The translations under genes were made by a program, and so were the position numbers. A stretch of 64,000 nucleotides of DNA from Nitrospirota bacterium (lineage in GTDB: Bacteria; Nitrospirota; Thermodesulfovibrionia; Thermodesulfovibrionales; UBA9159), in NCBI GenBank assembly GCA_023475105.1, contig JAMCWJ010000012.1:1-64000 (forward strand), given 5' to 3'. This document shows, in pieces, positions 1 to 64,000 of the stretch. The notes under the pieces were generated by a model. It saw only the letters and a program-made list of their open reading frames with translations. It was not told the DNA's origin and made no database searches. The stretch's first letter is position 1; each line of letters opens with the position of its first letter.

Positions 1-748
1 AAATCTCGATATAAAGGTCTCCCGGCGGACCTCCCCTGAGTCCTGCATTACCCTTGCCCTTCACTTTGACCTTCGAGCCGTTATCGACCCCGGCCGGGAT
101 CTTCACCTTCACCGTATCCGCCAAGACGATTCGTCCCATGCCTCCGCAGGTCCTGCAGGCCTTCGTGATCCTTTTCCCGCTGCCCCCGCAGTCGGGGCAT
201 GTCTGTTGCATCCTGAAAAAACCCCTCGAGGCCTGGAGTGTTCCTCTCCCCTTGCACTTCTGACACGTTTCATAGGATTCGGCTCCTGTCCCGTTGCAAG
301 ATTGGCAGTTCGTCTCCCTGCGTATCGTGAGCGTCCTCTGCGTGCCGGCAAACGCTTCCTCGAGGGAAACGCTGAGCCCCGCAAGGATATCTTCGCCCCT
401 CGCCTGTACGGCCTCCGCCCCCGCCGCACCTCCGAAGAGGTCGCCGAAGAAATCCGCCGAGCCGAAGATGTCTTCGTACCGAGGCGCCTTGACGCCCTCG
501 TACCAGGGACCGCCCGGCTCGAACGGCGTCTTGCCGAAGCGGTCGTACTCCTCCCTTTTTTTCGGGTCGCTCAGAACGGTATATGCCTCGTTCATCTCCT
601 TGAATTTTTGCTCTGCTGTTTTGTCCCCCGGGTTCAGGTCGGGATGGTATTTGCGCGCAAGTTTCCTGAAGGCCTTCTTTATGTCGTCCTGAGAGGCATC
701 CTTGGGGACACCCAATGCTTCATAAAAATCATGTATGGTCGCCGGCAT
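1..748 (-). CDS. dnaJ: Chaperone DnaJ (Hsp40), 3' end cut by window edge
   Basis: Co-chaperone that stimulates DnaK ATPase and delivers unfolded proteins in the cytoplasm. My own translation of the minus strand gives about 249 residues open to the window edge. They hold an N-terminal J domain with the HPD motif (YHPDLNPG, residues about 35-42), a Gly/Phe-rich linker (FFGDLFGG), and a cysteine-rich zinc domain with all four CxxCxGxG repeats ([32 protein letters not shown]). The start of the C-terminal substrate-binding domain follows. The ATG at 748 has an AGGTGAG ribosome-binding site and a good sigma-70 promoter just upstream. About 110 C-terminal residues are missing off the window. No dnaK or grpE is visible. 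The zinc domain argues for DnaJ rather than CbpA. Confidence 0.95.
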
Positions 749-767
749 TTTTACTCACCTGTTTCAT

Positions 768-796
768 ATCATACATATTTAGTAGTATCTTGTCAA
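768..796 (-). promoter_or_regulatory. Sigma-70 promoter of dnaJ
   Basis: On the minus strand a perfect TTGACA (-35, 791-796) is followed by a 17-nt spacer and TATGAT (-10, 768-773), about 20 nt before the dnaJ start codon. No CIRCE-type inverted repeat is visible, so HrcA control is not suggested. From 797 to 957 I see nothing coding. Confidence 0.75.
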
Positions 797-957
797 TAAC
801 ATTAAGTCGAACAAGTCTGCTTCGCTTTCATAAGTGTAACAGAAAAGGGCATCCTGTCAAGTCCCGGATGGGCTTCTGAGCGCCCGGAATTGGGATATGC
901 GACAGGACAGCAGCCCAAATGTTGCACCGCACTGCATCGGCAAGGCATTCAGCGGGC

Positions 958-1116
958 TTACTAAGGAGGTCATAAGTTAAAGACCACCACGTGTCATTCA
1001 CGCAAGCGAAGCGCGTCGGGAATCTCTCTGAAAACGAAGAAATCCCGGGGCGGGACCGGACAAGACGAAATGACGGAATAAGAGGAGATGTCGCTTTCTT
1101 TCGACCTCATTAGTAA
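958..1116 (-). repeat. MITE-like dispersed repeat, copy A
   Basis: A 159-bp element bounded by TTACTAAGGAGGTC (958-971) and GACCTCATTAGTAA (1103-1116), inverted repeats matching at 13 of 14 positions. The interior carries the palindromic core typical of the family: a GTCATTC-type end, the GCAAGCGAAGCGCGTCGGGA block, and a closing GACnAGnCGnAATGAC. It is in the opposite orientation to the copies at 24485 and 41749. It lies between the dnaJ promoter and the 3' end of the AI-2E permease gene and codes for nothing. Confidence 0.8.
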
Positions 1117-1132
1117 GAGGCCGCCCGGGGGG

Positions 1133-2284
1133 CTAAATCGGCCTGACCGGAACTCTCGGGAGGCGATGCCGCACTGCCGGCCCTCTCGTTGACCCCCTGT
1201 TCGCGGCTTCCCTGCGGTGCTCGAGCAGGATACCGGCGGTCTTCTGGGCCGCAGTCACGACGGGTACCCCGAGGATCATGCCAATTATGCCGAACAGGTT
1301 TTCTCCTATGATGATCGTAATGACAAGCAGCATCGGATGAAGTTCCACGCTCTTGCCTATCAGCAGGGGCTGGAGAAAGAGGTCGTCGACGAGCTTTATA
1401 CAGACGTAGAGCAGGACGACGTTCAGCACCGCGTCGAAACTATTGAACTGCATCAGCGCAATGAGGCAGGCAACCGAACATGCAATGACGGGACCGAGAT
1501 ACGGTATCACATTCGCCAGACCGCTCAGGATGCCGAGTGAAATGGGGTTGTTCAGGCCGATCAGCCATAATCCCAACGACGCAAGTACCCCTACGGAGAA
1601 ACACTCGCCCGCAAGCCCGCGGAGATACTTTCCGATGAGTATATTCATCTCTGCAACGACTGAAAGGGTGGTTTCGACGTAGGAAGGAGGCACCTGGTCC
1701 ATGAGGACCTTCAGAAACCTCGGCCAGTCCCTGAGCAGAAAAAAAATAAAAAAAGGGACAAGGATGAACCCCATGACGAATGGGGTCGCCTGCGTCAGAA
1801 GCCGGGAACCATCCAGGGTTGTTTCGAAAAAGCCGTCCGGACCGATCAGCGCGTCCACGACTTTTCTTATGCCCTGTCCGAGCAGCGGATACTTCTCCAG
1901 GCTGTCCTCCGCACTCGACAACAGCGTTGCTTCTATCTGTTTCGAGAACTCAGGCAGGCGGGCATAGCCTCTCCTGACCTCCCGCTGGAGGTAGGGGGAA
2001 AAGAGCAGGTGCGTCGAAACAACGAACGCGGCGGCGAGCACGAAGAGCTGCGTCACGGCCACGCTCCTCTTTATCCCGAGCCTCTCGATCGCGGCGACGG
2101 CCGAACTCAGGATATAGGCGATCACTGCCGCAATCAGGAGGGTTATCAGAAGGTGCACGATATGGCCGGCGACGAACGCCGCGACCCCGGCCAGAAGGAC
2201 GAGAAGGACCCACCTCGGCATCTGGTGATGGAGCTTCCGCAGGTCAGTGAACGACGGGCGTTCCCTATCCCTTTCCTGCGTCAT
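1133..2284 (-). CDS. AI-2E/PerM family permease
   Basis: Polytopic inner-membrane protein of the AI-2E transporter (UPF0118/PerM) family; members export or exchange small molecules, and some are Na+/H+ antiporters. The 383 residues show several hydrophobic helices and the conserved C-terminal pattern of the family (GNPISLGILSG-like NNPISLGILSGLANVIPYLG, about residues 240-260, and GVPVVTAAQKTAG near the end). The frame is open 63 codons further upstream, but I place the start at 2284. There the ATG overlaps the upstream stop as ATGA, and the extra N-terminal stretch translates the cyclic-nucleotide-binding gene out of frame. Translational coupling to that gene suggests linked expression. The substrate cannot be told from sequence. 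Confidence 0.85.
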   Translation of the reverse strand: MTQERDRERPSFTDLRKLHHQMPRWVLLVLLAGVAAFVAGHIVHLLITLLIAAVIAYILSSAVAAIERLGIKRSVAVTQLFVLAAAFVVSTHLLFSPYLQREVRRGYARLPEFSKQIEATLLSSAEDSLEKYPLLGQGIRKVVDALIGPDGFFETTLDGSRLLTQATPFVMGFILVPFFIFFLLRDWPRFLKVLMDQVPPSYVETTLSVVAEMNILIGKYLRGLAGECFSVGVLASLGLWLIGLNNPISLGILSGLANVIPYLGPVIACSVACLIALMQFNSFDAVLNVVLLYVCIKLVDDLFLQPLLIGKSVELHPMLLVITIIIGENLFGIIGMILGVPVVTAAQKTAGILLEHRREAANRGSTRGPAVRHRLPRVPVRPI

Positions 2285-2793
2285 GACGACGTCTGTGTTT
2301 CCGCAGTTTCGGGCTGGTTCGAATAGATGTAATTCGAGAGAATCTCGGCCAGGTTGAGAAGGATCTTCGAGGAAATGGCGCTGTTGCCCCTGATCAGGTC
2401 GTCGAAGTATGACTTGTACATAATCAGGGCCAGGGACTGTCTTTCCGCAGCAGCGGTCGCAAAGCGGGCGCATTGGTTGATAAGGGCGAGCTCTCCGAAA
2501 TGGGTGCCGGGTCCGAGAACGGCAAGCGTTCTATCTCCGGCATTCGACCTCTTCGAAATTTTCACCAATCCGTCAAGGACCACGTATACCGCCTTCCCCC
2601 TGTCTCCCTCATGAAAGATGACCTCACCGGGCTCGTACTCCTTTTCGACAAGGTCGACGAGGAGTTTCCGGAGAAGGTTTTCTCCCATACCCTTGAAGAG
2701 CGGAACTTCGCCGAGCACGCGCAGATGGGAGGCCTTGGAGGTATCCAGCGCCCAGGCGAAGTACTTCCTCACCATTTTGCTGTCCCGAAGCAT
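2281..2793 (-). CDS. Cyclic-nucleotide-binding domain protein
   Basis: A 170-residue cytoplasmic protein made almost wholly of one cNMP-binding beta-roll (about residues 27-145). It includes the phosphate-binding-cassette region (GTHFGELALINQCARFATA). There is no helix-turn-helix, so it is not a Crp-type transcription factor; it more likely senses a ligand and acts on a partner. Its stop overlaps the start of the AI-2E permease, so the permease is the obvious candidate partner. Two ATG starts (2793 and 2775) are possible and neither has a strong ribosome-binding site. The FGELALI segment keeps the Gly-Glu pair of the cassette, but the ligand is unknown. Confidence 0.8.
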   Translation of the reverse strand: MLRDSKMVRKYFAWALDTSKASHLRVLGEVPLFKGMGENLLRKLLVDLVEKEYEPGEVIFHEGDRGKAVYVVLDGLVKISKRSNAGDRTLAVLGPGTHFGELALINQCARFATAAAERQSLALIMYKSYFDDLIRGNSAISSKILLNLAEILSNYIYSNQPETAETQTSS

Positions 2794-2881
2794 CGATGCT
2801 AGATTCTACACCATGCCGGAGGTTTCTGACAATATGCGTCCCCGAGAGGCATACCGTCTCTGCGGGGAAGGGACAACGGCG

Positions 2882-3799
2882 CTATCCCCCTGCTTCTCCG
2901 GCAGCCCTATTATACCTGAGGTATTCTACGAGCCCGGGAAGGCTTCCCGCCGCCACGGACAGATACCATGCGAAAGAGACAGCGGTCGCCTCTGCCGGAC
3001 TTATTCCGAGAAAGCCGAAGAGCAGGACAAAGGAAGCCTCCCTCACACCTATCCCTGCAATAGAGATCGGGATTGCCGCGATGGTCGAGATCACCGGGAT
3101 AAAGATGAACAGGGGGAGCAGCGGTACCTTCACGCCAAGCCCCCGGCTGAGGGCGTAGACGGCAAATATGATGATCGTCTGAATGATCAGAGAGAGAACA
3201 AGGGTTTCTACTAAGACCGCCTTCTTTTCCCTGTAAAGGGCAAAATAGTCATAGAGCCCCGACAAAAATTTCAGTCTCCTGCCGACCCGTAACCCGAAGA
3301 CGAAGAAACTCCCCGCGACGAATGAAAGTACCATCAGGGGAAGGATCCATTCGATGTAGGATCCCTTGAAGTATCCGAACCCGAACGGGAATGCGAGCAC
3401 ACCCAGGAGCATCAGGGCGGAAAAGCCGACATACCGGTCCATGAACACAGAGGCGATGGCTGACGCCCCCTTCCTCGTATCGCGATAGAGGTAATATGCC
3501 TTTACCGCGTCGCCCCCGATCATCCCCGGCAAAAGATGGTTGAAGAAGGACCCGATGAAATAGAGGGAAAAAAGCCTCCTCATTTCAAACCTGTCGTGCA
3601 GGAGGAGACGCCATCGGATCGCGGATATGTAGATGGCGCAGATATAGATCAGGACCGCAAGGAGAAAAGAAAACACGTTTATTTCCTTCAAGGCCGAGAA
3701 CACCTTGCCGAGACCGGTCTTCGAGATGACCGCGTAAAGGAGCCCTCCGCTCACCAGGACTTTCGCGAAAAGGATGATTATCTTATTTGGCCGGGCCAA
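2882..3799 (-). CDS. Flippase-like/lysylphosphatidylglycerol synthase TM protein (UPF0104)
   Basis: Integral membrane protein of 305 residues in the MprF N-terminal/AglD flippase-like family, which is thought to move or handle lipid-linked substrates. The family motif region around residues 80-110 is present (FFNHLLPGMIGGDAVKAYYL, then VFMDRYVGF), with about eight hydrophobic helices. The start is a TTG at 3799, preceded by AAGG and overlapping the end of the glycosyltransferase gene by 17 nt; no other start occurs for about 70 codons. It is the last gene of a three-gene minus-strand operon (PAP2-glycosyltransferase fusion, GT2, this gene), which suggests a role in envelope glycolipid or polyprenyl-phosphate-sugar handling. 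Confidence 0.85.
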   Translation of the reverse strand: MARPNKIIILFAKVLVSGGLLYAVISKTGLGKVFSALKEINVFSFLLAVLIYICAIYISAIRWRLLLHDRFEMRRLFSLYFIGSFFNHLLPGMIGGDAVKAYYLYRDTRKGASAIASVFMDRYVGFSALMLLGVLAFPFGFGYFKGSYIEWILPLMVLSFVAGSFFVFGLRVGRRLKFLSGLYDYFALYREKKAVLVETLVLSLIIQTIIIFAVYALSRGLGVKVPLLPLFIFIPVISTIAAIPISIAGIGVREASFVLLFGFLGISPAEATAVSFAWYLSVAAGSLPGLVEYLRYNRAAGEAGG

Positions 3800-4727
3800 G
3801 GACCTTTTTTATGACATAGATGGGCTTACGCTGGGTTTCGTGATATACCCTCACGATCATCTCACCCAAAAGCCCCATCCCGATGAACTGGACGCCGACT
3901 ATCAGCAGCAGCGCGCCGAGGAGGAGGAGGGGCCTTCCGCCTATGGGATTCCGGTAGATGAGTTTCTCGATGCTCAGGTAGAAGAGGAGGAGAAAGCCGA
4001 TAAAGCCGCACCCTATGCCGATAGTACCGAAAAACTGGAGGGGCCTCGTCGAGAAGCTCTGGAGGAACTTCACGGTGATCAGATCGAGCACCACCTTTAT
4101 CGTCCTGGTGATTCCGTATTTCGACTTTCCCCTGAGCCTCGGATGGTGCACCGTTTCGACTTCGGCAACCCTGACGCCGTACCAGCTTGCAACCGCCGGG
4201 ATGAACCGGTGCATCTCGCCGTACAACTTCAGGTTCTTGATGACGTCCCTCCTGTAGGCCTTCAGGGAGCATCCGTAATCGTGGAGCTTCACGCCCGTCA
4301 CCTTGCTTATGAGCCAGTTCGCCGCAATCGACGGCAGCCTCCTGCTGAAGAAAGGGTCCTTCCTTTTTTTCCTCCAGCCGCTCACGAGGTCGTTGTCCTT
4401 TATGAGTTCGAGAAGTTTCGGGATATCGTTCGGGTCGTTCTGAAGGTCGCCGTCCATCGTGACGACCACGTCCCCCCTGGCAAAATCAAACCCTGCCGCA
4501 AACGCGGCCGTCTGGCCGAAATTCCTCCTGAGACTCAGGACGACGACGGAAGGGCTCTCCGCCTGCACCTGTTCAAGGAGCGCGAGGGTCTTGTCGGTAC
4601 TTCCGTCATCCACGTAGATGATCTCGTACTCACGACCGAGACCGTCAAGCGCCCCCTTCAGTCTTTCATGGAGGGCCTCGACATTGTCCTCTTCATTATA
4701 AACCGGGATTACGACGGATACCGTCAT
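3783..4727 (-). CDS. Polyprenyl-phosphate glycosyltransferase, family 2 (DPM1/ArnC-like)
   Basis: Transfers a sugar from a nucleotide donor to undecaprenyl phosphate at the inner face of the membrane. The N-terminal GT-A domain begins VSVVIPVYNEEDN and carries VDDGSTD and the metal-binding DGDLQNDP (about residues 80-90); LSLRRNFGQTAAFAAGF is typical of the DPM1/ArnC group. Two C-terminal hydrophobic helices (about 230-250 and 265-290) anchor it. I chose the ATG at 4727 because it shares its A with the TGA stop of the upstream gene (TGATG), and the frame upstream of it does not resemble the family. It probably supplies the lipid-linked sugar for the neighbouring ArnT-like domain. Confidence 0.9.
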   Translation of the reverse strand: MTVSVVIPVYNEEDNVEALHERLKGALDGLGREYEIIYVDDGSTDKTLALLEQVQAESPSVVVLSLRRNFGQTAAFAAGFDFARGDVVVTMDGDLQNDPNDIPKLLELIKDNDLVSGWRKKRKDPFFSRRLPSIAANWLISKVTGVKLHDYGCSLKAYRRDVIKNLKLYGEMHRFIPAVASWYGVRVAEVETVHHPRLRGKSKYGITRTIKVVLDLITVKFLQSFSTRPLQFFGTIGIGCGFIGFLLLFYLSIEKLIYRNPIGGRPLLLLGALLLIVGVQFIGMGLLGEMIVRVYHETQRKPIYVIKKVLGPAK

Positions 4728-6931
4728 CAGTAATCCCCGGTCGTTTCTTCCTGCAAGCCCTGAAAATCGTAACACATAAAGATGGAATACTCCCTCAAGA
4801 ACCGATTGCTTTTGTCGTAAACCCTGATGGTCCGCTTCTCGAAACTCCGAAAGGCTTCTCTGATCCTGGGGTCCAGCTCTCCATCGCCTATTGTAACAAA
4901 AATGCCGTTGGAATGGATAAGGTCCTGAAAACCCGGCCAGAGGTCATATTCGTTCATGCGCCTGCCGAGATTGACACAATAGGTTACCGGATGGCCCTCC
5001 ACATAAAAGGCGACCTCGCTTGCGGTTTGATACCCGTCGGAAAAGATAAAGACGTTTCCCTTCTCCCGCATACGCTGATACTCGGCATGTACCTGCCTGC
5101 CGAGTTCATTCCACCCCCTCAGTCTCGAGGACGGATCGAGCCTCGGAGGCAGGCAGAACTTTAACGGGTAGTGGGCAACCACGGTGACAGCGAGGGAAAG
5201 GAGAACGCCGATAACGACCACATTCTTTGCAAAAACCCCCTTCCTCTCCCACCGGGCTGCAAAAACTTCCGAGAACGCGATCAAACCGGTAAGGTATCCC
5301 ATCATCGCCCAGTTCGGCTGGACCTTTCCCTGGATGCTCTTGACGGCAAAAAAGACGATCACGGGCGCCGCAAACCAGAAGAGAAACCGGCCGCAGCTCC
5401 CTGCCGGCATCGCTGCAGACCCCGCCTTTTCAGGCCCGCCCCCTGTCCCTTCCCCGTGGGACGGGGAAGAAGAATCATCCGGGCGACCGGAAGGTCCTCC
5501 GGGCCGCCCCTCCCCGCAGGGCCTGTTCCTCACCTTCCAGAGCGCCGCGAGGATCAGCACGCAGAGCACCGGGGTAAGGACACCGAGTTGAGAGACGAGA
5601 AATTCGGCGAACGACTGCAGCGATATCCGCAGCCCGTCCGCCAGATGCGCCTGGCCGGCAGTATGTCTTACCGTCACCCAGTCATTCCGGGCATTCCAGA
5701 CGATCACCGGGGAGAAAAAGACAAGGCTGACAAGCAGGGCCGCATATGGCCCCGCAGTCCTGAAAAGTCTCCGGTGAGGAGGGGACGCAATGAGGAAACA
5801 CAATGCCCCCAGAAAGAAAAAGGCCATCGTATACTTCGTCAGAAGGCCGAGGCCGACCGAGGTCCCGGCGAGAATCCAATACCACAGTGAGGAGCGGAGG
5901 GTGACGAGAGGCGCATGATACGAACCGCCCTCAGACGTACGGCCCGCGGCGTGCATCCCGTCGCGACGCACCGCTTTCCAGAACAAATAGAGAGAAAGTA
6001 TCCAGAAAAATACAAAGGGGGAGTCGATCGTAAAGACGACCCCGAAGGTGGAGTAGAGGGGAATCAGCTGCAGGAGAACGGCCGAGGCGGCCCCCACGCG
6101 TTCGCCGTACATCTCCTTTCCCAGCCTGTAAAGGATAAGGCTGCTCGCCGCCATTAAGACGACCGCAAAAAACCTCACGCCGAAGGCGTTGCTGCCGAAC
6201 AGCGACGTGGAAAGTGCGATGAGGTATGCGATCATCGGGCCCTTCGAGTAATAGCTAAGGTCAAGCCTTCTCGACCACTCCCAGTAGTGGGCCTCATCGC
6301 CGCTCAGATCGAGAGGACCGTAAGCGAGGTAATACAGTCTGAAGAGGCTGAGGCAAAGAAGGAATACGTACATGAAGGTCGAAAAAGGGCGGTCCCTGAA
6401 CCTTTTTTCGGCCCACCTGAAGAGGCTGAGGGCAGTCATGGCTGCGAGGGAACCCGTCAGTCCGCCGGCGACAATGTCCGCAGGGTAATGCACCCCGACA
6501 AACACCCTCGACAGGGACACAACGACGGCGATAAAGAGAAAGACGTATTTGAGGCGGTTCTTCGACAAGGCGAGAAAGGGCACGGCAAAGGCGAAGGAGT
6601 TCGCCGCATGACTCGAAGGCATCGAAAAGGACCGCGTGCAGCCTACGAGGAGATTGATATTCTCAAGGACATTGCAGGGTCTTTGCCTCTCCATGAAATG
6701 CTTCAGGACATTGGTCGACGCATCGGCGGCCAGGATCGAAAAGAAAGAGACGGCGAGGATGACCAGCGCTCTCTTCCTTTCCTTCAGAAAAAAGATGAGG
6801 AAGAAGGGCGCCACGATCAGGGCCGGCCTGCTCGTGATAAACGGCATGATGAGATCGAAAAAACTGTTCTGACAATCCCTGTTCAGAAACAAAAACAGGG
6901 AAGTATCCAACTGTGTTATCCATTCAGGCAT
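4727..6931 (-). CDS. PAP2 phosphatase fused to ArnT/GT39-like glycosyltransferase
   Basis: A 734-residue multi-pass membrane protein with two parts. Residues about 1-190 form a PAP2-type lipid phosphatase with all three motifs: KHFMERQRP, PSSHAANS and SRVFVGVHYPADIV. From about 195 on, the sequence resembles ArnT/dolichyl-phosphate-mannose transferases (LSGDEAHYWEWSRRLD, then YYSKGPM), which use polyprenyl-phosphate sugars on the periplasmic side. The start is the ATG at 6931; the frame continues to a TTG at 6976. A low-complexity Gly/Ser/Pro-rich stretch around residues 475-520 is coded by inverted-repeat DNA and looks inserted. The next gene makes lipid-linked sugar, so phosphatase and transferase could recycle and use the same carrier. 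The fusion is seen; the coupling is inferred. Confidence 0.85.
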   Translation of the reverse strand: MPEWITQLDTSLFLFLNRDCQNSFFDLIMPFITSRPALIVAPFFLIFFLKERKRALVILAVSFFSILAADASTNVLKHFMERQRPCNVLENINLLVGCTRSFSMPSSHAANSFAFAVPFLALSKNRLKYVFLFIAVVVSLSRVFVGVHYPADIVAGGLTGSLAAMTALSLFRWAEKRFRDRPFSTFMYVFLLCLSLFRLYYLAYGPLDLSGDEAHYWEWSRRLDLSYYSKGPMIAYLIALSTSLFGSNAFGVRFFAVVLMAASSLILYRLGKEMYGERVGAASAVLLQLIPLYSTFGVVFTIDSPFVFFWILSLYLFWKAVRRDGMHAAGRTSEGGSYHAPLVTLRSSLWYWILAGTSVGLGLLTKYTMAFFFLGALCFLIASPPHRRLFRTAGPYAALLVSLVFFSPVIVWNARNDWVTVRHTAGQAHLADGLRISLQSFAEFLVSQLGVLTPVLCVLILAALWKVRNRPCGEGRPGGPSGRPDDSSSPSHGEGTGGGPEKAGSAAMPAGSCGRFLFWFAAPVIVFFAVKSIQGKVQPNWAMMGYLTGLIAFSEVFAARWERKGVFAKNVVVIGVLLSLAVTVVAHYPLKFCLPPRLDPSSRLRGWNELGRQVHAEYQRMREKGNVFIFSDGYQTASEVAFYVEGHPVTYCVNLGRRMNEYDLWPGFQDLIHSNGIFVTIGDGELDPRIREAFRSFEKRTIRVYDKSNRFLREYSIFMCYDFQGLQEETTGDY

Positions 6932-7093
6932 GTTATATAATATAGCATAGTGAATTTTTCCCCTTTTGATCGGCAATTCTTCTACCGGGTCGTGTTTTAA
7001 CCATACCTTTGTCGCTTATCCCATTGTTGAAGGGAAGGCAACCCTCCCTTCTTCTACCGTCAATTCTAATGCGACTGCAAGGTTGTCAGACGC

Positions 7094-8365
7094 TCACTTT
7101 GCAGCCGCTTTTTCCCTGTCTGGAAGGAACGGGATGGTCAGCATGCCCGGGATGGTGAGAAGGCAGACAATTACAAAGAAAAGGGGATAACCGACCCTTT
7201 GCTGGACCCAGCCGGAGACGAACCCCGGGAGCATCATGCCGATAGCCATGATACCCGTTGAGATGGCGTAGTGGGAGGTCTTGTACCTGCCTTCGGCAGA
7301 GTACATGAGATAGACGGTAAAGACCGTGAATCCCATGCCGTAACCGAACTGCTCCAGTGCAACCAACGGATAGACCATCACGAGGGAGGGCTGTGCCCAC
7401 GCCATGTACACGAAGAACAGGTCCGGCAGGTGCATGGTGATCACGAGCGGCCAGGTACAACGGCGGAGCCCAAAACGGGATATGAGCCATCCTCCGAGTA
7501 CGCCGCCCAGCACCAGTGCGGCAACGCCCACCGTACCGTAGACCAGGCCGACCTCCGAGGTGGCAAGCCCGAGCCCTCCATCGACTGGGCTGTCCAGCAG
7601 AAACGGCGAGACCAGCTTGAGCAGCATGGCCTCACCTAAACGATAGAACAGTATAAAAGCCACGAGCACTCCTATCTTTTCCTGCCGAAAATAGGCGGCG
7701 AATACCTCCTTGAATCTCGGTCCCCCGGCAGCGCCTGCAGCCGGACTGCGACGGTCGGTCGTCGGGTACGGAAGAACTGCATAATGATAGAGCACGGCGA
7801 TCATAAAGATTCCGCTGCCGATACCAAGGACCGCCATCCAGCCGGAACTGATGCTCCCCGTTGCAGTCTCGACAGCTCCTGCGATATAAACCAGGAACCC
7901 CGAGCCGAAAATCATCGCCAGTCGATAGAACCCTGACCGGAGCCCGGCGAAAAAGGCTTGCTCTTTATCGGTAAGGGCCAGCATGTAGTACCCATCGGTG
8001 GCGGTATCATAGGTCGCAGAGATGAATGCGCCGACCATGAACGCCGCGAGGGAGGGAAAAAAGAAGTCCGCTCTGCCGACGGCATAAGCGATGAAGCCGA
8101 TGTTCAACGCCATGACTCCCTGGGCCGTAAGCAGCCAGCCACGCTTGGTCCAGGCGAGGTCCAGGAGCGGCGCCCAGAACATCTTTATGACCCAGGGAAG
8201 GTAGAGCCAGCTTGTCCAAAAGGCAATGTCCGTATTGTCTACGCCCATCTTCTTATAGAGAATGACTGAAACCGTGTTGACGAGGACGTAAGGCAGGCCC
8301 TCACCAAAATAGAGAGTGGGAACGAAGAGCCATGGTTTGCGGTATGTGGTTTGTGGTGTCGCCAT
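7094..8365 (-). CDS. AmpG-like major facilitator superfamily permease
   Basis: A 423-residue inner-membrane transporter with about twelve hydrophobic helices. The N-terminus (LFVPTLYFGEGLPYVLVN) and the segment FISATYDTATDGYYML are typical of the AmpG/SLC33-like branch of the MFS, whose best-known member imports GlcNAc-anhydromuropeptides for cell-wall recycling. The real substrate here is not certain. The gene stands alone between the glycolipid operon and the rRNA methyltransferase. Downstream, near 7029-7051, there is a GAAGGGA/TCCCTTC inverted repeat without a T-run, a weak terminator at best. Confidence 0.8.
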   Translation of the reverse strand: MATPQTTYRKPWLFVPTLYFGEGLPYVLVNTVSVILYKKMGVDNTDIAFWTSWLYLPWVIKMFWAPLLDLAWTKRGWLLTAQGVMALNIGFIAYAVGRADFFFPSLAAFMVGAFISATYDTATDGYYMLALTDKEQAFFAGLRSGFYRLAMIFGSGFLVYIAGAVETATGSISSGWMAVLGIGSGIFMIAVLYHYAVLPYPTTDRRSPAAGAAGGPRFKEVFAAYFRQEKIGVLVAFILFYRLGEAMLLKLVSPFLLDSPVDGGLGLATSEVGLVYGTVGVAALVLGGVLGGWLISRFGLRRCTWPLVITMHLPDLFFVYMAWAQPSLVMVYPLVALEQFGYGMGFTVFTVYLMYSAEGRYKTSHYAISTGIMAIGMMLPGFVSGWVQQRVGYPLFFVIVCLLTIPGMLTIPFLPDREKAAAK

Positions 8366-8423
8366 GCAGGGAAGGATATCAGATCAGGAAGAAATCATCC
8401 AGCAGAATAATGAGAAATTTCCC

Positions 8424-9230
8424 TCAGCAGGCCGATCGGGAACGACCTTTTCGCTGCCTGACCGCCTCATAGAGGCAGACCGCGGCCGAGGCCGCGACGT
8501 TCAGGCTTTCCGCCTTGCCGAATATCGGAACGCGGAAACGCACGTCGGCATGCGTCCTGAGGTAGTCGCTCACACCGGCGGCCTCATTTCCGAAGACAAA
8601 GGTCAGGGGACCGCGCAGGTCGATCTCATAGAGGGAAGCGGTCGCGTGCACATCGGCCACAGAGAGCCGGACGGATTTCGTCTTCAGCCATCGGAGGAGC
8701 GCTTCTGCCTCCTCATAAAGAACGGGGAGATTGAAAATGCTTCCCGCGGTTGCACGGACCGCCTTCGGCATGAAGACATCGCACGTCCCGGGAAGGAGGA
8801 TTATCGCATTCGCGCCGGCGGCATCGGAGGTCCTGACGATCGTGCCGAGGTTGCCGGGGTCCTGGATGGCGTCACAGAGGACGACAAGGGGCTCGGGTCC
8901 CAAAGAGAGTTCATCGAGCCCCGGCATTTTGTATGACACGAGGGCGACAAGACCCTGGGGTGTTTCCGTCCCGGCAAGCCTCGCGAGAACCTGCTCCGTC
9001 GTCTCGACGAGTTCCTGTATTTTCGCTGAGACCCGGACCAGGAATTCCTCGTTTTTCGACATGAATTGCCCGGTAAAAAACACAGTCCCGACTTGAGAGC
9101 CTGAAGAAAGGGCCATTTCGAGGAGATGCCGCCCTTCTATGATGAGCGCATTGCCGCCCCCGACTTTCTTTTTCCTGAGGATCTCCCTGATGAGCGGGTT
9201 CGATGCGCTCGTGATCTTCTTATATCGCAT
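8424..9230 (-). CDS. TrmH/SpoU family RNA 2'-O-methyltransferase
   Basis: S-adenosylmethionine-dependent methyltransferase that modifies ribose 2'-OH groups in rRNA or tRNA. The 268 residues show an N-terminal substrate-binding domain (SpoU_sub_bind type, about 1-100) and the three SPOUT motifs: motif 1 PGNLGTIVRTSDAAGA, motif 2 FVFGNEAAGVS and motif 3 ESLNVAASAAVCLYEAVRQR. The layout fits the RlmB/TsnR-like branch acting on 23S rRNA, but the exact nucleotide cannot be assigned. It is monocistronic and followed by the type I restriction operon on the same strand. Confidence 0.9.
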   Translation of the reverse strand: MRYKKITSASNPLIREILRKKKVGGGNALIIEGRHLLEMALSSGSQVGTVFFTGQFMSKNEEFLVRVSAKIQELVETTEQVLARLAGTETPQGLVALVSYKMPGLDELSLGPEPLVVLCDAIQDPGNLGTIVRTSDAAGANAIILLPGTCDVFMPKAVRATAGSIFNLPVLYEEAEALLRWLKTKSVRLSVADVHATASLYEIDLRGPLTFVFGNEAAGVSDYLRTHADVRFRVPIFGKAESLNVAASAAVCLYEAVRQRKGRSRSAC

Positions 9231-9327
9231 GGTATACGTTTGAGAAATAAAAGACGGCTTCTTTCTGCCAACAACAACTGTGACTAGATAAAAAAGAGTA
9301 CGACCTTTGGGCGCTGTCTCTCATGAT

Positions 9328-12300
9328 CTATGTCTCTTCCCAATCTCTGCACATGAGTTCAGCCTGGCTCAGTACGGTCTGGGTCGCTTTCTCCTGTTTG
9401 TCGGGCGGATAGCCGTACTTGCGGAGAATGCGTTTCACAAGGGTCCTCAATTTGGCTTTAACGCTCTCCTTGACGGTCCAGTCAATGGTGACATTTTTTC
9501 TTACCGCATCCACAAGCTCGCGGGCGATAGTTTTGAGAGTCTCATCTCCAAGCACCTTCACCGCACTGTCATTGGTTTCCAGGGCGTCGTAAAAAGCAAG
9601 CTCTTCGTCTGAAAGATTCAGTTTCTCTCCCCGCTTGTGAGCTTCACGCATTTCCCTGGCAAGCTCGATCAGCTCAAGGATAACCTTCGCGGCGTCTATG
9701 GTGCGGTTCTGGTATTTCCTGATTGTCTGCTCAAGCATTTCAGCAAATGACTTCGACTGGACAAGGTTTCTCCTTGACCTCGTCTTTATCTCGTCATTGA
9801 GCAGCTTTTTCAGAACTTCGAGGGCGAGGTTTCGCTGCGGCATGTGCCTTACCTCTTCAAGGAACTCATCCGAGAGAATCGAGATATTCGGCTTCTTCAG
9901 GCCGGCAGATGCGAATATGTCGATAACCTCTTCCGAGGCAATGGCCTTTGATACGATCTGCTTTACGGCAGAATCGAGGATATAGGGTCCTTTACCCCCG
10001 TTCGTTGTATTCTTTGCGAGGGCAGCGCGGACAGTCTGGAAAAAGCCGACATAATCCCTGATCTCGAGCGCTTTCTCATGAGGCACGGATAGAGCAAAAG
10101 CCTTCGATAACTCTGTAACTGCCTGCATGAAACGAGATCTTCCATCTTCCTGCGTAAGGATGTGCTCCATTGCCTCTTTGATGACCGTCAGGCGCTCGGT
10201 GGGGGTACCGGTAAAAAATCGCGAATAGTCAAAGCCATGGAAAATAGAAGAAACGATCTCGAACTTTTCGAGCATAAGCGCAACAGCCTCTTCCTGGGGT
10301 ATGCCGGTTATGTCCCGATCATGTTCGGTGTAGTCGGAAAGGGCTTTCTTTAGATCATCAGCGATCCCAAGATAGTCAACGACAAGACCGCCCGGCTTGT
10401 CTTTGAATACCCTGTTGACCCTGGCTATCGCCTGCATAAGGCCATGGCCCTGCATCGGCTTATCGATATACATTGTATGAAGGCAAGGCGCATCAAAGCC
10501 CGTAAGCCACATATCCCTGACGATGACAAGTTTAAACCTATGCTCAGGCTTTCTTGAAAACTTTTTCGCCAGCTTCTCCCGGCGTGATTTGTTTCTGATA
10601 TGCTGTTGCCATTCGACCGGATCGGAGGCAGAGCCGGTCATGACGACCTTCAGGAAGCCCTTGTCGTCATCCTCGCTGTGCCAATCAGGTCTGAGTTTGA
10701 TGAGAGCGTTATAGAGGTCGACGCAGATGCGGCGGCTCATGCAGACGATCATGCCCTTTCCATCCATAGCCCCGAGCCTCTTTTCAAAATGCTGAACAAT
10801 GTCTTTTGCCGCAAGGCCGACGCGTTTTTCAGTCCCTACCATCGCCTCAAGCTGTGCCCATTTGCGCTTAAGCTTCTCCTTGGTGGTCTGTTCTTCGCCT
10901 TCGGTGACCTCCTCAAACTCCTGGTCGATCTTCGGTCTTTCCTCTTCCCTGAGTTCAAGTTTCGCAAGCCGGGCCTCGTAATAGATACGGACGGTTGCCC
11001 CGTCCTCTACTGCCCGTTGAATATCGTAGATGCTGATGTAATCCCCGAATACTGCCGGGGTGTTCCTGTCTGCTGCTTCGATCGGTGTTCCTGTGAAGCC
11101 GATGAACGAGGCGTTCGGGAGGGCGTCCCGGATATGCCGGGCAAAGCCGTCAATAAAGTCGTACTGGCTCCGGTGGGCCTCATCTGCGATGACAACGATA
11201 TTCCTGCGGTCAGAGAGTCTCGGATATTCTTCGCCCTTCTCCGGGAAGAACTTCTGCACTGTTGTGAAGACAACGCCACCTGATGCGACGCTAAGGAGCT
11301 CTTTAAGTTGTTCCCTGCTTTCTGCCTGGACAGGTGTTTGCCTTAGTAAGTCTCTACATCTCGAAAAAGTGCCGAACAACTGGTCATCGAGGTCATTTCG
11401 GTCTGTGAGAATAACAAGGGTGGGATTTTCCATTTTGGGATGCTGAATAACCTTTCCGGCATAGAAGGCCATTGTAAGGCTTTTCCCGCTCCCCTGTGTG
11501 TGCCAGACCACGCCTACTCGCTTGTCTCCCTTGGGCGATGCAGCCTCAATTGTGCATCCGACTGCTTTATTCACCGCATGGAACTGATGATATCCGGCTA
11601 TTTTCTTGATGATCTCCGAACCATCAACTTCAAACACAACGAAATACTTCAGAAGATCGAGAAATCTCCGCTTTTCGAATATGCCTTTGATCAATACCTC
11701 AAGCTCAGGTAGCCCCTTCGGAGCCAATTCATCTCCTGCTATAGTCCTCCAGGGCAGAAACCATTCCCAGTCAGCGGTCAGGGTGCCTGCCCGCGCCTCG
11801 ATGCCGTCTGAGGAAATGAGGATTTCGTTGTATGGGAAAAGAGAAGGAATCTCCTTCTTATATGTCTGGAGTTGGTTAAAGGCGTCTTTGGTCGTTGCGT
11901 TTTCGTCAGATGGATTCTTCAGCTCGACGACACCTAAGGGGAGACCGTTCACAAAGACTACAACATCAGGCCTCCTGTTGCAGTTCCCTTCAACTACTGT
12001 AAATTGGTTCACTGCAACCCATTCATTGTTTCCGGGGTCATCAAAGTCCACAAGCCAGACCTTATCGCCAACGATCCGGCCTTCCGAGTCTTTGTATTCG
12101 ACATCGATGCCCTCAGTGAGCATTTTATGAAAGTGGTGATTGTTGGCGGCTAGAAGGGGCGACTCATGGATAGTCCTCGAAAGCTTTCGGTACGCATCCT
12201 CGATTGCTTCTGATGGTATAGCAGGATTGATGTTCGCCAATGCGGCGCGAACCCTACCTTCGAGGATCACATCGGCATAGCTTGCCCTCTCAGCGAACAA

Positions 12301-12402
12301 TTCACCAGGAGCAATATCCGGCCCACTAACGACCGAATATCCCAGCTCCTTGAACCAGTCAAGGGTAGCTTGCTCGATAATGGATTCGGTTATGTTGTTC
12401 AT
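9328..12402 (-). CDS. hsdR: Type I restriction enzyme, R subunit
   Basis: ATP-dependent translocase and nuclease of the type I restriction complex, 1024 residues, full length. The N-terminal PD-(D/E)XK nuclease is intact ([11 protein letters not shown], then GVVELKNPS, about residues 142-165). It is followed by a superfamily 2 helicase with Walker [13 protein letters not shown], the DEAHRSQYD box, [10 protein letters not shown], and later [16 protein letters not shown] and QAIARVNR. The C-terminal helical part binds HsdM. The start at 12402 has GTGAG upstream. It is the last gene of the hsdM-ORF6N-hsdS-DUF3800-fic-hsdR row, but 166 bp separate it from fic, and that gap holds a small gene on the other strand. 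It may therefore have its own promoter. Confidence 0.95.
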
Positions 12403-12426
12403 CTGCTCACTGTTGTATAATAAATT

Positions 12427-12588
12427 ATGAAAAAGAAGTCTCTGAAAGAGACCAACCCCTATTTAAGAGACCCCGAAAAATATGAGGCTTCATTAACTGC
12501 AAGTGTCGTTACCTCCTCTGCGGTCGAGGGCATTCGGATAACAGCGGCGCAACTCCTGAAAAAGAGTCCTAAAGTCCGCCGCCACTAA
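12427..12588 (+). CDS. Small Fic-antitoxin-like protein (inhibitory-helix motif), convergent to fic
   Basis: A 53-codon gene, ATG 12427 to TAA 12588. The product begins [19 protein letters not shown] and contains TSSAVEGI, which fits the [S/T]xxxE[G/N] motif of the Fic-inhibitory helix (class I antitoxins such as VbhA carry it as a separate small protein). Its 3' end overlaps the 3' end of the fic gene by 20 nt on the opposite strand, and its start lies 24 nt from the hsdR start. A TATAAT (12416-12421) sits only 5 nt before the ATG, so the mRNA may be leaderless. Known class I antitoxin genes usually lie upstream of fic on the same strand, so this arrangement is unusual. The antitoxin role is inferred from motif and position. 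Confidence 0.6.
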
Positions 12589-13225
12589 TTTTCTCACTCG
12601 TCGCAATTATTTTCTCAAACAGTTTTTCCATCGGCTTATAGTCTCTATCTAATCCGCTACTGATTGCATCAAAATAATTCTTTCTCTTTTTGCCGGTGAT
12701 ATCTCTGAAGTTAAGCATCGGTAATCCGGCCTGAAAGGCCATAAGCGTTGAGAGCAGACGAGCGACCCTCCCGTTTCCCTCCCTGAATGGATGAATCAGA
12801 ACAAGTTCGACATGAACTATAGCCAATGCCTGAAATATCCGGTCCAGTGATTTGAAATTGCAGGGCGTATGTTTGCGAAGAGGGCCTTTCTCAAGCTCTG
12901 CCATCAACCGAGGGATATGCAGTGAGGCGGCAAACTGAAAACCATTCTTGCTGACATTCACCTGCCTGTATTCACCGGCCCACATGTAAATATCACACAG
13001 CCAAATCTTGTGCATTCTCCGTATGTCCTCTGCGGTAAAGCGGTGCCCGGTATCGTACATCCCGAGGAGTTTATCCGTTGCGGTCTTGAGAGCAACGGAT
13101 TCGGCCTCGTCCATCTCTCTTTTCAACTTTATGCCGAGCTTGTTTTTGAGAACACGTCCGCGGGAACCCGGTTCAAACTGGGCCTCAGTTAAAGCCGATG
13201 CGTCATAGCGATCTAAGGTTTTCAT
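12569..13225 (-). CDS. Fic family AMP-transferase (possible toxin)
   Basis: Fic-domain protein of 218 residues. The active-site motif HPFREGNGRVAR (about residues 138-149) matches the HxFx(D/E)GNGRxxR consensus of active AMPylating enzymes, and the flap NVSKNGFQFAA precedes it. I do not see an inhibitory (S/T)xxxE(G/N) helix in the protein's own termini, which fits a class I Fic controlled by a separate antitoxin; the 53-residue product encoded on the other strand carries that motif. It starts 3 nt after the DUF3800 stop, inside the type I restriction operon. It could poison the cell if restriction is disturbed. Target proteins are unknown. Confidence 0.85.
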   Translation of the reverse strand: MKTLDRYDASALTEAQFEPGSRGRVLKNKLGIKLKREMDEAESVALKTATDKLLGMYDTGHRFTAEDIRRMHKIWLCDIYMWAGEYRQVNVSKNGFQFAASLHIPRLMAELEKGPLRKHTPCNFKSLDRIFQALAIVHVELVLIHPFREGNGRVARLLSTLMAFQAGLPMLNFRDITGKKRKNYFDAISSGLDRDYKPMEKLFEKIIATSEKISGGGL

Positions 13226-13228
13226 ATC

Positions 13229-14137
13229 TTACGTTCTCAATTTGCACGGCGCTTTATCAGCTTCGTGCTGAGGCTCATACCACCAGAAATTAATCGGATG
13301 TTTTGCGTCCGGCGTTTTGAGACCCTTGTGCGTTTTCAAGCTCACGCCAAGCTTTTTACTTTTACATTTGTTATTGAATTCAAACATGACGCAACATCTT
13401 TCTTTATTTGATTTGCTCAGCTTTGGGAGACGTCCCTGTTCCATAGGGAATAAAGAACACTCCGCCTTCTTAGCTGCTTCCCAGGATTGGTAGGATGCGT
13501 AAGAGCTTCTTGAATATACGGATATGCCTGCAAAAAGATCAGCCAGTTGAACAAGCGGTTCCTGATGTGATTTGCAGGGTGAAAGCAATTCAATCCTGAA
13601 TTCTTGTTTCAACCTTAAAGCGAATTTGCCTTTTGTGAATAAGTCCCTTCGGATTTCGGTCTTTCTGCCGGCACAGTCCAAACAATCCTGAACAGAGTTC
13701 CATTTTAGTGCAGTATTCTCGTCAGGATATAGTGCCCAAATGCTGCCATCAGGCCACCGCTCGCAAAGAACATATTTAAGAAGGTGATAATACATCCGTT
13801 CGAGATTGGCAATGTCATCTCTTTTGGGGATTTTGTGTCGACTGTCTTCGGTATCCCATGTTAATACGTCTATTCTCAAAGAGCCATTTAATGCTTTCTC
13901 AATAGCGAAATCAATCATCTTTAGCGCAGCAAACCGCTCCCTTGCGCTCGCCAGTTTTTCCCATTTGAACTCACGGACCTCAGATTCTCTGAGCAATCTT
14001 TGCATTTCGTGACGGAAGACGTTCACGTTCTGTTGCGGTAGCGTTACCAATGCAATTCCACGATAGCGCCCTTCGTTATATCCTTTCTCATCAGCAAACG
14101 CTATATGACTCATCGCCTCTGCTTGTGTGGTGCTCAT
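13229..14137 (-). CDS. DUF3800 domain protein
   Basis: A 302-residue protein of the DUF3800 family, which has an RNase H-like fold and is common in defence islands. The N-terminal acidic motif region (IAFADEKG, about residues 12-19) and the C-terminal VQLADLFAG (about 197-205) match the conserved family blocks, so the presumed metal site looks complete, although the first motif reads DEKG where many members have DESG. It starts with an ATGA overlap on hsdS and is followed 3 nt later by fic, so it is translated with the restriction operon. Its activity is unproven; a nuclease role would be an inference. Confidence 0.75.
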   Translation of the reverse strand: MSTTQAEAMSHIAFADEKGYNEGRYRGIALVTLPQQNVNVFRHEMQRLLRESEVREFKWEKLASARERFAALKMIDFAIEKALNGSLRIDVLTWDTEDSRHKIPKRDDIANLERMYYHLLKYVLCERWPDGSIWALYPDENTALKWNSVQDCLDCAGRKTEIRRDLFTKGKFALRLKQEFRIELLSPCKSHQEPLVQLADLFAGISVYSRSSYASYQSWEAAKKAECSLFPMEQGRLPKLSKSNKERCCVMFEFNNKCKSKKLGVSLKTHKGLKTPDAKHPINFWWYEPQHEADKAPCKLRT

Positions 14138-15330
14138 GAAAGTTCAGCCTCAACAAACCTCTCCGCATCCTTCACCCTTATCTCCCCCGACAACAGCTTC
14201 GGCAGCAAGGCATCACGGATAGCAGCAAGGGTGCGGGATTCCTTCAGATTGATCACGACTCGATGGTGGAATCCCTCCGCTTGCTGATTGAAAACTTGTA
14301 GCACTCGAGCCGATGGAACAATTATCGGAATTGGCCGAAAGTTCCTTTTGCTGACTTCAAGAAATGTTGTACCATTTGCTCGTCCCTCAATGGTGTCCAT
14401 ATTTTCTCTTGCCCAATAAAGAACATAATAATTTGGCAACTCCTGATCACAAATCATGGCGATGAAGCCTTGATTGACTGCAACCGGAACTTCTGAAACT
14501 GCAAGATAACCTATTGGTGCGCGTGAGGATAATAGCACCGTGCCCTTCGGCAATAGACCTGAACTTATTTGCTGTAATCCCTTCTCGGTGATACGTCGCT
14601 CAGTTTCAAGCAGTATAGGACTTGAGAGAGAAGCCAGGTCTTTTGGAGTCGCCCAACAGAGAGAGCCGCTTTGCCAGAAGGTAGGCTCTTTCGTGCTTGG
14701 CGTGCTGCCACCCACGACTCTTACTTCATCACTGACTGGGGAAACCCTCCACCGCTTCGGAATCTTTCCAAGCGGTGAGTCCTGCCATTCTTTGTGAGGT
14801 CCATAGCCGGGAATGGGGTCGAAGTCCACGAACCACGACTTGAAGATCGCCCTCGCCATAGCCTCAAGCGTCTCATTCATTTTCCTGTTCAACTCGATTT
14901 TGTCATCCAATGCGCCGAGGATCGAGGCAATGGCTTTCTGTTCGGGGAGAGGAGGGACTTTGACGGGCAGATTATAAAAAGCATCACGGCTTGTAGAGGG
15001 AATAGCAGAGCCGCTGTCCATGCTATTTATGTCTTGTGTGAGGAGTTGATAATAAGCCCACTTCAGGTCAATGTCCGTTTTGGGCTCTAAATAGAAGGCA
15101 GTATCGATGACAAAGAATGGCTTCTTTGAGTAATGAACCCCCCGGTATGCGCCTTTGCGGCCGATGATCACGCCAGGATGCGGACATAGTGGCTCAGCAT
15201 GGCTGCCTATGACACCGTTTGTCCCATAAACAGGAAACGATCCGGCTCCGTGTTCATAGCCACGGAGTCCTTTACCATATTCAAGAGTGGCCAGTTCACC
15301 CCATCGGCACTCGCGCCATTTCGCCGTCAT
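14134..15330 (-). CDS. hsdS: Type I restriction enzyme, S (specificity) subunit
   Basis: DNA-recognition subunit of 398 residues that binds two HsdM and two HsdR subunits. It shows the usual arrangement of two target-recognition domains (about residues 1-110 and 185-350), each followed by a conserved helical region: PPLPEQKAIASILGALDDKI in the middle and RDALLPKLLSGEI at the C-terminus. The two TRDs differ, so a split asymmetric recognition site is expected. The start overlaps the ORF6N stop (ATGA), and its own stop overlaps the DUF3800 start. Recognition sequence cannot be predicted from sequence alone. Confidence 0.92.
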   Translation of the reverse strand: MTAKWRECRWGELATLEYGKGLRGYEHGAGSFPVYGTNGVIGSHAEPLCPHPGVIIGRKGAYRGVHYSKKPFFVIDTAFYLEPKTDIDLKWAYYQLLTQDINSMDSGSAIPSTSRDAFYNLPVKVPPLPEQKAIASILGALDDKIELNRKMNETLEAMARAIFKSWFVDFDPIPGYGPHKEWQDSPLGKIPKRWRVSPVSDEVRVVGGSTPSTKEPTFWQSGSLCWATPKDLASLSSPILLETERRITEKGLQQISSGLLPKGTVLLSSRAPIGYLAVSEVPVAVNQGFIAMICDQELPNYYVLYWARENMDTIEGRANGTTFLEVSKRNFRPIPIIVPSARVLQVFNQQAEGFHHRVVINLKESRTLAAIRDALLPKLLSGEIRVKDAERFVEAELS

Positions 15331-15869
15331 CCTTTCTCTACTTCCCTCCTGAACCCTATCTTCCTCTTCTTCGTCTCCGGCGGGCTCATGAGTTGCCGGA
15401 TCGCATCGAAGACGACCTTGAACTGCGAGTCGTACTTCTTTTCAAGATCATCGAGTCTTTTGGCAAGGTCTTTGTGAGATCCAATCATTTCGCGGAGCTT
15501 TACGAATGCCCTCACCACGTACACGCTCATTGCCACTGCTTGTTTACTGTTCAAAACCGTCGCTGCCATAATTGCACCGTGTTCAGTGAAAACCCACGGC
15601 AAAAAACGAGGATCGCGGTGCTTCTGTGAACCGGTCGCAATTTGCGACCGGTTCAAATCGCCACGTGACTTTATACCTTGCCATTCTTCAGCGGTCAACT
15701 GGAAGGCAAAATCTTCAGGGAATCTGTCCGAATTGCGTCTAATCTGCTCATTGAGCCTCTTGGTCGTAACTCCGTAAAGCTCTGCTATGTCGGCATCCAG
15801 CATAACCTTCTCGCCTCGTATCAGCAGAATCTTCCTCTCAATCATCTCAACTGGTATTAATGCTTTCAA
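15327..15869 (-). CDS. ORF6N domain protein
   Basis: A 180-residue protein with an N-terminal ORF6N DNA-binding domain (about 10-100). Family features are LIRGEKVMLDADIAELYGV, the RNSDRFPEDFAFQLT block and FTEHGAIMAATVL. The C-terminal third is charged and helical (KRLDDLEKKYDSQ), probably coiled coil. The best start is a TTG at 15869 right behind GGAGGGGAG; a weaker ATG follows at codon 9. It sits between hsdM and hsdS and overlaps hsdS by ATGA. ORF6N proteins are often embedded in type I operons, where a regulatory or anti-phage role is suspected but not shown. Confidence 0.85.
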   Translation of the reverse strand: MKALIPVEMIERKILLIRGEKVMLDADIAELYGVTTKRLNEQIRRNSDRFPEDFAFQLTAEEWQGIKSRGDLNRSQIATGSQKHRDPRFLPWVFTEHGAIMAATVLNSKQAVAMSVYVVRAFVKLREMIGSHKDLAKRLDDLEKKYDSQFKVVFDAIRQLMSPPETKKRKIGFRREVEKG

Positions 15870-15935
15870 CTCCCCTCCTTCTTTAAGGTCACAAATTGTG
15901 ATCTTAAACTAATCTTGAGGTTCCGAAATGGCACC

Positions 15936-17519
15936 TCAAAACCCGACCCCCCTCAAGTTCTTTCTTATAACCTTCTCAAGCTTTGCGCTCTCAGAAAACT
16001 GCTCTTCGAGCTTAGCGGTAAGCCTTTTCATTTTCTCATCAAAGGGCTCGTCATCGTCCTCGACATCCTCAGCGCCGACATAACGACCAGGTGTGAGAAC
16101 ATAGCCATGAGCCCGTATTTCCCCTATAGAAGCGCTCTTGCAGAAACCGGGGATGTCCTTATATTCGCCGGCTCCTTTTTCTCCGCGCCATGCGTGATAT
16201 GTCTGTGCTATCTTCATTATCTCTTCGTCGGAAAACTCCCTATGGGTCCTGTCGATGAGATCACCCATTTTACGGGTGTCTATGAACAGGGTCCGGCCAC
16301 TGCGATCCCGAAACTTGCCATTCTTCTTGCTCCTCGTGACAAACCAGAGACAGGCAGGGATCGGGGTCGTATAGAAAAGCTGGCCGGGAAGGGCAATCAT
16401 GCAGTCAACCAGATCGGCCTCGATGATGTTTTTTCGTATCTCTCCTTCTCCGGACTGGTTTGAAGACATGGAACCGTTGGCAAGGACAAAGCCCGCTATG
16501 CCGTTCGGCGAAAGATGGTGGATGAAATGCTGGACCCAGGCAAAATTGGCATTGCCTGCCGGCGGGATTCCGTATTTCCATCTCACATCTTCGCGCAACA
16601 GTTCGCCTTTCCAGTCACTCACATTGAACGGCGGATTGGCAAGGACAAAATCTGCCTTGAGATCCTTGTGCAGGTCTTGCCTGAAGGTGTCTGCATGATG
16701 AGAACCGATATTCCCCTCAATGCCTCTGATAGCAAGGTTCATATTGCAAAGGCGCCAGGTAGTAGGGTTTGATTCCTGACCGTAAACTGAGATGTCGCCC
16801 TTTCTTCCTCCGTGGGCCTCAACGAACTTATCTGATTGAACGAACATTCCGCCCGATCCACAGCAAGGGTCATAGACACGGCCTTTATAAGGCTCAATCA
16901 TCTCCACAAGGACCTTTACGACCGATTGAGGGGTATAGAACTCACCGCCGCCTTTGCCCTCTGCCGAGGCAAAGCGTCCGAGAAAATATTCATAGACACG
17001 GCCAAGGATGTCTTTTGACCGGCTCTCGGCATCACCAAGGCCGATAGTGCCGATCAGGTCGATAAGCTCGCCCAGGGTATGTTTATCCAGTGCGGGTCTT
17101 CCATAGTCCTTAGGAAGAACCCCTTTCAGCTTCGGGTTTTCCTTTTCGATAGCAACCATCGCATCGTCAACAATCTTTCCGACCGTCGGCTGTTTTGCGC
17201 TTGCACCGAGGTGAGGCCACCTGGCATCTTTAGGAACCCAAAAGATGTTTTCCGAAAGGTACTCGTCTCTGTCTTCGGTCACGCCATAACGCGCTTGTTC
17301 TTCCCTGACATAGTATTCACTCTTTGGATTGGATACAAGGGACAAGAGATTCTTATGCCGTTCTTCAAAAGCATCGGAGATATACTTGAGAAAGATGAGG
17401 CCGAGGGTAATGTGCTTGTATTCTGCGGGATCCATATGGCCGCGCATCTTGTCGGCGGCCTGCCACAGTTTCTCTTCGAAGCCAAGATTACCGCCGTTTG
17501 ATGTTTTCTTCGTTGCCAT
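15936..17519 (-). CDS. hsdM: Type I restriction enzyme, M subunit (N6-adenine methylase)
   Basis: N6-adenine DNA methyltransferase of 527 residues. The N-terminal HsdM helical domain begins around [17 protein letters not shown], and the catalytic domain carries SAM motif I ([10 protein letters not shown]) and motif IV ([10 protein letters not shown]). The C-terminal tail is a charged helix that contacts HsdS. It is the first gene of the operon and has a TATAAT promoter with an inverted repeat upstream (17564-17619). With hsdS it would form the modification enzyme and with hsdR the restriction complex; all three look intact. Confidence 0.95.
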
Positions 17520-17563
17520 GCGAACACTTTTCCGTTACCGCATCAAGAATGCAGTCCGCCCCC

Positions 17564-17619
17564 ACACGAAGTATCTACTTTCGTGTAGAATTATAGCTCA
17601 TATTGGACCGTGTTGTCGT
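17564..17619 (-). promoter_or_regulatory. hsdM promoter with operator-like inverted repeat
   Basis: On the minus strand, TATAAT (17590-17595) is preceded at 18 nt by ACGACA (17614-17619). Just downstream, at the expected transcription start, lies an inverted repeat ACACGAA/TTCGTGT (arms 17564-17570 and 17580-17586, 9-nt gap). The position over +1 suggests a repressor site controlling the restriction operon. The regulator is unknown; the ORF6N protein is one candidate. Confidence 0.5.
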
Positions 17620-17665
17620 GGACAATTAGAAAAAGTGTGATGTTTCGAGAACGGAACCTATACCA

Positions 17666-18322
17666 ATGAGAAAAGCAGACATTGACATGGTAATGTCTCT
17701 CCTTAAAAAGCAGGTGAAGGGCCTCCATGTCCCCTGGCTCGAACAGATGGCGTCAGGCGAGAGGGATCCTTTCAAGATACTCGTCTCATGCATCTTAAGC
17801 CTGAGGACACAGGACAGAACGACCGGAGGAGCATCCGAGAGACTTTACAGACTGGCTTCGACCCCTGAAGAGATGGCGAAACTCCCTGTAGGGAAGATAG
17901 AGAAGGCCATCTATCCTGTAGGGTTTTACAGGGTAAAGGCACGGACGATTAGAACGCTGAGCCGCGAAATTTCGGAGAAGTATCATTCCCGCGTACCGGA
18001 CAAAATCGAAGGATTACTCATGCTGAAGGGTGTGGGGAGAAAAACCGCCAATCTCGTGGTGACCCTCGGATACGACAAGCCCGGCATCTGCGTAGACACC
18101 CATGTACACCGGATCACGAACAGATGGGCATATGTAAGGACAAAAACGCCGGAAGAGACGGAGTTTGCCCTGAGGGGAAAGCTCCCGCTCAAGTACTGGA
18201 AGGAGATAAACGGCCTCCTCGTCGCCTTCGGACAGCAGATCTGCAAACCGGTATCACCCCTGTGCAGCATCTGCAGCGTGAATGAATACTGCAGGAAAAG
18301 AGGCGTTTCAAGGCACAGATAA
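17666..18322 (+). CDS. nth: Endonuclease III (DNA glycosylase/AP lyase)
   Basis: Base-excision-repair glycosylase removing oxidised pyrimidines and cutting at abasic sites. The 218 residues include the helix-hairpin-helix LMLKGVGRKTANLVV with the catalytic Lys, the catalytic Asp in CVDTHVHRITNR, and the C-terminal [4Fe-4S] loop with exact Cx6Cx2Cx5C spacing (CKPVSPLCSICSVNEYC). All active-site residues are present. The gene is alone on the plus strand, between the restriction operon and convergent minus-strand genes. Confidence 0.93.
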   Translation: MRKADIDMVMSLLKKQVKGLHVPWLEQMASGERDPFKILVSCILSLRTQDRTTGGASERLYRLASTPEEMAKLPVGKIEKAIYPVGFYRVKARTIRTLSREISEKYHSRVPDKIEGLLMLKGVGRKTANLVVTLGYDKPGICVDTHVHRITNRWAYVRTKTPEETEFALRGKLPLKYWKEINGLLVAFGQQICKPVSPLCSICSVNEYCRKRGVSRHR

Positions 18323-18344
18323 GAATCATTGCGAATGAATTATT

Positions 18345-18363
18345 GCCCGGTGTCTTTCCGGGC
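18345..18363. terminator. Hairpin between convergent genes (possible terminator)
   Basis: GCCCGG and CCGGGC arms with a 7-nt loop lie between nth and the convergent binding-protein gene. Neither strand has a clear T-run after it, so it is a weak terminator candidate. Confidence 0.35.
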
Positions 18364-18423
18364 GATAAAAAGCCCTTGACTCCCTCCTCGATCGAAAGCC
18401 CGCAGTCCCTTCGTTCTCAGATT

Positions 18424-19263
18424 TCAGATCTCGAGAAGAGGTATAAACCCGTAACCCTTATATATCGCTTGGGCCTCTCTTGAAAGGATGAAAGAGAGGA
18501 AGTCTCGGGCGCTTCCCGGATGAGGGGCGTTCTTCAGCTTCGCCACGTAATAGGTAACCCGGTCTCTCTGATCGAGCTTTTCCCCCGGCTCTATGACCTG
18601 AATCTCTAACCCCCCGCTCTTCGCATGGAGCGCCTCGGTAGCCCAGACCGGGCCTACATCGACTGTTCTCTTTCTGATCCTCAACGGAGTTTCCCTGTGA
18701 TGAACAACCGTAGGAATCGTTGACCCCTCAGCCCTCTTCTCCTCCATGATTCTCCTTGCGAGTTCTTCGCCGCCGGCTTCCTCATACATCGCCGCAATGT
18801 ATTTTGTAATATTCTCCATCTCGCCCGGTTGAGAGATTCTCACGTCGTCCCTTTGCAGGTCAAGAACGGAGGTTATCCCGGCAGGATTCCCTTCGGGGAC
18901 CATGAGGACAATCCTGTTATGAAGGTAAGGATGGTATTCTTCAATCAGTCCGCGCCTTGAAAGTTCCTGCATCGCCCCCTCGTCGACAGCGGCATAAATG
19001 TCGGGCCTTCCCGTTATCGTCCTGCCCTGAAATATGGCGCCCCCGGCCAGTATCTGTCTCAGTTCAAGGCCGGGCGGCAGCGTTTCGTAAAATATCTTTT
19101 CAACTTCCGGATGCCGCTCGCGAAAGGCGACAAGAAGTTCCTGCATTACCATAAACTGATTGCCGGCCATAAAAAGGATAAGCTGAGCCTCATCCATGAG
19201 TTCGAGGTCATGGAGGTCATCCAACCTCGTCGGCGGTATCTTCGGATATTCTTCAGTGCTCAT
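18424..19263 (-). CDS. Substrate-binding-protein-like (ModA/SBP_bac_11 type) without signal peptide
   Basis: A 279-residue protein resembling periplasmic anion- or molybdate-binding proteins: LILFMAGNQFMVMQELLVAF near the N-terminus, then RIVLMVPEGNPAGI and VGPVWATEALH, and FLSFILSREAQAIYKGYGF near the end. No signal peptide or lipobox is present, so it is probably cytoplasmic and could act as a ligand sensor. The ATG at 19263 has AAGGA at the right distance; a further in-frame start at 19284 lacks one. It is the last gene on the minus strand after the NuoG-like and response-regulator genes, with no ABC permease nearby. The ligand is unknown. Confidence 0.65.
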   Translation of the reverse strand: MSTEEYPKIPPTRLDDLHDLELMDEAQLILFMAGNQFMVMQELLVAFRERHPEVEKIFYETLPPGLELRQILAGGAIFQGRTITGRPDIYAAVDEGAMQELSRRGLIEEYHPYLHNRIVLMVPEGNPAGITSVLDLQRDDVRISQPGEMENITKYIAAMYEEAGGEELARRIMEEKRAEGSTIPTVVHHRETPLRIRKRTVDVGPVWATEALHAKSGGLEIQVIEPGEKLDQRDRVTYYVAKLKNAPHPGSARDFLSFILSREAQAIYKGYGFIPLLEI

Positions 19264-19349
19264 AGTTGTCCTTAATACCTTCAAAGTGAAACGAATAAAG
19301 TACCAGACTGCAGTCCTTTAATCTTCAAAAAGGGCAATATTATTTGCCT

Positions 19350-20114
19350 CTATGAGGAAGTCACAATCCTCGCCAGCCACAACTGCCAGCCTTCTGAGGC
19401 ATAGTTTTTTGCAAGAGAAGAGATCGCCTCGTTCGCGCGTTCGTTAAACATTTTTACGACTCCCGTCATGGGAGACATTATGTCGAAAATCTTTCCGTCA
19501 CTTGAGGTCAGCCGTGCAAAAGGTTCGCCTGCTGCAAGGGCCTTCATGTGTTTCATGAGCTCGACATACATGAGTTGCCCGCTCACCAGAAAATGCCTGA
19601 CATCCATGCCTATTTCCCATACCTCCTCCTTAATGAGGGGCCTCGCCCATGTCCCGTCCTTGTAATACACGGTAAAATTATCCAGCTCCGACGTAGGAAC
19701 TATATACTTTTTGAACTGATTTATGTATGTCTTTCTCAGTATCCATCCTTTTTGATCAAAAACCCTCTTCACGGCATTAAGCATAAAGTCGGGAGTGAAC
19801 GGTTTCTCCACATACTCGAACGCCCCAAGTCGCGTTGCCTCACGGGCATCTTCACGGGCGGGATACCCCGAGATCACCATGATATCCGCCGAAGGTTGTA
19901 CGATTCTCGATTCTCTCACGACGGCGAGACCGTTTATATCAGGGAGTCTCACATCGGTTATCACCATATCAAAAGTCTCGTCGGAAACCCTCTTAATAGC
20001 GCCTTCGCCGTCTTCTGCGGTAAATACAGTGAACCCTTCCATCCCCAGTATCTTCTTGCAGCTTAGTGCGATTACCGGATCGTCATCAACGATAAGGATT
20101 CTCTGTTTCTCCAC
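19350..20114 (-). CDS. Response regulator with GcvH-like output domain
   Basis: A 254-residue fusion. Residues 1-120 form a receiver domain with the acidic pair (IVDDDP), the phospho-acceptor Asp in MVITDVRLPDINGL, and the Lys in YVEKPFTP. Residues about 140-250 resemble glycine-cleavage H protein: EVWEIGMDVRHFLVSGQL, LAAGEPFARLTSSDGKIFDI, MSPMTGVV and ASEGWQLWLARI. The lipoyl hairpin reads SSDGKIFD; the lysine is shifted by one position against ESVKA of GcvH, so lipoylation is doubtful. The start is GTG with GGGAGGTGAT. It lies 52 bp behind the nuoG-like gene, so it may be co-transcribed. No histidine kinase is adjacent. Confidence 0.8.
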   Translation of the reverse strand: MEKQRILIVDDDPVIALSCKKILGMEGFTVFTAEDGEGAIKRVSDETFDMVITDVRLPDINGLAVVRESRIVQPSADIMVISGYPAREDAREATRLGAFEYVEKPFTPDFMLNAVKRVFDQKGWILRKTYINQFKKYIVPTSELDNFTVYYKDGTWARPLIKEEVWEIGMDVRHFLVSGQLMYVELMKHMKALAAGEPFARLTSSDGKIFDIMSPMTGVVKMFNERANEAISSLAKNYASEGWQLWLARIVTSS

Positions 20115-20166
20115 ATCACCTCCCGCCGGGGAGCCCTCCCGGTTTTATATAACAGTGTTTCTTCCC

Positions 20167-22755
20167 TCATTCCCCGATAGTTGCACGGCTGCCATCCAAC
20201 ACAGGGACATTTATCAGCGGGTTCACCTTCCATTTTGTGACCTCGAAAATCCCTCCCTTTTCGAAGGGCGGAATAAGGACAATATTTTCCGGCAGACAAG
20301 GGTCCCGATATGCGGCCAGGGTGATGCTCCCTGCTTCCGTCGAGACCTTCACGTAATCGCCGCTTCTTATGGATAATCTGTCCGCCAGGATTTCACTCAT
20401 CTTAACATAAGGTTCAGGAGAAATGCTCTGCAAGGCCGGAGAAAACCTGCTTGCATTCTGCGAATGAAAAAGATGCGCTTCCCTGCGAACATGTACCCCT
20501 CCCGCTTCCGAGTTTTTCATGACAGAGATGATGTCGGGCAGATCAACCCCTTCTATGTGCGCATCGTGGCGCAACGGCCCGCCCCCGTAAGGCCACATGC
20601 ACTTGCCGCCCGCAATGTGATCATGGGTGACCTCTCTATAGATATGAGAAATCCTTGTTATCTCGGCAAATACATCGGTCACATCCCGGTAGCCCGTATC
20701 GAGGCCGAGTATCTTGCTGATCTCAGAGATGATCTTCCATTCCTCAATGCCCTCTCCCTCAACAGCCTTTCTGGTGAGTTGTATCCTGCGCTCAAGGTTG
20801 GTGTACGTGCCCTCTTTTTCGGCCCACGACAACGCAGGCAGCACCACATCCGCATGCCTGGCCGTCTCGGTAAGAAACCTGTCCTGGACGACAAGAAATT
20901 CAATATTCCTGAGGGCATCTCTCACATAGTTCGTATCAGGGAGACTCAGGGCCGCATCTTCCCCCATCACATAGAGCGCCTTTATCTTGCCCACATGCGC
21001 AGCTTCTATCATCTCCGCATAATCGAGTCCGGGTGTTGACGGGAGCACAATCCCGAGAGTTTCTTCACATCTCTTCCTGAAGCTCTCGATGGCCAGCGGT
21101 CTTCCGCTCGGAAGCATGTCGGGCTGGCATCCCATATCCAGGAGCCCCTGTTCGTTGGGAAGTTCTGAGAGAAGATAGACCTTGCCGTTCAGCAGATATG
21201 CAAGGGCGGCAAGGAACAAGAGATTCATATGTCCGGTGCTTGTCTGAACAATGTCTCTCCCTATGATGATTGAAGGATTGGTCATGTTTGACAAGGTGTT
21301 TGCCATATCGATGAGCTCATTGAGACCGAACCTGCCCACTTCAGCGGCGCTTTTCAGCGGTACGGGCTGGAGTCCGCTGATAATTTCATCGAAGGCAGGC
21401 CTCTCTCCCGGGAAGGATTTCATCTGTCTTACCTCGGAGACCAGAGCAGCCAGGAGCACTGTTTCGGCCGGGGAACTCGTAATGAATGTGTGTTTTGAAA
21501 ACCTTTTTAATCCCCCGGGATATCCTATCACGATAACGGGGACTCCTTTCTTATGGGCAGACCTGATCTGCAGACCCAACACAGGATTTACTGCAGTGGG
21601 ATCGCCGCCTATGACAAAGATGCCGTCGGAATTGGATATGCCGTGCACGTAGTTGGCGGTAACGCCCTGTCCGAAAATCCTTTCGAAGAATCTCTGGGCA
21701 GGTCCATACGCCAGGCCCGCAACCGAATCTATGTTGTTTGTGCCGATAGCTCCCCTGAGAAACTTTTGAAACACGTAGGCGTCCTCGTTGGTGCACCTGC
21801 CGGATATTATGCCTGCGACGGCATCACTCCCATTGTCTCTCTTAATCTCCTCCAACCGATGAGCGATATGGGTGATCGCCTCCTCCCACGTAACCGGCTC
21901 CAGCTCTCCATCCCTCCTCATCAGTGGAACGCTTAATTTGTCGCCGTTATTCACACAGTCATAGCCGAACCTTCCCCTGGCACAGAGGATCCCCTTGTTG
22001 AACCCTGGGTCGGTCCCGGGTACGCTTCTCACGACGGAATTATTTCTCACCTGCAGGACCAGGGAGCATCCGACACCGCAATATGAACAGACGGTTGCAA
22101 CTTCTCGCTCCATGAGCCACGGCCGATAGCCATGTCTGTGTAGCCGTGATGTAATGGCCCCCACAGGGCATACGGAGAGACAGTTTCCGCAATACTCGCA
22201 ATCGTACCTGCCCCCGGAAAAGGGTTCGACGTAAGCTTTGCTCCCCCGATTGGCGACGCACAGCGCTGACGCGCCCTGGACGTCGTCACACATCCTCACG
22301 CAACGGGAACATAGTATACAACGCTCCCTGTTTCTCACGATAAGGGGATCTTCAAAGTTTTCGGGATATTTCCTCTTGCTTTCCGCAAAGCGTCCCGTTG
22401 CAGGGCCGTACTTCACCGCGAGGTCCTGCAATTCGCATTCACCTGCCTTGTCGCAGTGAGAGCAATCGAGTGGGTGGTTTATGAGGAGAAACTCCAGAAC
22501 GGCCCTTCTCGCCTCAACGACTTTCTCCGTTTCCGTCCGGACCACCATGCCGTCACTTACCTGCTGGCTGCACGAAGTCTGGAGTCTCGGTACTTTCTCT
22601 ATCTCGACAAGACAGAGTCTGCACCCCCCGTAAGGCTTGAGAGCGTCATGGTGGCAGAGGGTTGGTATATCTATCCCCGCAGCCCTTGCCGCCTCGAGGA
22701 TCGTGACCGGTTTTACGAAAGTAATCTTCGTCCCGTTTATGGTTACCGTTATCAT
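20167..22755 (-). CDS. NuoG-like/formate-dehydrogenase-like iron-sulfur molybdopterin-fold subunit
   Basis: An 862-residue protein with a [2Fe-2S] ferredoxin (C34, C45, C48, C62), an HxxxCxxCx5C site (H94, C98, C101, C107), two [4Fe-4S] ferredoxin motifs (C146-C156 and C186-C196), a further CxxCxxxC...C cluster (C223, C226, C230, C258) and the bis-MGD oxidoreductase fold up to a C-terminal MGD-binding domain. In formate dehydrogenases a Sec or Cys followed by His stands before Gly-Pro; here the place reads GLAYGP (A349, Y350). Formate oxidation is therefore unlikely, and it should act as an electron-carrying NuoG-type subunit. It overlaps nuoF by ATGA. No membrane Nuo genes are present. Confidence 0.85.
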   Translation of the reverse strand: MITVTINGTKITFVKPVTILEAARAAGIDIPTLCHHDALKPYGGCRLCLVEIEKVPRLQTSCSQQVSDGMVVRTETEKVVEARRAVLEFLLINHPLDCSHCDKAGECELQDLAVKYGPATGRFAESKRKYPENFEDPLIVRNRERCILCSRCVRMCDDVQGASALCVANRGSKAYVEPFSGGRYDCEYCGNCLSVCPVGAITSRLHRHGYRPWLMEREVATVCSYCGVGCSLVLQVRNNSVVRSVPGTDPGFNKGILCARGRFGYDCVNNGDKLSVPLMRRDGELEPVTWEEAITHIAHRLEEIKRDNGSDAVAGIISGRCTNEDAYVFQKFLRGAIGTNNIDSVAGLAYGPAQRFFERIFGQGVTANYVHGISNSDGIFVIGGDPTAVNPVLGLQIRSAHKKGVPVIVIGYPGGLKRFSKHTFITSSPAETVLLAALVSEVRQMKSFPGERPAFDEIISGLQPVPLKSAAEVGRFGLNELIDMANTLSNMTNPSIIIGRDIVQTSTGHMNLLFLAALAYLLNGKVYLLSELPNEQGLLDMGCQPDMLPSGRPLAIESFRKRCEETLGIVLPSTPGLDYAEMIEAAHVGKIKALYVMGEDAALSLPDTNYVRDALRNIEFLVVQDRFLTETARHADVVLPALSWAEKEGTYTNLERRIQLTRKAVEGEGIEEWKIISEISKILGLDTGYRDVTDVFAEITRISHIYREVTHDHIAGGKCMWPYGGGPLRHDAHIEGVDLPDIISVMKNSEAGGVHVRREAHLFHSQNASRFSPALQSISPEPYVKMSEILADRLSIRSGDYVKVSTEAGSITLAAYRDPCLPENIVLIPPFEKGGIFEVTKWKVNPLINVPVLDGSRATIGE

Positions 22756-24005
22756 CCGCTTTTTATCTTTTCCTTAAATTCATCTCCGAAATTGTTGACA
22801 AAGCTCTGCACAGCTGCAGCAGCGTTTTCTCCCAGAGGGCAGAAGGTCTTCCCCGCGATATTGTTCGAGACCTCCGTCAGGAGGTCTTTATCGCCGCCGC
22901 GACCGGAGCCATTACTCATCCTCTCCAGGACCGCTCGCAGCCAGCTGACCCCTTCCCTGCAGGGAGTACACTTTCCGCATGATTCATGCTCGAAAAACTT
23001 CGTTATCCTCAGGCAGACTTTCACCATGTCTACGGTTTCATCAAAAACGATGACAGCCCCGGAACCCAGCATGCTCCCGACTTTCCCAAGATGGAAGAAA
23101 TCCATGGGGCAATCGATCGTATCAGGCAGCAGAACGGGAGTTGATACGCCGCCGGGGATTACCCCCTTCAGTTTCCTGTCACCCCTGATGCCGCCGCAAT
23201 GGGTATAGATTATTTCCCGCAGGGTAACCCCCATGGGAAGCTCATAAACACCGGGTCTTTTTACATGTCCGCTTACGGAAAAAAGCTTCAGACCGGGGCA
23301 TTCAGGGCTGCCTATCTTTGCGTACTCATCCCCTCCGATTTCGAGTATGTAGGGAATATTGGCAAGGGTCTCCACATTGTTCACCACTGTGGGTTTTGAA
23401 GAAAATCCCTCATTCACCGGAAAGGGCGGCTTGATTCTCGGCTGGCCCCTTTTCCCTTCGAGGGACTCGATGAGGGCTGTCTCTTCGCCGCAGATATAGG
23501 CGCCGGCGCCGCAGTGAATATGGAGATGAAAGACGACTCCTTTCCCGAGGATACTGTCGCCGAGATAGTTCTTTTCGTATGCTTCCTTGATAGCCCGGAG
23601 AAGAATATCCTTCGCCTTCGGATATTCTCCCCTGAGATAAATGTACCCCGATGCGGCACCGACGGCATATGCCGAAATCACCATTCCCTCTATTAAGAGG
23701 TGCGGGTTTTTCTCGATGATGATCCGGTCTTTGAAAGTGCCGGGTTCGCCTTCATCGGCATTACAGAGCAGGTACTTCTGCGTTTGAGGGTCTGCTACGG
23801 CAAATGACCATTTCATGCCGGTCGGGAATCCGGCTCCGCCCCTGCCCCGCAGTCCGGACTTCTTCACTTCGTCAAGAACCTGGCCGGGCTCCATGGAGAG
23901 CGCCTTATGGAGAGAGCGATATCCTCCCCACTCTCCATACTCGTCTATGCCGGCCGGACCCGGGCGGTCGGCGTTCTTTAGTAAAACGCTTTCCCTGCTA
24001 TTCAT
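22752..24005 (-). CDS. nuoF: NuoF-like NADH-binding flavoprotein subunit
   Basis: A 417-residue subunit that oxidises or reduces NAD(P) through FMN. The nucleotide/FMN motif LRGRGGAGFPTGMKWSF (about residues 50-70) and the C-terminal [4Fe-4S] motif ESCGKCTPCREG are intact, as is the GAGAYICGEETALIESLEG block. There is no N-terminal thioredoxin-like extension and no C-terminal ferredoxin domain, so it is the plain NuoF form rather than HndC/HoxF. The ATG at 24005 overlaps the nuoE stop by 8 nt; a TTG lies 9 nt further upstream. It works with NuoE and the NuoG-like protein as a soluble dehydrogenase module, probably serving the Hdr genes upstream. Confidence 0.9.
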   Translation of the reverse strand: MNSRESVLLKNADRPGPAGIDEYGEWGGYRSLHKALSMEPGQVLDEVKKSGLRGRGGAGFPTGMKWSFAVADPQTQKYLLCNADEGEPGTFKDRIIIEKNPHLLIEGMVISAYAVGAASGYIYLRGEYPKAKDILLRAIKEAYEKNYLGDSILGKGVVFHLHIHCGAGAYICGEETALIESLEGKRGQPRIKPPFPVNEGFSSKPTVVNNVETLANIPYILEIGGDEYAKIGSPECPGLKLFSVSGHVKRPGVYELPMGVTLREIIYTHCGGIRGDRKLKGVIPGGVSTPVLLPDTIDCPMDFFHLGKVGSMLGSGAVIVFDETVDMVKVCLRITKFFEHESCGKCTPCREGVSWLRAVLERMSNGSGRGGDKDLLTEVSNNIAGKTFCPLGENAAAAVQSFVNNFGDEFKEKIKSG

Positions 24006-24465
24006 ATCTCTCAAGAATCCCTATGATATTCTCTTCTGTGAGATTGCCGTGGAGGTCCGTATCGACAAGCATGGCAGGAGCCGTATCACACGCGCCTATA
24101 CATTCCATTATGACAAGGGAAAACCTCCTGTCAGGTGTGGTGAGGTTTGGTTCAAGTCCATATCTTCCTTTTAGGATATCCAAAAGTCTTTCTCCGCCCA
24201 TGATCATACAGGCAACATTAGTACATAACTGGATGAGATGCCTCCCCATCGGCTTGTGAGAGAACATCGCATAAAACGTAGAAACGCCTTTCACCGTTGC
24301 CTTTGGAATATTCAGTATTTCTGCCACTCTCTCTAAAGCCTCAGGACTCAACCATCCGTATTCCCTCTGGAACAGGTAAAGCGCCGGCAAAAGGCAGGAT
24401 CGCTCATCCTCGTATTTGCGCTTCAATTCGTTGATCTCATCCAAAATCTTGTTGTCCAATGCCAT
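23998..24465 (-). CDS. nuoE: NuoE-like [2Fe-2S] subunit
   Basis: A 155-residue thioredoxin-like [2Fe-2S] protein that takes electrons from NuoF. Its ligands are in CTNVAC (Cx4C) and later CIGAC (Cx3C), and VKGVSTFYAMF precedes them as in the family. I place the start at 24465 (MALDNKILDEINE). The frame is open to 24513, but that extension translates the end of a repeat element. The element (24485-24646) lies directly upstream, so nuoE expression must start within it or just behind it, or read through from further up. Confidence 0.9.
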   Translation of the reverse strand: MALDNKILDEINELKRKYEDERSCLLPALYLFQREYGWLSPEALERVAEILNIPKATVKGVSTFYAMFSHKPMGRHLIQLCTNVACMIMGGERLLDILKGRYGLEPNLTTPDRRFSLVIMECIGACDTAPAMLVDTDLHGNLTEENIIGILERYE

Positions 24466-24484
24466 CTTATCTCGCCAACTTATA

Positions 24485-24646
24485 TTACTAATGAGGTCGA
24501 AAGAAAGCGACATCTCCTCTTATTCCGTCATTCCGGCTTGTCCGGTCCCGCCTCGGCGGGATTTCTTTGTTTTCAGAGAGATTCCCGACGCGCTTCGCTC
24601 GCGTGAATGACACATGGTGCTCTTTTACTTATGACCTCCTTAGTAA
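24485..24646 (+). repeat. MITE-like dispersed repeat, copy B
   Basis: A 162-bp element with ends TTACTAATGAGGTC (24485-24498) and GACCTCCTTAGTAA (24633-24646). It is close to identical to the reverse complement of copy A, including the GAAAGAAAGCGACATCTCCT block and the GTCATTCC...GAATGAC core. It sits 20 bp upstream of the nuoE start. From 24647 to 24829 I see nothing coding; a short T-run follows a GC-rich stretch near 24790. Confidence 0.85.
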
Positions 24647-24829
24647 CTGCCATTATAGCTACTTTAGTGCTGTCGGTTACAGCCGGAAACAAGAGCGATC
24701 AGTAAAATCATCACCCTTTCATTATAACAAAAGAGAGCTGTCGGGAACGATTTGAGGGAGCGGAAACCCCGCGGCTTGCGGTCTACAGGCAGGCTTTTTT
24801 TGATCAAGCATATCTCCGCTTGATACTGA

Positions 24830-25044
24830 ACCTTAACGTTGCAAAAAATTTGCGCAGTAAACTCAGCAAAGCATTGTACATAGCCGGTTTCAATAGGATT
24901 GGACAGGCAAGTGAGGAACTCACAAAAAATGAACTCCTCTCACTTGTCATTCCTGCAAGCGAAGCGCGTCGGGAATCCTTCTTTTTCGGAAAGATTCCGG
25001 ACAAGCCGGAATGACAGAGAAATCGTTCCATGCAACGTTAAGGT
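24830..25044. repeat. Second repeat element with perfect 14-bp terminal inverted repeats
   Basis: ACCTTAACGTTGCA (24830-24843) and TGCAACGTTAAGGT (25031-25044) are exact inverted copies bounding 215 bp. Inside, 24946-25015 is a copy of the GTCATTCC...GGAATGAC core of the other repeat family, so one element appears nested in another. No open frame of note. It abuts a decayed sulfotransferase-like gene; no target-site duplication is obvious. Confidence 0.6.
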
Positions 25045-25296
25045 GAAGTGTTCTTTCCGGAACGGGATGCCCCGGCGAAGTATGGTCTCGCTGTTTGCCT
25101 CGTGCAACCCTATGGGTGTCTTATAAAAGTCAAGCATTTGCGGGGAGTATGGTTCACCGGAGAAATCGCAGATCTTCTTAAGCTCCTTTTCAGGCTTTCC
25201 GGCCAGATCTTCATACTTCACATCAAACCATGTGCCGGACTGTATTTTTCACGGAAAGGCTTTACAAAGGTATAGGCTAAGTTCCGCGTATGTGCC
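25045..25296 (-). pseudogene. Sulfotransferase-like gene remnant
   Basis: On the minus strand the reading frame gives GTYAELSLYLCKAFP, a stop, then KIQSGTWFDVKYEDL and KICDFSGEPYSPQMLDFY, and breaks off at the inverted-repeat element at 25044. The YEDL...P...L..ICDF.GEPY..QMLDF pattern is that of the C-terminal half of bacterial sulfotransferases. There is no intact start, an internal stop, and no N-terminal PAPS-binding loop, so it is debris. It separates the hdr genes from nuoE. The family assignment rests on one short block. Confidence 0.5.
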
Positions 25297-25413
25297 GCAT
25301 AGTCCCTCTTTTTGACACCATGGGACAGCTCCTGAATCCATCTTTTGGGTTAAGCGCATTTTAGAGGACGTCCGGTCCGGAGCAAGAATTGTTCATCTCT
25401 TCGGGAAGACATC

Positions 25414-26256
25414 TTACTTTATCCTTTGGAGAAGCGGCTTCGATGATGTCAATGCCCTTTGAAGACCAAGCTTTCCGTAATCAAGTCCGAGCGCCACCCC
25501 AAGCAGCTGCGTGATGTACAGAACAGGGAGGTTTATCTTTTCGCCCGACTCCCGCTCGACCGCGCGCTGTTTGGCATCCAGCATAAAGTGACATAAAGGA
25601 CAGGCCACTACGATACAATCAGGAGATAATCTTTTTGCCTCATTCAGGATCGTTCCACAAAGCTTAAGGGCAACCTTTTCCCGTGAGAGAATGAGTGTCC
25701 CTCCGCAACAATCGACCTTATACGGAAAGGAGACGGGCTGTGCGCCGGTTGCCTCGATGAGACCCTCCATCGCCTTTGGGTTCTCCTGACTCTCCTCTCC
25801 CAGAGGAAACGGCCTTGTTATGAGGCAGCCGTAGTAGGGGAGCGCCCTGATGCCCTTGAGGGGACTCATGACCTGCCGCGTTATAGCCTCAGCTCCGACG
25901 TCGACTGCAAGCACCTCCAGAAGGTGTTTTACCTTTGGAATCCGGCCGAGAGAAAGCCTCTGCACAAGCGCCGTATCCTCCCGGGCCTTTTGCACTATCT
26001 GCAGATGGACCTGGTAACAGGACGAACACGGCATAAGCAGATCCATCTCCTCCTTGTCTGCCTTAACCAATGTCCTGGCCGGAAGGCTCTCTGAAAGTTC
26101 CTTACTTACTGATTTCGCAACAGATGCGCCGCAGCACTGCCAATCCTCCACCTCCTTGATTTCAATGCCGAGGGGCGAAGCCAGTGCGAGAAACGATTCT
26201 TCGTAATCGACCGCAGTCCCCTTCAGGCTGCATCCCGGATAGTAAAGATATCTCAC
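25414..26256 (-). CDS. hdrB: HdrB-like subunit (two CCG domains)
   Basis: Heterodisulfide-reductase subunit B type protein, about 280 residues. It has both cysteine-rich CCG domains that bind the noncubane [4Fe-4S] clusters: YYPGCS...DWQCCGAS...MPCSSCY in the first half and YYGC...VDCCGGT...VVACPLCH in the second. I choose the GTG at 26256, which has GGGGAG at a good distance; an ATG at 26364 would add a cysteine-rich, non-family stretch overlapping hdrC. It is the end of the aprA-aprB-hdrA-hdrC-hdrB row. In the Qmo complex the equivalent functions sit in QmoC with a membrane domain; here no membrane segment is found, so the complex would be soluble. Confidence 0.88.
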   Translation of the reverse strand: MRYLYYPGCSLKGTAVDYEESFLALASPLGIEIKEVEDWQCCGASVAKSVSKELSESLPARTLVKADKEEMDLLMPCSSCYQVHLQIVQKAREDTALVQRLSLGRIPKVKHLLEVLAVDVGAEAITRQVMSPLKGIRALPYYGCLITRPFPLGEESQENPKAMEGLIEATGAQPVSFPYKVDCCGGTLILSREKVALKLCGTILNEAKRLSPDCIVVACPLCHFMLDAKQRAVERESGEKINLPVLYITQLLGVALGLDYGKLGLQRALTSSKPLLQRIK

Positions 26257-26311
26257 TTGCGCTCTCCCCGGCAATTCGAGCAACCACTCATTCCCGTGAA
26301 CCCAGCAAGCT

Positions 26312-26776
26312 TCATGAAAGCTTTCCCCGTCGCAGCAATTTGAACAACAGAACTGCATCTTCAAAAGGGTGGGCCGGCGGGAACTTGCTGAGAGCTATTC
26401 TCAAGCCAAGGCGAAGCTCGTTTATCCTGCCTTTTTTCTTTATCATCGCCATGAAGGCATTATAGTGAGGAAGCTTTTCTCCGGGCATGACCCATTTTCG
26501 TAGTTGCGCCGTCCGCCGTAATGCATACATAATCCCTGCAATATCGACTCCCCTGGGACATCTGACAGTGCAGGTCTGGCACGAGGCGCAGAGCCACAAA
26601 AAAGGGCTCCGGCCCGCCTCGCTAAGCCAGCCCCACTGGAGGAAACGTATGATCTTTCTTGGAGTATGTTCTGATTCAAAGGCAACAGGACATCCGGCGG
26701 AACATCGTCCGCATTGAACGCAGCTTGAGTATTCAGGAAGTGTATCAGGATGAAGAGGTTCCATTATGACCTTCAT
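26312..26776 (-). CDS. hdrC: HdrC-like iron-sulfur subunit
   Basis: A 154-residue ferredoxin-like protein with two [4Fe-4S] motifs, CVQCGRCSAGCPV (about residues 19-31) and CASCQTCTVRCPRGVDI (about 63-79), the pattern of HdrC and the N-terminal part of QmoC. It connects the HdrA flavoprotein to HdrB. Start and the stop of the preceding hdrA/qmoB-like gene overlap as ATGA. Unlike QmoC it carries no HdrE/NarI-like membrane domain. Confidence 0.9.
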   Translation of the reverse strand: MKVIMEPLHPDTLPEYSSCVQCGRCSAGCPVAFESEHTPRKIIRFLQWGWLSEAGRSPFLWLCASCQTCTVRCPRGVDIAGIMYALRRTAQLRKWVMPGEKLPHYNAFMAMIKKKGRINELRLGLRIALSKFPPAHPFEDAVLLFKLLRRGKLS

Positions 26777-29112
26777 ACCTTGAATGGATTAGGTCCCATT
26801 GCCTTAAGGTCTCTCATATAGGAATTTACCAACTCCACATACCTTCCGGAGTCCCGTATTTCCAGATGCTCGAAGCGCACCCTCTCCGGCTCGATCATCA
26901 TCTTCTTCAGTTTATCGGCTAAATCACCACTGCGGGTCTTGACAAGCTGATTGCCCCTGACAGAGTGGCACTGGCCGTCTTTGCAGCCGGCGATCAAAAT
27001 GCCGTCGATACCGAAAGAGAGGGCATCGGCCAGGAGGGCGTTGTTTACCGAGCCGGCGCAGGGGACTTTTATAAAAAAGACATTCGCAGGGATCACGGCA
27101 TCGGAATCAGCCGCTTCCCTCGCCGCGTGATAGGCATCGTTCTTACAGAGAAAGGCGAGGATAACGGGCTCTTCCTTCGGCAGCGAAGATACCTTAATCG
27201 CCTGGATCTGGGCCGCAGTCTGTTTGATCGTGAAATGACGGAGAGATATGGCGGTCAAAGGGCAGGTTCCCATGCAGTTTCCGCACTGGCGACATCTTGC
27301 AAGGTCGGGGGTCGGGAACCCCTCGGAGTCGAAGTAATACGCCGAAAAAGGACAGTCCTCCATACAGCGCTTACACTTGTCGCACTTGGTCTTGTCAACC
27401 AGGGGGTGCGTGGGTTCAACAAGAAATGTCCCGTCGATAAACTGCAGCGCTTCGACCATCGCCCGATGAGTTGATTCAATGGACTGCCCAACATTCATCG
27501 GCCCGCGACAGGCGCCGCCCACATAGATTCCGGCCCTCTGGCTCTCTTCCGGATGGCATTGGAGATGCGATTCAAAAAACCCGAAATTGTTTCGGGGAAG
27601 GTTGAAGAGTTCTGCTATCTCCCCGGTGCCTCCTGAAGGGGCCATACCCCCTGCAAGCACCAGCAGATCGAGACTGAGGGTTACCTCCTTGCCGGAGAGA
27701 GTGTCCTCGGCCCTTATCTTGAGTCTCCCATTTTCTCCGTCGGGTTTGACGGTCGAGGGGAGCCCGCGGATAAATATTACCTTGTCGAGAGACTTCACTC
27801 GCTGGTAAAGCTCCTCGTCAAAACCCGGCGTCCTTATGTCCTGATAAAATATCGAGAAGCGCGAATTGGGAAGTCTTTCCTTCAGAGAGAGGGCCTGCTT
27901 CAGAGAAACGGAACAGCAAACAGAAGAGCAGTAGTTGAGGTGTTTTTCGTCCCTGCTTCCGGCGCACTGTATGAAACCAACCTCTTTAAGCTCCGGAGGG
28001 TTTTCGAGCAGGCGCTCTGCTTCAAGATTGCTTATCACATTTGGATAAAGTCCGTATCCGTATTCCTCGACCTTTGACAGGGGGTATGGGTCCCAACCTG
28101 TCGTGGCAATGATCGCTCCCGCCCGCAGGGTCATGTCCGAAGGGGTTTGTTCGAGGTCCACCGAATTGGTCGGACATGCCTTCACACATTCCCTGCATTG
28201 CGGCGGGCAGTACCGACGCTCTACTACAAAGGCGGAGGGAAAGGCCATTGGGGTCGGAGAATGTATCGCCTTTTTCCCTGACTGATGCGGATTTTGAGGA
28301 AGATGTGATGTCGAATCGTCGGGTATGGTCACAGGGCATACCTCAGCGCATTTACCGCAGCCGTTACACCTTTCCTCGCTGACATACCGCGGCGCTTTCT
28401 CTATCTTCACCTCGAAGTTCCTCGGGCCGCCATCGAGACCTTTTACCCGCGAGAGAGTATGGAGTTCCAACTTGTTCGATCCCCTGAGTTTTTCGATCTC
28501 GAATTCCAATCCGCAACGGGGATCGCAGATCCGCGGGTAGAGCCTGTGGAGGGACGCAACCTTCCCCCCGACGCCGCTTTCCTTCTCTACCAGATACACC
28601 CTCTTGCCGAGCTTTACGAGGGAGGAGGCGGCATGGAGTCCGGCCACCCCCGCCCCTATAATGAGAACGGCGTCAACGGCAGGAAGGCTCACGGGCTCGA
28701 GGGCCTCGATGAGACGGGCCCTCCCAACCGCCATCTGAACCAGCATCATGACCTTCTGCGTCTGCACGGCACGATCCGGTCCTTCCTTGCCGACCCCCTG
28801 CTCCTCCACATCGCACCATTCGTGCAGGTAAGGGTTAAGTCCTTCGGCGGAAAGTTCGGCCTTGATTATCTTTTCCTGATAGGGGGAGAACCTGCCCACC
28901 CACAGGAGCCTGTTCAGGTTACCCGCTTTGAGGTCTTCCTTCACCGACACGAGGAACCCCGACCATATGTCCGCTATCACCTCACAGCGGCTCACATTCT
29001 TCATCTTGATCAGTTTCTGGACGACTGTTCCAAGATCAACTGCCCGGGCAAGTCCTCCCCCCGGATCGAATATAAATAAGCCGATTTTGGACGGAGCCTT
29101 CGTCTTCTCCAT
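26773..29112 (-). CDS. HdrA/QmoB-like FAD iron-sulfur protein with C-terminal MvhD domain
   Basis: A 779-residue flavoprotein and the hub of the Hdr unit. In order: an N-terminal domain with little similarity to known parts (1-145), the FAD site VLIIGAGVAGLHAASSLVKL (about 148-168), ferredoxin clusters CNGCGKCAEVCPV and CPPQCRECVKACP, a second flavoprotein part, two [4Fe-4S] motifs CDKCKRCMEDCPF and CRQCGNCMGTCPL (about 580-625), and an MvhD-like [2Fe-2S] domain (FLCKND...KVPCAGSVN...AGCKDGQCH). This is the layout of QmoB and of HdrA-MvhD fusions. A partner QmoA is missing. Its ATG shares an A with the aprB stop (TAATG), tying it translationally to aprAB. Confidence 0.88.
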   Translation of the reverse strand: MEKTKAPSKIGLFIFDPGGGLARAVDLGTVVQKLIKMKNVSRCEVIADIWSGFLVSVKEDLKAGNLNRLLWVGRFSPYQEKIIKAELSAEGLNPYLHEWCDVEEQGVGKEGPDRAVQTQKVMMLVQMAVGRARLIEALEPVSLPAVDAVLIIGAGVAGLHAASSLVKLGKRVYLVEKESGVGGKVASLHRLYPRICDPRCGLEFEIEKLRGSNKLELHTLSRVKGLDGGPRNFEVKIEKAPRYVSEERCNGCGKCAEVCPVTIPDDSTSHLPQNPHQSGKKAIHSPTPMAFPSAFVVERRYCPPQCRECVKACPTNSVDLEQTPSDMTLRAGAIIATTGWDPYPLSKVEEYGYGLYPNVISNLEAERLLENPPELKEVGFIQCAGSRDEKHLNYCSSVCCSVSLKQALSLKERLPNSRFSIFYQDIRTPGFDEELYQRVKSLDKVIFIRGLPSTVKPDGENGRLKIRAEDTLSGKEVTLSLDLLVLAGGMAPSGGTGEIAELFNLPRNNFGFFESHLQCHPEESQRAGIYVGGACRGPMNVGQSIESTHRAMVEALQFIDGTFLVEPTHPLVDKTKCDKCKRCMEDCPFSAYYFDSEGFPTPDLARCRQCGNCMGTCPLTAISLRHFTIKQTAAQIQAIKVSSLPKEEPVILAFLCKNDAYHAAREAADSDAVIPANVFFIKVPCAGSVNNALLADALSFGIDGILIAGCKDGQCHSVRGNQLVKTRSGDLADKLKKMMIEPERVRFEHLEIRDSGRYVELVNSYMRDLKAMGPNPFKV

Positions 29113-29438
29113 TAATCGTCGCTGCCCCGGTTTCTATACTGGTACCTCTCAACCTTTCCGTTAAGGTCTATACATGTCCAGGTGATTGTGTTCGTTCCCA
29201 TCATCGGGATGAGCCTTGCCACATGATATCCCAATTGATAGGGAATCCTGGTCTCAAGCGCTCCCTTGGGGCATGCCTTTATGCAGGACATACAGTCCCA
29301 GCAATCGCGCGGCATCCTGCAAAAGGCCTTTTGGTCTTCGCCGAGATGCATAAGGTCCCCAGGGCAGACCTGTTCACAGAGAGACTCTTTCTCGGCTTTG
29401 CAGCCATCACATTTTTCACGGTCTACTTTCGGCGGCAT
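29112..29438 (-). CDS. aprB: AprB-like ferredoxin subunit (short form)
   Basis: Beta subunit type of adenylylsulfate reductase, carrying electrons to the flavoprotein AprA. The 108 residues have both [4Fe-4S] motifs (CDGCKAEKESLCEQVCP and CWDCMSCIKACPKGAL) and the central LGYHVARLIPMMGTNTITW block of AprB. Known AprB proteins are about 145-165 residues; the C-terminal tail that wraps around AprA is largely absent here. It follows aprA by 19 nt, the reverse of the usual aprB-aprA order, and is coupled to the HdrA-like gene by TAATG. A related oxidoreductase with another substrate is possible. Confidence 0.8.
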   Translation of the reverse strand: MPPKVDREKCDGCKAEKESLCEQVCPGDLMHLGEDQKAFCRMPRDCWDCMSCIKACPKGALETRIPYQLGYHVARLIPMMGTNTITWTCIDLNGKVERYQYRNRGSDD

Positions 29439-29457
29439 AATTTATTCTCCTCCTTTC

Positions 29458-31215
29458 TTAGGGTTTTGTTCTATCGCCCGGAATTATTTGCTCATAGGGA
29501 CGTGTAGACATCTGGATTTCTCCGGTCTTTTGGTCCCGTCTGCTTTCCACAAAACAGTCGAGTTTCGGGTCCACGTCAGGATAATCCATACGGGTCTGCC
29601 ATCCCGGCCAGCGGGTCTCTTTCCTGTATTTGAGATGATGAACAAGGACCTCTGCCACATCGAGACGATCAATGACCTCGAGGGCATTCATCAATTCGTG
29701 AAGGTCCTTTGCATAGAGGTATTTCGTCTGGTCCTTGAGCATCTTAAGGTTTTTGAGCGCATGGTCCAACCTCTCCTCATTCATCCTGTAAAACTGGTGA
29801 ATTCCCCCTGCATACTCGTCCATCAGCCTCTGCATCCGCTCTTCCATCTCTATACCGGTAACTCCGTCATACTCAGGTCCCCTCAAAAGAGGAGCAAAAA
29901 CCCGTTCTTTCTCTTTTTCGACCTGTGCCTTATCGAGGGCAGGCAGCTTGACGTTCTTTACGTACTCGACAGCGCCTCTCGCTGCCAGTCGCCCTTCGGC
30001 CCCGCATCCGCCGACGAACTTGTTGGGGTTGCCCCCAGCTGTTTCTCCTGCCGCGAAAAGCCCGGGGGTAGTAGTCATCCTGTTGATATCCACCCAGTAA
30101 CCGCTGCCGGTATGACCGCCGACAATGTAGGGGTCGCTGCCGTAGATCTCTACGGGCTCCTTTGTGATATCATGACCGCGGCTGGCCAAAAACAACACAA
30201 AACTCGGTCGCTCGTTGAGGAGGTCTTCCCTTAAATCCTTTGCATCTTCCTGGCTCAACACAGTGGTATCCACATAGGTGGGTCCCCTTCCCTCGAGCCA
30301 CTCCGTCATGGGCGCATTGAGACGGTAGAATCGGGCGGCCTTGTCTCCCCCCTTGTCGGCATACCGGACCTGCATTACACGCTCGCCTTTGGCATTGGTG
30401 ATAAGGCATCCGAAGGCCACGGAAAGCGTATCGACCGGCCCGCTGAAATCCTTTGTCCTGGTCGCCACCCATCTCTGTTCGAGAGAACTCATCTCGGCGC
30501 CGGCACGGATACCCATCGCGTAGCCTGTTCCGACATTGAAGGGACACATCCATGTCTGATGATGTGCGCCGGAGTAATCGGTCGTCGGCGATTTATAAAT
30601 GCCGCAGGCCCCGCCGGTCGAAACGATGGTCGCTTTGGCGCGGATCACGTAGAACTTTCCATCCCTCACCCCGATACCCATGGCGCCGATACACCTGTCA
30701 CCATCCATTAATAAATTTGTGGCCACCACGCGGTTGAGAACCTGCGCTCCCATTTCCATGGCCTTTTCCGCCATTATCGGCTTGAGTTGCTCGCCGTGGA
30801 TCGAAACATCGAAGCGTCCCCTGAGCTGTTTGTGTCCTTCCTCGTCTTTGACGAAAGGGAGTCCCCATTCTTCGAGCATATCGACCGTCTCGTTCAATAT
30901 CTTCGCATTACTCAGGGCGAGGTCCTCACGGATGGGTCCTCCGCCTACCTGCGCCCGGCTCCACTTCACGAGACTTTCCGGGGTCTCCCCCTTGTCCGTA
31001 CGGAGATACGTATTGATCGCATCCATGCCGGCCGCTGTTGCGCCGCTTCTGCTGATGTGCGCCTTTTCCATGATGGTGACCTTCAGGGAGGGGTTCTTTG
31101 TCTTTGCCTCGACAGCGGCGAAACAACCGGCATTGCCTCCACCGACGATCAGCAAGTCTGTTTCAATCATCTCTGACTGAATCTCGTTGAAGTCTTTCGG
31201 AATCGTCTGAGCCAT
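29458..31215 (-). CDS. aprA: AprA-like flavoprotein (adenylylsulfate reductase alpha, short form)
   Basis: FAD oxidoreductase of the succinate dehydrogenase/AprA superfamily, best matching the alpha subunit of APS reductase (APS to sulfite and AMP). The FAD site LLIVGGGNAGCFAAVEA lies at about 21-37. Positions equivalent to the catalytic residues of Archaeoglobus AprA appear kept: Asn in AINTYL (N68), Trp in QTWMCPF (W222), Arg in ATRTKDF (R253) and His in VGGHTGS (H368). At 585 residues it is about 60-80 shorter than typical AprA. A strong AAAGGAGGAG precedes the ATG, and a 16-bp palindrome lies about 70 bp upstream. It leads the apr-hdr operon, downstream of a Crp/Fnr gene. Substrate identity is inferred, not certain. 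Confidence 0.82.
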   Translation of the reverse strand: MAQTIPKDFNEIQSEMIETDLLIVGGGNAGCFAAVEAKTKNPSLKVTIMEKAHISRSGATAAGMDAINTYLRTDKGETPESLVKWSRAQVGGGPIREDLALSNAKILNETVDMLEEWGLPFVKDEEGHKQLRGRFDVSIHGEQLKPIMAEKAMEMGAQVLNRVVATNLLMDGDRCIGAMGIGVRDGKFYVIRAKATIVSTGGACGIYKSPTTDYSGAHHQTWMCPFNVGTGYAMGIRAGAEMSSLEQRWVATRTKDFSGPVDTLSVAFGCLITNAKGERVMQVRYADKGGDKAARFYRLNAPMTEWLEGRGPTYVDTTVLSQEDAKDLREDLLNERPSFVLFLASRGHDITKEPVEIYGSDPYIVGGHTGSGYWVDINRMTTTPGLFAAGETAGGNPNKFVGGCGAEGRLAARGAVEYVKNVKLPALDKAQVEKEKERVFAPLLRGPEYDGVTGIEMEERMQRLMDEYAGGIHQFYRMNEERLDHALKNLKMLKDQTKYLYAKDLHELMNALEVIDRLDVAEVLVHHLKYRKETRWPGWQTRMDYPDVDPKLDCFVESRRDQKTGEIQMSTRPYEQIIPGDRTKP

Positions 31216-31282
31216 TTTCTCCTCCTTTTGATGAAAACTTTTCTATCTTTAGCTAAGAGTATCTTTTTTCTTCAGGAAAGTC

Positions 31283-31298
31283 TGTCCCGTAAAGGACA
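31283..31298. promoter_or_regulatory. Operator-like palindrome upstream of aprA
   Basis: TGTCC-N6-GGACA (TGTCCCGTAAAGGACA on the plus strand) lies 68 bp upstream of the aprA ATG and 30 bp behind the crp/fnr gene. The spacing and length suit a Crp/Fnr-family dimer, so autoregulated control of the apr-hdr operon by the neighbouring regulator is possible. Confidence 0.4.
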
Positions 31299-31327
31299 TG
31301 AAAGAAAAGTATCGGGCGCGGGGGAAA

Positions 31328-32017
31328 CTAATCTATGGACCGGAGCATCTTGGAGAGCTTTTGCGGATCGAGAATTACCATTTTTTTGCCGCTGCACCGG
31401 ATTGAGCCGTCCTTAACGAAGTTATTCAATGCCTCGGTGACCCTCTGACGGGTGGCGCCGATCATGTCTGCCAACTCTTGATGGGTAAACTTTCTTTCGA
31501 TCGTTATTCGCCCTTCAGTCTCCACCCCGCAGAGATCTCCAAGGCTCAGAAGAAGCTGGGCCAGCCGGCTTCTGAGGTCCTGAAAGTGTAATGCATTCAG
31601 GGACACACCGAGGCGCCTCATTCTGGCAGCCAGGATCTTTATCACTATCAAGGCTATTCTGGGATTCCTCTGTATCAGCTCTTCAAAGACTGTACGCTTT
31701 ATCAGAAATATCGTAGTGGGCTCCACCGCTTCGGCAAAACACATCCGCTCTTCTCCTCCAAAGGCCTCGGCAAGACCGAAAAACTCACCCCGATAACGAA
31801 ACCAGAAGATCGACTCCCTCCCACTTTCGGCAAGATCATAAATCTTTACCGTCCCCGCCTGAATGAGATAAACGGCATCCACGGGGTCCTCCGATGAAAA
31901 GACACAGGAACCTTTCTCAACGCTTTTCCTGACCGCATTCTTCATAAGGAATCCGATGTCCTCTTCAGACAATTCGCTAAAGAGGTCAATCCTGTCCAAA
32001 TACCATTTCTTCTCCAA
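31328..32017 (-). CDS. Crp/Fnr family transcriptional regulator
   Basis: A 229-residue regulator with an N-terminal cyclic-nucleotide-like effector domain (about 15-125, with FFGLAEAFGGEERMCFAEA), a long dimer helix, and a C-terminal winged helix (RKFTHQELADMIGATRQRVTEALNNF, positions about 175-200, quoted in parts: FTHQELADMIGATRQ and VTEALNNF). The N-terminal cysteine set of Fnr is absent, so it is not an Fnr-type iron-sulfur sensor. It lies directly upstream of aprA on the same strand and is the most likely regulator of the apr-hdr genes. Effector unknown. Confidence 0.88.
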   Translation of the reverse strand: MEKKWYLDRIDLFSELSEEDIGFLMKNAVRKSVEKGSCVFSSEDPVDAVYLIQAGTVKIYDLAESGRESIFWFRYRGEFFGLAEAFGGEERMCFAEAVEPTTIFLIKRTVFEELIQRNPRIALIVIKILAARMRRLGVSLNALHFQDLRSRLAQLLLSLGDLCGVETEGRITIERKFTHQELADMIGATRQRVTEALNNFVKDGSIRCSGKKMVILDPQKLSKMLRSID

Positions 32018-32079
32018 TAGCTGCTCCGTTTATGTTTTCCGCCGCGGACCTCAATCAAAGAATACTCTAAATCCCCCAT

Positions 32080-32115
32080 AAAAACAAAGTTGGGAGCTTC
32101 AGTCTCCCAACTTTG
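32080..32115 (-). terminator. Rho-independent terminator of the DASS transporter gene
   Basis: A perfect 12-bp stem CAAAGTTGGGAG/CTCCCAACTTTG with a 7-nt loop (32085-32115) is followed on the minus strand by TTTTT (32084-32080). It lies 44 bp behind the transporter stop and separates it from the crp/fnr-apr-hdr genes. Confidence 0.85.
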
Positions 32116-32158
32116 ACCAGACCTCTATCAAAGGAGCCACCGGCCGGTTCTTACGGGA

Positions 32159-33670
32159 TTATAGCGGATACCCTATCAACGAAAGCCAGGCAGTCTGGAC
32201 GACCAAGACATAAATATTCGCTATTACCGAAAGCCCGGTCCCGAACCTGACCGCCGTCCATCCCGATGCCCCTGAAGCGCCCCAGGCGATGAGGAATGCA
32301 GTGATGGATATCGGCAGGAAGAACGCATAACTCAGGCAGTTTGTCAGAACTAAAGAGAACGGCAATATATTGAGGTTAAGTGTTTTGGCCATCCCGACCA
32401 ATAAAGGGATGAAGGCTGTGCCCATCGCAACAGCGCTCACTATCCCGGCCCTTGCTATCTGCAGCGCAACTGCGAGAACACCCATCATGAGAAGGGTCGG
32501 AAGACCTAAACCTCGTATCGGCTCTACGATAATGTTGGAGAGCCAAGCTACAGTTCCCACATCATACAGTATGGTGCCCAAAGAGATTGCGCCCCCAAGC
32601 AACACCCAGGTGTCCCACATGATATGTTGATTCACCTTCTTGAAATCGATCTTCCCCCAGGGCATGAACAGCAATGCCGCTGTTATTAATGCCACCATTC
32701 CCGATTTTATGTGGTGCAATCCCTCCGTCATCCAGAGGACCAGGCCTGTCAAAATACAGACAACCGCCCAGACCTCTCCCGGACTTATCTTGCCTAATTC
32801 TTTCGCAAGTTTCGGAAGCTCTTCTCTTGCGCCCGGTATTTCGAGCTTCCACAGCTTGAAGTAGGTGAAAACGTACCAGAACATTATAGGAAGGAGTCCC
32901 CAGAGAGGAAGGTTAAGCCAAAACCACTTCATCCATGAAATATAGATCCCTTCCGATTCAAGTTGACCAGCCAATATTACATTCGGAAAGTGGCTCGTCA
33001 GAATACACACACCGGTAAAAAGGGGTGTCAATCCGGGTGTCTGGAGCAGCAGGGCGGTATTGATCCTTTTAACCTCGGGCAGATGTTCTTTTCCATTCAT
33101 CAATGTGCCGATAGCCTTGGTAACAGGCAAAAAAAGCGCGGTTTCAGAAACAGTCGGCAGAACTGAGCCGACAGCTACGTCTGCCAGTCCAAGGCCTGTC
33201 TGAATTCTTGTTACCTTGCTTGACTTCATCTTAGTGACTATCGTCATGGCGATTCTTTTCCCGAGAGGCGTTCCCATCATGATGCCTGCAATTACGAAAG
33301 CCCCGCCTGCCAGGAAGAATATGTCGGTCGAAAATGCCTTGAAAGCCACACCCGGTTTGATTCCGGCAAACAGTACAACGAGCAACGGGGCTGAAAAACC
33401 CACAATAGCCTTTGGAAGGGCGTCTGTAACCATAATAGTGATGAACCAGAGAAAGACGCCCAAAACAGATTGGGAAGTGGGCCTTAAGCCGGGAAGGGTT
33501 GGACCGAAATGGCATAGACAGAGGATAGCAAAGGCGAGTATTAGTCCAAATATCGCCATCTTAGGCTTGCCCACCTCCTTCTCTTCCGCCTCTTCAATGG
33601 CCTTCATCTTCTCTTCCAAGAATGTTTCTTCAGCAGAACCCTTTTCTTCCATCTTCTTCTCCTTTTTCAT
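32159..33670 (-). CDS. DASS/SLC13 family anion transporter
   Basis: A 503-residue membrane protein with about eleven to twelve hydrophobic helices and a charged N-terminal tail (first 35 residues). Family blocks are TDALPKAIVGFSAPLLVV, VLPTVSETALFLPVTKAIG and WVLLGGAISLGTILYDVG. DASS proteins import sulfate, dicarboxylates or related anions with Na+ or H+. Position next to the apr-hdr genes makes sulfate or an organic sulfur anion a reasonable guess, but a C4-dicarboxylate cannot be excluded. It follows the PhnD-like gene by 15 bp and ends in a strong terminator. Confidence 0.85.
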   Translation of the reverse strand: MKKEKKMEEKGSAEETFLEEKMKAIEEAEEKEVGKPKMAIFGLILAFAILCLCHFGPTLPGLRPTSQSVLGVFLWFITIMVTDALPKAIVGFSAPLLVVLFAGIKPGVAFKAFSTDIFFLAGGAFVIAGIMMGTPLGKRIAMTIVTKMKSSKVTRIQTGLGLADVAVGSVLPTVSETALFLPVTKAIGTLMNGKEHLPEVKRINTALLLQTPGLTPLFTGVCILTSHFPNVILAGQLESEGIYISWMKWFWLNLPLWGLLPIMFWYVFTYFKLWKLEIPGAREELPKLAKELGKISPGEVWAVVCILTGLVLWMTEGLHHIKSGMVALITAALLFMPWGKIDFKKVNQHIMWDTWVLLGGAISLGTILYDVGTVAWLSNIIVEPIRGLGLPTLLMMGVLAVALQIARAGIVSAVAMGTAFIPLLVGMAKTLNLNILPFSLVLTNCLSYAFFLPISITAFLIAWGASGASGWTAVRFGTGLSVIANIYVLVVQTAWLSLIGYPL

Positions 33671-33685
33671 TTTACTTCGCCCTTG

Positions 33686-34516
33686 CTAAAAAGTCCCCGC
33701 CGCCTTTGCCGCTTCCCTCATCAGGTCAAAGTCTTTGTCCGTCGTCGGGACAAATCCTTCAAGGTTTGCCTTTTTCAACGCCCTGTCGGCCTGCGCCGAG
33801 AGGGGCTTGAGCTTCAGGAAGGCGTTTTTCACCTTAGATGCCACGATTTTGTCCGTCCTCTTTGTTGTATGGACAGGCCAGTTGGGAAGGTCGATCGTTT
33901 TCCCGATTACCCTCATCATGTCCGCAAAAGCCAGTTTCTTGAAAACCGACTCCGGCATGCCGCCCGCATCAGCCTTTCCGTCCCTCACCGCTTCCCCGAC
34001 CTTCGGAGGTTTTCCGGCAAAGGAGATCCTCATATCATTCTTTGTAATCCCGACCTTCTTCAGCTCGAGCATCTGGGCAGTATAGCCGGCGGCAGAGCCG
34101 GGATCGACGAAACTGACCTTCTTCCCTTTCAGTTCCTTTATGGATTTGATAGGACTGTCTTCGGCGACTATGAAGACCCCTTTCAATTTGGTGCCTATCC
34201 CCGGTTCCGAAGCCATGGCGAGCGGTTCGATCTGCGGGACCGCCTTTTTGGTGTCAATGTAGATATTTGGGTTCGTGAACCCGATATCGAAATCCCCCGC
34301 TATCGCCTGCCGGGTGTATGTGGAGAAATCCTTCGGGATTATCAGCGTGACCTTCATCCCGGTCTCTTTCTCGATGTATTGCGCAAGCGGGGTGAACATA
34401 TCGCGGAGTTCCTTCTCGGGAAGCCTCGGAAGCAGGCCGAACCTGATTTCGGCGGCGTGACCGGCAGCCGGGATAAAGAACAGCAAAGCCAGGAAAAAAA
34501 CCGCAACCCTCTTCAT
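33686..34516 (-). CDS. PhnD-like periplasmic substrate-binding protein
   Basis: A 276-residue secreted protein with a clear signal peptide (VAVFFLALLFFIPAAGHA, cleavage after AHA-type GHA-A near residue 21). The mature part begins EIRFGLLPRLPEKELRDMF and contains DFDIGFTNPNIYID and VSFVDPGSAAGYTAQMLEL, the pattern of phosphonate/phosphite-binding PhnD proteins. Typical C-terminal sequence follows. No phnC or phnE ABC genes are nearby; it is paired instead with the DASS transporter 15 bp downstream, so it may serve as a binding protein for that carrier or for a sensor. The ligand may be an oxyanion other than phosphonate. Confidence 0.82.
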   Translation of the reverse strand: MKRVAVFFLALLFFIPAAGHAAEIRFGLLPRLPEKELRDMFTPLAQYIEKETGMKVTLIIPKDFSTYTRQAIAGDFDIGFTNPNIYIDTKKAVPQIEPLAMASEPGIGTKLKGVFIVAEDSPIKSIKELKGKKVSFVDPGSAAGYTAQMLELKKVGITKNDMRISFAGKPPKVGEAVRDGKADAGGMPESVFKKLAFADMMRVIGKTIDLPNWPVHTTKRTDKIVASKVKNAFLKLKPLSAQADRALKKANLEGFVPTTDKDFDLMREAAKAAGTF

Positions 34517-34533
34517 CTTTCCCTCCGTTTCTC

Positions 34534-34552
34534 CGGGAGAATCATTCTCCCG
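34534..34552. other. Hairpin between uspA and phnD-like genes
   Basis: CGGGAGAAT and ATTCTCCCG form a near-continuous palindrome in the 41-bp gap. There is no T-run after it on the minus strand, and the phnD-like ribosome-binding site CGGAGGG follows closely. It may limit read-through from uspA or act on the mRNA. Confidence 0.4.
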
Positions 34553-34557
34553 TCTCG

Positions 34558-34977
34558 CTATTTTATTACCAGAACATTACACCCACAATGCTCCATGACC
34601 CGCATGGAAACACTCCCGAAGAAAAACCTCTCGGTAGCGTGCTTCCCGTGAGAACCGATCACTATGAGGTTTGCCCCGATCTCGTCAGCCGCCCGAAGTA
34701 ACTCTTCGGAAGGATTGCCGTGTCTGATGATGTGCTCCGCCGCGATTCCTTTCATTGCCGATCTCCCGGCTACCTTTTTCACTGAGCCTTCCGCATCGAC
34801 GTCCATAACCTTCATGATTGCTTCACATTCGCTCGCGGAGACGTCTCCGATGCAGAGATCGGGGATCACGGTTACGATCGTAATGGACGCGCCGACTGTC
34901 CTTCCGGCGATATCGAACGCCTCTTTCAGGGCCTTATCTGCCTGCTCCGACCCGTCATATGCGATCAATATCTTCAT
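34558..34977 (-). CDS. Universal stress protein UspA family
   Basis: A 139-residue single-domain Usp with N-terminal MKILIAYDGSEQADKAL and the C-terminal ATP-loop pattern VIGSHGKHATERFFFGSVS, so nucleotide binding is likely. The ATG at 34977 has AAGGGGTG upstream; one more ATG lies 6 nt earlier. About 90-130 bp upstream is the palindromic promoter element also found before terC. It is followed by the PhnD-like and DASS genes on the same strand. Confidence 0.88.
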   Translation of the reverse strand: MKILIAYDGSEQADKALKEAFDIAGRTVGASITIVTVIPDLCIGDVSASECEAIMKVMDVDAEGSVKKVAGRSAMKGIAAEHIIRHGNPSEELLRAADEIGANLIVIGSHGKHATERFFFGSVSMRVMEHCGCNVLVIK

Positions 34978-35043
34978 AATCACCCCTTTCTGCCGCTGCT
35001 GTCGTCAAAGCAGTCAGCCATGCGCCCCCCTTCCCCTTCTTAC

Positions 35044-35084
35044 GCTATCAGATAATCCGGGAAAAGCATGTCACGCCGGTGACA
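35044..35084 (-). promoter_or_regulatory. Palindrome-containing promoter element of uspA
   Basis: On the minus strand TGTCAC-CGGC-GTGACA (35069-35084) is followed by TTCCCGGA and TATCTGATAGC (35054-35044). The same block occurs before terC. A dimer site about 30 bp ahead of a TATCTG/CTGATA -10 region fits class II activation by a Crp/Fnr-family protein. The rest of 34978-35267 shows no gene. Confidence 0.5.
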
Positions 35085-35267
35085 CAACCTAAGCTCAGGC
35101 AGCGTAGCGTTTTCGTGAAAAAGTATTGAAGAAGAAAAGACGGGGATTTGCGCGGGCGGACTACCGCGCAGACTTGCTCGTGCTTCCCTCTGCCGGGTCG
35201 ATGATAGATGCACGGCGCGTGCTCACTGCCGTCGTCATTGATCGCATCCCTGTCATCGTCGCAAAAA

Positions 35268-36027
35268 TTACTCATCGTCTACGGAAGCTGCCGCTTGCAG
35301 GTCTCGCTCGTCACGCTCATGAAGCAGTCCCGGCTCCGTGCACTTCTTCGCCTTCATCAAGAGCCTCCCCACCACAATAACGCTCACAGCACATAACCCT
35401 TCAACCGCATATTCCACGTAGTGCCCGGGATGGAATGTCTTCACCATGAACGGATCGGTTATCATCATCTCATGCAACTTTGCCCAGGACGGCAGCACCG
35501 ATATAAATGATTACAGGATATTTATCCATGAGCATTGACAGCAGGGTGCTCGTGCCGACCACCAGTGGTATACTTGAGCCGAGACCGAAAAGGAGAAGGA
35601 ACATATTCCCCTTTGATGCGCCCGCCACGGCAAGGACATTATCAATGCTCATCACCAGGTCGGCGATGCAGATGACCTTGACAGCCTGGACAATGTTCGA
35701 TGCTTCGTGAACCTTGTCCTCCGATGCGCCTTCGGTAAAGAGTTTCACCGCAATCCATGCGATGAGTGCCCCGCCCAGGATCTTGAGATAGGGAATCAGG
35801 AGGAGTTTCGCAGCAAAAAAAGTCAGGACCACCCTCAGGACTACTGCCGCCCCCGAACCGAGGATGATACCCCATTTCCTCTGCTTCCTTTCAAGAGACC
35901 TGACAGCGAGGGCGATAACCACCGCATTGTCTCCCGAGAGGATCAGGTTTATGAGAATAATGCTCATCAGCGCGGAAAAAAAAGGCAAATCAAAACTAAT
36001 GTACCCAAACCATCCCAGATCCCACAT
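35268..36027 (-). pseudogene. TerC family membrane protein, frameshifted
   Basis: TerC/YjbE-type integral membrane protein, implicated in metal (Mn2+) export or tellurite resistance. The first frame (36027 to 35470) gives 185 residues with LINLILSGDNAVVIALAVRS and IADLVMSIDNVLAVAGASKG, the two acidic TerC motifs, and runs into a stop right after VLGKVA. The next frame (to 35268) continues in family style with EMMITDPFMVKTFHPGHY and a last hydrophobic helix. Adding GG between GCA and TGAG at about 35471 would restore KVAGEMMITDP, so two bases seem lost. It may be a real inactivation or a sequencing error. The start has GGAGGT and the palindromic promoter lies upstream. Confidence 0.75.
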
Positions 36028-36164
36028 ACATTACCTCCAGACATCTCGTCTGATAGTACAAGTGCGCCATTTCAGAATAGAGGAATGCAGCCCGGAAGAG
36101 ATAAGTCGGGAAGAGAAGTCTTAACCTCTGAATTTCATTCTCTTTCCCTTCTCTTATTGACAAA

Positions 36165-36205
36165 GCTATCAGATAGTCCAAGGGAATACCGTCACACAGG
36201 TGACA
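36165..36205 (-). promoter_or_regulatory. Palindrome-containing promoter element of terC
   Basis: On the minus strand TGTCACCTGTGTGACG (36205-36190) is followed by TTCCCTTGGAC and TATCTGATAGC (36175-36165). It matches the element ahead of uspA in order, spacing and most bases, which suggests a shared regulator. Confidence 0.5.
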
Positions 36206-36389
36206 AAATCGAATTTATGAGAGAATGAGAGATGCAGCAAACCCTTTGAACCCGGCAGACGGAAGTCCCAGTGTTTCATAAAATGGACTCACAGCCGGCC
36301 GTGCAAAAAGAACTATCTGTCAGGAAAGGAAATTCTGAGAACAAGGAAGCGACCCGGAATCTTCAGGCTGAGGGATAGAAGACACAGAT

Positions 36390-36419
36390 AAAAAGGCCCT
36401 CTCCGCCGGAGAGGGGGCC
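36390..36419 (-). terminator. Terminator behind dapA
   Basis: A GC-rich hairpin GGCCCTCTCC...GGAGAGGGGGCC is followed on the minus strand by TTTTTATC. A diverged repeat element (36430-36546) lies between the dapA stop and this hairpin. Confidence 0.7.
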
Positions 36420-36429
36420 GTCATTGCAC

Positions 36430-36546
36430 TTACTAAGGGGAACATAAGTAGGATACCTTTGAATGTCACTCCGGCTTGACCGGAGTCTCTCTTAAGAAGG
36501 ATTCCCGACAAGCGGGAATGACATCCTACTAACGAACGTATTAGTA
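36430..36546. repeat. Diverged MITE-like repeat, copy D
   Basis: Starts TTACTAAGGGGAAC and ends near GTATTAGTA, with an inner pair TAGGAT/ATCCTA and a shortened core GTCACTCCGGCTTGACCGG...GCGGGAATGAC (36465-36522). It is about 117 bp, shorter than the full copies, and lies directly behind dapA. Confidence 0.6.
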
Positions 36547-36558
36547 TATGTCCGGTTT

Positions 36559-37434
36559 CTATCTGATCAAACCGAAACCCTTCATCGTCTTTTTCAGCTT
36601 TTCTTTGTTCGCGTCCGACATCTCGCAAAGGGGAAGCCTGAACTCCTCCCTGATCTTTCCCATAAGCGCAAGGGCTGTTTTCGCAGGGATCGGGTTCGTC
36701 TCGATGAACATTGCCTGGTTCAGGGGTTCCAGTTTGTAATGCAGCGCCCTCGACTCTTCGTACTTCCCTTCGTTCCAGAGCCTGCACATGTCCGATACCT
36801 CGCGGGGCGCGATATTCGCCGTGACCGAAATAACGCCCTTCCCTCCGAGCGCAAGCAGAGGCAGCGTGGTGAAGTCATCACCGGAGATAACGGTTATCCT
36901 GTCGCCGCACAAACGTATGACTTCGCTCACCTGCTTCATATCGCCCGTCGCCTCCTTGATAGCGACGATATTCTCTATCTCGGCAAGTCTCGCTACAGTG
37001 GGGGGGAGGATATTCACCGCCGTCCTTCCCGGAACGTTATAAAGGACCAGGGGCATTTTCACCGCCTCGGCGACCGCCTTATAGTGCCGGTAGAGACCCT
37101 CCTGAGTGGGTTTGTTATAGTAAGGAGCGACGAGGAGCGCGCCGTCCGCCCCCAGCTTCTTCGCCTTTTTCGTCATCATGATCGTCTCGTCCGTCGAATT
37201 CGCCCCTGTCCCGGCAATGACCGGAATCCTCTTGTCCGCCGTCCTGATCACCAGCTCGATGACCCTGTAGTGTTCGTCATACTCGAGGGTCGCCGATTCT
37301 CCCGTAGTCCCGCAGGGGACAACGGCATCCGTGCCGGAGGCGATGTGCCATTCCACAAGGTTCTCCAGTGCCTTCTCATCCACTTTTCCGCCCTTAAAAG
37401 GCGTGACAATTGCAACGATAGAGCCACTAAACAT
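36559..37434 (-). CDS. dapA: 4-hydroxy-tetrahydrodipicolinate synthase
   Basis: Condenses pyruvate with aspartate semialdehyde in lysine/diaminopimelate synthesis. The 291 residues include the CGTTGESATL phosphate/substrate loop, the Tyr motif in PYYNKPTQEGLYRHY, YNVPGRTAVN, and the Schiff-base Lys in VAIKEATGD (about residue 161). The start at 37434 (MFSGSIVAIVTPF) follows AAGGAGGAG; the frame extends 29 codons upstream without family similarity. It is the last gene of lysA-dapF-dapA. Confidence 0.95.
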   Translation of the reverse strand: MFSGSIVAIVTPFKGGKVDEKALENLVEWHIASGTDAVVPCGTTGESATLEYDEHYRVIELVIRTADKRIPVIAGTGANSTDETIMMTKKAKKLGADGALLVAPYYNKPTQEGLYRHYKAVAEAVKMPLVLYNVPGRTAVNILPPTVARLAEIENIVAIKEATGDMKQVSEVIRLCGDRITVISGDDFTTLPLLALGGKGVISVTANIAPREVSDMCRLWNEGKYEESRALHYKLEPLNQAMFIETNPIPAKTALALMGKIREEFRLPLCEMSDANKEKLKKTMKGFGLIR

Positions 37435-37517
37435 GTACTCCTCCTTCCGGGAATTCGACTCCCTGCGTGCTCTGCCGCTCTCAGACGGACTCTTTCGCGA
37501 CCCGTACCCGTCAGTAT

Positions 37518-38402
37518 TCACAACGCTGTTTCTCCGTCAAACACCTCCACGGCAGGACCTGTCATATAGACGTGGTTGTCTCCCGCCCACTCGATGCTCA
37601 GATCCCCGCCGCTCAGGTGCACCGTCGTCTTCGTTCCGGTGAGTCCCTTCAGATGCGCCGCGACGGCGGAAGCCGAGGCCCCGGTCCCGCAGGCCATCGT
37701 CTCTCCCGAGCCCCTTTCCCAGACCCGCATCCTTATCTCGGACGTGTTCAGGACTTCAACGAACTCCACATTCGTCCTCTTGGGAAAAAGGGGGTGGTTT
37801 TCGATCGCAGGCCCGTACTCTGCCACAGGGAACGCCTCTACGCCTTCGACGAAGATCACCGCATGGGGGTTTCCCATCGAGACGAAGGCCATCCTGAATT
37901 CCCTGTCCCCGATCCGCAGCGGATAATCGATAACCGCCTGCACATCTTTGGTCTCGCCTTTTGCGTTTCCTTTCCCCGAACTCTGAACCTTGAACGTGGA
38001 ACCCTGAACGATCTGTACGGGTATTTTCTCCGGATCGAAAATCGGCTCGCCCATGTCCACTCTCACAAGACCCCCGGCCTTCTCCGGCCTCACGATGCCT
38101 GCCAGGGTCTCGACCTCGATCACCCTCTTTTCCGAAAGTTTCCTGTCCCAGATATATTTCGCAACGCACCTGATCCCGTTTCCACACATCTCGACCTCGC
38201 TGCCGTCGGCGTTGAATATCCGCATTCTGAAATCGGCGAGATTCGAAGAGTATAGCAGCAGAAGCTGGTCGGCGCCGACGCCGAACCGCCTGCGGCAAAG
38301 TTTCCGGGCAAGCGCGGGGAGGTTTGGAAGCTCGACGTGTCGCGAGTCTACGAGAATGAAATCATTCCCCAGACCGTGCATTTTCGTGAATTTCAGTCTC
38401 AT
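37518..38402 (-). CDS. dapF: Diaminopimelate epimerase
   Basis: Interconverts LL- and meso-diaminopimelate using two catalytic cysteines. Both are present: EMCGNGIRC (C73) and ETMACGTGASASAVAA near residue 230. The 294 residues begin MRLKFTKMHGLGNDF; the frame is open for 84 more codons upstream, but those overlap lysA. Residues about 131-155 (STFKVQSSGKGNAKGE region) are extra compared with usual DapF and are coded by short GAACnnTGAAC-like repeats, an in-frame insertion that leaves the enzyme readable. lysA ends 20 bp upstream and dapA follows after 83 bp. Confidence 0.93.
   Translation of the reverse strand: MRLKFTKMHGLGNDFILVDSRHVELPNLPALARKLCRRRFGVGADQLLLLYSSNLADFRMRIFNADGSEVEMCGNGIRCVAKYIWDRKLSEKRVIEVETLAGIVRPEKAGGLVRVDMGEPIFDPEKIPVQIVQGSTFKVQSSGKGNAKGETKDVQAVIDYPLRIGDREFRMAFVSMGNPHAVIFVEGVEAFPVAEYGPAIENHPLFPKRTNVEFVEVLNTSEIRMRVWERGSGETMACGTGASASAVAAHLKGLTGTKTTVHLSGGDLSIEWAGDNHVYMTGPAVEVFDGETAL
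37976..38018. repeat. Short repetitive insertion inside dapF
   Basis: Clustered repeats of the type CTGAACCTTGAACGTGGAACC (quoted to 20: TGAACCTTGAACGTGGAACC) followed by CTGAACG lie within the dapF frame and code for GSTFKVQSSG, residues that have no place in the family. The insertion keeps the frame. Confidence 0.5.
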
Positions 38403-38422
38403 GAGAAGGACTCTTTTCCTCC

Positions 38423-39676
38423 TTACACAAACCGGGGAACGACCTCTCCCCGTATAAGGTCCCTGTATGTCTCTCTTGTGTTCACGAGGGCGAACCTCTT
38501 TCCCTTCACCATCACCTCGGCCGCGCGCGGCCTGCTGTTGTAATTCGAGCTCATCGTAAACCCGTAGGCGCCTGCCGACATCACCGCAAGATACTCTCCC
38601 TGTTTCACGCCGGACATCTCCCTTTCCTTCGCGAGAAAATCCCCCGACTCGCATATCGGGCCTACGATGTCGGCGAGGATACTCTTCCTCTTCTTCTTTT
38701 CAACCGGCTGGATACGATGATACGCGCCGTAGAATGAGGGCCTTATGAGATCGTTCATCCCCGCATCCACGATCACGAACTCCTTTTCCTCCCCGCGCTT
38801 CAGGTAGAGCACCTTTGTCACGAGTATGCCCGCGTTTCCGACAAGCGACCGGCCGGGCTCCATAATGAGCGTAAGCTGCCGGTCCTTCAGCATCGGGACA
38901 AGCCCCATTGCAAGGTCCCGCGGTACAGGGGGCTCTTCGTCCCTATAGGTAATTCCGAGACCGCCTCCGATGTCCAGATACCTGATCTGCACCCCATGCC
39001 TGCCGAGTTCGTCGACAAGGAGGAGCGTCTTCTTCAGCGCCTCAACAAAGGGAGAGACCTTCGTAATTTGCGAACCGATATGCTTGTGGATGCCGACGAC
39101 CTTCGTGTGTTCGAGACGCTCGGCAAGCCGGTAGTAGGCGAAGGCCTTCTCGATGGGGATGCCGAACTTATGTTTTTTCAGTCCCGTAGAAATATAGGGA
39201 TGCGTCCCGGGATCGATGTCCGGGTTCACCCTGAGGGAGACCGGAGCCTTGACCTTCATGAGGCCCGCGATCCTGTCTATCTCGACGAGTTCATTCTCAG
39301 ACTCCACGTTGAACATCAGTATCTTCGACCTCAGGGCATAGCGGATTTCCCTCTCCGTCTTCCCGACCCCGGCGTAGACGATCTTGTACGGCGGAATGCC
39401 CGCTTTCAGCGCCCTGAATATCTCCCCCCCCGACACGACATCTGCACCGCCGCCGTTTTTCGCAAACACCCTGAGTACGGAGACGTTGGAGTTTGCCTTG
39501 AGGGCAAAACAGATGATGCGGGGAATGCCGTCATAGGCGTCGTCATAGGCCTTGAAATGCCTCAGGAGCGTGCCGTAGCTGTAAATATAAAGCGGCGTTC
39601 CGCATGCCTCTGCGATCGCTTTTACCGGAACGTCCTCAGCATATAACACGCCTTTTCTGTAGTTGAAAAAGTGCAT
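38423..39676 (-). CDS. lysA: Diaminopimelate decarboxylase
   Basis: PLP enzyme that decarboxylates meso-diaminopimelate to lysine. The 417 residues show the Lys that binds PLP in ICFALKANSNVSVLRVF (about residue 59), the HKHIGSQI motif, the glycine loop YLDIGGGLGI, EPGRSLVGNAG, and the substrate-binding VGPICESGDF. First gene of the minus-strand lysine operon; an AT-rich divergent promoter region separates it from the aconitase gene. Length and motifs are typical. Confidence 0.96.
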   Translation of the reverse strand: MHFFNYRKGVLYAEDVPVKAIAEACGTPLYIYSYGTLLRHFKAYDDAYDGIPRIICFALKANSNVSVLRVFAKNGGGADVVSGGEIFRALKAGIPPYKIVYAGVGKTEREIRYALRSKILMFNVESENELVEIDRIAGLMKVKAPVSLRVNPDIDPGTHPYISTGLKKHKFGIPIEKAFAYYRLAERLEHTKVVGIHKHIGSQITKVSPFVEALKKTLLLVDELGRHGVQIRYLDIGGGLGITYRDEEPPVPRDLAMGLVPMLKDRQLTLIMEPGRSLVGNAGILVTKVLYLKRGEEKEFVIVDAGMNDLIRPSFYGAYHRIQPVEKKKRKSILADIVGPICESGDFLAKEREMSGVKQGEYLAVMSAGAYGFTMSSNYNSRPRAAEVMVKGKRFALVNTRETYRDLIRGEVVPRFV

Positions 39677-39717
39677 GCCCTTCTCCCGGACCGAAAATTC
39701 TTTTCTCTTCGGAAAAT

Positions 39718-39731
39718 AGTATTATATAATA
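39718..39731. promoter_or_regulatory. Divergent promoter region lysA/aconitase
   Basis: AGTATTATATAATA holds a TATAAT hexamer readable on both strands in the gap between the divergent genes. The -35 boxes are poor (TTTCTC on the plus strand), so this is tentative. Confidence 0.35.
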
Positions 39732-39789
39732 AAAAACTGGTCATGGACAACAGCGGCCGACCTGCATGTCGAATAGAAGAAGCGAGGTA

Positions 39790-41748
39790 ATGGTGGGAAA
39801 GAATATCGTTGAGAAGATACTGGAGGCACATACAGTGTACGGAGACCTGGAGGCGGGAAGCGCGCTCGGGCTGAAGGTCGACCAGGTGTATACACAGGAC
39901 GCGACCGGAACGATGGCGTGGCTCCAGTTCGAGGCTATCGGCATAGACAGGGTAAGGGTCCCCCTTGCCGTCTCCTACGTCGATCATAATATGGTCCAGT
40001 CGAACTTCATGAACGCCGACGATCACGAGTTCCTCCGGACCGCGGCTGCGAAATTCGGCGCGCACTTTTCGAGGCCGGGCAACGGCATCTGCCATCAGGT
40101 GCACCTTGAACAATTCGCAGCGCCGGGCAAAATCGCGCTCGGCACGGACAGCCACACGCCGACGGGAGGAGGCGTCGGCATGCTCGCCATCGGTGTCGGA
40201 GGGCTCGACGCCGCCACGGTTATGGCCGGTTCTCCGTTCGAGATTACGATGCCCCGGGTCATAAAGATACACCTCAGGGGGAAACTCCGGAGACCCTGGG
40301 TGACCGCCATGGACGTGATACTCGAAATACTGAGACGGCTGACGGTGAAAGGCGGCGTCGGGAAGATCATGGAGTACGGCGGCCCGGGAGTGAAAGACCT
40401 TGCCGTCACCGAGCGCGCAACGATCACGAACATGGGAGCGGAACTCGGCGCGACAACCTCGGTCTTCCCGAGCGACAAAAGGACGCTCTTTTTTCTCTCG
40501 GCGGCCGGAAGGTCCTCAGACTGGCAGGACCTTTCGGCGGATGCGGGGGCGCGCTACGCGGACAGGATCGACATCGACCTCGGCTCGATAGAACCGCTGA
40601 TTGCGCAGCCCCACAGCCCGGACAGGGTAGTTCCGATCGCAAGCCTTTCGGGTACGAGGGTCGATCAGGTCTGCATCGGAAGCTGTACGAATTCCTCATA
40701 TCAGACGATGAAGGCGGTGGCCTCGGTGCTAAAAGGAAAGACCGTTGCGGAGGGGGTCAACCTTCTCGTAAATCCCGGCTCCAAGCAGGTATATGAGATG
40801 ATGGCACGGGAAGGCCTGGCTGCCGATATGATCGCCGCCGGGGCGAGGATGCTCGAAGCCTCCTGCGGGCCCTGCATCGGCATGGGAGGCGCTCCGGGGT
40901 CTGGCCAGGTATCGGTCCGTTCCTATAACAGGAATTTCGAGGGGAGGAGCGGCACGAAAGACGCGCATGTCTATCTCGCAAGCCCAGTGTCCTGTGCGGT
41001 ATTTGCACTGCGGGGGGAGATTGCGGACCCCCGGGAATCCGGCGTCGCTATGAAGGCCGTCAGGGAGCCGCACGCATATCTGATCAACAGGAGTTTTCTC
41101 ATCCCTCCCAAAGCGGCCAAGACGGGTGGTTCGGGCGTGAAGATCGTGAAGGGACCGAACATCAGAGAAGTCCCGGTGAAAGAGCCGCTGAGGGATACGA
41201 TCGAGGCGAAGGTCCTGCTGAAACTCGGCGACAACATAACGACCGACGACATTATGCCCGCCGGCTCTCAGGTCCTCCCTTACAGGTCCAACATCCCTGC
41301 CATCTCGCAGTTCGTATTCAGGAATATCGACGAGTCGTTCAGCAGTCGCGCGAACGAGGCGAAGGGGAAAGGCGGCGGGATCGTCGTGGGGGGAGAGAAC
41401 TACGGTCAGGGCTCCTCAAGGGAGCATGCCGCCATGGCGCCGATGTATCTCGGCCTCCAGGCGGTCCTCGCAAAGTCTTTTGCGAGGATCCACCGGTCGA
41501 ACCTCATAAATTTCGGCATCCTGCCCCTTATTCTCAGCCCGGAGGATTACGGGAAGATCGAAAAGGGGGACAGGCTCGTGATCAGGGAGGTCGTGAACTC
41601 ACTTTTTGCGGGAAAGGGTTTCACCATCGAAAACCTCACCAAGGGGTACGCCTTCGGGGCAACGTCCAACCTCAATGAGAGGGAGAAGAACCTGATTATG
41701 AGGGGCGGTCTCCTGCCCTACACAAAAGAGCAGGCAGGGCGGGGATAA
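39790..41748 (+). CDS. acn: Aconitate hydratase (Aquifex type)
   Basis: Citrate-isocitrate isomerase of about 652 residues, shorter than AcnA/AcnB and like the two-domain-set aconitase of Aquifex and other anaerobes. Cluster ligands appear in CIGSCTNSSY and EASCGPCIGMGG; DSHTPTGGGVGMLAIGVGG and GENYGQGSSREHAAM are the substrate and swivel-domain motifs; GDNITTDDIMPAG opens the C-terminal domain. I prefer the ATG at 39790 (MVGKNIVEKILEAH), where family similarity begins and GAGG is near; an ATG at 39766 has no ribosome-binding site. It stands alone, with a repeat element starting right after its stop. Confidence 0.93.
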   Translation: MVGKNIVEKILEAHTVYGDLEAGSALGLKVDQVYTQDATGTMAWLQFEAIGIDRVRVPLAVSYVDHNMVQSNFMNADDHEFLRTAAAKFGAHFSRPGNGICHQVHLEQFAAPGKIALGTDSHTPTGGGVGMLAIGVGGLDAATVMAGSPFEITMPRVIKIHLRGKLRRPWVTAMDVILEILRRLTVKGGVGKIMEYGGPGVKDLAVTERATITNMGAELGATTSVFPSDKRTLFFLSAAGRSSDWQDLSADAGARYADRIDIDLGSIEPLIAQPHSPDRVVPIASLSGTRVDQVCIGSCTNSSYQTMKAVASVLKGKTVAEGVNLLVNPGSKQVYEMMAREGLAADMIAAGARMLEASCGPCIGMGGAPGSGQVSVRSYNRNFEGRSGTKDAHVYLASPVSCAVFALRGEIADPRESGVAMKAVREPHAYLINRSFLIPPKAAKTGGSGVKIVKGPNIREVPVKEPLRDTIEAKVLLKLGDNITTDDIMPAGSQVLPYRSNIPAISQFVFRNIDESFSSRANEAKGKGGGIVVGGENYGQGSSREHAAMAPMYLGLQAVLAKSFARIHRSNLINFGILPLILSPEDYGKIEKGDRLVIREVVNSLFAGKGFTIENLTKGYAFGATSNLNEREKNLIMRGGLLPYTKEQAGRG

Positions 41749-41911
41749 CATAACAATGAGATCGAAAGTAAGAGACATGGCTGCGTATCGTGTCAATCCG
41801 GCTTGTCCGGTCCCGCCTCGGCGGGATCTCTTCGTTTTCAGAGAGATTCCGGACGCGCTCCGCTTGCGGGAATGACAAATAGTGCTCGTATACATATGAA
41901 CTCCTTAGTAA
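41749..41911 (+). repeat. MITE-like dispersed repeat, copy C
   Basis: Begins directly behind the aconitase stop (ATAACAATGAGATCG, a decayed left end) and finishes with GAACTCCTTAGTAA. The core GGCTTGTCCGGTCCCGCCTC...GCGGGAATGAC matches copy B closely. About 163 bp. Confidence 0.75.
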
Positions 41912-42177
41912 TAGCCATGGCATTGGGCGGGCATACTCAAGATCCTTCTAATCGACATGACAATTATATGGGTAGTGTTTACTCCTGTACGATGGCTCTT
42001 TTTCTCGGGCTCTTCAGAAGGGTCTTTCTTCCAAGGTGTCGTACAAGGATTTTTCGCCTGCCTGCCCAATGTGCTACCCTTGGTTCAAGAGATATGGTAG
42101 CGGCAAACTTTAGTTTGCGCTCTGGTGAACAGTCGGCGGCCTCGCGAATTCTATGATTGCCGGTTTTTGGGGAGCCT
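41912..42177. other. Intergenic stretch without recognisable gene
   Basis: No reading frame here looks like a protein. The only structure seen is the small palindrome GCAAACTTTAGTTTGC near 42101-42116, without a T-run on either side. Confidence 0.4.
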
Positions 42178-42591
42178 ATGCCGGGTCTTAGAGGACATCA
42201 TCTCATATGCCTCCATTTCTTCCACGGCGAGGGATATAATGAGGAGTTTGTCCAGAACCTCAGAGAAGTCCTCCGGAGCGCGGAGAACGGTGAGACGGAG
42301 GTCCGCAGGGGCGGAGACGACGTCTGCAGGAAGTGCCCCTATCTCGACCGCGCCGGATGCCGGTACAGCGATACTGCAGAAGAGGGCATCGCGGAAATGG
42401 ACAGAAAGGCGCTCGCCCTGCTTCGTCTTTCTCACGGCGCAAAGGTGAAATGGAATGAGACGAAACACAGACTGCCCGACATTTTCCGGACGTGGTACGA
42501 CACTTACTGCATCGCCTGCTCATGGAGGCGGGCATGCGAGAAAGACGACGGGTTCCGCCGGCTGACGGAATCCTGCCGGAAGACCTTATGA
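42178..42591 (+). CDS. DUF1284 cysteine-rich protein
   Basis: A 137-residue protein of the DUF1284 family, of unknown function and probably iron-sulfur or zinc binding. It opens with LRGHHLICLHFFHGEGYNEE, typical of the family, and has cysteines in VCRKCPYLDRAGC and TYCIACSWRRAC. The ATG at 42178 is preceded by GGGGAG; the frame upstream has only a TTG. Its stop overlaps the start of the GroES-like gene as ATGA, so the two are probably translated together. Confidence 0.75.
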   Translation: MPGLRGHHLICLHFFHGEGYNEEFVQNLREVLRSAENGETEVRRGGDDVCRKCPYLDRAGCRYSDTAEEGIAEMDRKALALLRLSHGAKVKWNETKHRLPDIFRTWYDTYCIACSWRRACEKDDGFRRLTESCRKTL

Positions 42592-42965
42592 AGGCGAAAA
42601 AACAGCTCGTCGTCGTCGGCGACAGGGTCCTCGTCGACCCTGATGAGAGAATGGACAAGACGAGTTCAGGGCTTTACCTTCCCCCGACGGTAAAGGAAAA
42701 AGAGAAGGTGATGGGAGGCCATATCGTGAAGGCCGGCCCGGGATATCCGGTACATGATCCCAATCTGGTCATGGAAGAGCCCTGGTTCTCGAACAAACGC
42801 ATGAACCTGAAGTACATTCCCCTTCAGGCCGCTGAGGGGGATTACGCGATCTTCCTGAAAGAAGCCGCGGTCGAAATCGAATTCGAAGGAAAAAAATATC
42901 TGATCGTGCCGCATTCGGCGATTCTTGCGGTCGTCCGTACGGAAATTTCAGAGGGTGACGCGTGA
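42588..42965 (+). CDS. GroES-like co-chaperonin (Cpn10 family), orphan
   Basis: A 125-residue Cpn10-fold protein. N-terminus VVVGDRVLVDPDERMDKTSSG and the C-terminal region GKKYLIVPHSAILAVV match the beta-barrel of GroES, and VKAGPGYPV stands where GroES has its dome region. It is about 25-30 residues longer than GroES, with an insertion (WFSNKRMNLKYIPLQAAEGD) where the barrel continues. No groEL is nearby. It overlaps the DUF1284 gene by ATGA and is followed 3 nt later by a STAS/ATPase gene. It may cap a distant GroEL or have another role. Confidence 0.75.
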   Translation: MKAKKQLVVVGDRVLVDPDERMDKTSSGLYLPPTVKEKEKVMGGHIVKAGPGYPVHDPNLVMEEPWFSNKRMNLKYIPLQAAEGDYAIFLKEAAVEIEFEGKKYLIVPHSAILAVVRTEISEGDA

Positions 42966-42968
42966 TTC

Positions 42969-43811
42969 ATGCTCCAAGCGACGGAAGAGACCTTCGAGCG
43001 TTTTTTGCAGTGCTTCGGCATTTCCCGGATGATAGACCTGGGGGAAATTTCCTTTATCGATCCCTGCGGAATGGTCGGGCTCCTCGAGATCGGAGAGGTC
43101 CTTAAACAGCCGGGCGCCGGGAGAACCCTTGTCCTTCCCCGCTCGGAAGAAGTCCTCAAGTATCTCGAACGAATGGATTTCCTTCGCCTTGCCCCCCGCT
43201 ATTTCACTCTCGATCCCCCGAACCCGCATCTGCCTGCAAAGTATCTGAGAAAGTCCTACTCCGACGTTCTCCTCGAAATCACCCCCATCGAAAAATCCGA
43301 CGATATCCACTTTATTGCCGCAAAGGTGAAGGAACGGGCGCAGGCGATCCTTGCGCGCCATCTCGGTTACGGAGAAAAAGCGATCGACGGCTTTATTGTG
43401 GCCCTTTCGGAGGTATGCCAGAACATCGTCGAGCACAGCGGAGACAAGGGTTTCGTGGGAATACAGAAGTACCATTTCCAGAAGCTCAAGAAGAATGTCG
43501 TCAAGATCGCCGTCATGGACACCGGGATGGGGTTCAGGAATTCCCTCTCGCACAGGTTCCTCCTGAGAAACGACCTCCATGCAATAGAAAAAGCCTTGCT
43601 TCAGGGCGCGTCGCGTTTTACCGATGAAGGAAGAGGGCACGGACTCGCCGCGGTGAGAAAGTTCGTCACCCACTGGAAAGGGAGACTCTCGCTCCGGTCG
43701 GGGACCGCAAAGCTCTCGATCATTCCGAATTGGTCAAGAGGAAAGGAGAAGGAATTCGACCTCACGCCCTTCCCCGGCGCCCAGATTAACATCATGCTCC
43801 CGGAAGTGTGA
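42969..43811 (+). CDS. STAS-like and HATPase (anti-sigma-factor-type) protein
   Basis: A 280-residue protein. Residues about 1-90 resemble a STAS domain (ISFIDPCGMVGLLEIGEVL), and about 110-280 form a GHKL ATPase of the RsbW/SpoIIAB kind: N box ALSEVCQNIVEHSG, G1 box AVMDTGMGF, G2 box GRGHGLAAVRKFV. The domain pair suggests a partner-switching regulator, with ATPase/kinase and substrate-like domain in one chain. A second STAS-like protein is coded at 50063, on the far side of the defence island. No sigma factor is adjacent. Confidence 0.75.
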   Translation: MLQATEETFERFLQCFGISRMIDLGEISFIDPCGMVGLLEIGEVLKQPGAGRTLVLPRSEEVLKYLERMDFLRLAPRYFTLDPPNPHLPAKYLRKSYSDVLLEITPIEKSDDIHFIAAKVKERAQAILARHLGYGEKAIDGFIVALSEVCQNIVEHSGDKGFVGIQKYHFQKLKKNVVKIAVMDTGMGFRNSLSHRFLLRNDLHAIEKALLQGASRFTDEGRGHGLAAVRKFVTHWKGRLSLRSGTAKLSIIPNWSRGKEKEFDLTPFPGAQINIMLPEV

Positions 43812-43863
43812 ATACATCGTCATCCTGAACTCGATTCAGGATCCATCTACTCAAAAATATTTC

Positions 43864-43892
43864 TTGACAAACATCTTTCTTTATGCTTCAAT
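43864..43892 (+). promoter_or_regulatory. Promoter ahead of the PUR-alpha-like gene
   Basis: TTGACA (43864-43869), 17-nt spacer, TTCAAT (43887-43892). The -10 box lies in a palindromic run TTCAATTGAATCAATTGAA. An imperfect hairpin TCCTGAA/TTCAGGA at about 43831-43851 precedes it. Confidence 0.5.
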
Positions 43893-43927
43893 TGAATCAA
43901 TTGAAAAGCTAAGGAGGGGAATATCTT

Positions 43928-44152
43928 ATGTCAACACAAAAGAAGGAACTGTTTTCGGAAACAGTGAAAGCGGGCAGTCGCACGTATTTCTTCGATGTCA
44001 AGGAGTCAGCAAGCGGGTCCAAGTATCTGGTGATTAATGAATCACGGAAAGTCGGTGAGTCCCATGAACATAAAAGGGTGATGGCCTTTGAAGAGGACGT
44101 CCAATCCTTCAGTGAAGGCCTCAAGAAGGCCGTGGAGTTTATGGGCAAATAA
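43928..44152 (+). CDS. PUR-alpha-like nucleic-acid-binding protein (DUF3276)
   Basis: A 74-residue small protein of the DUF3276/PUR family, which folds into a whirly-like repeat and binds single-stranded DNA or RNA in spirochetes and bacteroidetes. Key blocks: SETVKAGSRTYFFDVKES, GSKYLVINESRK and the closing FSEGLKKAVEFM. A strong AAGGAGGGG precedes the ATG and a promoter is visible. It is the last ordinary gene before the restriction island. Confidence 0.8.
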   Translation: MSTQKKELFSETVKAGSRTYFFDVKESASGSKYLVINESRKVGESHEHKRVMAFEEDVQSFSEGLKKAVEFMGK

Positions 44153-44229
44153 TGAATTTGGGCAAGGGCAGAGGAGAGGTGAGAATGGGTTTATTCATAA
44201 ATAAATGCCGAGCCTGCGTGAGCTGAGAT

Positions 44230-46065
44230 ATGACTGCAAAAAAGATAAGAACGGGCGGTGAACTGAAGGCCGGGCATATCCGCGACTATATTAGCAATGA
44301 ACCGGTCAGGGCCACGCCTGAGGAGGTCGAGGCAGTCCAGGTTCTTTCACGGCGTTTGGTTGAAGATTTCGGTTATCCGAAGTCGCATATCCAGACACGT
44401 CCTCAACACCGCGTCAAGAAACGCCCGTCGGATGTGGAAAAATCATACCCGGTTGATATAGCCGTCTTTCATACATCGAAGAAAACAGACAGTGACCTGT
44501 TTATGGTCGCCGAGTGCAAGAAAAGGTACCGTAAGGACGGCGCAGAACAACTCAAGCTCTACATGGATATGTCCGCGGCCGAAGTGGGCGTATGGTTCAA
44601 CGGCGACGAGCATGAGTATCTTCGCAAGATCCATCATAAGGACGGCTCGCGCACGTATACGCCTCTCCCCAACATCCCGCGCCACGGCCAACGCATCGAG
44701 GACATCGGTCTCTTCGCGCGCAAAGACCTGAAAAAACCGTCCAACCTCAAGGCCGTGTTCCGCGATCTGCGTAATCATCTTGCCGGCATGACGACGGGCA
44801 TAACCCGTGACGAGGCACTGGCCCAGGAGATCATAAATATTCTGTTCTGCAAAATCCTCGATGAGCAGGAAACTGACCAGGATCAAACCGTGACATTCCG
44901 GGCAGGCGTCGGAGAAAAATCTGAGCAGGTTCGCGAACGCATTCTGGAACTTTTCGAGCGTGTCAAGACCGCGACATATGAAGATGTCTTCGACAAAAAC
45001 GATACGATCAGCCTCGACGCGGACAGTCTTTGTTACGTGGTCGGAGAGCTTCAGAACTACTGTGTCATGGAAGCTGACCGCGACGCTATTGGCGACGCCT
45101 TCGAGGTGTTCATCGGGCCGGCGCTGCGCGGGGCAGAAGGCCAGTTCTTCACCCCGCGCAACGTTGTCAAGATGATGGTCGAGATCTTGGACCCCAAGCC
45201 TGGAGAGAAGATCATCGACCCTGCTTGCGGCTCAGGTGGTTTCCTAATCGGAGCGTTGGAGCATGTGTGGCGGCAACTCAGAAGCCAGGCCAAGCGCAGG
45301 GGCTGGACGGAGAAACAGCTTTTCAAACGTGAAGTTGAAGTCGCCACAGACTGTTTTCGCGGTATCGATAAAGACTCGTTTCTTGCGAAGGTCTGCAAGG
45401 CATACATGGCGCTTGTAGGCGACGGACGTGGGGGCGTGTTTTGCGCGAATTCTCTGAGCAGGCCGGAGGAATGGAATCCTGTGATGCGCGACAAAATCGG
45501 CCTGGATCAGTTTGATGTAATTCTCACAAATCCGCCGTTCGGCAAGAAAATCGTCATCAAAGGCGAGGCGACCCTTTCTCAATACGACTTCGGACACAAA
45601 TGGACGCGGAATAAAGAGACAAAAGAGTTGGAGAAAACAACGACGCTTCATGAGGACCAACCGCCCCAAATCTTGTTCCTGGAGCGATGCTTACAGTTAT
45701 TGAAACCGAGCGGGAGATTGGGCATAGTGCTGCCTGAAGCAGTATTCGGGATGCCAACCTACGAGTATGTCGTAACCCATCTGCAGAAAAAAGTAAAGAT
45801 ACGCGGCATCGTTTCAATGCCCGAGCCGCTTTTCAAGACAAGCGGAAAAGGTGGTACCCATGCCAAGACATGCGTTTTGTTCTTGGAGAATACCCCGCCG
45901 CAGCCTGAAGAGGATTGGGACATATTTATGGCAGACGCCAAGTGGTGCGGACATGACTCAAGAGGCAACCCGACAATACGCAAAGATTCAAACGGAAAGG
46001 AAGTCCTTCTTGATGACATTCCGCTCGTAACCAAGAAATTCAAGGAGATCATCGGCTCATGGTGA
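44230..46065 (+). CDS. N6-adenine DNA methylase with N-terminal HsdR_N-like nuclease domain
   Basis: A 611-residue protein. Residues about 20-165 look like the type I R-subunit N-terminal nuclease fold: YPVDIAVFH and LFMVAECKKR supply the Asp and the ExK. The remainder is an HsdM-type methylase with helical HsdM N-domain, SAM motif I DPACGSGGFL (about residue 335) and motif IV TNPPFGKK. It forms a pair with the specificity protein that overlaps its stop by 7 nt. A separate helicase-type R subunit is absent, so cleavage would have to come from this fused domain or from the third gene (47588). Ordinary HsdM proteins lack the N-terminal part. Confidence 0.85.
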   Translation: MTAKKIRTGGELKAGHIRDYISNEPVRATPEEVEAVQVLSRRLVEDFGYPKSHIQTRPQHRVKKRPSDVEKSYPVDIAVFHTSKKTDSDLFMVAECKKRYRKDGAEQLKLYMDMSAAEVGVWFNGDEHEYLRKIHHKDGSRTYTPLPNIPRHGQRIEDIGLFARKDLKKPSNLKAVFRDLRNHLAGMTTGITRDEALAQEIINILFCKILDEQETDQDQTVTFRAGVGEKSEQVRERILELFERVKTATYEDVFDKNDTISLDADSLCYVVGELQNYCVMEADRDAIGDAFEVFIGPALRGAEGQFFTPRNVVKMMVEILDPKPGEKIIDPACGSGGFLIGALEHVWRQLRSQAKRRGWTEKQLFKREVEVATDCFRGIDKDSFLAKVCKAYMALVGDGRGGVFCANSLSRPEEWNPVMRDKIGLDQFDVILTNPPFGKKIVIKGEATLSQYDFGHKWTRNKETKELEKTTTLHEDQPPQILFLERCLQLLKPSGRLGIVLPEAVFGMPTYEYVVTHLQKKVKIRGIVSMPEPLFKTSGKGGTHAKTCVLFLENTPPQPEEDWDIFMADAKWCGHDSRGNPTIRKDSNGKEVLLDDIPLVTKKFKEIIGSW

Positions 46066-47549
46066 ATATTCAACAAGACCATCTTGGATTTGCCCTGCCG
46101 AATAGTAAAATTCGCAATGGCGTTTTTATCCCGAAATTTTACAATCCGGAATTATTCGCACGTCTCAGAAGACTTAAAGCGACGCATCAACTACTATCCG
46201 TTAAAGATTTAAAAGACGACGGTTATCTTTCCGTTGCTACTGGTGATGAAATAGGAAAGATGGCATATGGAACAGGCGAGATACCCTTTATAAGAACTTC
46301 TGATATCGTCAATTGGGAAGTCAAAGCTGATCCTAAACATGGAGTGAGTGAGGAACTATACTCCGCCTACTCTGCCAAGCAAGACGTGAGAGAAGGTGAC
46401 ATATTCTTTGTACGCGACGGCACCTATCTGATCGGTCAAGCTTGCCTTCTTACCAAACATGATCTCCCATGTCTTTATCAATCGCACATCCTCAAGTTTA
46501 GATTGACTAAGGCATCACCGATTTCGCCGTATCTGTTTCTGGCCTGCTTGAATGGGCCGACAGTTAAGCAGCAAATACGTTCAACTCAATTTACAGCGGA
46601 CATCATAGATACTATCGGCAATAGGTATCTTGATCTGATGATACCCGTACCCAAAGAAAGGTCCCTTCGTGTCCGCATTGCTCATGAAGTGGAATTAAAT
46701 ATAACCAAGCGAATTTCTCTTCGAGAAAGGATACGCAAAATTCCCCTGTGGGTTGAAGGACAACTCAAAAGTCTTGATGCTCCAGTTCCCGAAGACTGGT
46801 TATGGCGGACTGAGTTGGTCGGCAATCCGGGTTTTATACAAACGCTGTCGGATATTAAGGGCAGTATTTTTATTCCGAAATATTACGATCCGCAACTCGA
46901 TGACACCTTAAAAGGATTGAAACGAACGCATGAATTGGCAACACTGAATGACCTACTCAAAGACAGCGTTATCACTTGGGATACGGGAATCGAGATCGGC
47001 AAAATGGCCTATGGCACGGGGCATATACCTTTTATCCGGACATCGGATATATCGAACTGGGAACTCAAGGGTGATCCGAAACAAAGTGTCAGCGATGAGA
47101 TATATGAGGAAAACAAACAGGATGTCCAAGCGGAGGACATTTTTGTAGTTCGTGACGGAACCTACCTCGTTGGCACTTCCTGCATTTTGACGGAAAACGA
47201 TACGAAGATTCTATACTGTGGCGGTCTCTACAAGCTGCGCGTTAAGGACAAGGGAAAGCTTGATCCCTATCTGTTGCTTGCTATCCTGAACACGCCGATA
47301 GTAAGGCGACAGATGCGCGCCAAGCAGTTCACCCGTGACATTATCGACACTCTGGGCAAGCGCTTGTTTGAAGTGGTACTGCCGATTCCAAAGAATACTG
47401 AGATTCGTAAGAAAATCGCTGACGAGACTCGGCGTGTGATTGAGAAACGCGTTGAGCTTCGTAATCGTGCCAGGGAAATTGCGTTTGAAGTTGAGGGGAT
47501 CAAATTCGAAAAGATGACTGTACTGGAATCTTTAGAAGGAGAAATCTGA
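46059..47549 (+). CDS. Specificity (S) subunit built of two near-duplicate halves
   Basis: A 496-residue DNA-recognition protein with two copies of the same unit, residues about 20-240 and 265-480. Matching blocks are EIGKMAYGTGEIPFIRTSDI versus EIGKMAYGTGHIPFIRTSDI, VRDGTYLIG versus VRDGTYLVG, and FTADIIDTIGNRYLDL versus FTRDIIDTLGKRLFEV. Each ends in a charged helix. Type I S subunits normally carry different TRDs; near-identical TRDs would favour a symmetric split target. It overlaps the methylase gene by 7 nt. Base composition is lower in GC than the surroundings, suggesting transfer. Confidence 0.82.
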   Translation: MVNIQQDHLGFALPNSKIRNGVFIPKFYNPELFARLRRLKATHQLLSVKDLKDDGYLSVATGDEIGKMAYGTGEIPFIRTSDIVNWEVKADPKHGVSEELYSAYSAKQDVREGDIFFVRDGTYLIGQACLLTKHDLPCLYQSHILKFRLTKASPISPYLFLACLNGPTVKQQIRSTQFTADIIDTIGNRYLDLMIPVPKERSLRVRIAHEVELNITKRISLRERIRKIPLWVEGQLKSLDAPVPEDWLWRTELVGNPGFIQTLSDIKGSIFIPKYYDPQLDDTLKGLKRTHELATLNDLLKDSVITWDTGIEIGKMAYGTGHIPFIRTSDISNWELKGDPKQSVSDEIYEENKQDVQAEDIFVVRDGTYLVGTSCILTENDTKILYCGGLYKLRVKDKGKLDPYLLLAILNTPIVRRQMRAKQFTRDIIDTLGKRLFEVVLPIPKNTEIRKKIADETRRVIEKRVELRNRAREIAFEVEGIKFEKMTVLESLEGEI

Positions 47550-47587
47550 TTTTCATTAAGCGGTAAGTTAAGGCTGGTGAGAAGGTT

Positions 47588-48163
47588 ATGACCACGGAAG
47601 GAGAAAGGACGATCGAAACGGACAATCGCTCAATCGGGCGAGGAAAACATCAAATCTCGAAGAGTCGGTCTTATCCCGTTACTCCAAATCCCATGTATAC
47701 CAAGACGATGATTCTCGATGCAACGCCGCCAATTGTGCGACGGTATGCGATGAATGAAAAGCAATTACAACTTGCCATTCTGCGGTCTAATCGGCTTGTC
47801 GATGCATTTTTGCACTTGACCTGTTATTCGATTCAGAACAATTTACGAGCGACCGTTCGAGGCATGGGACAGACTGAAATAGATGAGATTTATATCGGAC
47901 TCGATCATCAGTTTCGGCAGTTTGTCATCCCCGTACAGGCAAAGGGAAAGGATGAGCAGATAGGAATTGTGCAAATCGAGCAAGATGTGGCGGTTTGTAA
48001 GACCAAATTTCCGTCGCTCATCTGCCGTCCGGTTGCTGCCCAGTTTGTAGAGAGGGACTTGATCGCCCTGTTCGAGTTCGAACGCAGCGAAGGTATGGTA
48101 TCGATCAAGGACGAGAAACACTATCGCATTGTCCCAAATGAAATGCTCGCGATGAAGAGATGA
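47588..48163 (+). CDS. Putative PD-(D/E)XK-type nuclease of the restriction island
   Basis: A 191-residue protein I do not recognise with certainty. The middle part GQTEIDEIYIGLDHQ followed by FVIPVQAKGKDEQIGIVQIE looks like a PD-(D/E)XK core (acidic residues, then QAK). The C-terminal FPSLICRPVAAQFVERD is well ordered, while the first 50 residues are basic and poorly structured, so the N-terminus may be truncated against longer relatives. It follows the S gene by 38 bp on the same strand and may supply cleavage. Alternative: a stand-alone hypothetical in a defence cassette. Confidence 0.55.
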   Translation: MTTEGERTIETDNRSIGRGKHQISKSRSYPVTPNPMYTKTMILDATPPIVRRYAMNEKQLQLAILRSNRLVDAFLHLTCYSIQNNLRATVRGMGQTEIDEIYIGLDHQFRQFVIPVQAKGKDEQIGIVQIEQDVAVCKTKFPSLICRPVAAQFVERDLIALFEFERSEGMVSIKDEKHYRIVPNEMLAMKR

Positions 48164-48228
48164 AATCATATGGCGGTGAGTAAATTGAAGTCATAGTCCA
48201 ACAATATGATATATCTTAAGAGGACAAA

Positions 48229-48738
48229 ATGGCAGAAGAGTTAAAATATAATCCAGAGACGGTGAAAACAGTTTTGAATGTCCTTCAAAAAGAATTTGAG
48301 GCTGAAGAAGGAAGGCACAAATTTATTACAACGAAAGTTCAAATGATGTTGACTCTTGCCGGTATTTTGCTAACGACGATTATCTTTCTTTTTAGAACAG
48401 CGATCGAGGAAAATTGTTATTGGAAATTGAATTCAGGATTATTAACATTGTCAATACTGATAATTATTTATGCGATCTGCCTTTTCATATACGTCATAAA
48501 AGTGAAGACTTTCAGGAGAATAAAATCTGATGCCCTTGTATTTAATGCTGAGTTAGAAAAGGCTGCAACGGAAGTTGAGAGCAGACTGATTTCTACCTAT
48601 CATGAAGCCATAGAGGCTAACCGACCTATAGTTGATTATATGGCTAAAGTTTTCCAAAGAGGAACGATATTGATTGTTATCTCAATAATTCTTATTGTCT
48701 GCACTATTATTTTGGTCATTCTCACTATGAACACTTGA
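48229..48738 (+). CDS. Small membrane protein of unknown function in defence island
   Basis: A 169-residue protein with three hydrophobic helices (about 39-56, 68-92 and 147-167) and a charged helical stretch of about 50 residues between the second and third. The N-terminal 35 residues are acidic and helical. The layout recalls two-helix membrane effectors found beside defence genes (SLATT-like), but no motif proves it. AT-rich codons match the rest of the island. It is followed 16 bp later by two small hydrophilic genes, probably in one transcript. Confidence 0.6.
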   Translation: MAEELKYNPETVKTVLNVLQKEFEAEEGRHKFITTKVQMMLTLAGILLTTIIFLFRTAIEENCYWKLNSGLLTLSILIIIYAICLFIYVIKVKTFRRIKSDALVFNAELEKAATEVESRLISTYHEAIEANRPIVDYMAKVFQRGTILIVISIILIVCTIILVILTMNT

Positions 48739-48754
48739 TGAAGGAGGTCAACTA

Positions 48755-48952
48755 ATGAGTGATAGCGAAAAAGATTCGGGAGCGAACAATTCACAACAGA
48801 ACTCGGGTAGTGATAGTCAAGACAAACCGCAAAGCTACGGCACAGAACCTGTTCAAAAAGGCCTAAAACCATCTAAACCGAAAAGCTATGGAACGATTAG
48901 ATTGGTTGGAAGTAAAACATCTGAGTCAAATATGGAGGTGCTAGATGAGTGA
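48755..48952 (+). CDS. Small hydrophilic protein with repeated KPxSYGT motif
   Basis: A 65-residue, Ser/Gln/Lys-rich protein without hydrophobic segments. It contains KPQSYGTEPV and KPKSYGTIRLV, an internal repeat of KPxSYGT. GGAGGT precedes the ATG at a short distance (AAGGAGGTCAACTA). Its last 8 nt overlap the start of the next small gene, which shares the KPxxY pattern. I do not recognise a family. It may be a disordered partner of the membrane protein or a precursor peptide. Confidence 0.5.
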   Translation: MSDSEKDSGANNSQQNSGSDSQDKPQSYGTEPVQKGLKPSKPKSYGTIRLVGSKTSESNMEVLDE

Positions 48953-49094
48953 AAAGAAACAAGAGCCAACGCCAACTGAAAAATCACAAGCAAAACAAGA
49001 TAAACCCAAACCTTATCCTTTAAGAAGTGTGCCACTTTCGGAGGACCCGGGCAATAGCGTCACTATAGAATATCCTGCAGAAGAAAATAACTAA
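48945..49094 (+). CDS. Second small hydrophilic protein (49 residues)
   Basis: ATG 48945 to TAA 49094. The product begins MSEKKQEPTPTEKSQAKQ and continues DKPKPYPLRSVPLSEDPG, ending in IEYPAEENN. The DKPKPY segment resembles DKPQSY and SKPKSY of the preceding protein, and both start MS(D/E) and are rich in K, Q, S and E, so the two may be diverged paralogues. GGAGGTG lies 6 nt upstream of the start, which supports translation. The stop precedes the next ATG by 1 nt. Confidence 0.5.
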   Translation: MSEKKQEPTPTEKSQAKQDKPKPYPLRSVPLSEDPGNSVTIEYPAEENN

Positions 49095-49095
49095 T

Positions 49096-49973
49096 ATGGC
49101 ATTTACATCTGCAATCGATAGAACCATAGAGCACAAGCTCTTCGACGCTCTTGTCTTGTACTTCAAACATGAGAACTTCAAACTCGGTCATGGTGTTACT
49201 GACGCCCAGATTGACACAATATGCAAGGTTCTTTTGTACAGTCAGGCTGAAGAAAGCACACTGAATGAATACCGCAAGGAAGAACTTGAGATAGTCGATT
49301 ACCTCCACCTCATCTCGATTGAATTACGGAAGCAGTTGGGCCAGTACGCCACGCCCGCTGCTATCGTCAGACGCATCCTCAGGTCCGTCGGGTTCGCGTC
49401 ATCGAAAGACATTCTCTCCAAGAGACTTATAGACCCTGCATGCGGTTCAGGCGCTTTTTTAGTAGAAGCGGTTCGCGTTTACTTAAGCGCCCTCAAGAAA
49501 ACCAAGACGCCGATGCCAGAGGGGAAAGCATTATGGTTCAGCGCGTAACAGCGGACGAGCAGCCTTCGCGCATTGTGGCCTGCATATCCGAGAAGTTTTT
49601 CAAGAAGACACAAACGGGATATTTCGTTGAGAATCACCTCAATATTGTTCAACCCGGGACAAACTCAAAAGTTGATCTGTACTTTGTTCTCGGCATTCTT
49701 AACTCGGAGATCGTCGAGTTCTTTTTCCGCGCCATGAACGGCAACACGCAGGTTTCCGCCACAGAACTGAATCTTCTCCCCATACCTGTCGGCAGATACG
49801 AACGGGAAATTGCGGCCATTGCTCGAAGGATACAGGATATGAGGGATCATGAGAAAAAAGGCGCGCTTATGGAAGTCTTAAACGGAGAGGTCGCAAGGGC
49901 ATATGGGTTGGATAACGCCGATCTCACCTTCGTCAGGAAATTTCTCTCGGACAGGAGAAAAAATGACAATTGA
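49096..49973 (+). pseudogene. Type IIG/Eco57I-like methylase remnant with internal deletion
   Basis: The first frame (49096-49548) gives 150 residues with LRKQLGQYATPAAIVRRIL and SAM motif I DPACGSGAFLVEAV, then stops soon after PMPEGKALWFSA. A second frame (ATG 49533 to 49973, 146 residues) reads as the C-terminal target-recognition part: NHLNIVQPGTNSKVDLYFVL and LNSEIVEFFFRAMNGNTQV, LLPIPVG. The central catalytic region with the NPPY motif is missing. A large deletion, with a frame change at the join near 49535, has left two ends of one methylase gene. Activity is unlikely. Confidence 0.7.
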
Positions 49974-50061
49974 AGCGATCAGGACCCTATGGGGGAGCAG
50001 CGTCTGGATTGAAAATGAGCCGAATAATATCGTGCATTTTGAAAAGATGGTTGACTCGTAA
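49963..50061 (+). pseudogene. Short leftover reading frame behind the methylase remnant
   Basis: MTIEAIRTLWGSSVWIENEP and 12 further residues, stop at 50059-50061. It has a fair ribosome-binding site (AGGAGAAAAA) and overlaps the remnant's end. It may be the truncated start of a companion endonuclease gene whose body was lost, with the next gene starting 1 nt after its stop. I do not recognise it. Confidence 0.3.
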
Positions 50062-50062
50062 C

Positions 50063-50623
50063 ATGAGCACGTACGACCTCTATAAACTCCTCAGGGAAGA
50101 ACTGAAAAACGGCTCGAGCGATCTGGTTACGCGGCAGTCGGGGCAGGTGATACGGAAGCGCATCGAGAGAGAGCTCGAAAAGGAGGAAGACGGCTCGGTC
50201 ATCGTTCTCGATTTCTCGAAGATAGGGGTCATCGACTATTCGTGCGCCGATGAGATCGTGGCAAAGCTGATTTCAAGGCTCCTCGGAGGAGAATATGGAG
50301 AAAGATATATCATCCTTGGCGGTTTGAACGAAAACCAGAAGGAGAACATCGAGGTCGCCCTTGAAAGGAAAGACCTTGCGGTGATGGCACAGATGAGGGA
50401 TGGACGCAGAACACTCATCGGGAGCCTGCACAATTATCTCCAGAAGACCCTTGAGCTCATTCTCAGGAAAGGGAAGATTACCGCCGGGGAGCTTTCTGAT
50501 ATGCTTAAGCTGCCCGCGAACACAAGCGGCACAAGGCTGTTGAACCTTCACAAAAAACGTTTGGTGAGAAGGATGGATGAAACAAGAAACGGCGGCAGGG
50601 TCTGGGTCTATGAAAAGGTCTGA
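50063..50623 (+). CDS. STAS-like protein with C-terminal winged helix
   Basis: A 186-residue cytoplasmic protein. Residues about 25-125 are STAS-like (VIVLDFSKIGVIDYSCADEI is the classic beta-strand/helix with the phospho-acceptor-type Ser), and residues about 130-186 look like a winged helix (KITAGELSDMLKLPANTSGT, then LLNLHKKRLVRR). A DNA-binding anti-anti-sigma-like regulator is a fair guess. The start ATG at 50063 follows the leftover frame by 1 nt. Together with the STAS/ATPase gene at 42969 it brackets the defence island, so the pair could once have been adjacent. Confidence 0.7.
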   Translation: MSTYDLYKLLREELKNGSSDLVTRQSGQVIRKRIERELEKEEDGSVIVLDFSKIGVIDYSCADEIVAKLISRLLGGEYGERYIILGGLNENQKENIEVALERKDLAVMAQMRDGRRTLIGSLHNYLQKTLELILRKGKITAGELSDMLKLPANTSGTRLLNLHKKRLVRRMDETRNGGRVWVYEKV

Positions 50624-50644
50624 TCCTATAAGAAGGGAATAAAC

Positions 50645-52069
50645 GTGGCGACGGCAGCATATATCATTTCGGCTATGTGTATCGGCGGGATTGTCGTATG
50701 GCTTTTCGTCTCATATCGTCTGAAAGGTTATTATTCAGCACAGACGGCAGCCCTTCAAATGGATTATTCCAATAAGCTGACGGAGTCAGAGGGCAGGGTC
50801 AAGAGCGCCGAGGCGGTGAACAACGAACTGAGGCAGCAGATCCAGCAGAAGGACACGGAGACAGACGGCCTCAGAAGAGACCTCAGGAACGAAGGGCAGA
50901 TCAAGACAGAGGCGCTCACGAGTCTGAGGGAAGCGCAAAAAAGCTTTGAGGAACAGAAGGCCCTCATTGATGTCCTGAAAAAAGAAATGACCGATACCTT
51001 CAATGCACTTTCTTCGGCGGCACTGAAGAGCAGCAGCGAAGACTTCCTGAGGCTCGCCTCCGAACACCTCGGCAAGGTCGTCGCCGATACCAAAGGAAAG
51101 CTTGGAGAGCACCAGGTCGCACTGGACGGCACGATAAAACCTCTCCAGGAAATGCTGAAGAAATACGACCAGCAGATAAAAGAGATCGAGGAAGACAGGC
51201 ATAAGAGCTTCGGCAGCCTCACGGAGCAGATCCGGGCCCTTTCGACGATGCATGAAAGGCTGCAGAAAGAGACGAACAATCTGGTCACCGCGCTCAGGAA
51301 ACCCCAGGTGAGCGGGTCCTGGGGACAGATGTCCCTGCGGCGCGCCTCCGAGCTTGCGGGAATGACCCCCTATTGCGACTTCTACGAGCAGGTGTCGGTC
51401 TCCACGGAATCGGGCAGGCTGAGGCCCGACATGATCATACGGCTTCCGAACGGCAGGGTCATCGTTGTCGACGCGAAGGCCCCTGTCGATGCCTACCTCG
51501 CGGTCGCCTCTGCGGCCAATGACGAAGAAAGAAACAAGGCGATAGCCAATTATATCGCGCAGGTAAGGAATCATATGACGGCCCTCGGTTCAAAGGCCTA
51601 CTGGGACCAGTTTGAGGAGTCTCCGGAGATCGTCATCATGTATCTTCCCGGCGAGTCCTTTTTCAGCGCGGCAATAGAACATGATCACAAGCTGATCGAA
51701 GACGGCAGCGCCAAGAAGGTGATCGTCGCGACACCCACGACCTTCATCGCCCTCCTGAAGGCGATCGCCTACGGCTGGCAGCAGGAGCAGATGACCAAGA
51801 GCGCGCAGGAAATCAGCAGGCTCGGCAAGGAATTGTACGAGAGGATGAGGACCATGGCGGGACATTTTGACGACGTGGGGTCTGCAATCGAAAAGGCTAT
51901 CGGAGCTTACAATAAGGCCGTAGGATCGTTCGAATCCCGCGTACTGCCGTCTGTGAGAAGGTTCAGGGAGCTCGGCGTCACCGGCGCCGATGAGATTCCG
52001 ATCCTTGAACAGATCGACCAGAAACCGAGGAACCTGAACCTTTTGCCGGGTCAGTCGCGTGAACTGTAA
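50645..52069 (+). CDS. rmuC: DNA recombination protein RmuC
   Basis: Membrane-anchored nuclease-fold protein that limits inversions at repeats. The 474 residues start with a hydrophobic helix (IISAMCIGGIVVWLFVS), followed by a long coiled coil (about 45-220) and the RmuC domain (GSWGQMSLRRASELAGM; RLPNGRVIVVDAKAPVDAY with the restriction-like Asp and DAK; PGESFFSAAIEHD; ATPTTFIALLKAIAYGWQQE). Start is GTG at 50645 behind AGAAGGGA. Length is normal. Confidence 0.93.
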   Translation: MATAAYIISAMCIGGIVVWLFVSYRLKGYYSAQTAALQMDYSNKLTESEGRVKSAEAVNNELRQQIQQKDTETDGLRRDLRNEGQIKTEALTSLREAQKSFEEQKALIDVLKKEMTDTFNALSSAALKSSSEDFLRLASEHLGKVVADTKGKLGEHQVALDGTIKPLQEMLKKYDQQIKEIEEDRHKSFGSLTEQIRALSTMHERLQKETNNLVTALRKPQVSGSWGQMSLRRASELAGMTPYCDFYEQVSVSTESGRLRPDMIIRLPNGRVIVVDAKAPVDAYLAVASAANDEERNKAIANYIAQVRNHMTALGSKAYWDQFEESPEIVIMYLPGESFFSAAIEHDHKLIEDGSAKKVIVATPTTFIALLKAIAYGWQQEQMTKSAQEISRLGKELYERMRTMAGHFDDVGSAIEKAIGAYNKAVGSFESRVLPSVRRFRELGVTGADEIPILEQIDQKPRNLNLLPGQSREL

Positions 52070-52095
52070 ACTACCTTATGAAGGAGGAGGGGACT

Positions 52096-52377
52096 ATGTC
52101 GGAAAAGCTCAGTCATGAAGAATTCGTGAGGAAGGCTATCGTGAGTCTGAGGAAAGACGGCTACAAGGGGATTCACTCCGTATATTCGGGGTTCAATGAG
52201 GCGTTCAAGAAGTATTTTGCCGGCGAGAACCCCGTCGAGGTGACGAACCACCTGGCGCAGGAAGGAAAGCTCGTCATACGACCGGTCAAGGGAGGGGTTA
52301 TGTTCTACCTCCCTGAAGAGGCGCCGTCGGCAAAGAGCACGGCTGATGAGGCGCTGAAGAAGATGGGGATCGAATGA
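52096..52377 (+). CDS. Conserved small protein of unknown function
   Basis: A 93-residue soluble protein beginning MSEKLSHEEFVRKAIVSLR and containing YKGIHSVYSGFNEAFKKYF and LAQEGKLVIRPVKGG. The helix-helix-strand order suggests a winged-helix-like fold, but I recognise no family. The ATG at 52096 has AAGGAGGAGGGG; an earlier ATG (52078) lies before that site and is less likely. Its stop overlaps the following methyltransferase start, so the two are coupled. Confidence 0.7.
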   Translation: MSEKLSHEEFVRKAIVSLRKDGYKGIHSVYSGFNEAFKKYFAGENPVEVTNHLAQEGKLVIRPVKGGVMFYLPEEAPSAKSTADEALKKMGIE

Positions 52378-53336
52378 TGCCGATGCGCGCTGACGAGGCA
52401 AGAGAGCTGCGAAGGATATGGGGCGGATTCCAGGCGGCGCGGGTCCTCCTGACTGCAAACAATTACCGGGTCTTCGACTATCTGAAAACTCCGAAGACGG
52501 CATCCGCAGTAGCGGCAGCCCTGAAAACCGACAAAAGAGCGGCAGAGATACTCATGGACGCGCTGACGGGACTCGGACTCCTTCAAAAGACCGGCGTGAA
52601 ATATCGGAATACGCCTCTCTCCGCTCGTCTCCTCGTCAGAGACAGCCCGCGGTACCAGGGCGACATCATACGCCATGCCGACATCCTCTGGAAAAACTGG
52701 TCGGGCCTCGACTCGGTGATAAGGACGGGCAGGCCGCATCGGGCGGCCCACGAGCAGGAATCCTTCATCAGGGGGATGCACAACCTCGCAGTGTTCAAGG
52801 CGGAAAAAGTGATGCGTACCATCGGGCTGCGGGGCGTCAAGACCGCCCTCGATCTCGGCGGCGGTCCCGGGACCTATGCGATCGAGATGGCAGGGAAAGG
52901 CGTGAAGGTCACTCTTTTCGACAGGCCCGAGACGATAAGGATCGCGAGGTCGGTAGTCAAGAAGTCGGGAGCAAAAGAGATAACTTTTCTCCGGGGGGAC
53001 ATCCTCACGGACGATATAGGAGGAGGGTACGACCTGATATTCATCAGCCATGTGCTCCACTCCTGCTCAGAAGAGGAGAGCTTCCGGATAATCCGGAAAT
53101 CCCGTGCCGCCCTGAACCCGGGCGGAAGGATCGCGGTCCAGGAATTCTTCATCGAAAAGGACCGGACGCGGCCCGTCCGGAGCGCGCTCTTCTCGGTCAA
53201 CATGCTTGTGAATACGCCTGCGGGGAGATGCTATTCGTCTCAGGAAATCGGGCGGTGGCTCTCGCGGGCCGGGTTCGGGCAGATTCAGGAAAAAATGAGG
53301 GAAGATACGGTCCTCGTTCTCGGGAGAAAACGCTAG
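52374..53336 (+). CDS. O-methyltransferase (plant/bacterial type 2, with dimerisation domain)
   Basis: A 320-residue SAM-dependent methyltransferase. Residues about 10-90 form a winged-helix dimerisation domain (LKTDKRAAEILMDALTGLGL), and 140-320 the Rossmann domain with ALDLGGGPGTYAIEMA (motif I), VTLFDRPETI and FISHVLHSCSEEE. This is the acetylserotonin/hydroxyneurosporene/tetracenomycin O-methyltransferase superfamily; the acceptor molecule is unknown. It overlaps the preceding small gene and is followed by a repeat remnant and nadD. Confidence 0.82.
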   Translation: MMPMRADEARELRRIWGGFQAARVLLTANNYRVFDYLKTPKTASAVAAALKTDKRAAEILMDALTGLGLLQKTGVKYRNTPLSARLLVRDSPRYQGDIIRHADILWKNWSGLDSVIRTGRPHRAAHEQESFIRGMHNLAVFKAEKVMRTIGLRGVKTALDLGGGPGTYAIEMAGKGVKVTLFDRPETIRIARSVVKKSGAKEITFLRGDILTDDIGGGYDLIFISHVLHSCSEEESFRIIRKSRAALNPGGRIAVQEFFIEKDRTRPVRSALFSVNMLVNTPAGRCYSSQEIGRWLSRAGFGQIQEKMREDTVLVLGRKR

Positions 53337-53381
53337 GTCTCATGTATCGCAGAGCGAGGCACGGTTTGTCTGTCCCAGGCT

Positions 53382-53467
53382 GTCATTCCCGCCCGACACG
53401 AATCCTCGTCGGGGTATTGAAGGGAAATACAGCGGGAGGGGAGAGATTCGGGACAAGCCGGAATGAC
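53382..53467. repeat. Core-only copy of the dispersed repeat, copy F
   Basis: GTCATTCCCGCCCGACACGA through to ACAAGCCGGAATGAC. Only the palindromic core is present, without the TTACTAA terminal repeats. It ends 14 bp before the nadD start, so part of the nadD leader is derived from it. Confidence 0.6.
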
Positions 53468-53480
53468 AGGAGTTGACCCC

Positions 53481-54158
53481 ATGGGTGACAATGACAGAAT
53501 CGGCATAATGGGAGGGACCTTCAATCCGATACACTACGGACATCTCAGGGTCTCCGAAGAAGTGAGGGAAGGAATCGGCCTTGGAAAAGTGCTTTTCGTC
53601 CCTTCGGGAAACCCTCCGCTGAAGGCCAGGGACCTGGCTCCGGCGGAACACCGGTTCGAGATGGCCAGACGCGCGGTAGCGACGAACCCGCATTTCGAAC
53701 TGTCGGACATCGAGTGCAGGGAGCAGAAAAAATCATACACCGTCGAAACACTCGCAGCCCTTCGAGCGATGCACCCCGGAAAGGAGTTCTATTTCATCCT
53801 CGGGATCGATTCCTTCCTCGAAATCCCCTCGTGGCACCGGCCTGAAAAGCTCCTGGAACTGACGAATTTTGTGGTGGTATCGCGGCCCGGCTTCAGCTTC
53901 TCGACGGTTGCGCCGTGGGTACGTGCGGATCTGTCCCTGCTTTCCTCGCTGGATACTTCCGGGCGTGCCGTGTTTAAGGGCAGTCTCAGAAACGGCAGGG
54001 ACGTGTACCTGATGAATGTCACCTCCCTGCCCATATCGGCAACGACCATCAGAGGGCTCATACGAAAGGGAAAAAGCGTAAAATACCTGTTGCCAGAGAG
54101 TGTGGAATACTTTATAATTTCTCATAAGCTGTATTCGGAAGGGAGTGATCACCTTTAG
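53481..54158 (+). CDS. nadD: Nicotinate-nucleotide adenylyltransferase
   Basis: Makes deamido-NAD from nicotinate mononucleotide and ATP. The 225 residues contain the (H/T)xGH nucleotidyltransferase motif GGTFNPIHYGHLRVSEE and the C-terminal LPISATTIRGLI (ISSTxIR type). FILGIDSFLEIPSWHRPEKL is typical. The ATG at 53481 has AGGAG eight bases upstream; an earlier ATG (53463) lies in the repeat. The stop overlaps the first codons of rsfS, a gene order common in bacteria. Confidence 0.94.
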   Translation: MGDNDRIGIMGGTFNPIHYGHLRVSEEVREGIGLGKVLFVPSGNPPLKARDLAPAEHRFEMARRAVATNPHFELSDIECREQKKSYTVETLAALRAMHPGKEFYFILGIDSFLEIPSWHRPEKLLELTNFVVVSRPGFSFSTVAPWVRADLSLLSSLDTSGRAVFKGSLRNGRDVYLMNVTSLPISATTIRGLIRKGKSVKYLLPESVEYFIISHKLYSEGSDHL

Positions 54159-54556
54159 AAGCTAAGGAAAAGGCGCTTGAAGCTGCAAGGTTCGCATCAG
54201 CGAAGAAAGCAAAGGACATTCTTATCCTTGAACTCAGGGATTTGACCATTTTCACGGACTATTTCGTTATCTGCTCCGGAGAAAGCACGACCCAGGTAAA
54301 AGCGATCGCCGAGCATATCGAGTCTGAATTCGCGAAGCAGGCTGTCAAGCCGCTCTCGACGGAAGGCGTCCGCTATGCGCACTGGATCCTGCTGGATTAC
54401 GGCGATGTCATCGTCCACGTCTTTGAAGAGGAGACGCGGGCGTACTACGAGCTGGAGAAACTCTGGCTCGACGCACCGAAGATTCCCCCTGAGGAGAACG
54501 ATCGCGCCGATGTGCGGAACGTCCCGCCGGAAACGGACGAGAGGCTTAGTCCCTGA
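54155..54556 (+). CDS. rsfS: Ribosomal silencing factor RsfS, with apparent non-AUG start
   Basis: Binds ribosomal protein uL14 and blocks subunit joining during starvation. Family sequence begins at EAKEKALEAARFASAKKAKD and continues through ILELRDLTIFTDYFVICSGES and RYAHWILLDYGDVIVHVF (given in parts). The frame has no ATG, GTG or TTG before that stretch: the codon just ahead of GAA-GCT is TTA (54155-54157), sharing bases with the nadD stop, and AAGGGAG lies 8 nt upstream. The only standard start, TTG at 54242, would remove 29 conserved residues. Either TTA is used, or the base is an error for TTG or ATG. The 3' end overlaps the next ATG (TGATG). Confidence 0.88.
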   Translation, partial: LEAKEKALEAARFASAKKAKDILILELRDLTIFTDYFVICSGESTTQVKAIAEHIESEFAKQAVKPLSTEGVRYAHWILLDYGDVIVHVFEEETRAYYELEKLWLDAPKIPPEENDRADVRNVPPETDERLSP

Positions 54557-55869
54557 TGGGGAAGTTCGCTCTTCTTCTCTTCGTGCTGCTCCTCCTGGCC
54601 CTCGGGTACTTCGCCGTCCTGAACGAGGAGACCGTCACCTTTCATCTCGCGCCGAAGATAGCCTACGAAACGCCGAAGATAGCCCTCATCCTGCTCTCTT
54701 TCGGAGTGGGGATGGCGGTGATGCTCCTTTATTTCTTCATCAGGGACACGAAGCGCTTCATCGACAACAGACAACAGCAGCGCAGACACAAGAGAGACAT
54801 GCATATCCAGAGACTCTATTCAAGGGCATTGAATGCGATCCTCGCCGACAACGAGGAGGAGGCGCAGGCGGACCTCGAGGCCATACTGAAGGAGGAGCCG
54901 GGGCATATGGACGCCCTCCTCAGGCTCGGCGATATCGCCGCCGGAAACGAAGACTACCAGAGGGCCTTTTCCTACTACAAGAAGGCCAGGGACATCCAGC
55001 CCGGCAACAGCGAAGTCCTCTTCTCCCTCGAGAGGATAGGGGAGAAGACCGGCAGGATTTCCGAAGCGACCGCATACCTCGACGAAGTGCTCGCTGCGGA
55101 TCCCGACAACCTCACGGCCCTGTACCGCAAACGCTCCCTCCTCGAGAAGGGGGAAAAATGGGACGATCTCATCACGATCCAGAGGGCGATAATAAAATCC
55201 GAGCATAATGAGAAGGACCGCGAGAGGGAGCAGAAAAAGCTCGCGGGATACAAATACGAGCAGGGACGGTACGCGCTCGAGACAGGCGAGCTGGAGAAGG
55301 CGAAAAAGGCGTTCAAGACCCTCCTCCGCCTCGACAGGAACTTCGTGCCCGCCTATCTCGGTCTCGCTGAGACGATTCTGAGGGAGGGAGATGCCGAAGA
55401 CGCGGTGAACTTTCTCGAGAAGGGGTTTGCCCTGACAGCTTCTCCGATCATCCTGGCGAGACTGGAGGACCTTCTCCTGAATCTCGGTGATCCGGGAAGG
55501 TTGATAGCGTTCTACCGGACAAACGCCGCGAAAAATCCTCAGGACCAAACCCTCCGCTTTTTCATGGGGAAGATCTTTTACCGGCTCGAGATGCTCGACG
55601 ACGCCTTCGAGATCCTCGTTACCCTTGAGGGAAGCGGCGCTCCCTACCCCGAGCTTCACCAGCTGCTCGGCAATATCTACGTCAGGCACGACCGGTGCGA
55701 AAAGGCTGTGGAGGAATTCAGAAAAGTAATCGATATGAAAAAACCCTTCAAGCTGCCTTACTGCTGCGACAGCTGCGGCTACACTTCCCAGGATTGGTCG
55801 GGCCGCTGCCCCGCCTGCAAGGAATGGGACACCTTCACGTTCAATCTTTACGGGACTTGCAAGGCATGA
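54556..55869 (+). CDS. lapB: LapA-LapB fusion (lipopolysaccharide assembly TPR protein)
   Basis: A 437-residue protein. Residues 1-70 form two membrane helices in the LapA/DUF1049 pattern (FALLLFVLLLLALGYFAVLN, then IALILLSFGVGMAVMLLYFF). Then come several TPR repeats (about 100-390) as in LapB/YciM, and a C-terminal rubredoxin-like metal site CCDSCGYTSQDWSGRCPACK. LapB regulates LpxC proteolysis and lipopolysaccharide synthesis in Gram-negatives; usually lapA and lapB are separate adjacent genes. Here they are one chain. The ATG overlaps the rsfS stop. A gram-negative envelope is implied. Confidence 0.88.
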   Translation: MGKFALLLFVLLLLALGYFAVLNEETVTFHLAPKIAYETPKIALILLSFGVGMAVMLLYFFIRDTKRFIDNRQQQRRHKRDMHIQRLYSRALNAILADNEEEAQADLEAILKEEPGHMDALLRLGDIAAGNEDYQRAFSYYKKARDIQPGNSEVLFSLERIGEKTGRISEATAYLDEVLAADPDNLTALYRKRSLLEKGEKWDDLITIQRAIIKSEHNEKDREREQKKLAGYKYEQGRYALETGELEKAKKAFKTLLRLDRNFVPAYLGLAETILREGDAEDAVNFLEKGFALTASPIILARLEDLLLNLGDPGRLIAFYRTNAAKNPQDQTLRFFMGKIFYRLEMLDDAFEILVTLEGSGAPYPELHQLLGNIYVRHDRCEKAVEEFRKVIDMKKPFKLPYCCDSCGYTSQDWSGRCPACKEWDTFTFNLYGTCKA

Positions 55870-55891
55870 GCATCACGGCGTCGTATACCCG

Positions 55892-56557
55892 ATGAGCGAC
55901 GAACCGAGAGAAAGTGACGACCGGTCTCCGGACCGTTTGCCGCAGCGGGCCCCCCTCCAGAGAGTCGTTCTCGATACGAGCCTCTTCGTGAATCCCGACG
56001 TCAGGACGAGCCTCGGCAATACCCCGACCGAGGCGCTGGAGACTTTTCTTTTTCTCGCGGCGCAGATCCCTATCCTCGAGTTCTATATGCCCCCCTCGAT
56101 ATTCGGGGAACTTCTCCATTTTATTGAAAAGGACAGGGTCCCCGGAGACCTCCTCCTCATCCTTCACCAGAAGCCCCCCAAGAAGCATGAACTGAAGTGC
56201 CCTGCCTTTCTTCTCTATGAACTGGTGGAGGACACGCGGGAAAGGGTGAACAAGGGACTGCGGATTGCCGAGAAGGCGGTGAGGAGCGCCGAGAAGAAAA
56301 AAGCCGAAGAGATCATCCAGGATTTGAGAAGAAAATACCGGGAGGCCCTGAGAGAAGGGATTATCGACAGCAAGGAAGACGTGGATCTCCTCCTCCTCGC
56401 GATGGAGCTGGACGCGCTCCTGATTTCCGCTGATCAGGGCCTGATCCACTGGGCCGAAAAGCTCGGGATACGATGGCTCTTCCCGGACAGGTTCAAGGAC
56501 TACCTCATGGGCGCGATCAGGAGGGCCGAGTATCTGGGCAGGGAACCCGGGGGCTAG
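55892..56557 (+). CDS. RNA ligase partner protein (PIN-like)
   Basis: A 221-residue member of the RNA-ligase-partner family, PIN-domain related. VVLDTSLFVNPDVR gives the first acidic residue, SIFGELLHFIEKD the second region, and DVDLLLLAMELDALLISADQ the C-terminal acidic pair. The family is found in Aquifex and methanogens next to an Rnl3-type RNA ligase, but no ligase gene is within the window. It starts 22 bp behind lapB. A nuclease role is likely from the fold. Confidence 0.85.
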   Translation: MSDEPRESDDRSPDRLPQRAPLQRVVLDTSLFVNPDVRTSLGNTPTEALETFLFLAAQIPILEFYMPPSIFGELLHFIEKDRVPGDLLLILHQKPPKKHELKCPAFLLYELVEDTRERVNKGLRIAEKAVRSAEKKKAEEIIQDLRRKYREALREGIIDSKEDVDLLLLAMELDALLISADQGLIHWAEKLGIRWLFPDRFKDYLMGAIRRAEYLGREPGG

Positions 56558-56843
56558 CCGGGGCCTGAGACTGCCGTCCAAAAGAGGAAGACATCGAAGG
56601 GAGAGAGTGGCCGTACCGCGAGTTATTGCATCGCTTGTCGGATAATAACCAGGACCTCGATAACAACACTTTCTTAATAACCCCCAGTTGCCCCATCGGC
56701 ATCCGCGCTCTTAATCGAACATAGCGTTGCAACAGCACCTTCCTCAACAGTTTCCTGTCCACCACGGTTTTGGTTCTCATCCCGAATGCGCACGCGGATG
56801 GAAAACAGTTGCACAACCCTTTAGAATACTCTAAGTTTTATGT
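56558..56843. other. Intergenic stretch without recognisable gene
   Basis: 286 bp with no convincing reading frame, tRNA or terminator on either strand. Confidence 0.4.
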
Positions 56844-57869
56844 ATGAGGGGACACCAAGCTGCCACCCGGGAGACTCATTTGAATGAACATGAGTTGAGG
56901 GAAACGATAGCCCGCTGGGTCGGGCGTGAAAGAGTACCGAAGAGACTGAGAGTTGTCGACGACACATCAGATTTTTTCGGGGTCGATTACGATGACGTGG
57001 TTATCCTTGACAATCGTCCTTACTTCATCCGGAATTACGAGCGTGAGGGTCGCTTTGGGATAGACGAGGAGCCGAAGTTCTGGGTAAGAAGGGCTGTGGA
57101 CCTGTCAGACGGAAGCATAAAGATCATTAAAATGGTTTTTCATGAACAGTTCAAGGCGCGTGCAGGTGATTTGATATTCGAATGCGTCCGCAGCCCTAAA
57201 AAGGAGGCTGCCATTCTTGATATGGTCAGGGGCCATCCGAATTTTGCGCAGGGTTTTTGGGTCAATGACGTATCGGGAAACATTGTCAGGATCATTGACT
57301 TCATCAGGGGAAAAACGCTCGCAGACTATGTCCTCGACCTCGGCAAAGATCACGAGGACTATTTCTATAATCATTTCCCGTCCGTGCTGAGTGAATTTAT
57401 AGAACTCGCGAAGGCGATTGGGTTTCTTCACGAACACCACCAGAAACACGGAGACATAAGACGTGACCACGTACTCAAGGAAAAGGACACCGGTCTTTGC
57501 CGCTGGATAGACTTCGATTTCAACTACTTGCATAAGGAAAGCATGTTCGGATATGACCTGCTCGGCCTCGGAAACATATTGGCTTATCTTGCGGGTCGCG
57601 GCGATGTGACGGCGAGTTGGCTCAGGGAAAACGATTCTCCGGTTTTTCGCAGGCTGTCTTCCGCCGATATGAACATTATTTTCAACAACCGCGTTGTCAA
57701 CCTGAGGAAAGTCTTTCCTTACCTGCCGGAGAGTCTGAACCGCGTCCTGCTCCATTTTTCCGCAGACGCAGATATCTTCTATGATAATGTCGACGAGCTA
57801 TTGACCGACGTGCAGGAGGTGAGTGACAGGATCGGAGACCGTAATGAGAGCAGAGAGGAGATACGATGA
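56844..57869 (+). CDS. Protein-kinase-like protein
   Basis: A 341-residue protein with eukaryotic-kinase-like features: a Lys in GSIKIIKMVFHE (about residue 93), IVRIIDFIRGKTLADYVLD in the hinge region, the catalytic-loop-like KHGDIRRDHVL (HxDxxxxxxV form, about 195-205) and WIDFDFNY in place of DFG. The start ATG at 56844 is used here; a TTG at 56880 behind GGGAG is an alternative. Its stop overlaps the start of a UspA gene (ATGA), so it may phosphorylate or otherwise partner with the stress protein. Substrate unknown; activity is likely given the retained residues but not proven. Confidence 0.75.
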   Translation: MRGHQAATRETHLNEHELRETIARWVGRERVPKRLRVVDDTSDFFGVDYDDVVILDNRPYFIRNYEREGRFGIDEEPKFWVRRAVDLSDGSIKIIKMVFHEQFKARAGDLIFECVRSPKKEAAILDMVRGHPNFAQGFWVNDVSGNIVRIIDFIRGKTLADYVLDLGKDHEDYFYNHFPSVLSEFIELAKAIGFLHEHHQKHGDIRRDHVLKEKDTGLCRWIDFDFNYLHKESMFGYDLLGLGNILAYLAGRGDVTASWLRENDSPVFRRLSSADMNIIFNNRVVNLRKVFPYLPESLNRVLLHFSADADIFYDNVDELLTDVQEVSDRIGDRNESREEIR

Positions 57870-58345
57870 GGACAGAAACTTTGGGGTCTTTTAATAAAGA
57901 CCGCCACATCCTTGTTGCCGTGGATAATTCGAAAAACGCAGAACGAGTGATCCTGTATGTTGCCGATGTCCTGGGAGGGGTTTCGGGGTTTTATGTTACC
58001 ATACTCACCGTCATACCCGAACCTCCGGCAGACTATTTTGAGACCGATACAGAGCGCAATTCCTGGATCGAAGAGCAGAAATCCGAGGCGACACGGATGC
58101 TCGACAAATACCGCCGGATACTGATCCAATCCGGCTTCGTCGAAGAGAAAGTGGAAACTATTATGGATATAAGGAAATGCCCGTCTGTCGCCGACTGCAT
58201 CATTGACGTGCAGCAAAAACTCAAATGCTGCACTATTGTTGTCGGAAGGCGCGGCGTATCCAAACAAGAGGAGTTTCTTTTCGGAAGCACATCGAGCAAG
58301 ATCGTGCGCTCAGGGAAGAACTGCGCCGTATGGGTCATCGAATAG
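57866..58345 (+). CDS. Universal stress protein UspA family
   Basis: A 159-residue Usp starting after a short N-terminal tail (HILVAVDNSKNAERVILYV). The C-terminal loop VVGRRGVSKQEEFLFGSTSS keeps the Gly-rich ATP-binding pattern. It is coupled by ATGA to the kinase-like gene upstream, an uncommon pairing. It differs clearly from the 139-residue Usp at 34558. Confidence 0.85.
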   Translation: MRTETLGSFNKDRHILVAVDNSKNAERVILYVADVLGGVSGFYVTILTVIPEPPADYFETDTERNSWIEEQKSEATRMLDKYRRILIQSGFVEEKVETIMDIRKCPSVADCIIDVQQKLKCCTIVVGRRGVSKQEEFLFGSTSSKIVRSGKNCAVWVIE

Positions 58346-58448
58346 GGTTTTTGTAAGGAAAACTTCACGAAGGAGAATCGCCGTACGTATCAATTGCCGA
58401 AATGAAAGAGCGGCCGAACATTTTATCAGGGCCGGAGAGTAAGGGACT

Positions 58449-59408
58449 TCACCACAAACGAACAATCCTCATCCTCCTTTCTCGCCTGTCGAGCCTGGTG
58501 ATCCCTTCTTCACGGGCGGCCAGCAAAGCCTCCTCATATTCTTCATCGGTAATGCTTCTGTCTAACGGCGGGTATTTCTTGGCGTTGCCGCATGGCCGGT
58601 ATTGGTCCATGATATTTACATACGTGTTCGGAGAAATCTCTTTTGCGATAAAATGCAGTATGTCTCTCGTCCCTGCCACTCCGCCGGGCATGACCAGATG
58701 CCGCAGGAGAACCCCTCTCAAGGCAATGCCGTGTTCATCAACGGAAAGATCGCCGACCTGACGATGCATTTCTTTTATAGCGCTCCTGGCCTTTTCAGGA
58801 TAATCCGGAGCCTTCAAATAGCGGCGCGCCATTTCAGGATCCCAGAATTTAAAATCTGGCATGTAGATGTCGAAGATTCCGTCCAATAGTCTCAGACTTT
58901 CGACGGAATCATAGCCGCCGGTATTGTAGACCAGGGGGATATGCAAGCCATCCTCGATTGCATAGGACAGGGCGTCCAGGATTTGAGGCACCACATGGGT
59001 CGGGGTCACAAAATTAATGTTGTGGCATCCCTGCCTCTGAAGATGAATCATCATGTCCGCAAGCTTTTTTGAACTCACCTCGCTTCCTTCACCCAAATGG
59101 CTGATTTCCCAGTTCTGACAGAAAATACAGAGGAGACTGCAATTGGTCAGAAAGATGGTCCCCGAACCATTCGTCCCTACCAGAGGACCCTCTTCTCCAA
59201 AATGAGGATTCCAGCTTGCTACCACAGCTAAGCGACCCGTACGACAGACGCCTTTTTGATCCTCCAACCGATTCACTTTACATTCCCGGGGGCAAAGGCG
59301 GCAATTCTCCAGTATTGTATACGCCCTTTTTCTGCTTTCGGCCAGCCTTCCGGAGCGATGCGCCTCTATGTAAGATGGTACGAACAAGATATTTTCCCTA
59401 GCCGGCAT
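58449..59408 (-). CDS. Radical SAM protein (PflA-like)
   Basis: A 319-residue radical SAM enzyme. The CxxxCxxC cluster motif is CSLLCIFCQNW (about residues 90-100), preceded by an N-terminal cysteine motif CRLCPRECKVNR and GVC, typical of the uncharacterised PflA-like group that often lies near AMMECR1/MEMO genes. VTPTHVVPQILDAL and YNTGGYDSVESLRLLDG are the following family blocks. Substrate and partner unknown; no pyruvate formate-lyase-like gene is in the window. Confidence 0.85.
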   Translation of the reverse strand: MPARENILFVPSYIEAHRSGRLAESRKRAYTILENCRLCPRECKVNRLEDQKGVCRTGRLAVVASWNPHFGEEGPLVGTNGSGTIFLTNCSLLCIFCQNWEISHLGEGSEVSSKKLADMMIHLQRQGCHNINFVTPTHVVPQILDALSYAIEDGLHIPLVYNTGGYDSVESLRLLDGIFDIYMPDFKFWDPEMARRYLKAPDYPEKARSAIKEMHRQVGDLSVDEHGIALRGVLLRHLVMPGGVAGTRDILHFIAKEISPNTYVNIMDQYRPCGNAKKYPPLDRSITDEEYEEALLAAREEGITRLDRRERRMRIVRLW

Positions 59409-59448
59409 AACGTAACAACCGCATGGTTATCAGAGAGTCCTGCACGCG

Positions 59449-59859
59449 TCAATTGCCAATCTGAAGAGCGAAGTACGCCGCGCTGGCGGACAACGCGGTC
59501 ACAAGGCCGTCTCCGGTGAAACTGTGGTCCATATTCGGCACTGGAATAAAATCGAAGGGCTTGTCCGCGGCCATGAGCGCCCGGATAAAGTCCAGTGAGT
59601 TTTCGACATGAACGTTCCTGTCGGCCAGTCCATGAATCAGCAGTGGCAGGGCCTTTATCTGCGGCGCTGCAGCCGGCCTTTTTAGCTTGATCAGCTTGGG
59701 CGGAAGGACTCTTGACAAGTCGGGGCTATGCGCGTCTTTCTCGATGGAGGCAGGCACGTTGTTCTTCGGTCCGGGACTGTTATCGGATGAACAAGCGGCA
59801 AGGAGAAGAAACGCAATGGAAGACAACAGAACAGCAAAGATTCCGCCATGGATAACCAT
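59449..59859 (-). pseudogene. Lipoprotein signal joined to S9-peptidase C-terminal fragment
   Basis: The frame gives a lipoprotein signal (IAFLLLAACSSD, lipobox LAAC) and, after about 45 residues of linker, the C-terminal end of a prolyl-oligopeptidase/DPP-IV-type hydrolase: LLIHGLADRNVHVENSLDFI with the catalytic-acid Asp region and VPNMDHSF with the catalytic His. The Ser nucleophile region and beta-propeller are missing, so an internal deletion seems to have fused both ends of a larger gene. ATGs at 59865 and 59859 are possible starts; the second is better placed behind GGGGGG. Probably inactive. Confidence 0.55.
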
Positions 59860-60094
59860 TGACATCCCCCCTTTTGCTGAAGGGCCGCTCCGTTTTCCGC
59901 TATGCATTTCGCGCCCTCCGCGCTATGAGAACGGCCTTTCCGTTGTTACAAAAGTCTAACAAGCGGTCCGGTCAAAGTCAAGGAAAAGATTGTCGTGGCA
60001 GCGTGAGATGTTCTGTGTAAAAATCTTGAGGGAAAAAGAGAATGGGGGTATTCTCCATTGTTCCGACCAAAGAACAAGAAAGGAGGATACACCC

Positions 60095-60268
60095 ATGTCA
60101 GTAAAGGACCTGACGAAGATAACGGTAACAGATTTATGGAAAGAGTTCAACGGTATAGGAGATTCTTGGGAAATGCAGGAAGAGGCTGTAAGAGATCTCG
60201 GGCAGGGCGAAGCATTGAGGCCGCTCTTGGTTGACACTACCGCGCCCGTGCGCATTTGCGATCCCTGA
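60095..60268 (+). pseudogene. Possible transposase N-terminal fragment
   Basis: A 57-residue frame with an excellent ribosome-binding site (AAAGGAGG). It begins MSVKDLTKITVTDLWKEF, which recalls the N-terminus of IS256-family (mutator) transposases, then runs into unrelated sequence and stops. No inverted repeats or catalytic DDE parts are present. It overlaps the open upstream frame of the next gene. The similarity is short, so the assignment is tentative. Confidence 0.3.
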
Positions 60269-60320
60269 ACGCTTATGGTATTCTTCTCTATACCAAAGAG
60301 CTGTTTGTTATGGCAGAGCA

Positions 60321-62129
60321 ATGGCCTTTACGGGAGACTTAGAACTACTCAACATAGTCGACATCATTCAACTGCTGAATACGACGCGGAAGTCCGGCAC
60401 CTTTACTGTGAGAAGCAGCAGGGGCGAAAGCCGGATCATTTTCAGCAACGGGTATATTGTCGGTGCAAGCCATCTCGACAACAGGGTTCGCATCGGCACG
60501 GTCCTCGTCAAGATGAATGCCATCTCCCCGAAAGACCTCGAAGAGATGCTTGCGTTTCAGAAACAGGCGGGGACTGACCGCAAACCCCTGATCGCCACTC
60601 TCATCGAAACCGGCAGGCTCACACGCGAAGACGCTGCGAAGGGGCTGAAAAAGCTGATCGAGATGACCCTTGTCGAGCTGATAGGCTGGACGAAGGGGAC
60701 CTTCACTCTCGATACGGACGCGGTCGCCGCCTCGCCTGGATGCAGTTATCCCATCAGCAAGATGGAACAGGAAGTGAGCCTCGACGCCCAGATGATACTA
60801 ATGGATGCGCTTCGCATCTTTGACGAGCGGGAGCGCGACCGGAATTCAGGAAAACCGGTACCTTCCGATGAGGAACTCTTCGCTGATGTGATCCCCGGGG
60901 AAGAAACCGCGGCAAACGGGGGAAAAGGCGCGGGCATCACTGCCGACGACCTCGGTCTGGGCAACCTCGACCGCCTCGAACGGAAAATACCCGAGGCCTC
61001 TCCGGCAGGGGAGCTTTTCGATCCGGCAGAGATCCATCGTCAGAAGATAAAGGGGCTCCTGTCGGGCTTTACGCCCGAAGAGCAGGAGGCCTTTGTCTCC
61101 TTTCTCGGAAAACCTGCGGCAAGCCGGCTCACTTCCGAGGAGCCGGCGAAGAGGGGCCCGGTCAAGGGACTCGTCCTGTTCAGCGAAGATGACCTTCTCA
61201 AGCATTCCGTCATGACGATATGCAAAGACGAGGGCGTGCTCGTCTTTGCGACGGACGGGGAAGAGGAGCTCTTTCGGATCATAGAGCAGTGCCTGAAGAT
61301 AAAGGTTTTGCCGGTTCTGATGTTCGACGTCCCGGGGAAACCGGGGGGGATGTTTTCTCCGGAAAAGATCGTGAGCCTGCGGCAGCAGGCAAGAGAACGG
61401 TATCCGAAGGTCCCCGTCGTCCAGATGGCCTCATTGCAGGATTATCCCTTCATCCTGCAGTCTTTTCGCGACGGTATCAGGGCCGTCTTTCCGAGACCCT
61501 CGGAAGAGGCAGGGAAGGCGACGTTCATCGGCGATATGATAGCATTCCTGGACACCTTCAAATCCTACATCAGAGCTCTTTTCGATGAACGGCAACCGGC
61601 TGCGACAGACAGCCCGCTGGCGGCCCTCAAGGAGCGCGTTCTGACCCTAAGGGAGCTGAACGATCCTTCCTCAGTGTCCCTCCTGCTTCTCCGGTGTCTC
61701 TCCGAAACGTGCGAACGGTGCGTCACATTTATTGTCCGCCCCGCGGAACTCATCGGGGAAAGGGCGCTGGGAGTGCATGCCGGAAGAGAGGCCGGACCGA
61801 CTTCCGCGGCAGGCATCAGAATCCCTCTCACAAAGCCCTCGGTCTTTCAGGCGGCAGTCGAAAAGGGGACGCTCTTTTGCGGAGACAGCGACGATGAAGT
61901 CCTGAAGCGGCATCTGTTCGAGGGAATCGGCGCGCCCCTCAGGCCGAAGGTGCTTCTGCTCCCTCTGAAGAGCCGGGGCAGGACAGTGGCCGTTCTTTAC
62001 GGGGATTTCGGGAGCGGAGAGCCTGCGCCCGTGCAGAGCGATATGCTCGAAATTCTCGCGCACGGGGCCGGCCTGGTGGTCGAAAATGCTTTCTATCGGA
62101 AACAGCTCAATGCGGCTTCTCGCAAGTGA
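60321..62129 (+). CDS. DUF4388-pseudo-receiver-GAF signalling protein
   Basis: A 602-residue cytoplasmic protein. Residues about 1-150 are a DUF4388/PatA-type domain (MAFTGDLELLNIVDIIQLLN, then SGTFTVRSSRG), common in gliding and pilus control. Around 290-430 is a receiver-like fold without a clear phospho-Asp set (VKGLVLFSEDDLLKHSVMT; FRDGIRAVFPRP). Residues about 455-595 look like a GAF domain (VLLLPLKSRGRTVAVLYGDF). The start at 60321 is set by family similarity; the frame is open 30 codons upstream. It lies 46 bp before a PilT-like gene and probably controls pili. Confidence 0.75.
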   Translation: MAFTGDLELLNIVDIIQLLNTTRKSGTFTVRSSRGESRIIFSNGYIVGASHLDNRVRIGTVLVKMNAISPKDLEEMLAFQKQAGTDRKPLIATLIETGRLTREDAAKGLKKLIEMTLVELIGWTKGTFTLDTDAVAASPGCSYPISKMEQEVSLDAQMILMDALRIFDERERDRNSGKPVPSDEELFADVIPGEETAANGGKGAGITADDLGLGNLDRLERKIPEASPAGELFDPAEIHRQKIKGLLSGFTPEEQEAFVSFLGKPAASRLTSEEPAKRGPVKGLVLFSEDDLLKHSVMTICKDEGVLVFATDGEEELFRIIEQCLKIKVLPVLMFDVPGKPGGMFSPEKIVSLRQQARERYPKVPVVQMASLQDYPFILQSFRDGIRAVFPRPSEEAGKATFIGDMIAFLDTFKSYIRALFDERQPAATDSPLAALKERVLTLRELNDPSSVSLLLLRCLSETCERCVTFIVRPAELIGERALGVHAGREAGPTSAAGIRIPLTKPSVFQAAVEKGTLFCGDSDDEVLKRHLFEGIGAPLRPKVLLLPLKSRGRTVAVLYGDFGSGEPAPVQSDMLEILAHGAGLVVENAFYRKQLNAASRK

Positions 62130-62175
62130 CCGGAAACCGCACGAGTGAACCGGAGGGAAAACGGGAGGTAAGACC

Positions 62176-63243
62176 ATGGACATCGCCACTTTTACGCAGA
62201 TCTTGGAAATCGCCTTCGAAAAGAAGGTCTCGGACATCCACTTCGAGGTGGACAATCCCCCCATCTTCAGGGCGCGGGGACACCTCATACACTCCAAGCT
62301 GAGCAACCTGACAAACAGGGATACCAAGTTCGTGGCATCCACGGTAATGGAGCAGCACGGCCGGCAGCTGCCCGAGGATCTCAAGGAATTCGACACGTCG
62401 TATACTCTGGCGAACGTCGGCCGTTTCCGGGTCAGCATATTCCGCCAACGCGGCAATATCGGCCTCGTGATGCGCGTCATTCCCCACCGCATCGGCACAT
62501 TCGAGGAACTGAACCTCCCGCCCGTGCTCGGCAATATCGTCACGGCGCCGAACGGCCTGGTCCTCGTCTGCGGCCCGACAGGCAACGGTAAATCCACGAC
62601 CCTGGCCTCGATGATACGGCATATCAACGACAATTTCAACTACAACGTCGTCACCATCGAAGACCCGATCGAGTTCATCTTTCATGCGCGCAAGAGCTGT
62701 ATCATTCAGAGGGAGGTGGGCATCGATACGGAGAGTTTTGCGGGGGCCCTGAAGGCCGCCATGCGCATGGACCCCGATGTCATCATGGTCGGAGAGATGC
62801 GCGACCTCGAGACGATCGACTCCTGCATAAAAGCCGCCGAGACCGGGCATCTGGTCCTGTCGACCCTCCATACGCACAACGCGGCTTCCACGATCAATCG
62901 CATCGTCGGCTACTTCCCCACCCAGGTGCAGGAGAATGTCCGCCACAGGCTTGCGGAGATCCTCGTGGCGACGGTTTCGTTACGCCTCGTGAGGGGCAAG
63001 AGCGGCGAGACGGTCCTGCCGGCCCTGGAGGTGATGACCGCGACGTCGACCATCAAGGCATGCATCCGTGACGGTCACCTCGACGAGGTCGAACAGTACA
63101 TCGAAAAAGGCCGCGACGAATATCATATGCAGACCCTCGACCAGCATCTGATCCAGCTCGTAAGGCAGGATGTCATCAGCCTCGACGAAGCGAAGCGCAT
63201 CTCCCGCTCGACCGATCTCGAACGGAAGCTGATCTATTATTAG
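62176..63243 (+). CDS. pilT: PilT-like type IV pilus retraction ATPase
   Basis: A 355-residue hexameric ATPase of the PilT/PilU group. It has Walker A CGPTGNGKSTTLASM, the Asp box VVTIEDPIEF, Walker B DPDVIMVGEMRDLETID and the His box LSTLHTHNAASTINR. The PilT AIRNLIRE-type motif is replaced by ACIRDGHLDE, so it may be a PilU-like or specialised retraction motor. AGGTAAGACC precedes the ATG. Its stop overlaps the convergent histidine-kinase gene by 4 nt. Confidence 0.88.
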   Translation: MDIATFTQILEIAFEKKVSDIHFEVDNPPIFRARGHLIHSKLSNLTNRDTKFVASTVMEQHGRQLPEDLKEFDTSYTLANVGRFRVSIFRQRGNIGLVMRVIPHRIGTFEELNLPPVLGNIVTAPNGLVLVCGPTGNGKSTTLASMIRHINDNFNYNVVTIEDPIEFIFHARKSCIIQREVGIDTESFAGALKAAMRMDPDVIMVGEMRDLETIDSCIKAAETGHLVLSTLHTHNAASTINRIVGYFPTQVQENVRHRLAEILVATVSLRLVRGKSGETVLPALEVMTATSTIKACIRDGHLDEVEQYIEKGRDEYHMQTLDQHLIQLVRQDVISLDEAKRISRSTDLERKLIYY

Positions 63244-64000
63244 CGCGCCGGCAGCCGGTGCTCCCCCTGTTGCCCGCCGTTCCGCACCTTCCTGTAGAAT
63301 TCGCACTTCTTGCAGTCCTCGTATTTCTGGGCGAAGGTGCCCTGTGCCCTGCCCTCGCAAAACGTTCCTGCGACGGCCCAGCAGATCCTTCCGAAATTCG
63401 GATACGCGGGGCATTTCAGCGAGGCGTCATTGTCCCTTCCGCATTTCATGTATTCCCAGCACTTCACCTCGGGCGATTGTTCCCCCTGTTGATATGGGAA
63501 GTAGAGCGTGAATGAGGAGCCTCCGCCGGGTCTGTTCCCGGCCCTGATGAGTCCGCCGTGCTCTTCCATGATTTTTCGCGTTATCGAAAGCCCGAGGCCG
63601 GTCCCATGCGTCGCCGTCCTCGTGGTGAAGAACGGCTCGAAGATGAGGGGCAGATGTTCCTCCGGAATCCCCGGCCCCGTATCGCTCACGCGCAGGAACA
63701 TGTAGAGGACGCCGTTCCGCTCTTCTTTCCCTGTCTTGACGGTCAGCGCGCCGCCTTCCGGCATCGCGTCGAGCGCGTTGGTGATGAGACTGCCGAGGGC
63801 GTGCCTCACCTGATCGGGGTCTATCAGCACCGGGAAGAGCTGTTCGTCCCGCTCGTTTTCGACTGTCACCGACTGTTCCCTGCACAAGTCTTCATACAGC
63901 TTCAGTGTGCCGAGGACCACGTCTTCCAGGTCATACGTCCCAAGGTTGTTCCTCGCCTCGCGCGAAAAGGTGAGGACATCCCCCAGTATCTTTTCGAGCC
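63240..64000 (-). CDS. Sensor histidine kinase with C-terminal two-CW cysteine domain, 5' end cut by window edge
   Basis: The minus-strand frame is open to the window edge and covers about 253 residues, of which the start is missing. A dimerisation-helix end (LTFSREARNN) is followed by the HATPase domain: N box LITNALDAMPEGG, G1 VSDTGPGIPEEH, F box FEPFFTTRT, G2 GTGLGLSITRKI. Behind it, the last 75 residues form a cysteine-rich two-CW-type domain: CWEYMKCGR, CPAYPNFGRICWAVAGTFCE and CKKCEFY. That tail is probably a metal or redox-sensing module. The conserved phospho-His lies outside the window. Confidence 0.88.
   Translation of the reverse strand, partial: LEKILGDVLTFSREARNNLGTYDLEDVVLGTLKLYEDLCREQSVTVENERDEQLFPVLIDPDQVRHALGSLITNALDAMPEGGALTVKTGKEERNGVLYMFLRVSDTGPGIPEEHLPLIFEPFFTTRTATHGTGLGLSITRKIMEEHGGLIRAGNRPGGGSSFTLYFPYQQGEQSPEVKCWEYMKCGRDNDASLKCPAYPNFGRICWAVAGTFCEGRAQGTFAQKYEDCKKCEFYRKVRNGGQQGEHRLPAR

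What the first reader, a model, noticed from the sequence alone, without database searches (positions are those of the whole stretch)
46059..47549. S subunit with two nearly identical target-recognition halves
Both halves contain EIGKMAYGTGxIPFIRTSDI, VRDGTYL and FTxDIIDTxG in the same order. Recent internal duplication would give a symmetric bipartite recognition site, which is rare for type I enzymes.
Basis: partly seen in the sequence, partly recalled or inferred. Interest (0 to 1): 0.55.

Follow-up and report, generated by a model that had tools for sequence, protein, structure and literature searches.

The report
Two-domain restriction enzyme reader, nearly symmetric
A Nitrospirota bacterium carries a two-gene restriction-modification enzyme whose DNA-reading subunit is built from two anciently duplicated, about half-identical domains; they share most of their conserved residues, but a small patch that lines up with DNA-reading positions in a solved relative differs the same way in every relative, so the target site is probably almost, rather than exactly, palindromic.

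Summary
Observation: real, at the stated coordinates. All three motifs occur in both halves. The halves are 51% identical over 225 aa, against mostly 20-32% in ordinary S subunits. "Nearly identical" holds for the motifs only. "Recent duplication" is wrong: nucleotide identity is 54%, only 37 of 114 shared residues use the same codon, and first and second halves form separate lineages in relatives across many phyla.

What it is: not type I. The upstream gene is a nuclease-methyltransferase fusion whose best solved match by sequence and by fold is the type IIB enzyme BsaXI. No third gene is conserved. This is a BcgI/BsaXI-like RM + S system.

Symmetry: 49 columns conserved in both halves carry the same residue. 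Only four differ: QSH versus CGG, and A versus R, fixed in essentially all 23 proteins. The QSH/CGG patch aligns with a DNA-contacting residue of BsaXI. Single-TRD relatives fused to the same kind of RM mostly carry QSH..Q. I predict a quasi-palindromic split site, not a perfect palindrome. A perfectly symmetric two-TRD S is already known in BstXI (PMC4335341).

The parts
44230..46065 (+). RM subunit, 611 aa: N-terminal PD-(D/E)xK nuclease domain (HSDR_N_2) fused to an N6-adenine DNA methyltransferase
   Evidence: Pfam HSDR_N_2 and N6_Mtase; D76, E95, K97 invariant in 23 relatives; best PDB match RM.BsaXI by sequence and by fold
44338..44679 (+). Nuclease domain of the RM subunit (residues 37-150; YPVDIAVF ... 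AECKK)
45076..45948 (+). Methyltransferase domain of the RM subunit (residues 283-573, NPPFG motif)
46059..47549 (+). S (specificity) subunit, 496 aa, TRD1-CR1-TRD2-CR2; its start overlaps the RM stop by 7 nt (46059-46065)
   Evidence: AlphaFold2 model pTM 0.83; fold matches to S subunits
46083..46652 (+). TRD1 (about residues 9-198)
46659..46754 (+). CR1 helix (residues 201-232), predicted dimerisation arm
46830..47390 (+). TRD2 (about residues 258-444)
47397..47489 (+). CR2 helix (residues 447-477), predicted dimerisation arm
46479..46487 (+). TRD1 patch Q141-S142-H143, near-invariant in first halves
   Evidence: S142 aligns with BsaXI contact D376
46596..46598 (+). A180 of TRD1, invariant in first halves
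47217..47225 (+). TRD2 patch C387-G388-G389, near-invariant in second halves
47334..47336 (+). R426 of TRD2 (equivalent of A180), invariant in second halves

Best explanation
The two genes encode a BcgI/BsaXI-like (type IIB-like) restriction-modification enzyme, expected as (RM)2S. Shown by sequence and model: a PD-(D/E)xK nuclease plus N6-adenine methyltransferase in one chain, and an S chain with two homologous TRDs and two long helices. Inferred: the two TRDs lie in inverted orientation on a split site; each positions one RM copy, which methylates an adenine on each strand and cuts outside the site when it is unmodified. Because the TRDs share nearly all their conserved residues, the two half-sites share most of their bases in inverted order. 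Because QSH/A in TRD1 and CGG/R in TRD2 are strictly kept, and the patch aligns with a DNA-contacting residue, the half-sites probably differ at one or two positions. The site is then quasi-palindromic, not a perfect palindrome.
For: RM fusion with invariant nuclease residues and BsaXI as best solved match by sequence and fold. RM + S are the only genes recurring across about 25 loci. S fold confirmed. Of 53 columns conserved in both halves, 49 are identical and 4 differ (QSH/CGG, A/R). Equally diverged subgroups of the same half show only 0-2 mild fixed differences. S142/G388 aligns with BsaXI contact D376 by two methods, while contact R351 aligns with R119, the same in both halves (PMC11997821). 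Spacing of 142, 180 and 182 equals that of PacII contacts Q291, R329 and N331 (PMC9613975).
Against: No methylation motif is known for any member I could read. S.BsaXI is distantly related and the second contact loop is uncertain by about two residues. Related TRDs can read the same bases with different residues, and BstXI shows two similar, non-identical TRDs with an exactly symmetric site (PMC4335341). Cutting on both sides of the site was not tested.
Confidence: 0.5

Rival explanations
1. Perfectly symmetric recognition, as in BstXI: both TRDs read the same half-site and the site is an exact interrupted palindrome. The QSH/A versus CGG/R difference is neutral, structural, or reads the same bases in another way.
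For: 49 of 53 doubly conserved columns are identical. Single-TRD relatives on similar RM chains exist and, if they act as homodimers like HaeIV (PMC3874165), must have symmetric sites. M.BstXI is a measured precedent (PMC4335341), and TRD1 duplication in BsaXI gives symmetric ACN5GT (PMC9159934).
Against: Four radical differences are fixed across many phyla, three of them at a position aligned with a DNA contact; equally diverged same-half subgroups lack such differences.
Confidence: 0.3
2. The two TRDs read clearly different half-sites, as in BcgI, CspCI or most type I enzymes; the resemblance is in scaffold only.
For: Halves are only about 50% identical, and positions at or near DNA contacts differ.
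Against: Ordinary S halves with different half-sites are mostly 20-32% identical. The BsaXI-contact equivalent R119 and most conserved loop residues are the same in both halves.
Confidence: 0.12
3. A BstXI/AhdI-like system in which a separate type II endonuclease, ORF 47588-48163, cuts and M + S only methylates.
For: The downstream ORF matches PADLOC REase_II PDLC03404, E=4e-63.
Against: Its relative sits next to a cytosine methyltransferase. The window copy lacks the first 86 residues. No relative locus of RM + S carries it, and RM has its own conserved nuclease.
Confidence: 0.05

Closest known systems
BsaXI / BcgI (type IIB, RM + S)
   Same: Nuclease-MTase fusion plus separate two-TRD S; best sequence and fold match
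   Different: The listed RM + S enzymes (BcgI, BaeI, CspCI, BsaXI, NgoAVIII) have asymmetric sites (PMC3874165, Table 4), and the BsaXI TRDs differ strongly from each other (PMC11997821); here the TRDs are 51% identical. RM is 611 aa against 916 for BsaXI
M.BstXI (CCA N6 TGG)
   Same: One S chain with two similar, non-identical TRDs (PMC4335341, PMC3874165)
   Different: BstXI uses a separate type II endonuclease; here the nuclease is fused to M. S.BstXI itself was not available for comparison
HaeIV (2 R~M~TRD, GAY N5 RTC)
   Same: Same architecture as the single-chain, single-TRD relatives G310, G057, G253, G362 and G219
   Different: The window enzyme has two TRDs on a separate S chain; no sequence comparison with HaeIV was made
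MADS system MAD2 / MAD5
   Same: Best NCBIfam profile for both proteins
   Different: Far below curated cut-offs (391 against 720, and 65.5 against 400 bits); no other MADS genes found nearby

Membership tests
Type IIB (BcgI/BsaXI-like RM + S) | PD-(D/E)xK nuclease and gamma N6-MTase in one chain | tested here: met
Type IIB (BcgI/BsaXI-like RM + S) | Separate S chain with two TRDs and two dimerisation helices | tested here: met
Type IIB (BcgI/BsaXI-like RM + S) | No further subunit required: no conserved third gene | tested here: met
   (gene content only)
Type IIB (BcgI/BsaXI-like RM + S) | Cuts on both sides of the site; 2RM:1S; m6A on both strands | not testable with these tools
   Needs biochemistry or a methylome
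Type I R-M | HsdR translocase gene with the M and S genes | tested here: not met
   No HsdR beside M-S in the window, no recurring third gene in relatives; HsdR found near one locus only, L025. The window's hsdR at 9328-12402 sits with its own M and S
Type I R-M | Stand-alone HsdM without a nuclease domain | tested here: not met
   HSDR_N_2 nuclease domain fused to M
BstXI-like symmetric two-TRD S | Two similar TRDs in one S chain | tested here: met
BstXI-like symmetric two-TRD S | Exactly symmetric methylated motif | not testable with these tools
   No motif data; the fixed QSH/CGG and A/R difference speaks against it
BstXI-like symmetric two-TRD S | Separate type II endonuclease partner | tested here: not met
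   ORF 47588-48163 is truncated, linked elsewhere to a cytosine MTase, and not conserved with RM + S
MADS | MAD2 and MAD5 above curated cut-offs plus other MAD genes | tested here: not met

The most novel reading that the evidence does not exclude
The family is a natural series from one-domain, homodimeric, symmetric recognition (R~M~TRD with QSH..Q) to two-domain, asymmetric recognition (RM plus TRD1-TRD2 with QSH..A and CGG..R) on one RM chassis, with the change of specificity confined to about four positions. It would show how the split-site, heteromeric readers of type I and IIB enzymes arise from symmetric ancestors, and give a small residue-to-base code to test.
Probability: 0.35. Interest if true: 0.6.

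Novelty: new member of a known kind. Interest (0 to 1): 0.4.

Why it matters
Loenen et al. propose that two-TRD S subunits arose by fusion of once separate TRDs (PMC3874165). Here one- and two-TRD versions of one TRD family sit on closely related RM chains, and the only residues fixed differently between the two domains fall at or near positions that contact DNA in solved relatives. One methylome from a two-TRD member and one from a one-TRD member would test that model and could link about four residues to one or two bases. As an R-M system it is an ordinary new member.

Tried and rejected
Recent duplication: rejected by codon and nucleotide identity and by the tree. Type I membership: rejected. 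REase ORF 47588-48163 as partner: rejected. MADS: rejected by curated cut-offs and missing genes. Direct sequence match of S to the PDB gave nothing and the profile search only weak hits, so contacts were transferred through an alignment to the published S.BsaXI sequence (PMC9159934). The phage collection held only distant relatives. A search for MADS papers gave nothing useful. I could not infer the recognition bases.

Full report
Observation. ORF 46059-47549 encodes a 496-aa S protein with the three quoted motifs in both halves. Local alignment of the halves gives 114/225 identical residues (51%), score 579 against 33 +/- 5 for shuffles. In about 35 S-sized ORFs taken from loci hit by Methylase_S in related genomes, halves are mostly 20-32% identical where they align at all (some of these ORFs may not be S genes). 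The repeat is real and unusual. "Nearly identical" applies to the motifs only.

Age. The halves share 53.7% of nucleotides, and only 37 of 114 identical residues use the same codon. No direct DNA repeat between them is detected. In 23 full-length proteins (the window's and 22 relatives) from Nitrospirota, Myxococcota, Planctomycetota, Chloroflexota, Bacillota, Pseudomonadota, Actinomycetota, Ignavibacteriota and others, first halves resemble first halves (mean 50%) and second halves second halves (52%) more than first resemble second (43%). First halves fall on one side of a well supported branch (98/99). The duplication is old.

What the system is. The gene upstream, overlapping by 7 nt, has an HSDR_N_2 nuclease domain and an N6-MTase domain. 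D76, E95 and K97 of the nuclease are invariant in the 23 proteins aligned. RM.BsaXI, a type IIB enzyme, is its best PDB match by sequence, and the three BsaXI entries are its best matches by fold. The S model (pTM 0.83) matches type I S subunits, PacII S and BsaXI S. RM and S are the only genes that recur broadly in the relatives' loci; among the large flanking ORFs checked, a type I HsdR was found only in L025. A complete type I system in the same window, with its own R, M and S (9328-17519, minus strand), is separate.

The neighbouring REase-like ORF, 47588-48163, is not the partner. Its homologue on a Klebsiella plasmid is a 269-aa endonuclease beside a cytosine methyltransferase. The window copy matches residues 87-257 only, and no relative of the RM-S pair has it.

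Symmetric or not. Across the 23 proteins, 53 columns are conserved (at least 21 of 23) in both first and second halves. In 49 the residue is the same. In four it differs: Q141 S142 H143 against C G G, and A180 against R. Further members, including copies on viral contigs, keep the same order, QSH/A first and CGG/R second. As a control, two subgroups of first halves that are about as diverged (45.5% identity, against 43.7% between halves) show only two fixed differences (L/A and K/R), and second-half subgroups show none. Divergence alone does not explain the patch.

Where the patch lies. In an alignment of the published S.BsaXI sequence (PMC9159934) with this family and other S proteins, the BsaXI contact R351 falls on R119, the same in both halves of the window protein, and the contact D376 falls on S142 of TRD1 and G388 of TRD2. 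Two alignment settings agree on both. The loop holding BsaXI T416 and M417 falls within about two residues of position 180 (contacts from PMC11997821). In PacII, contacts Q291, R329 and N331 (PMC9613975) have the same spacing as 142, 180 and 182 here; this last point is spacing only.

Single-domain relatives. Several Nitrospirota genomes carry one chain of 833-856 aa with an intact nuclease motif, the MTase and one TRD; the RM part is 54-80% identical to the window's. Most of these TRDs carry QSH..FTQD; one from a Verrucomicrobia genome (L029) carries CGG..FTRD and nests among second halves. In a quick RM tree, one-TRD and two-TRD systems interleave, so TRD modules appear to have moved between related RM chains; that tree has moderate support.

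Interpretation. The likely enzyme is (RM)2S with inverted TRDs on a split site whose halves mostly mirror each other but differ at the base or bases read by the patch. Type I S subunits place tandem TRDs in inverted orientation (PMC3874165), which is why similar TRDs imply mirrored half-sites. The exact-palindrome rival remains open: M.BstXI has two similar TRDs and a symmetric methylated motif (PMC4335341), and TRD1 duplication in BsaXI gives a symmetric site (PMC9159934). Only a motif call can decide.

Limits. No member has a known motif among what I could read. S.BstXI and HaeIV themselves were not compared. Homodimer action of the single-TRD relatives is inferred from HaeIV. Cleavage was not tested.

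Noticed in passing
window 9328-17519 (-): A complete type I system: hsdM 15936-17519, hsdS 14134-15330 (ordinary, dissimilar halves) and hsdR 9328-12402, with ORF6N (15327-15869), DUF3800 (13229-14137) and Fic (12569-13225) genes between them.
   Followed up: partly
window 47588-48163 (+): Remnant of a type II endonuclease, missing its first 86 residues; relatives on small enterobacterial plasmids sit beside a cytosine methyltransferase.
   Followed up: yes
window 49096-49973 (+): Two overlapping ORFs carry the start of an N6-MTase and a TaqI_C end; this looks like a methyltransferase gene with an internal deletion.
   Followed up: partly
window 48229-48738 (+); L094:307-849 (-): A DUF2721-like membrane protein lies downstream of the RM system both in the window and beside the fused RM gene of G057 (the Pfam match is below its cut-off).
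   Followed up: no
L008:3290-3916; L094:3696-4322; L093:3757-4452: A LexA-like S24 repressor gene lies about 235-257 nt upstream of the RM gene, same strand, in three Nitrospirota loci of both architectures; possible SOS-linked control, not tested.
   Followed up: partly
L011:3396-4148; L096:973-1725; L029:3486-4268; L010:3375-4166: A radC gene lies directly upstream of the RM gene in three loci scanned (L011, L096, L029), and L010 has an ORF in the same homology cluster.
   Followed up: partly
L017, L018, L084-L087: Copies of the RM-S pair or its S gene occur on viral contigs (L084-L087), and in Rhodobacter next to a terminase large-subunit gene (L017; L018 has an ORF of the same cluster), so the family travels on phages.
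   Followed up: partly
L027:7026-8360; L088:2442-4133: Decayed copies: L027 has about 1.3 kb inserted inside TRD2; on a Pseudomonas amygdali plasmid (L088) the TRD ORF abuts an IS5 transposase gene.
   Followed up: no
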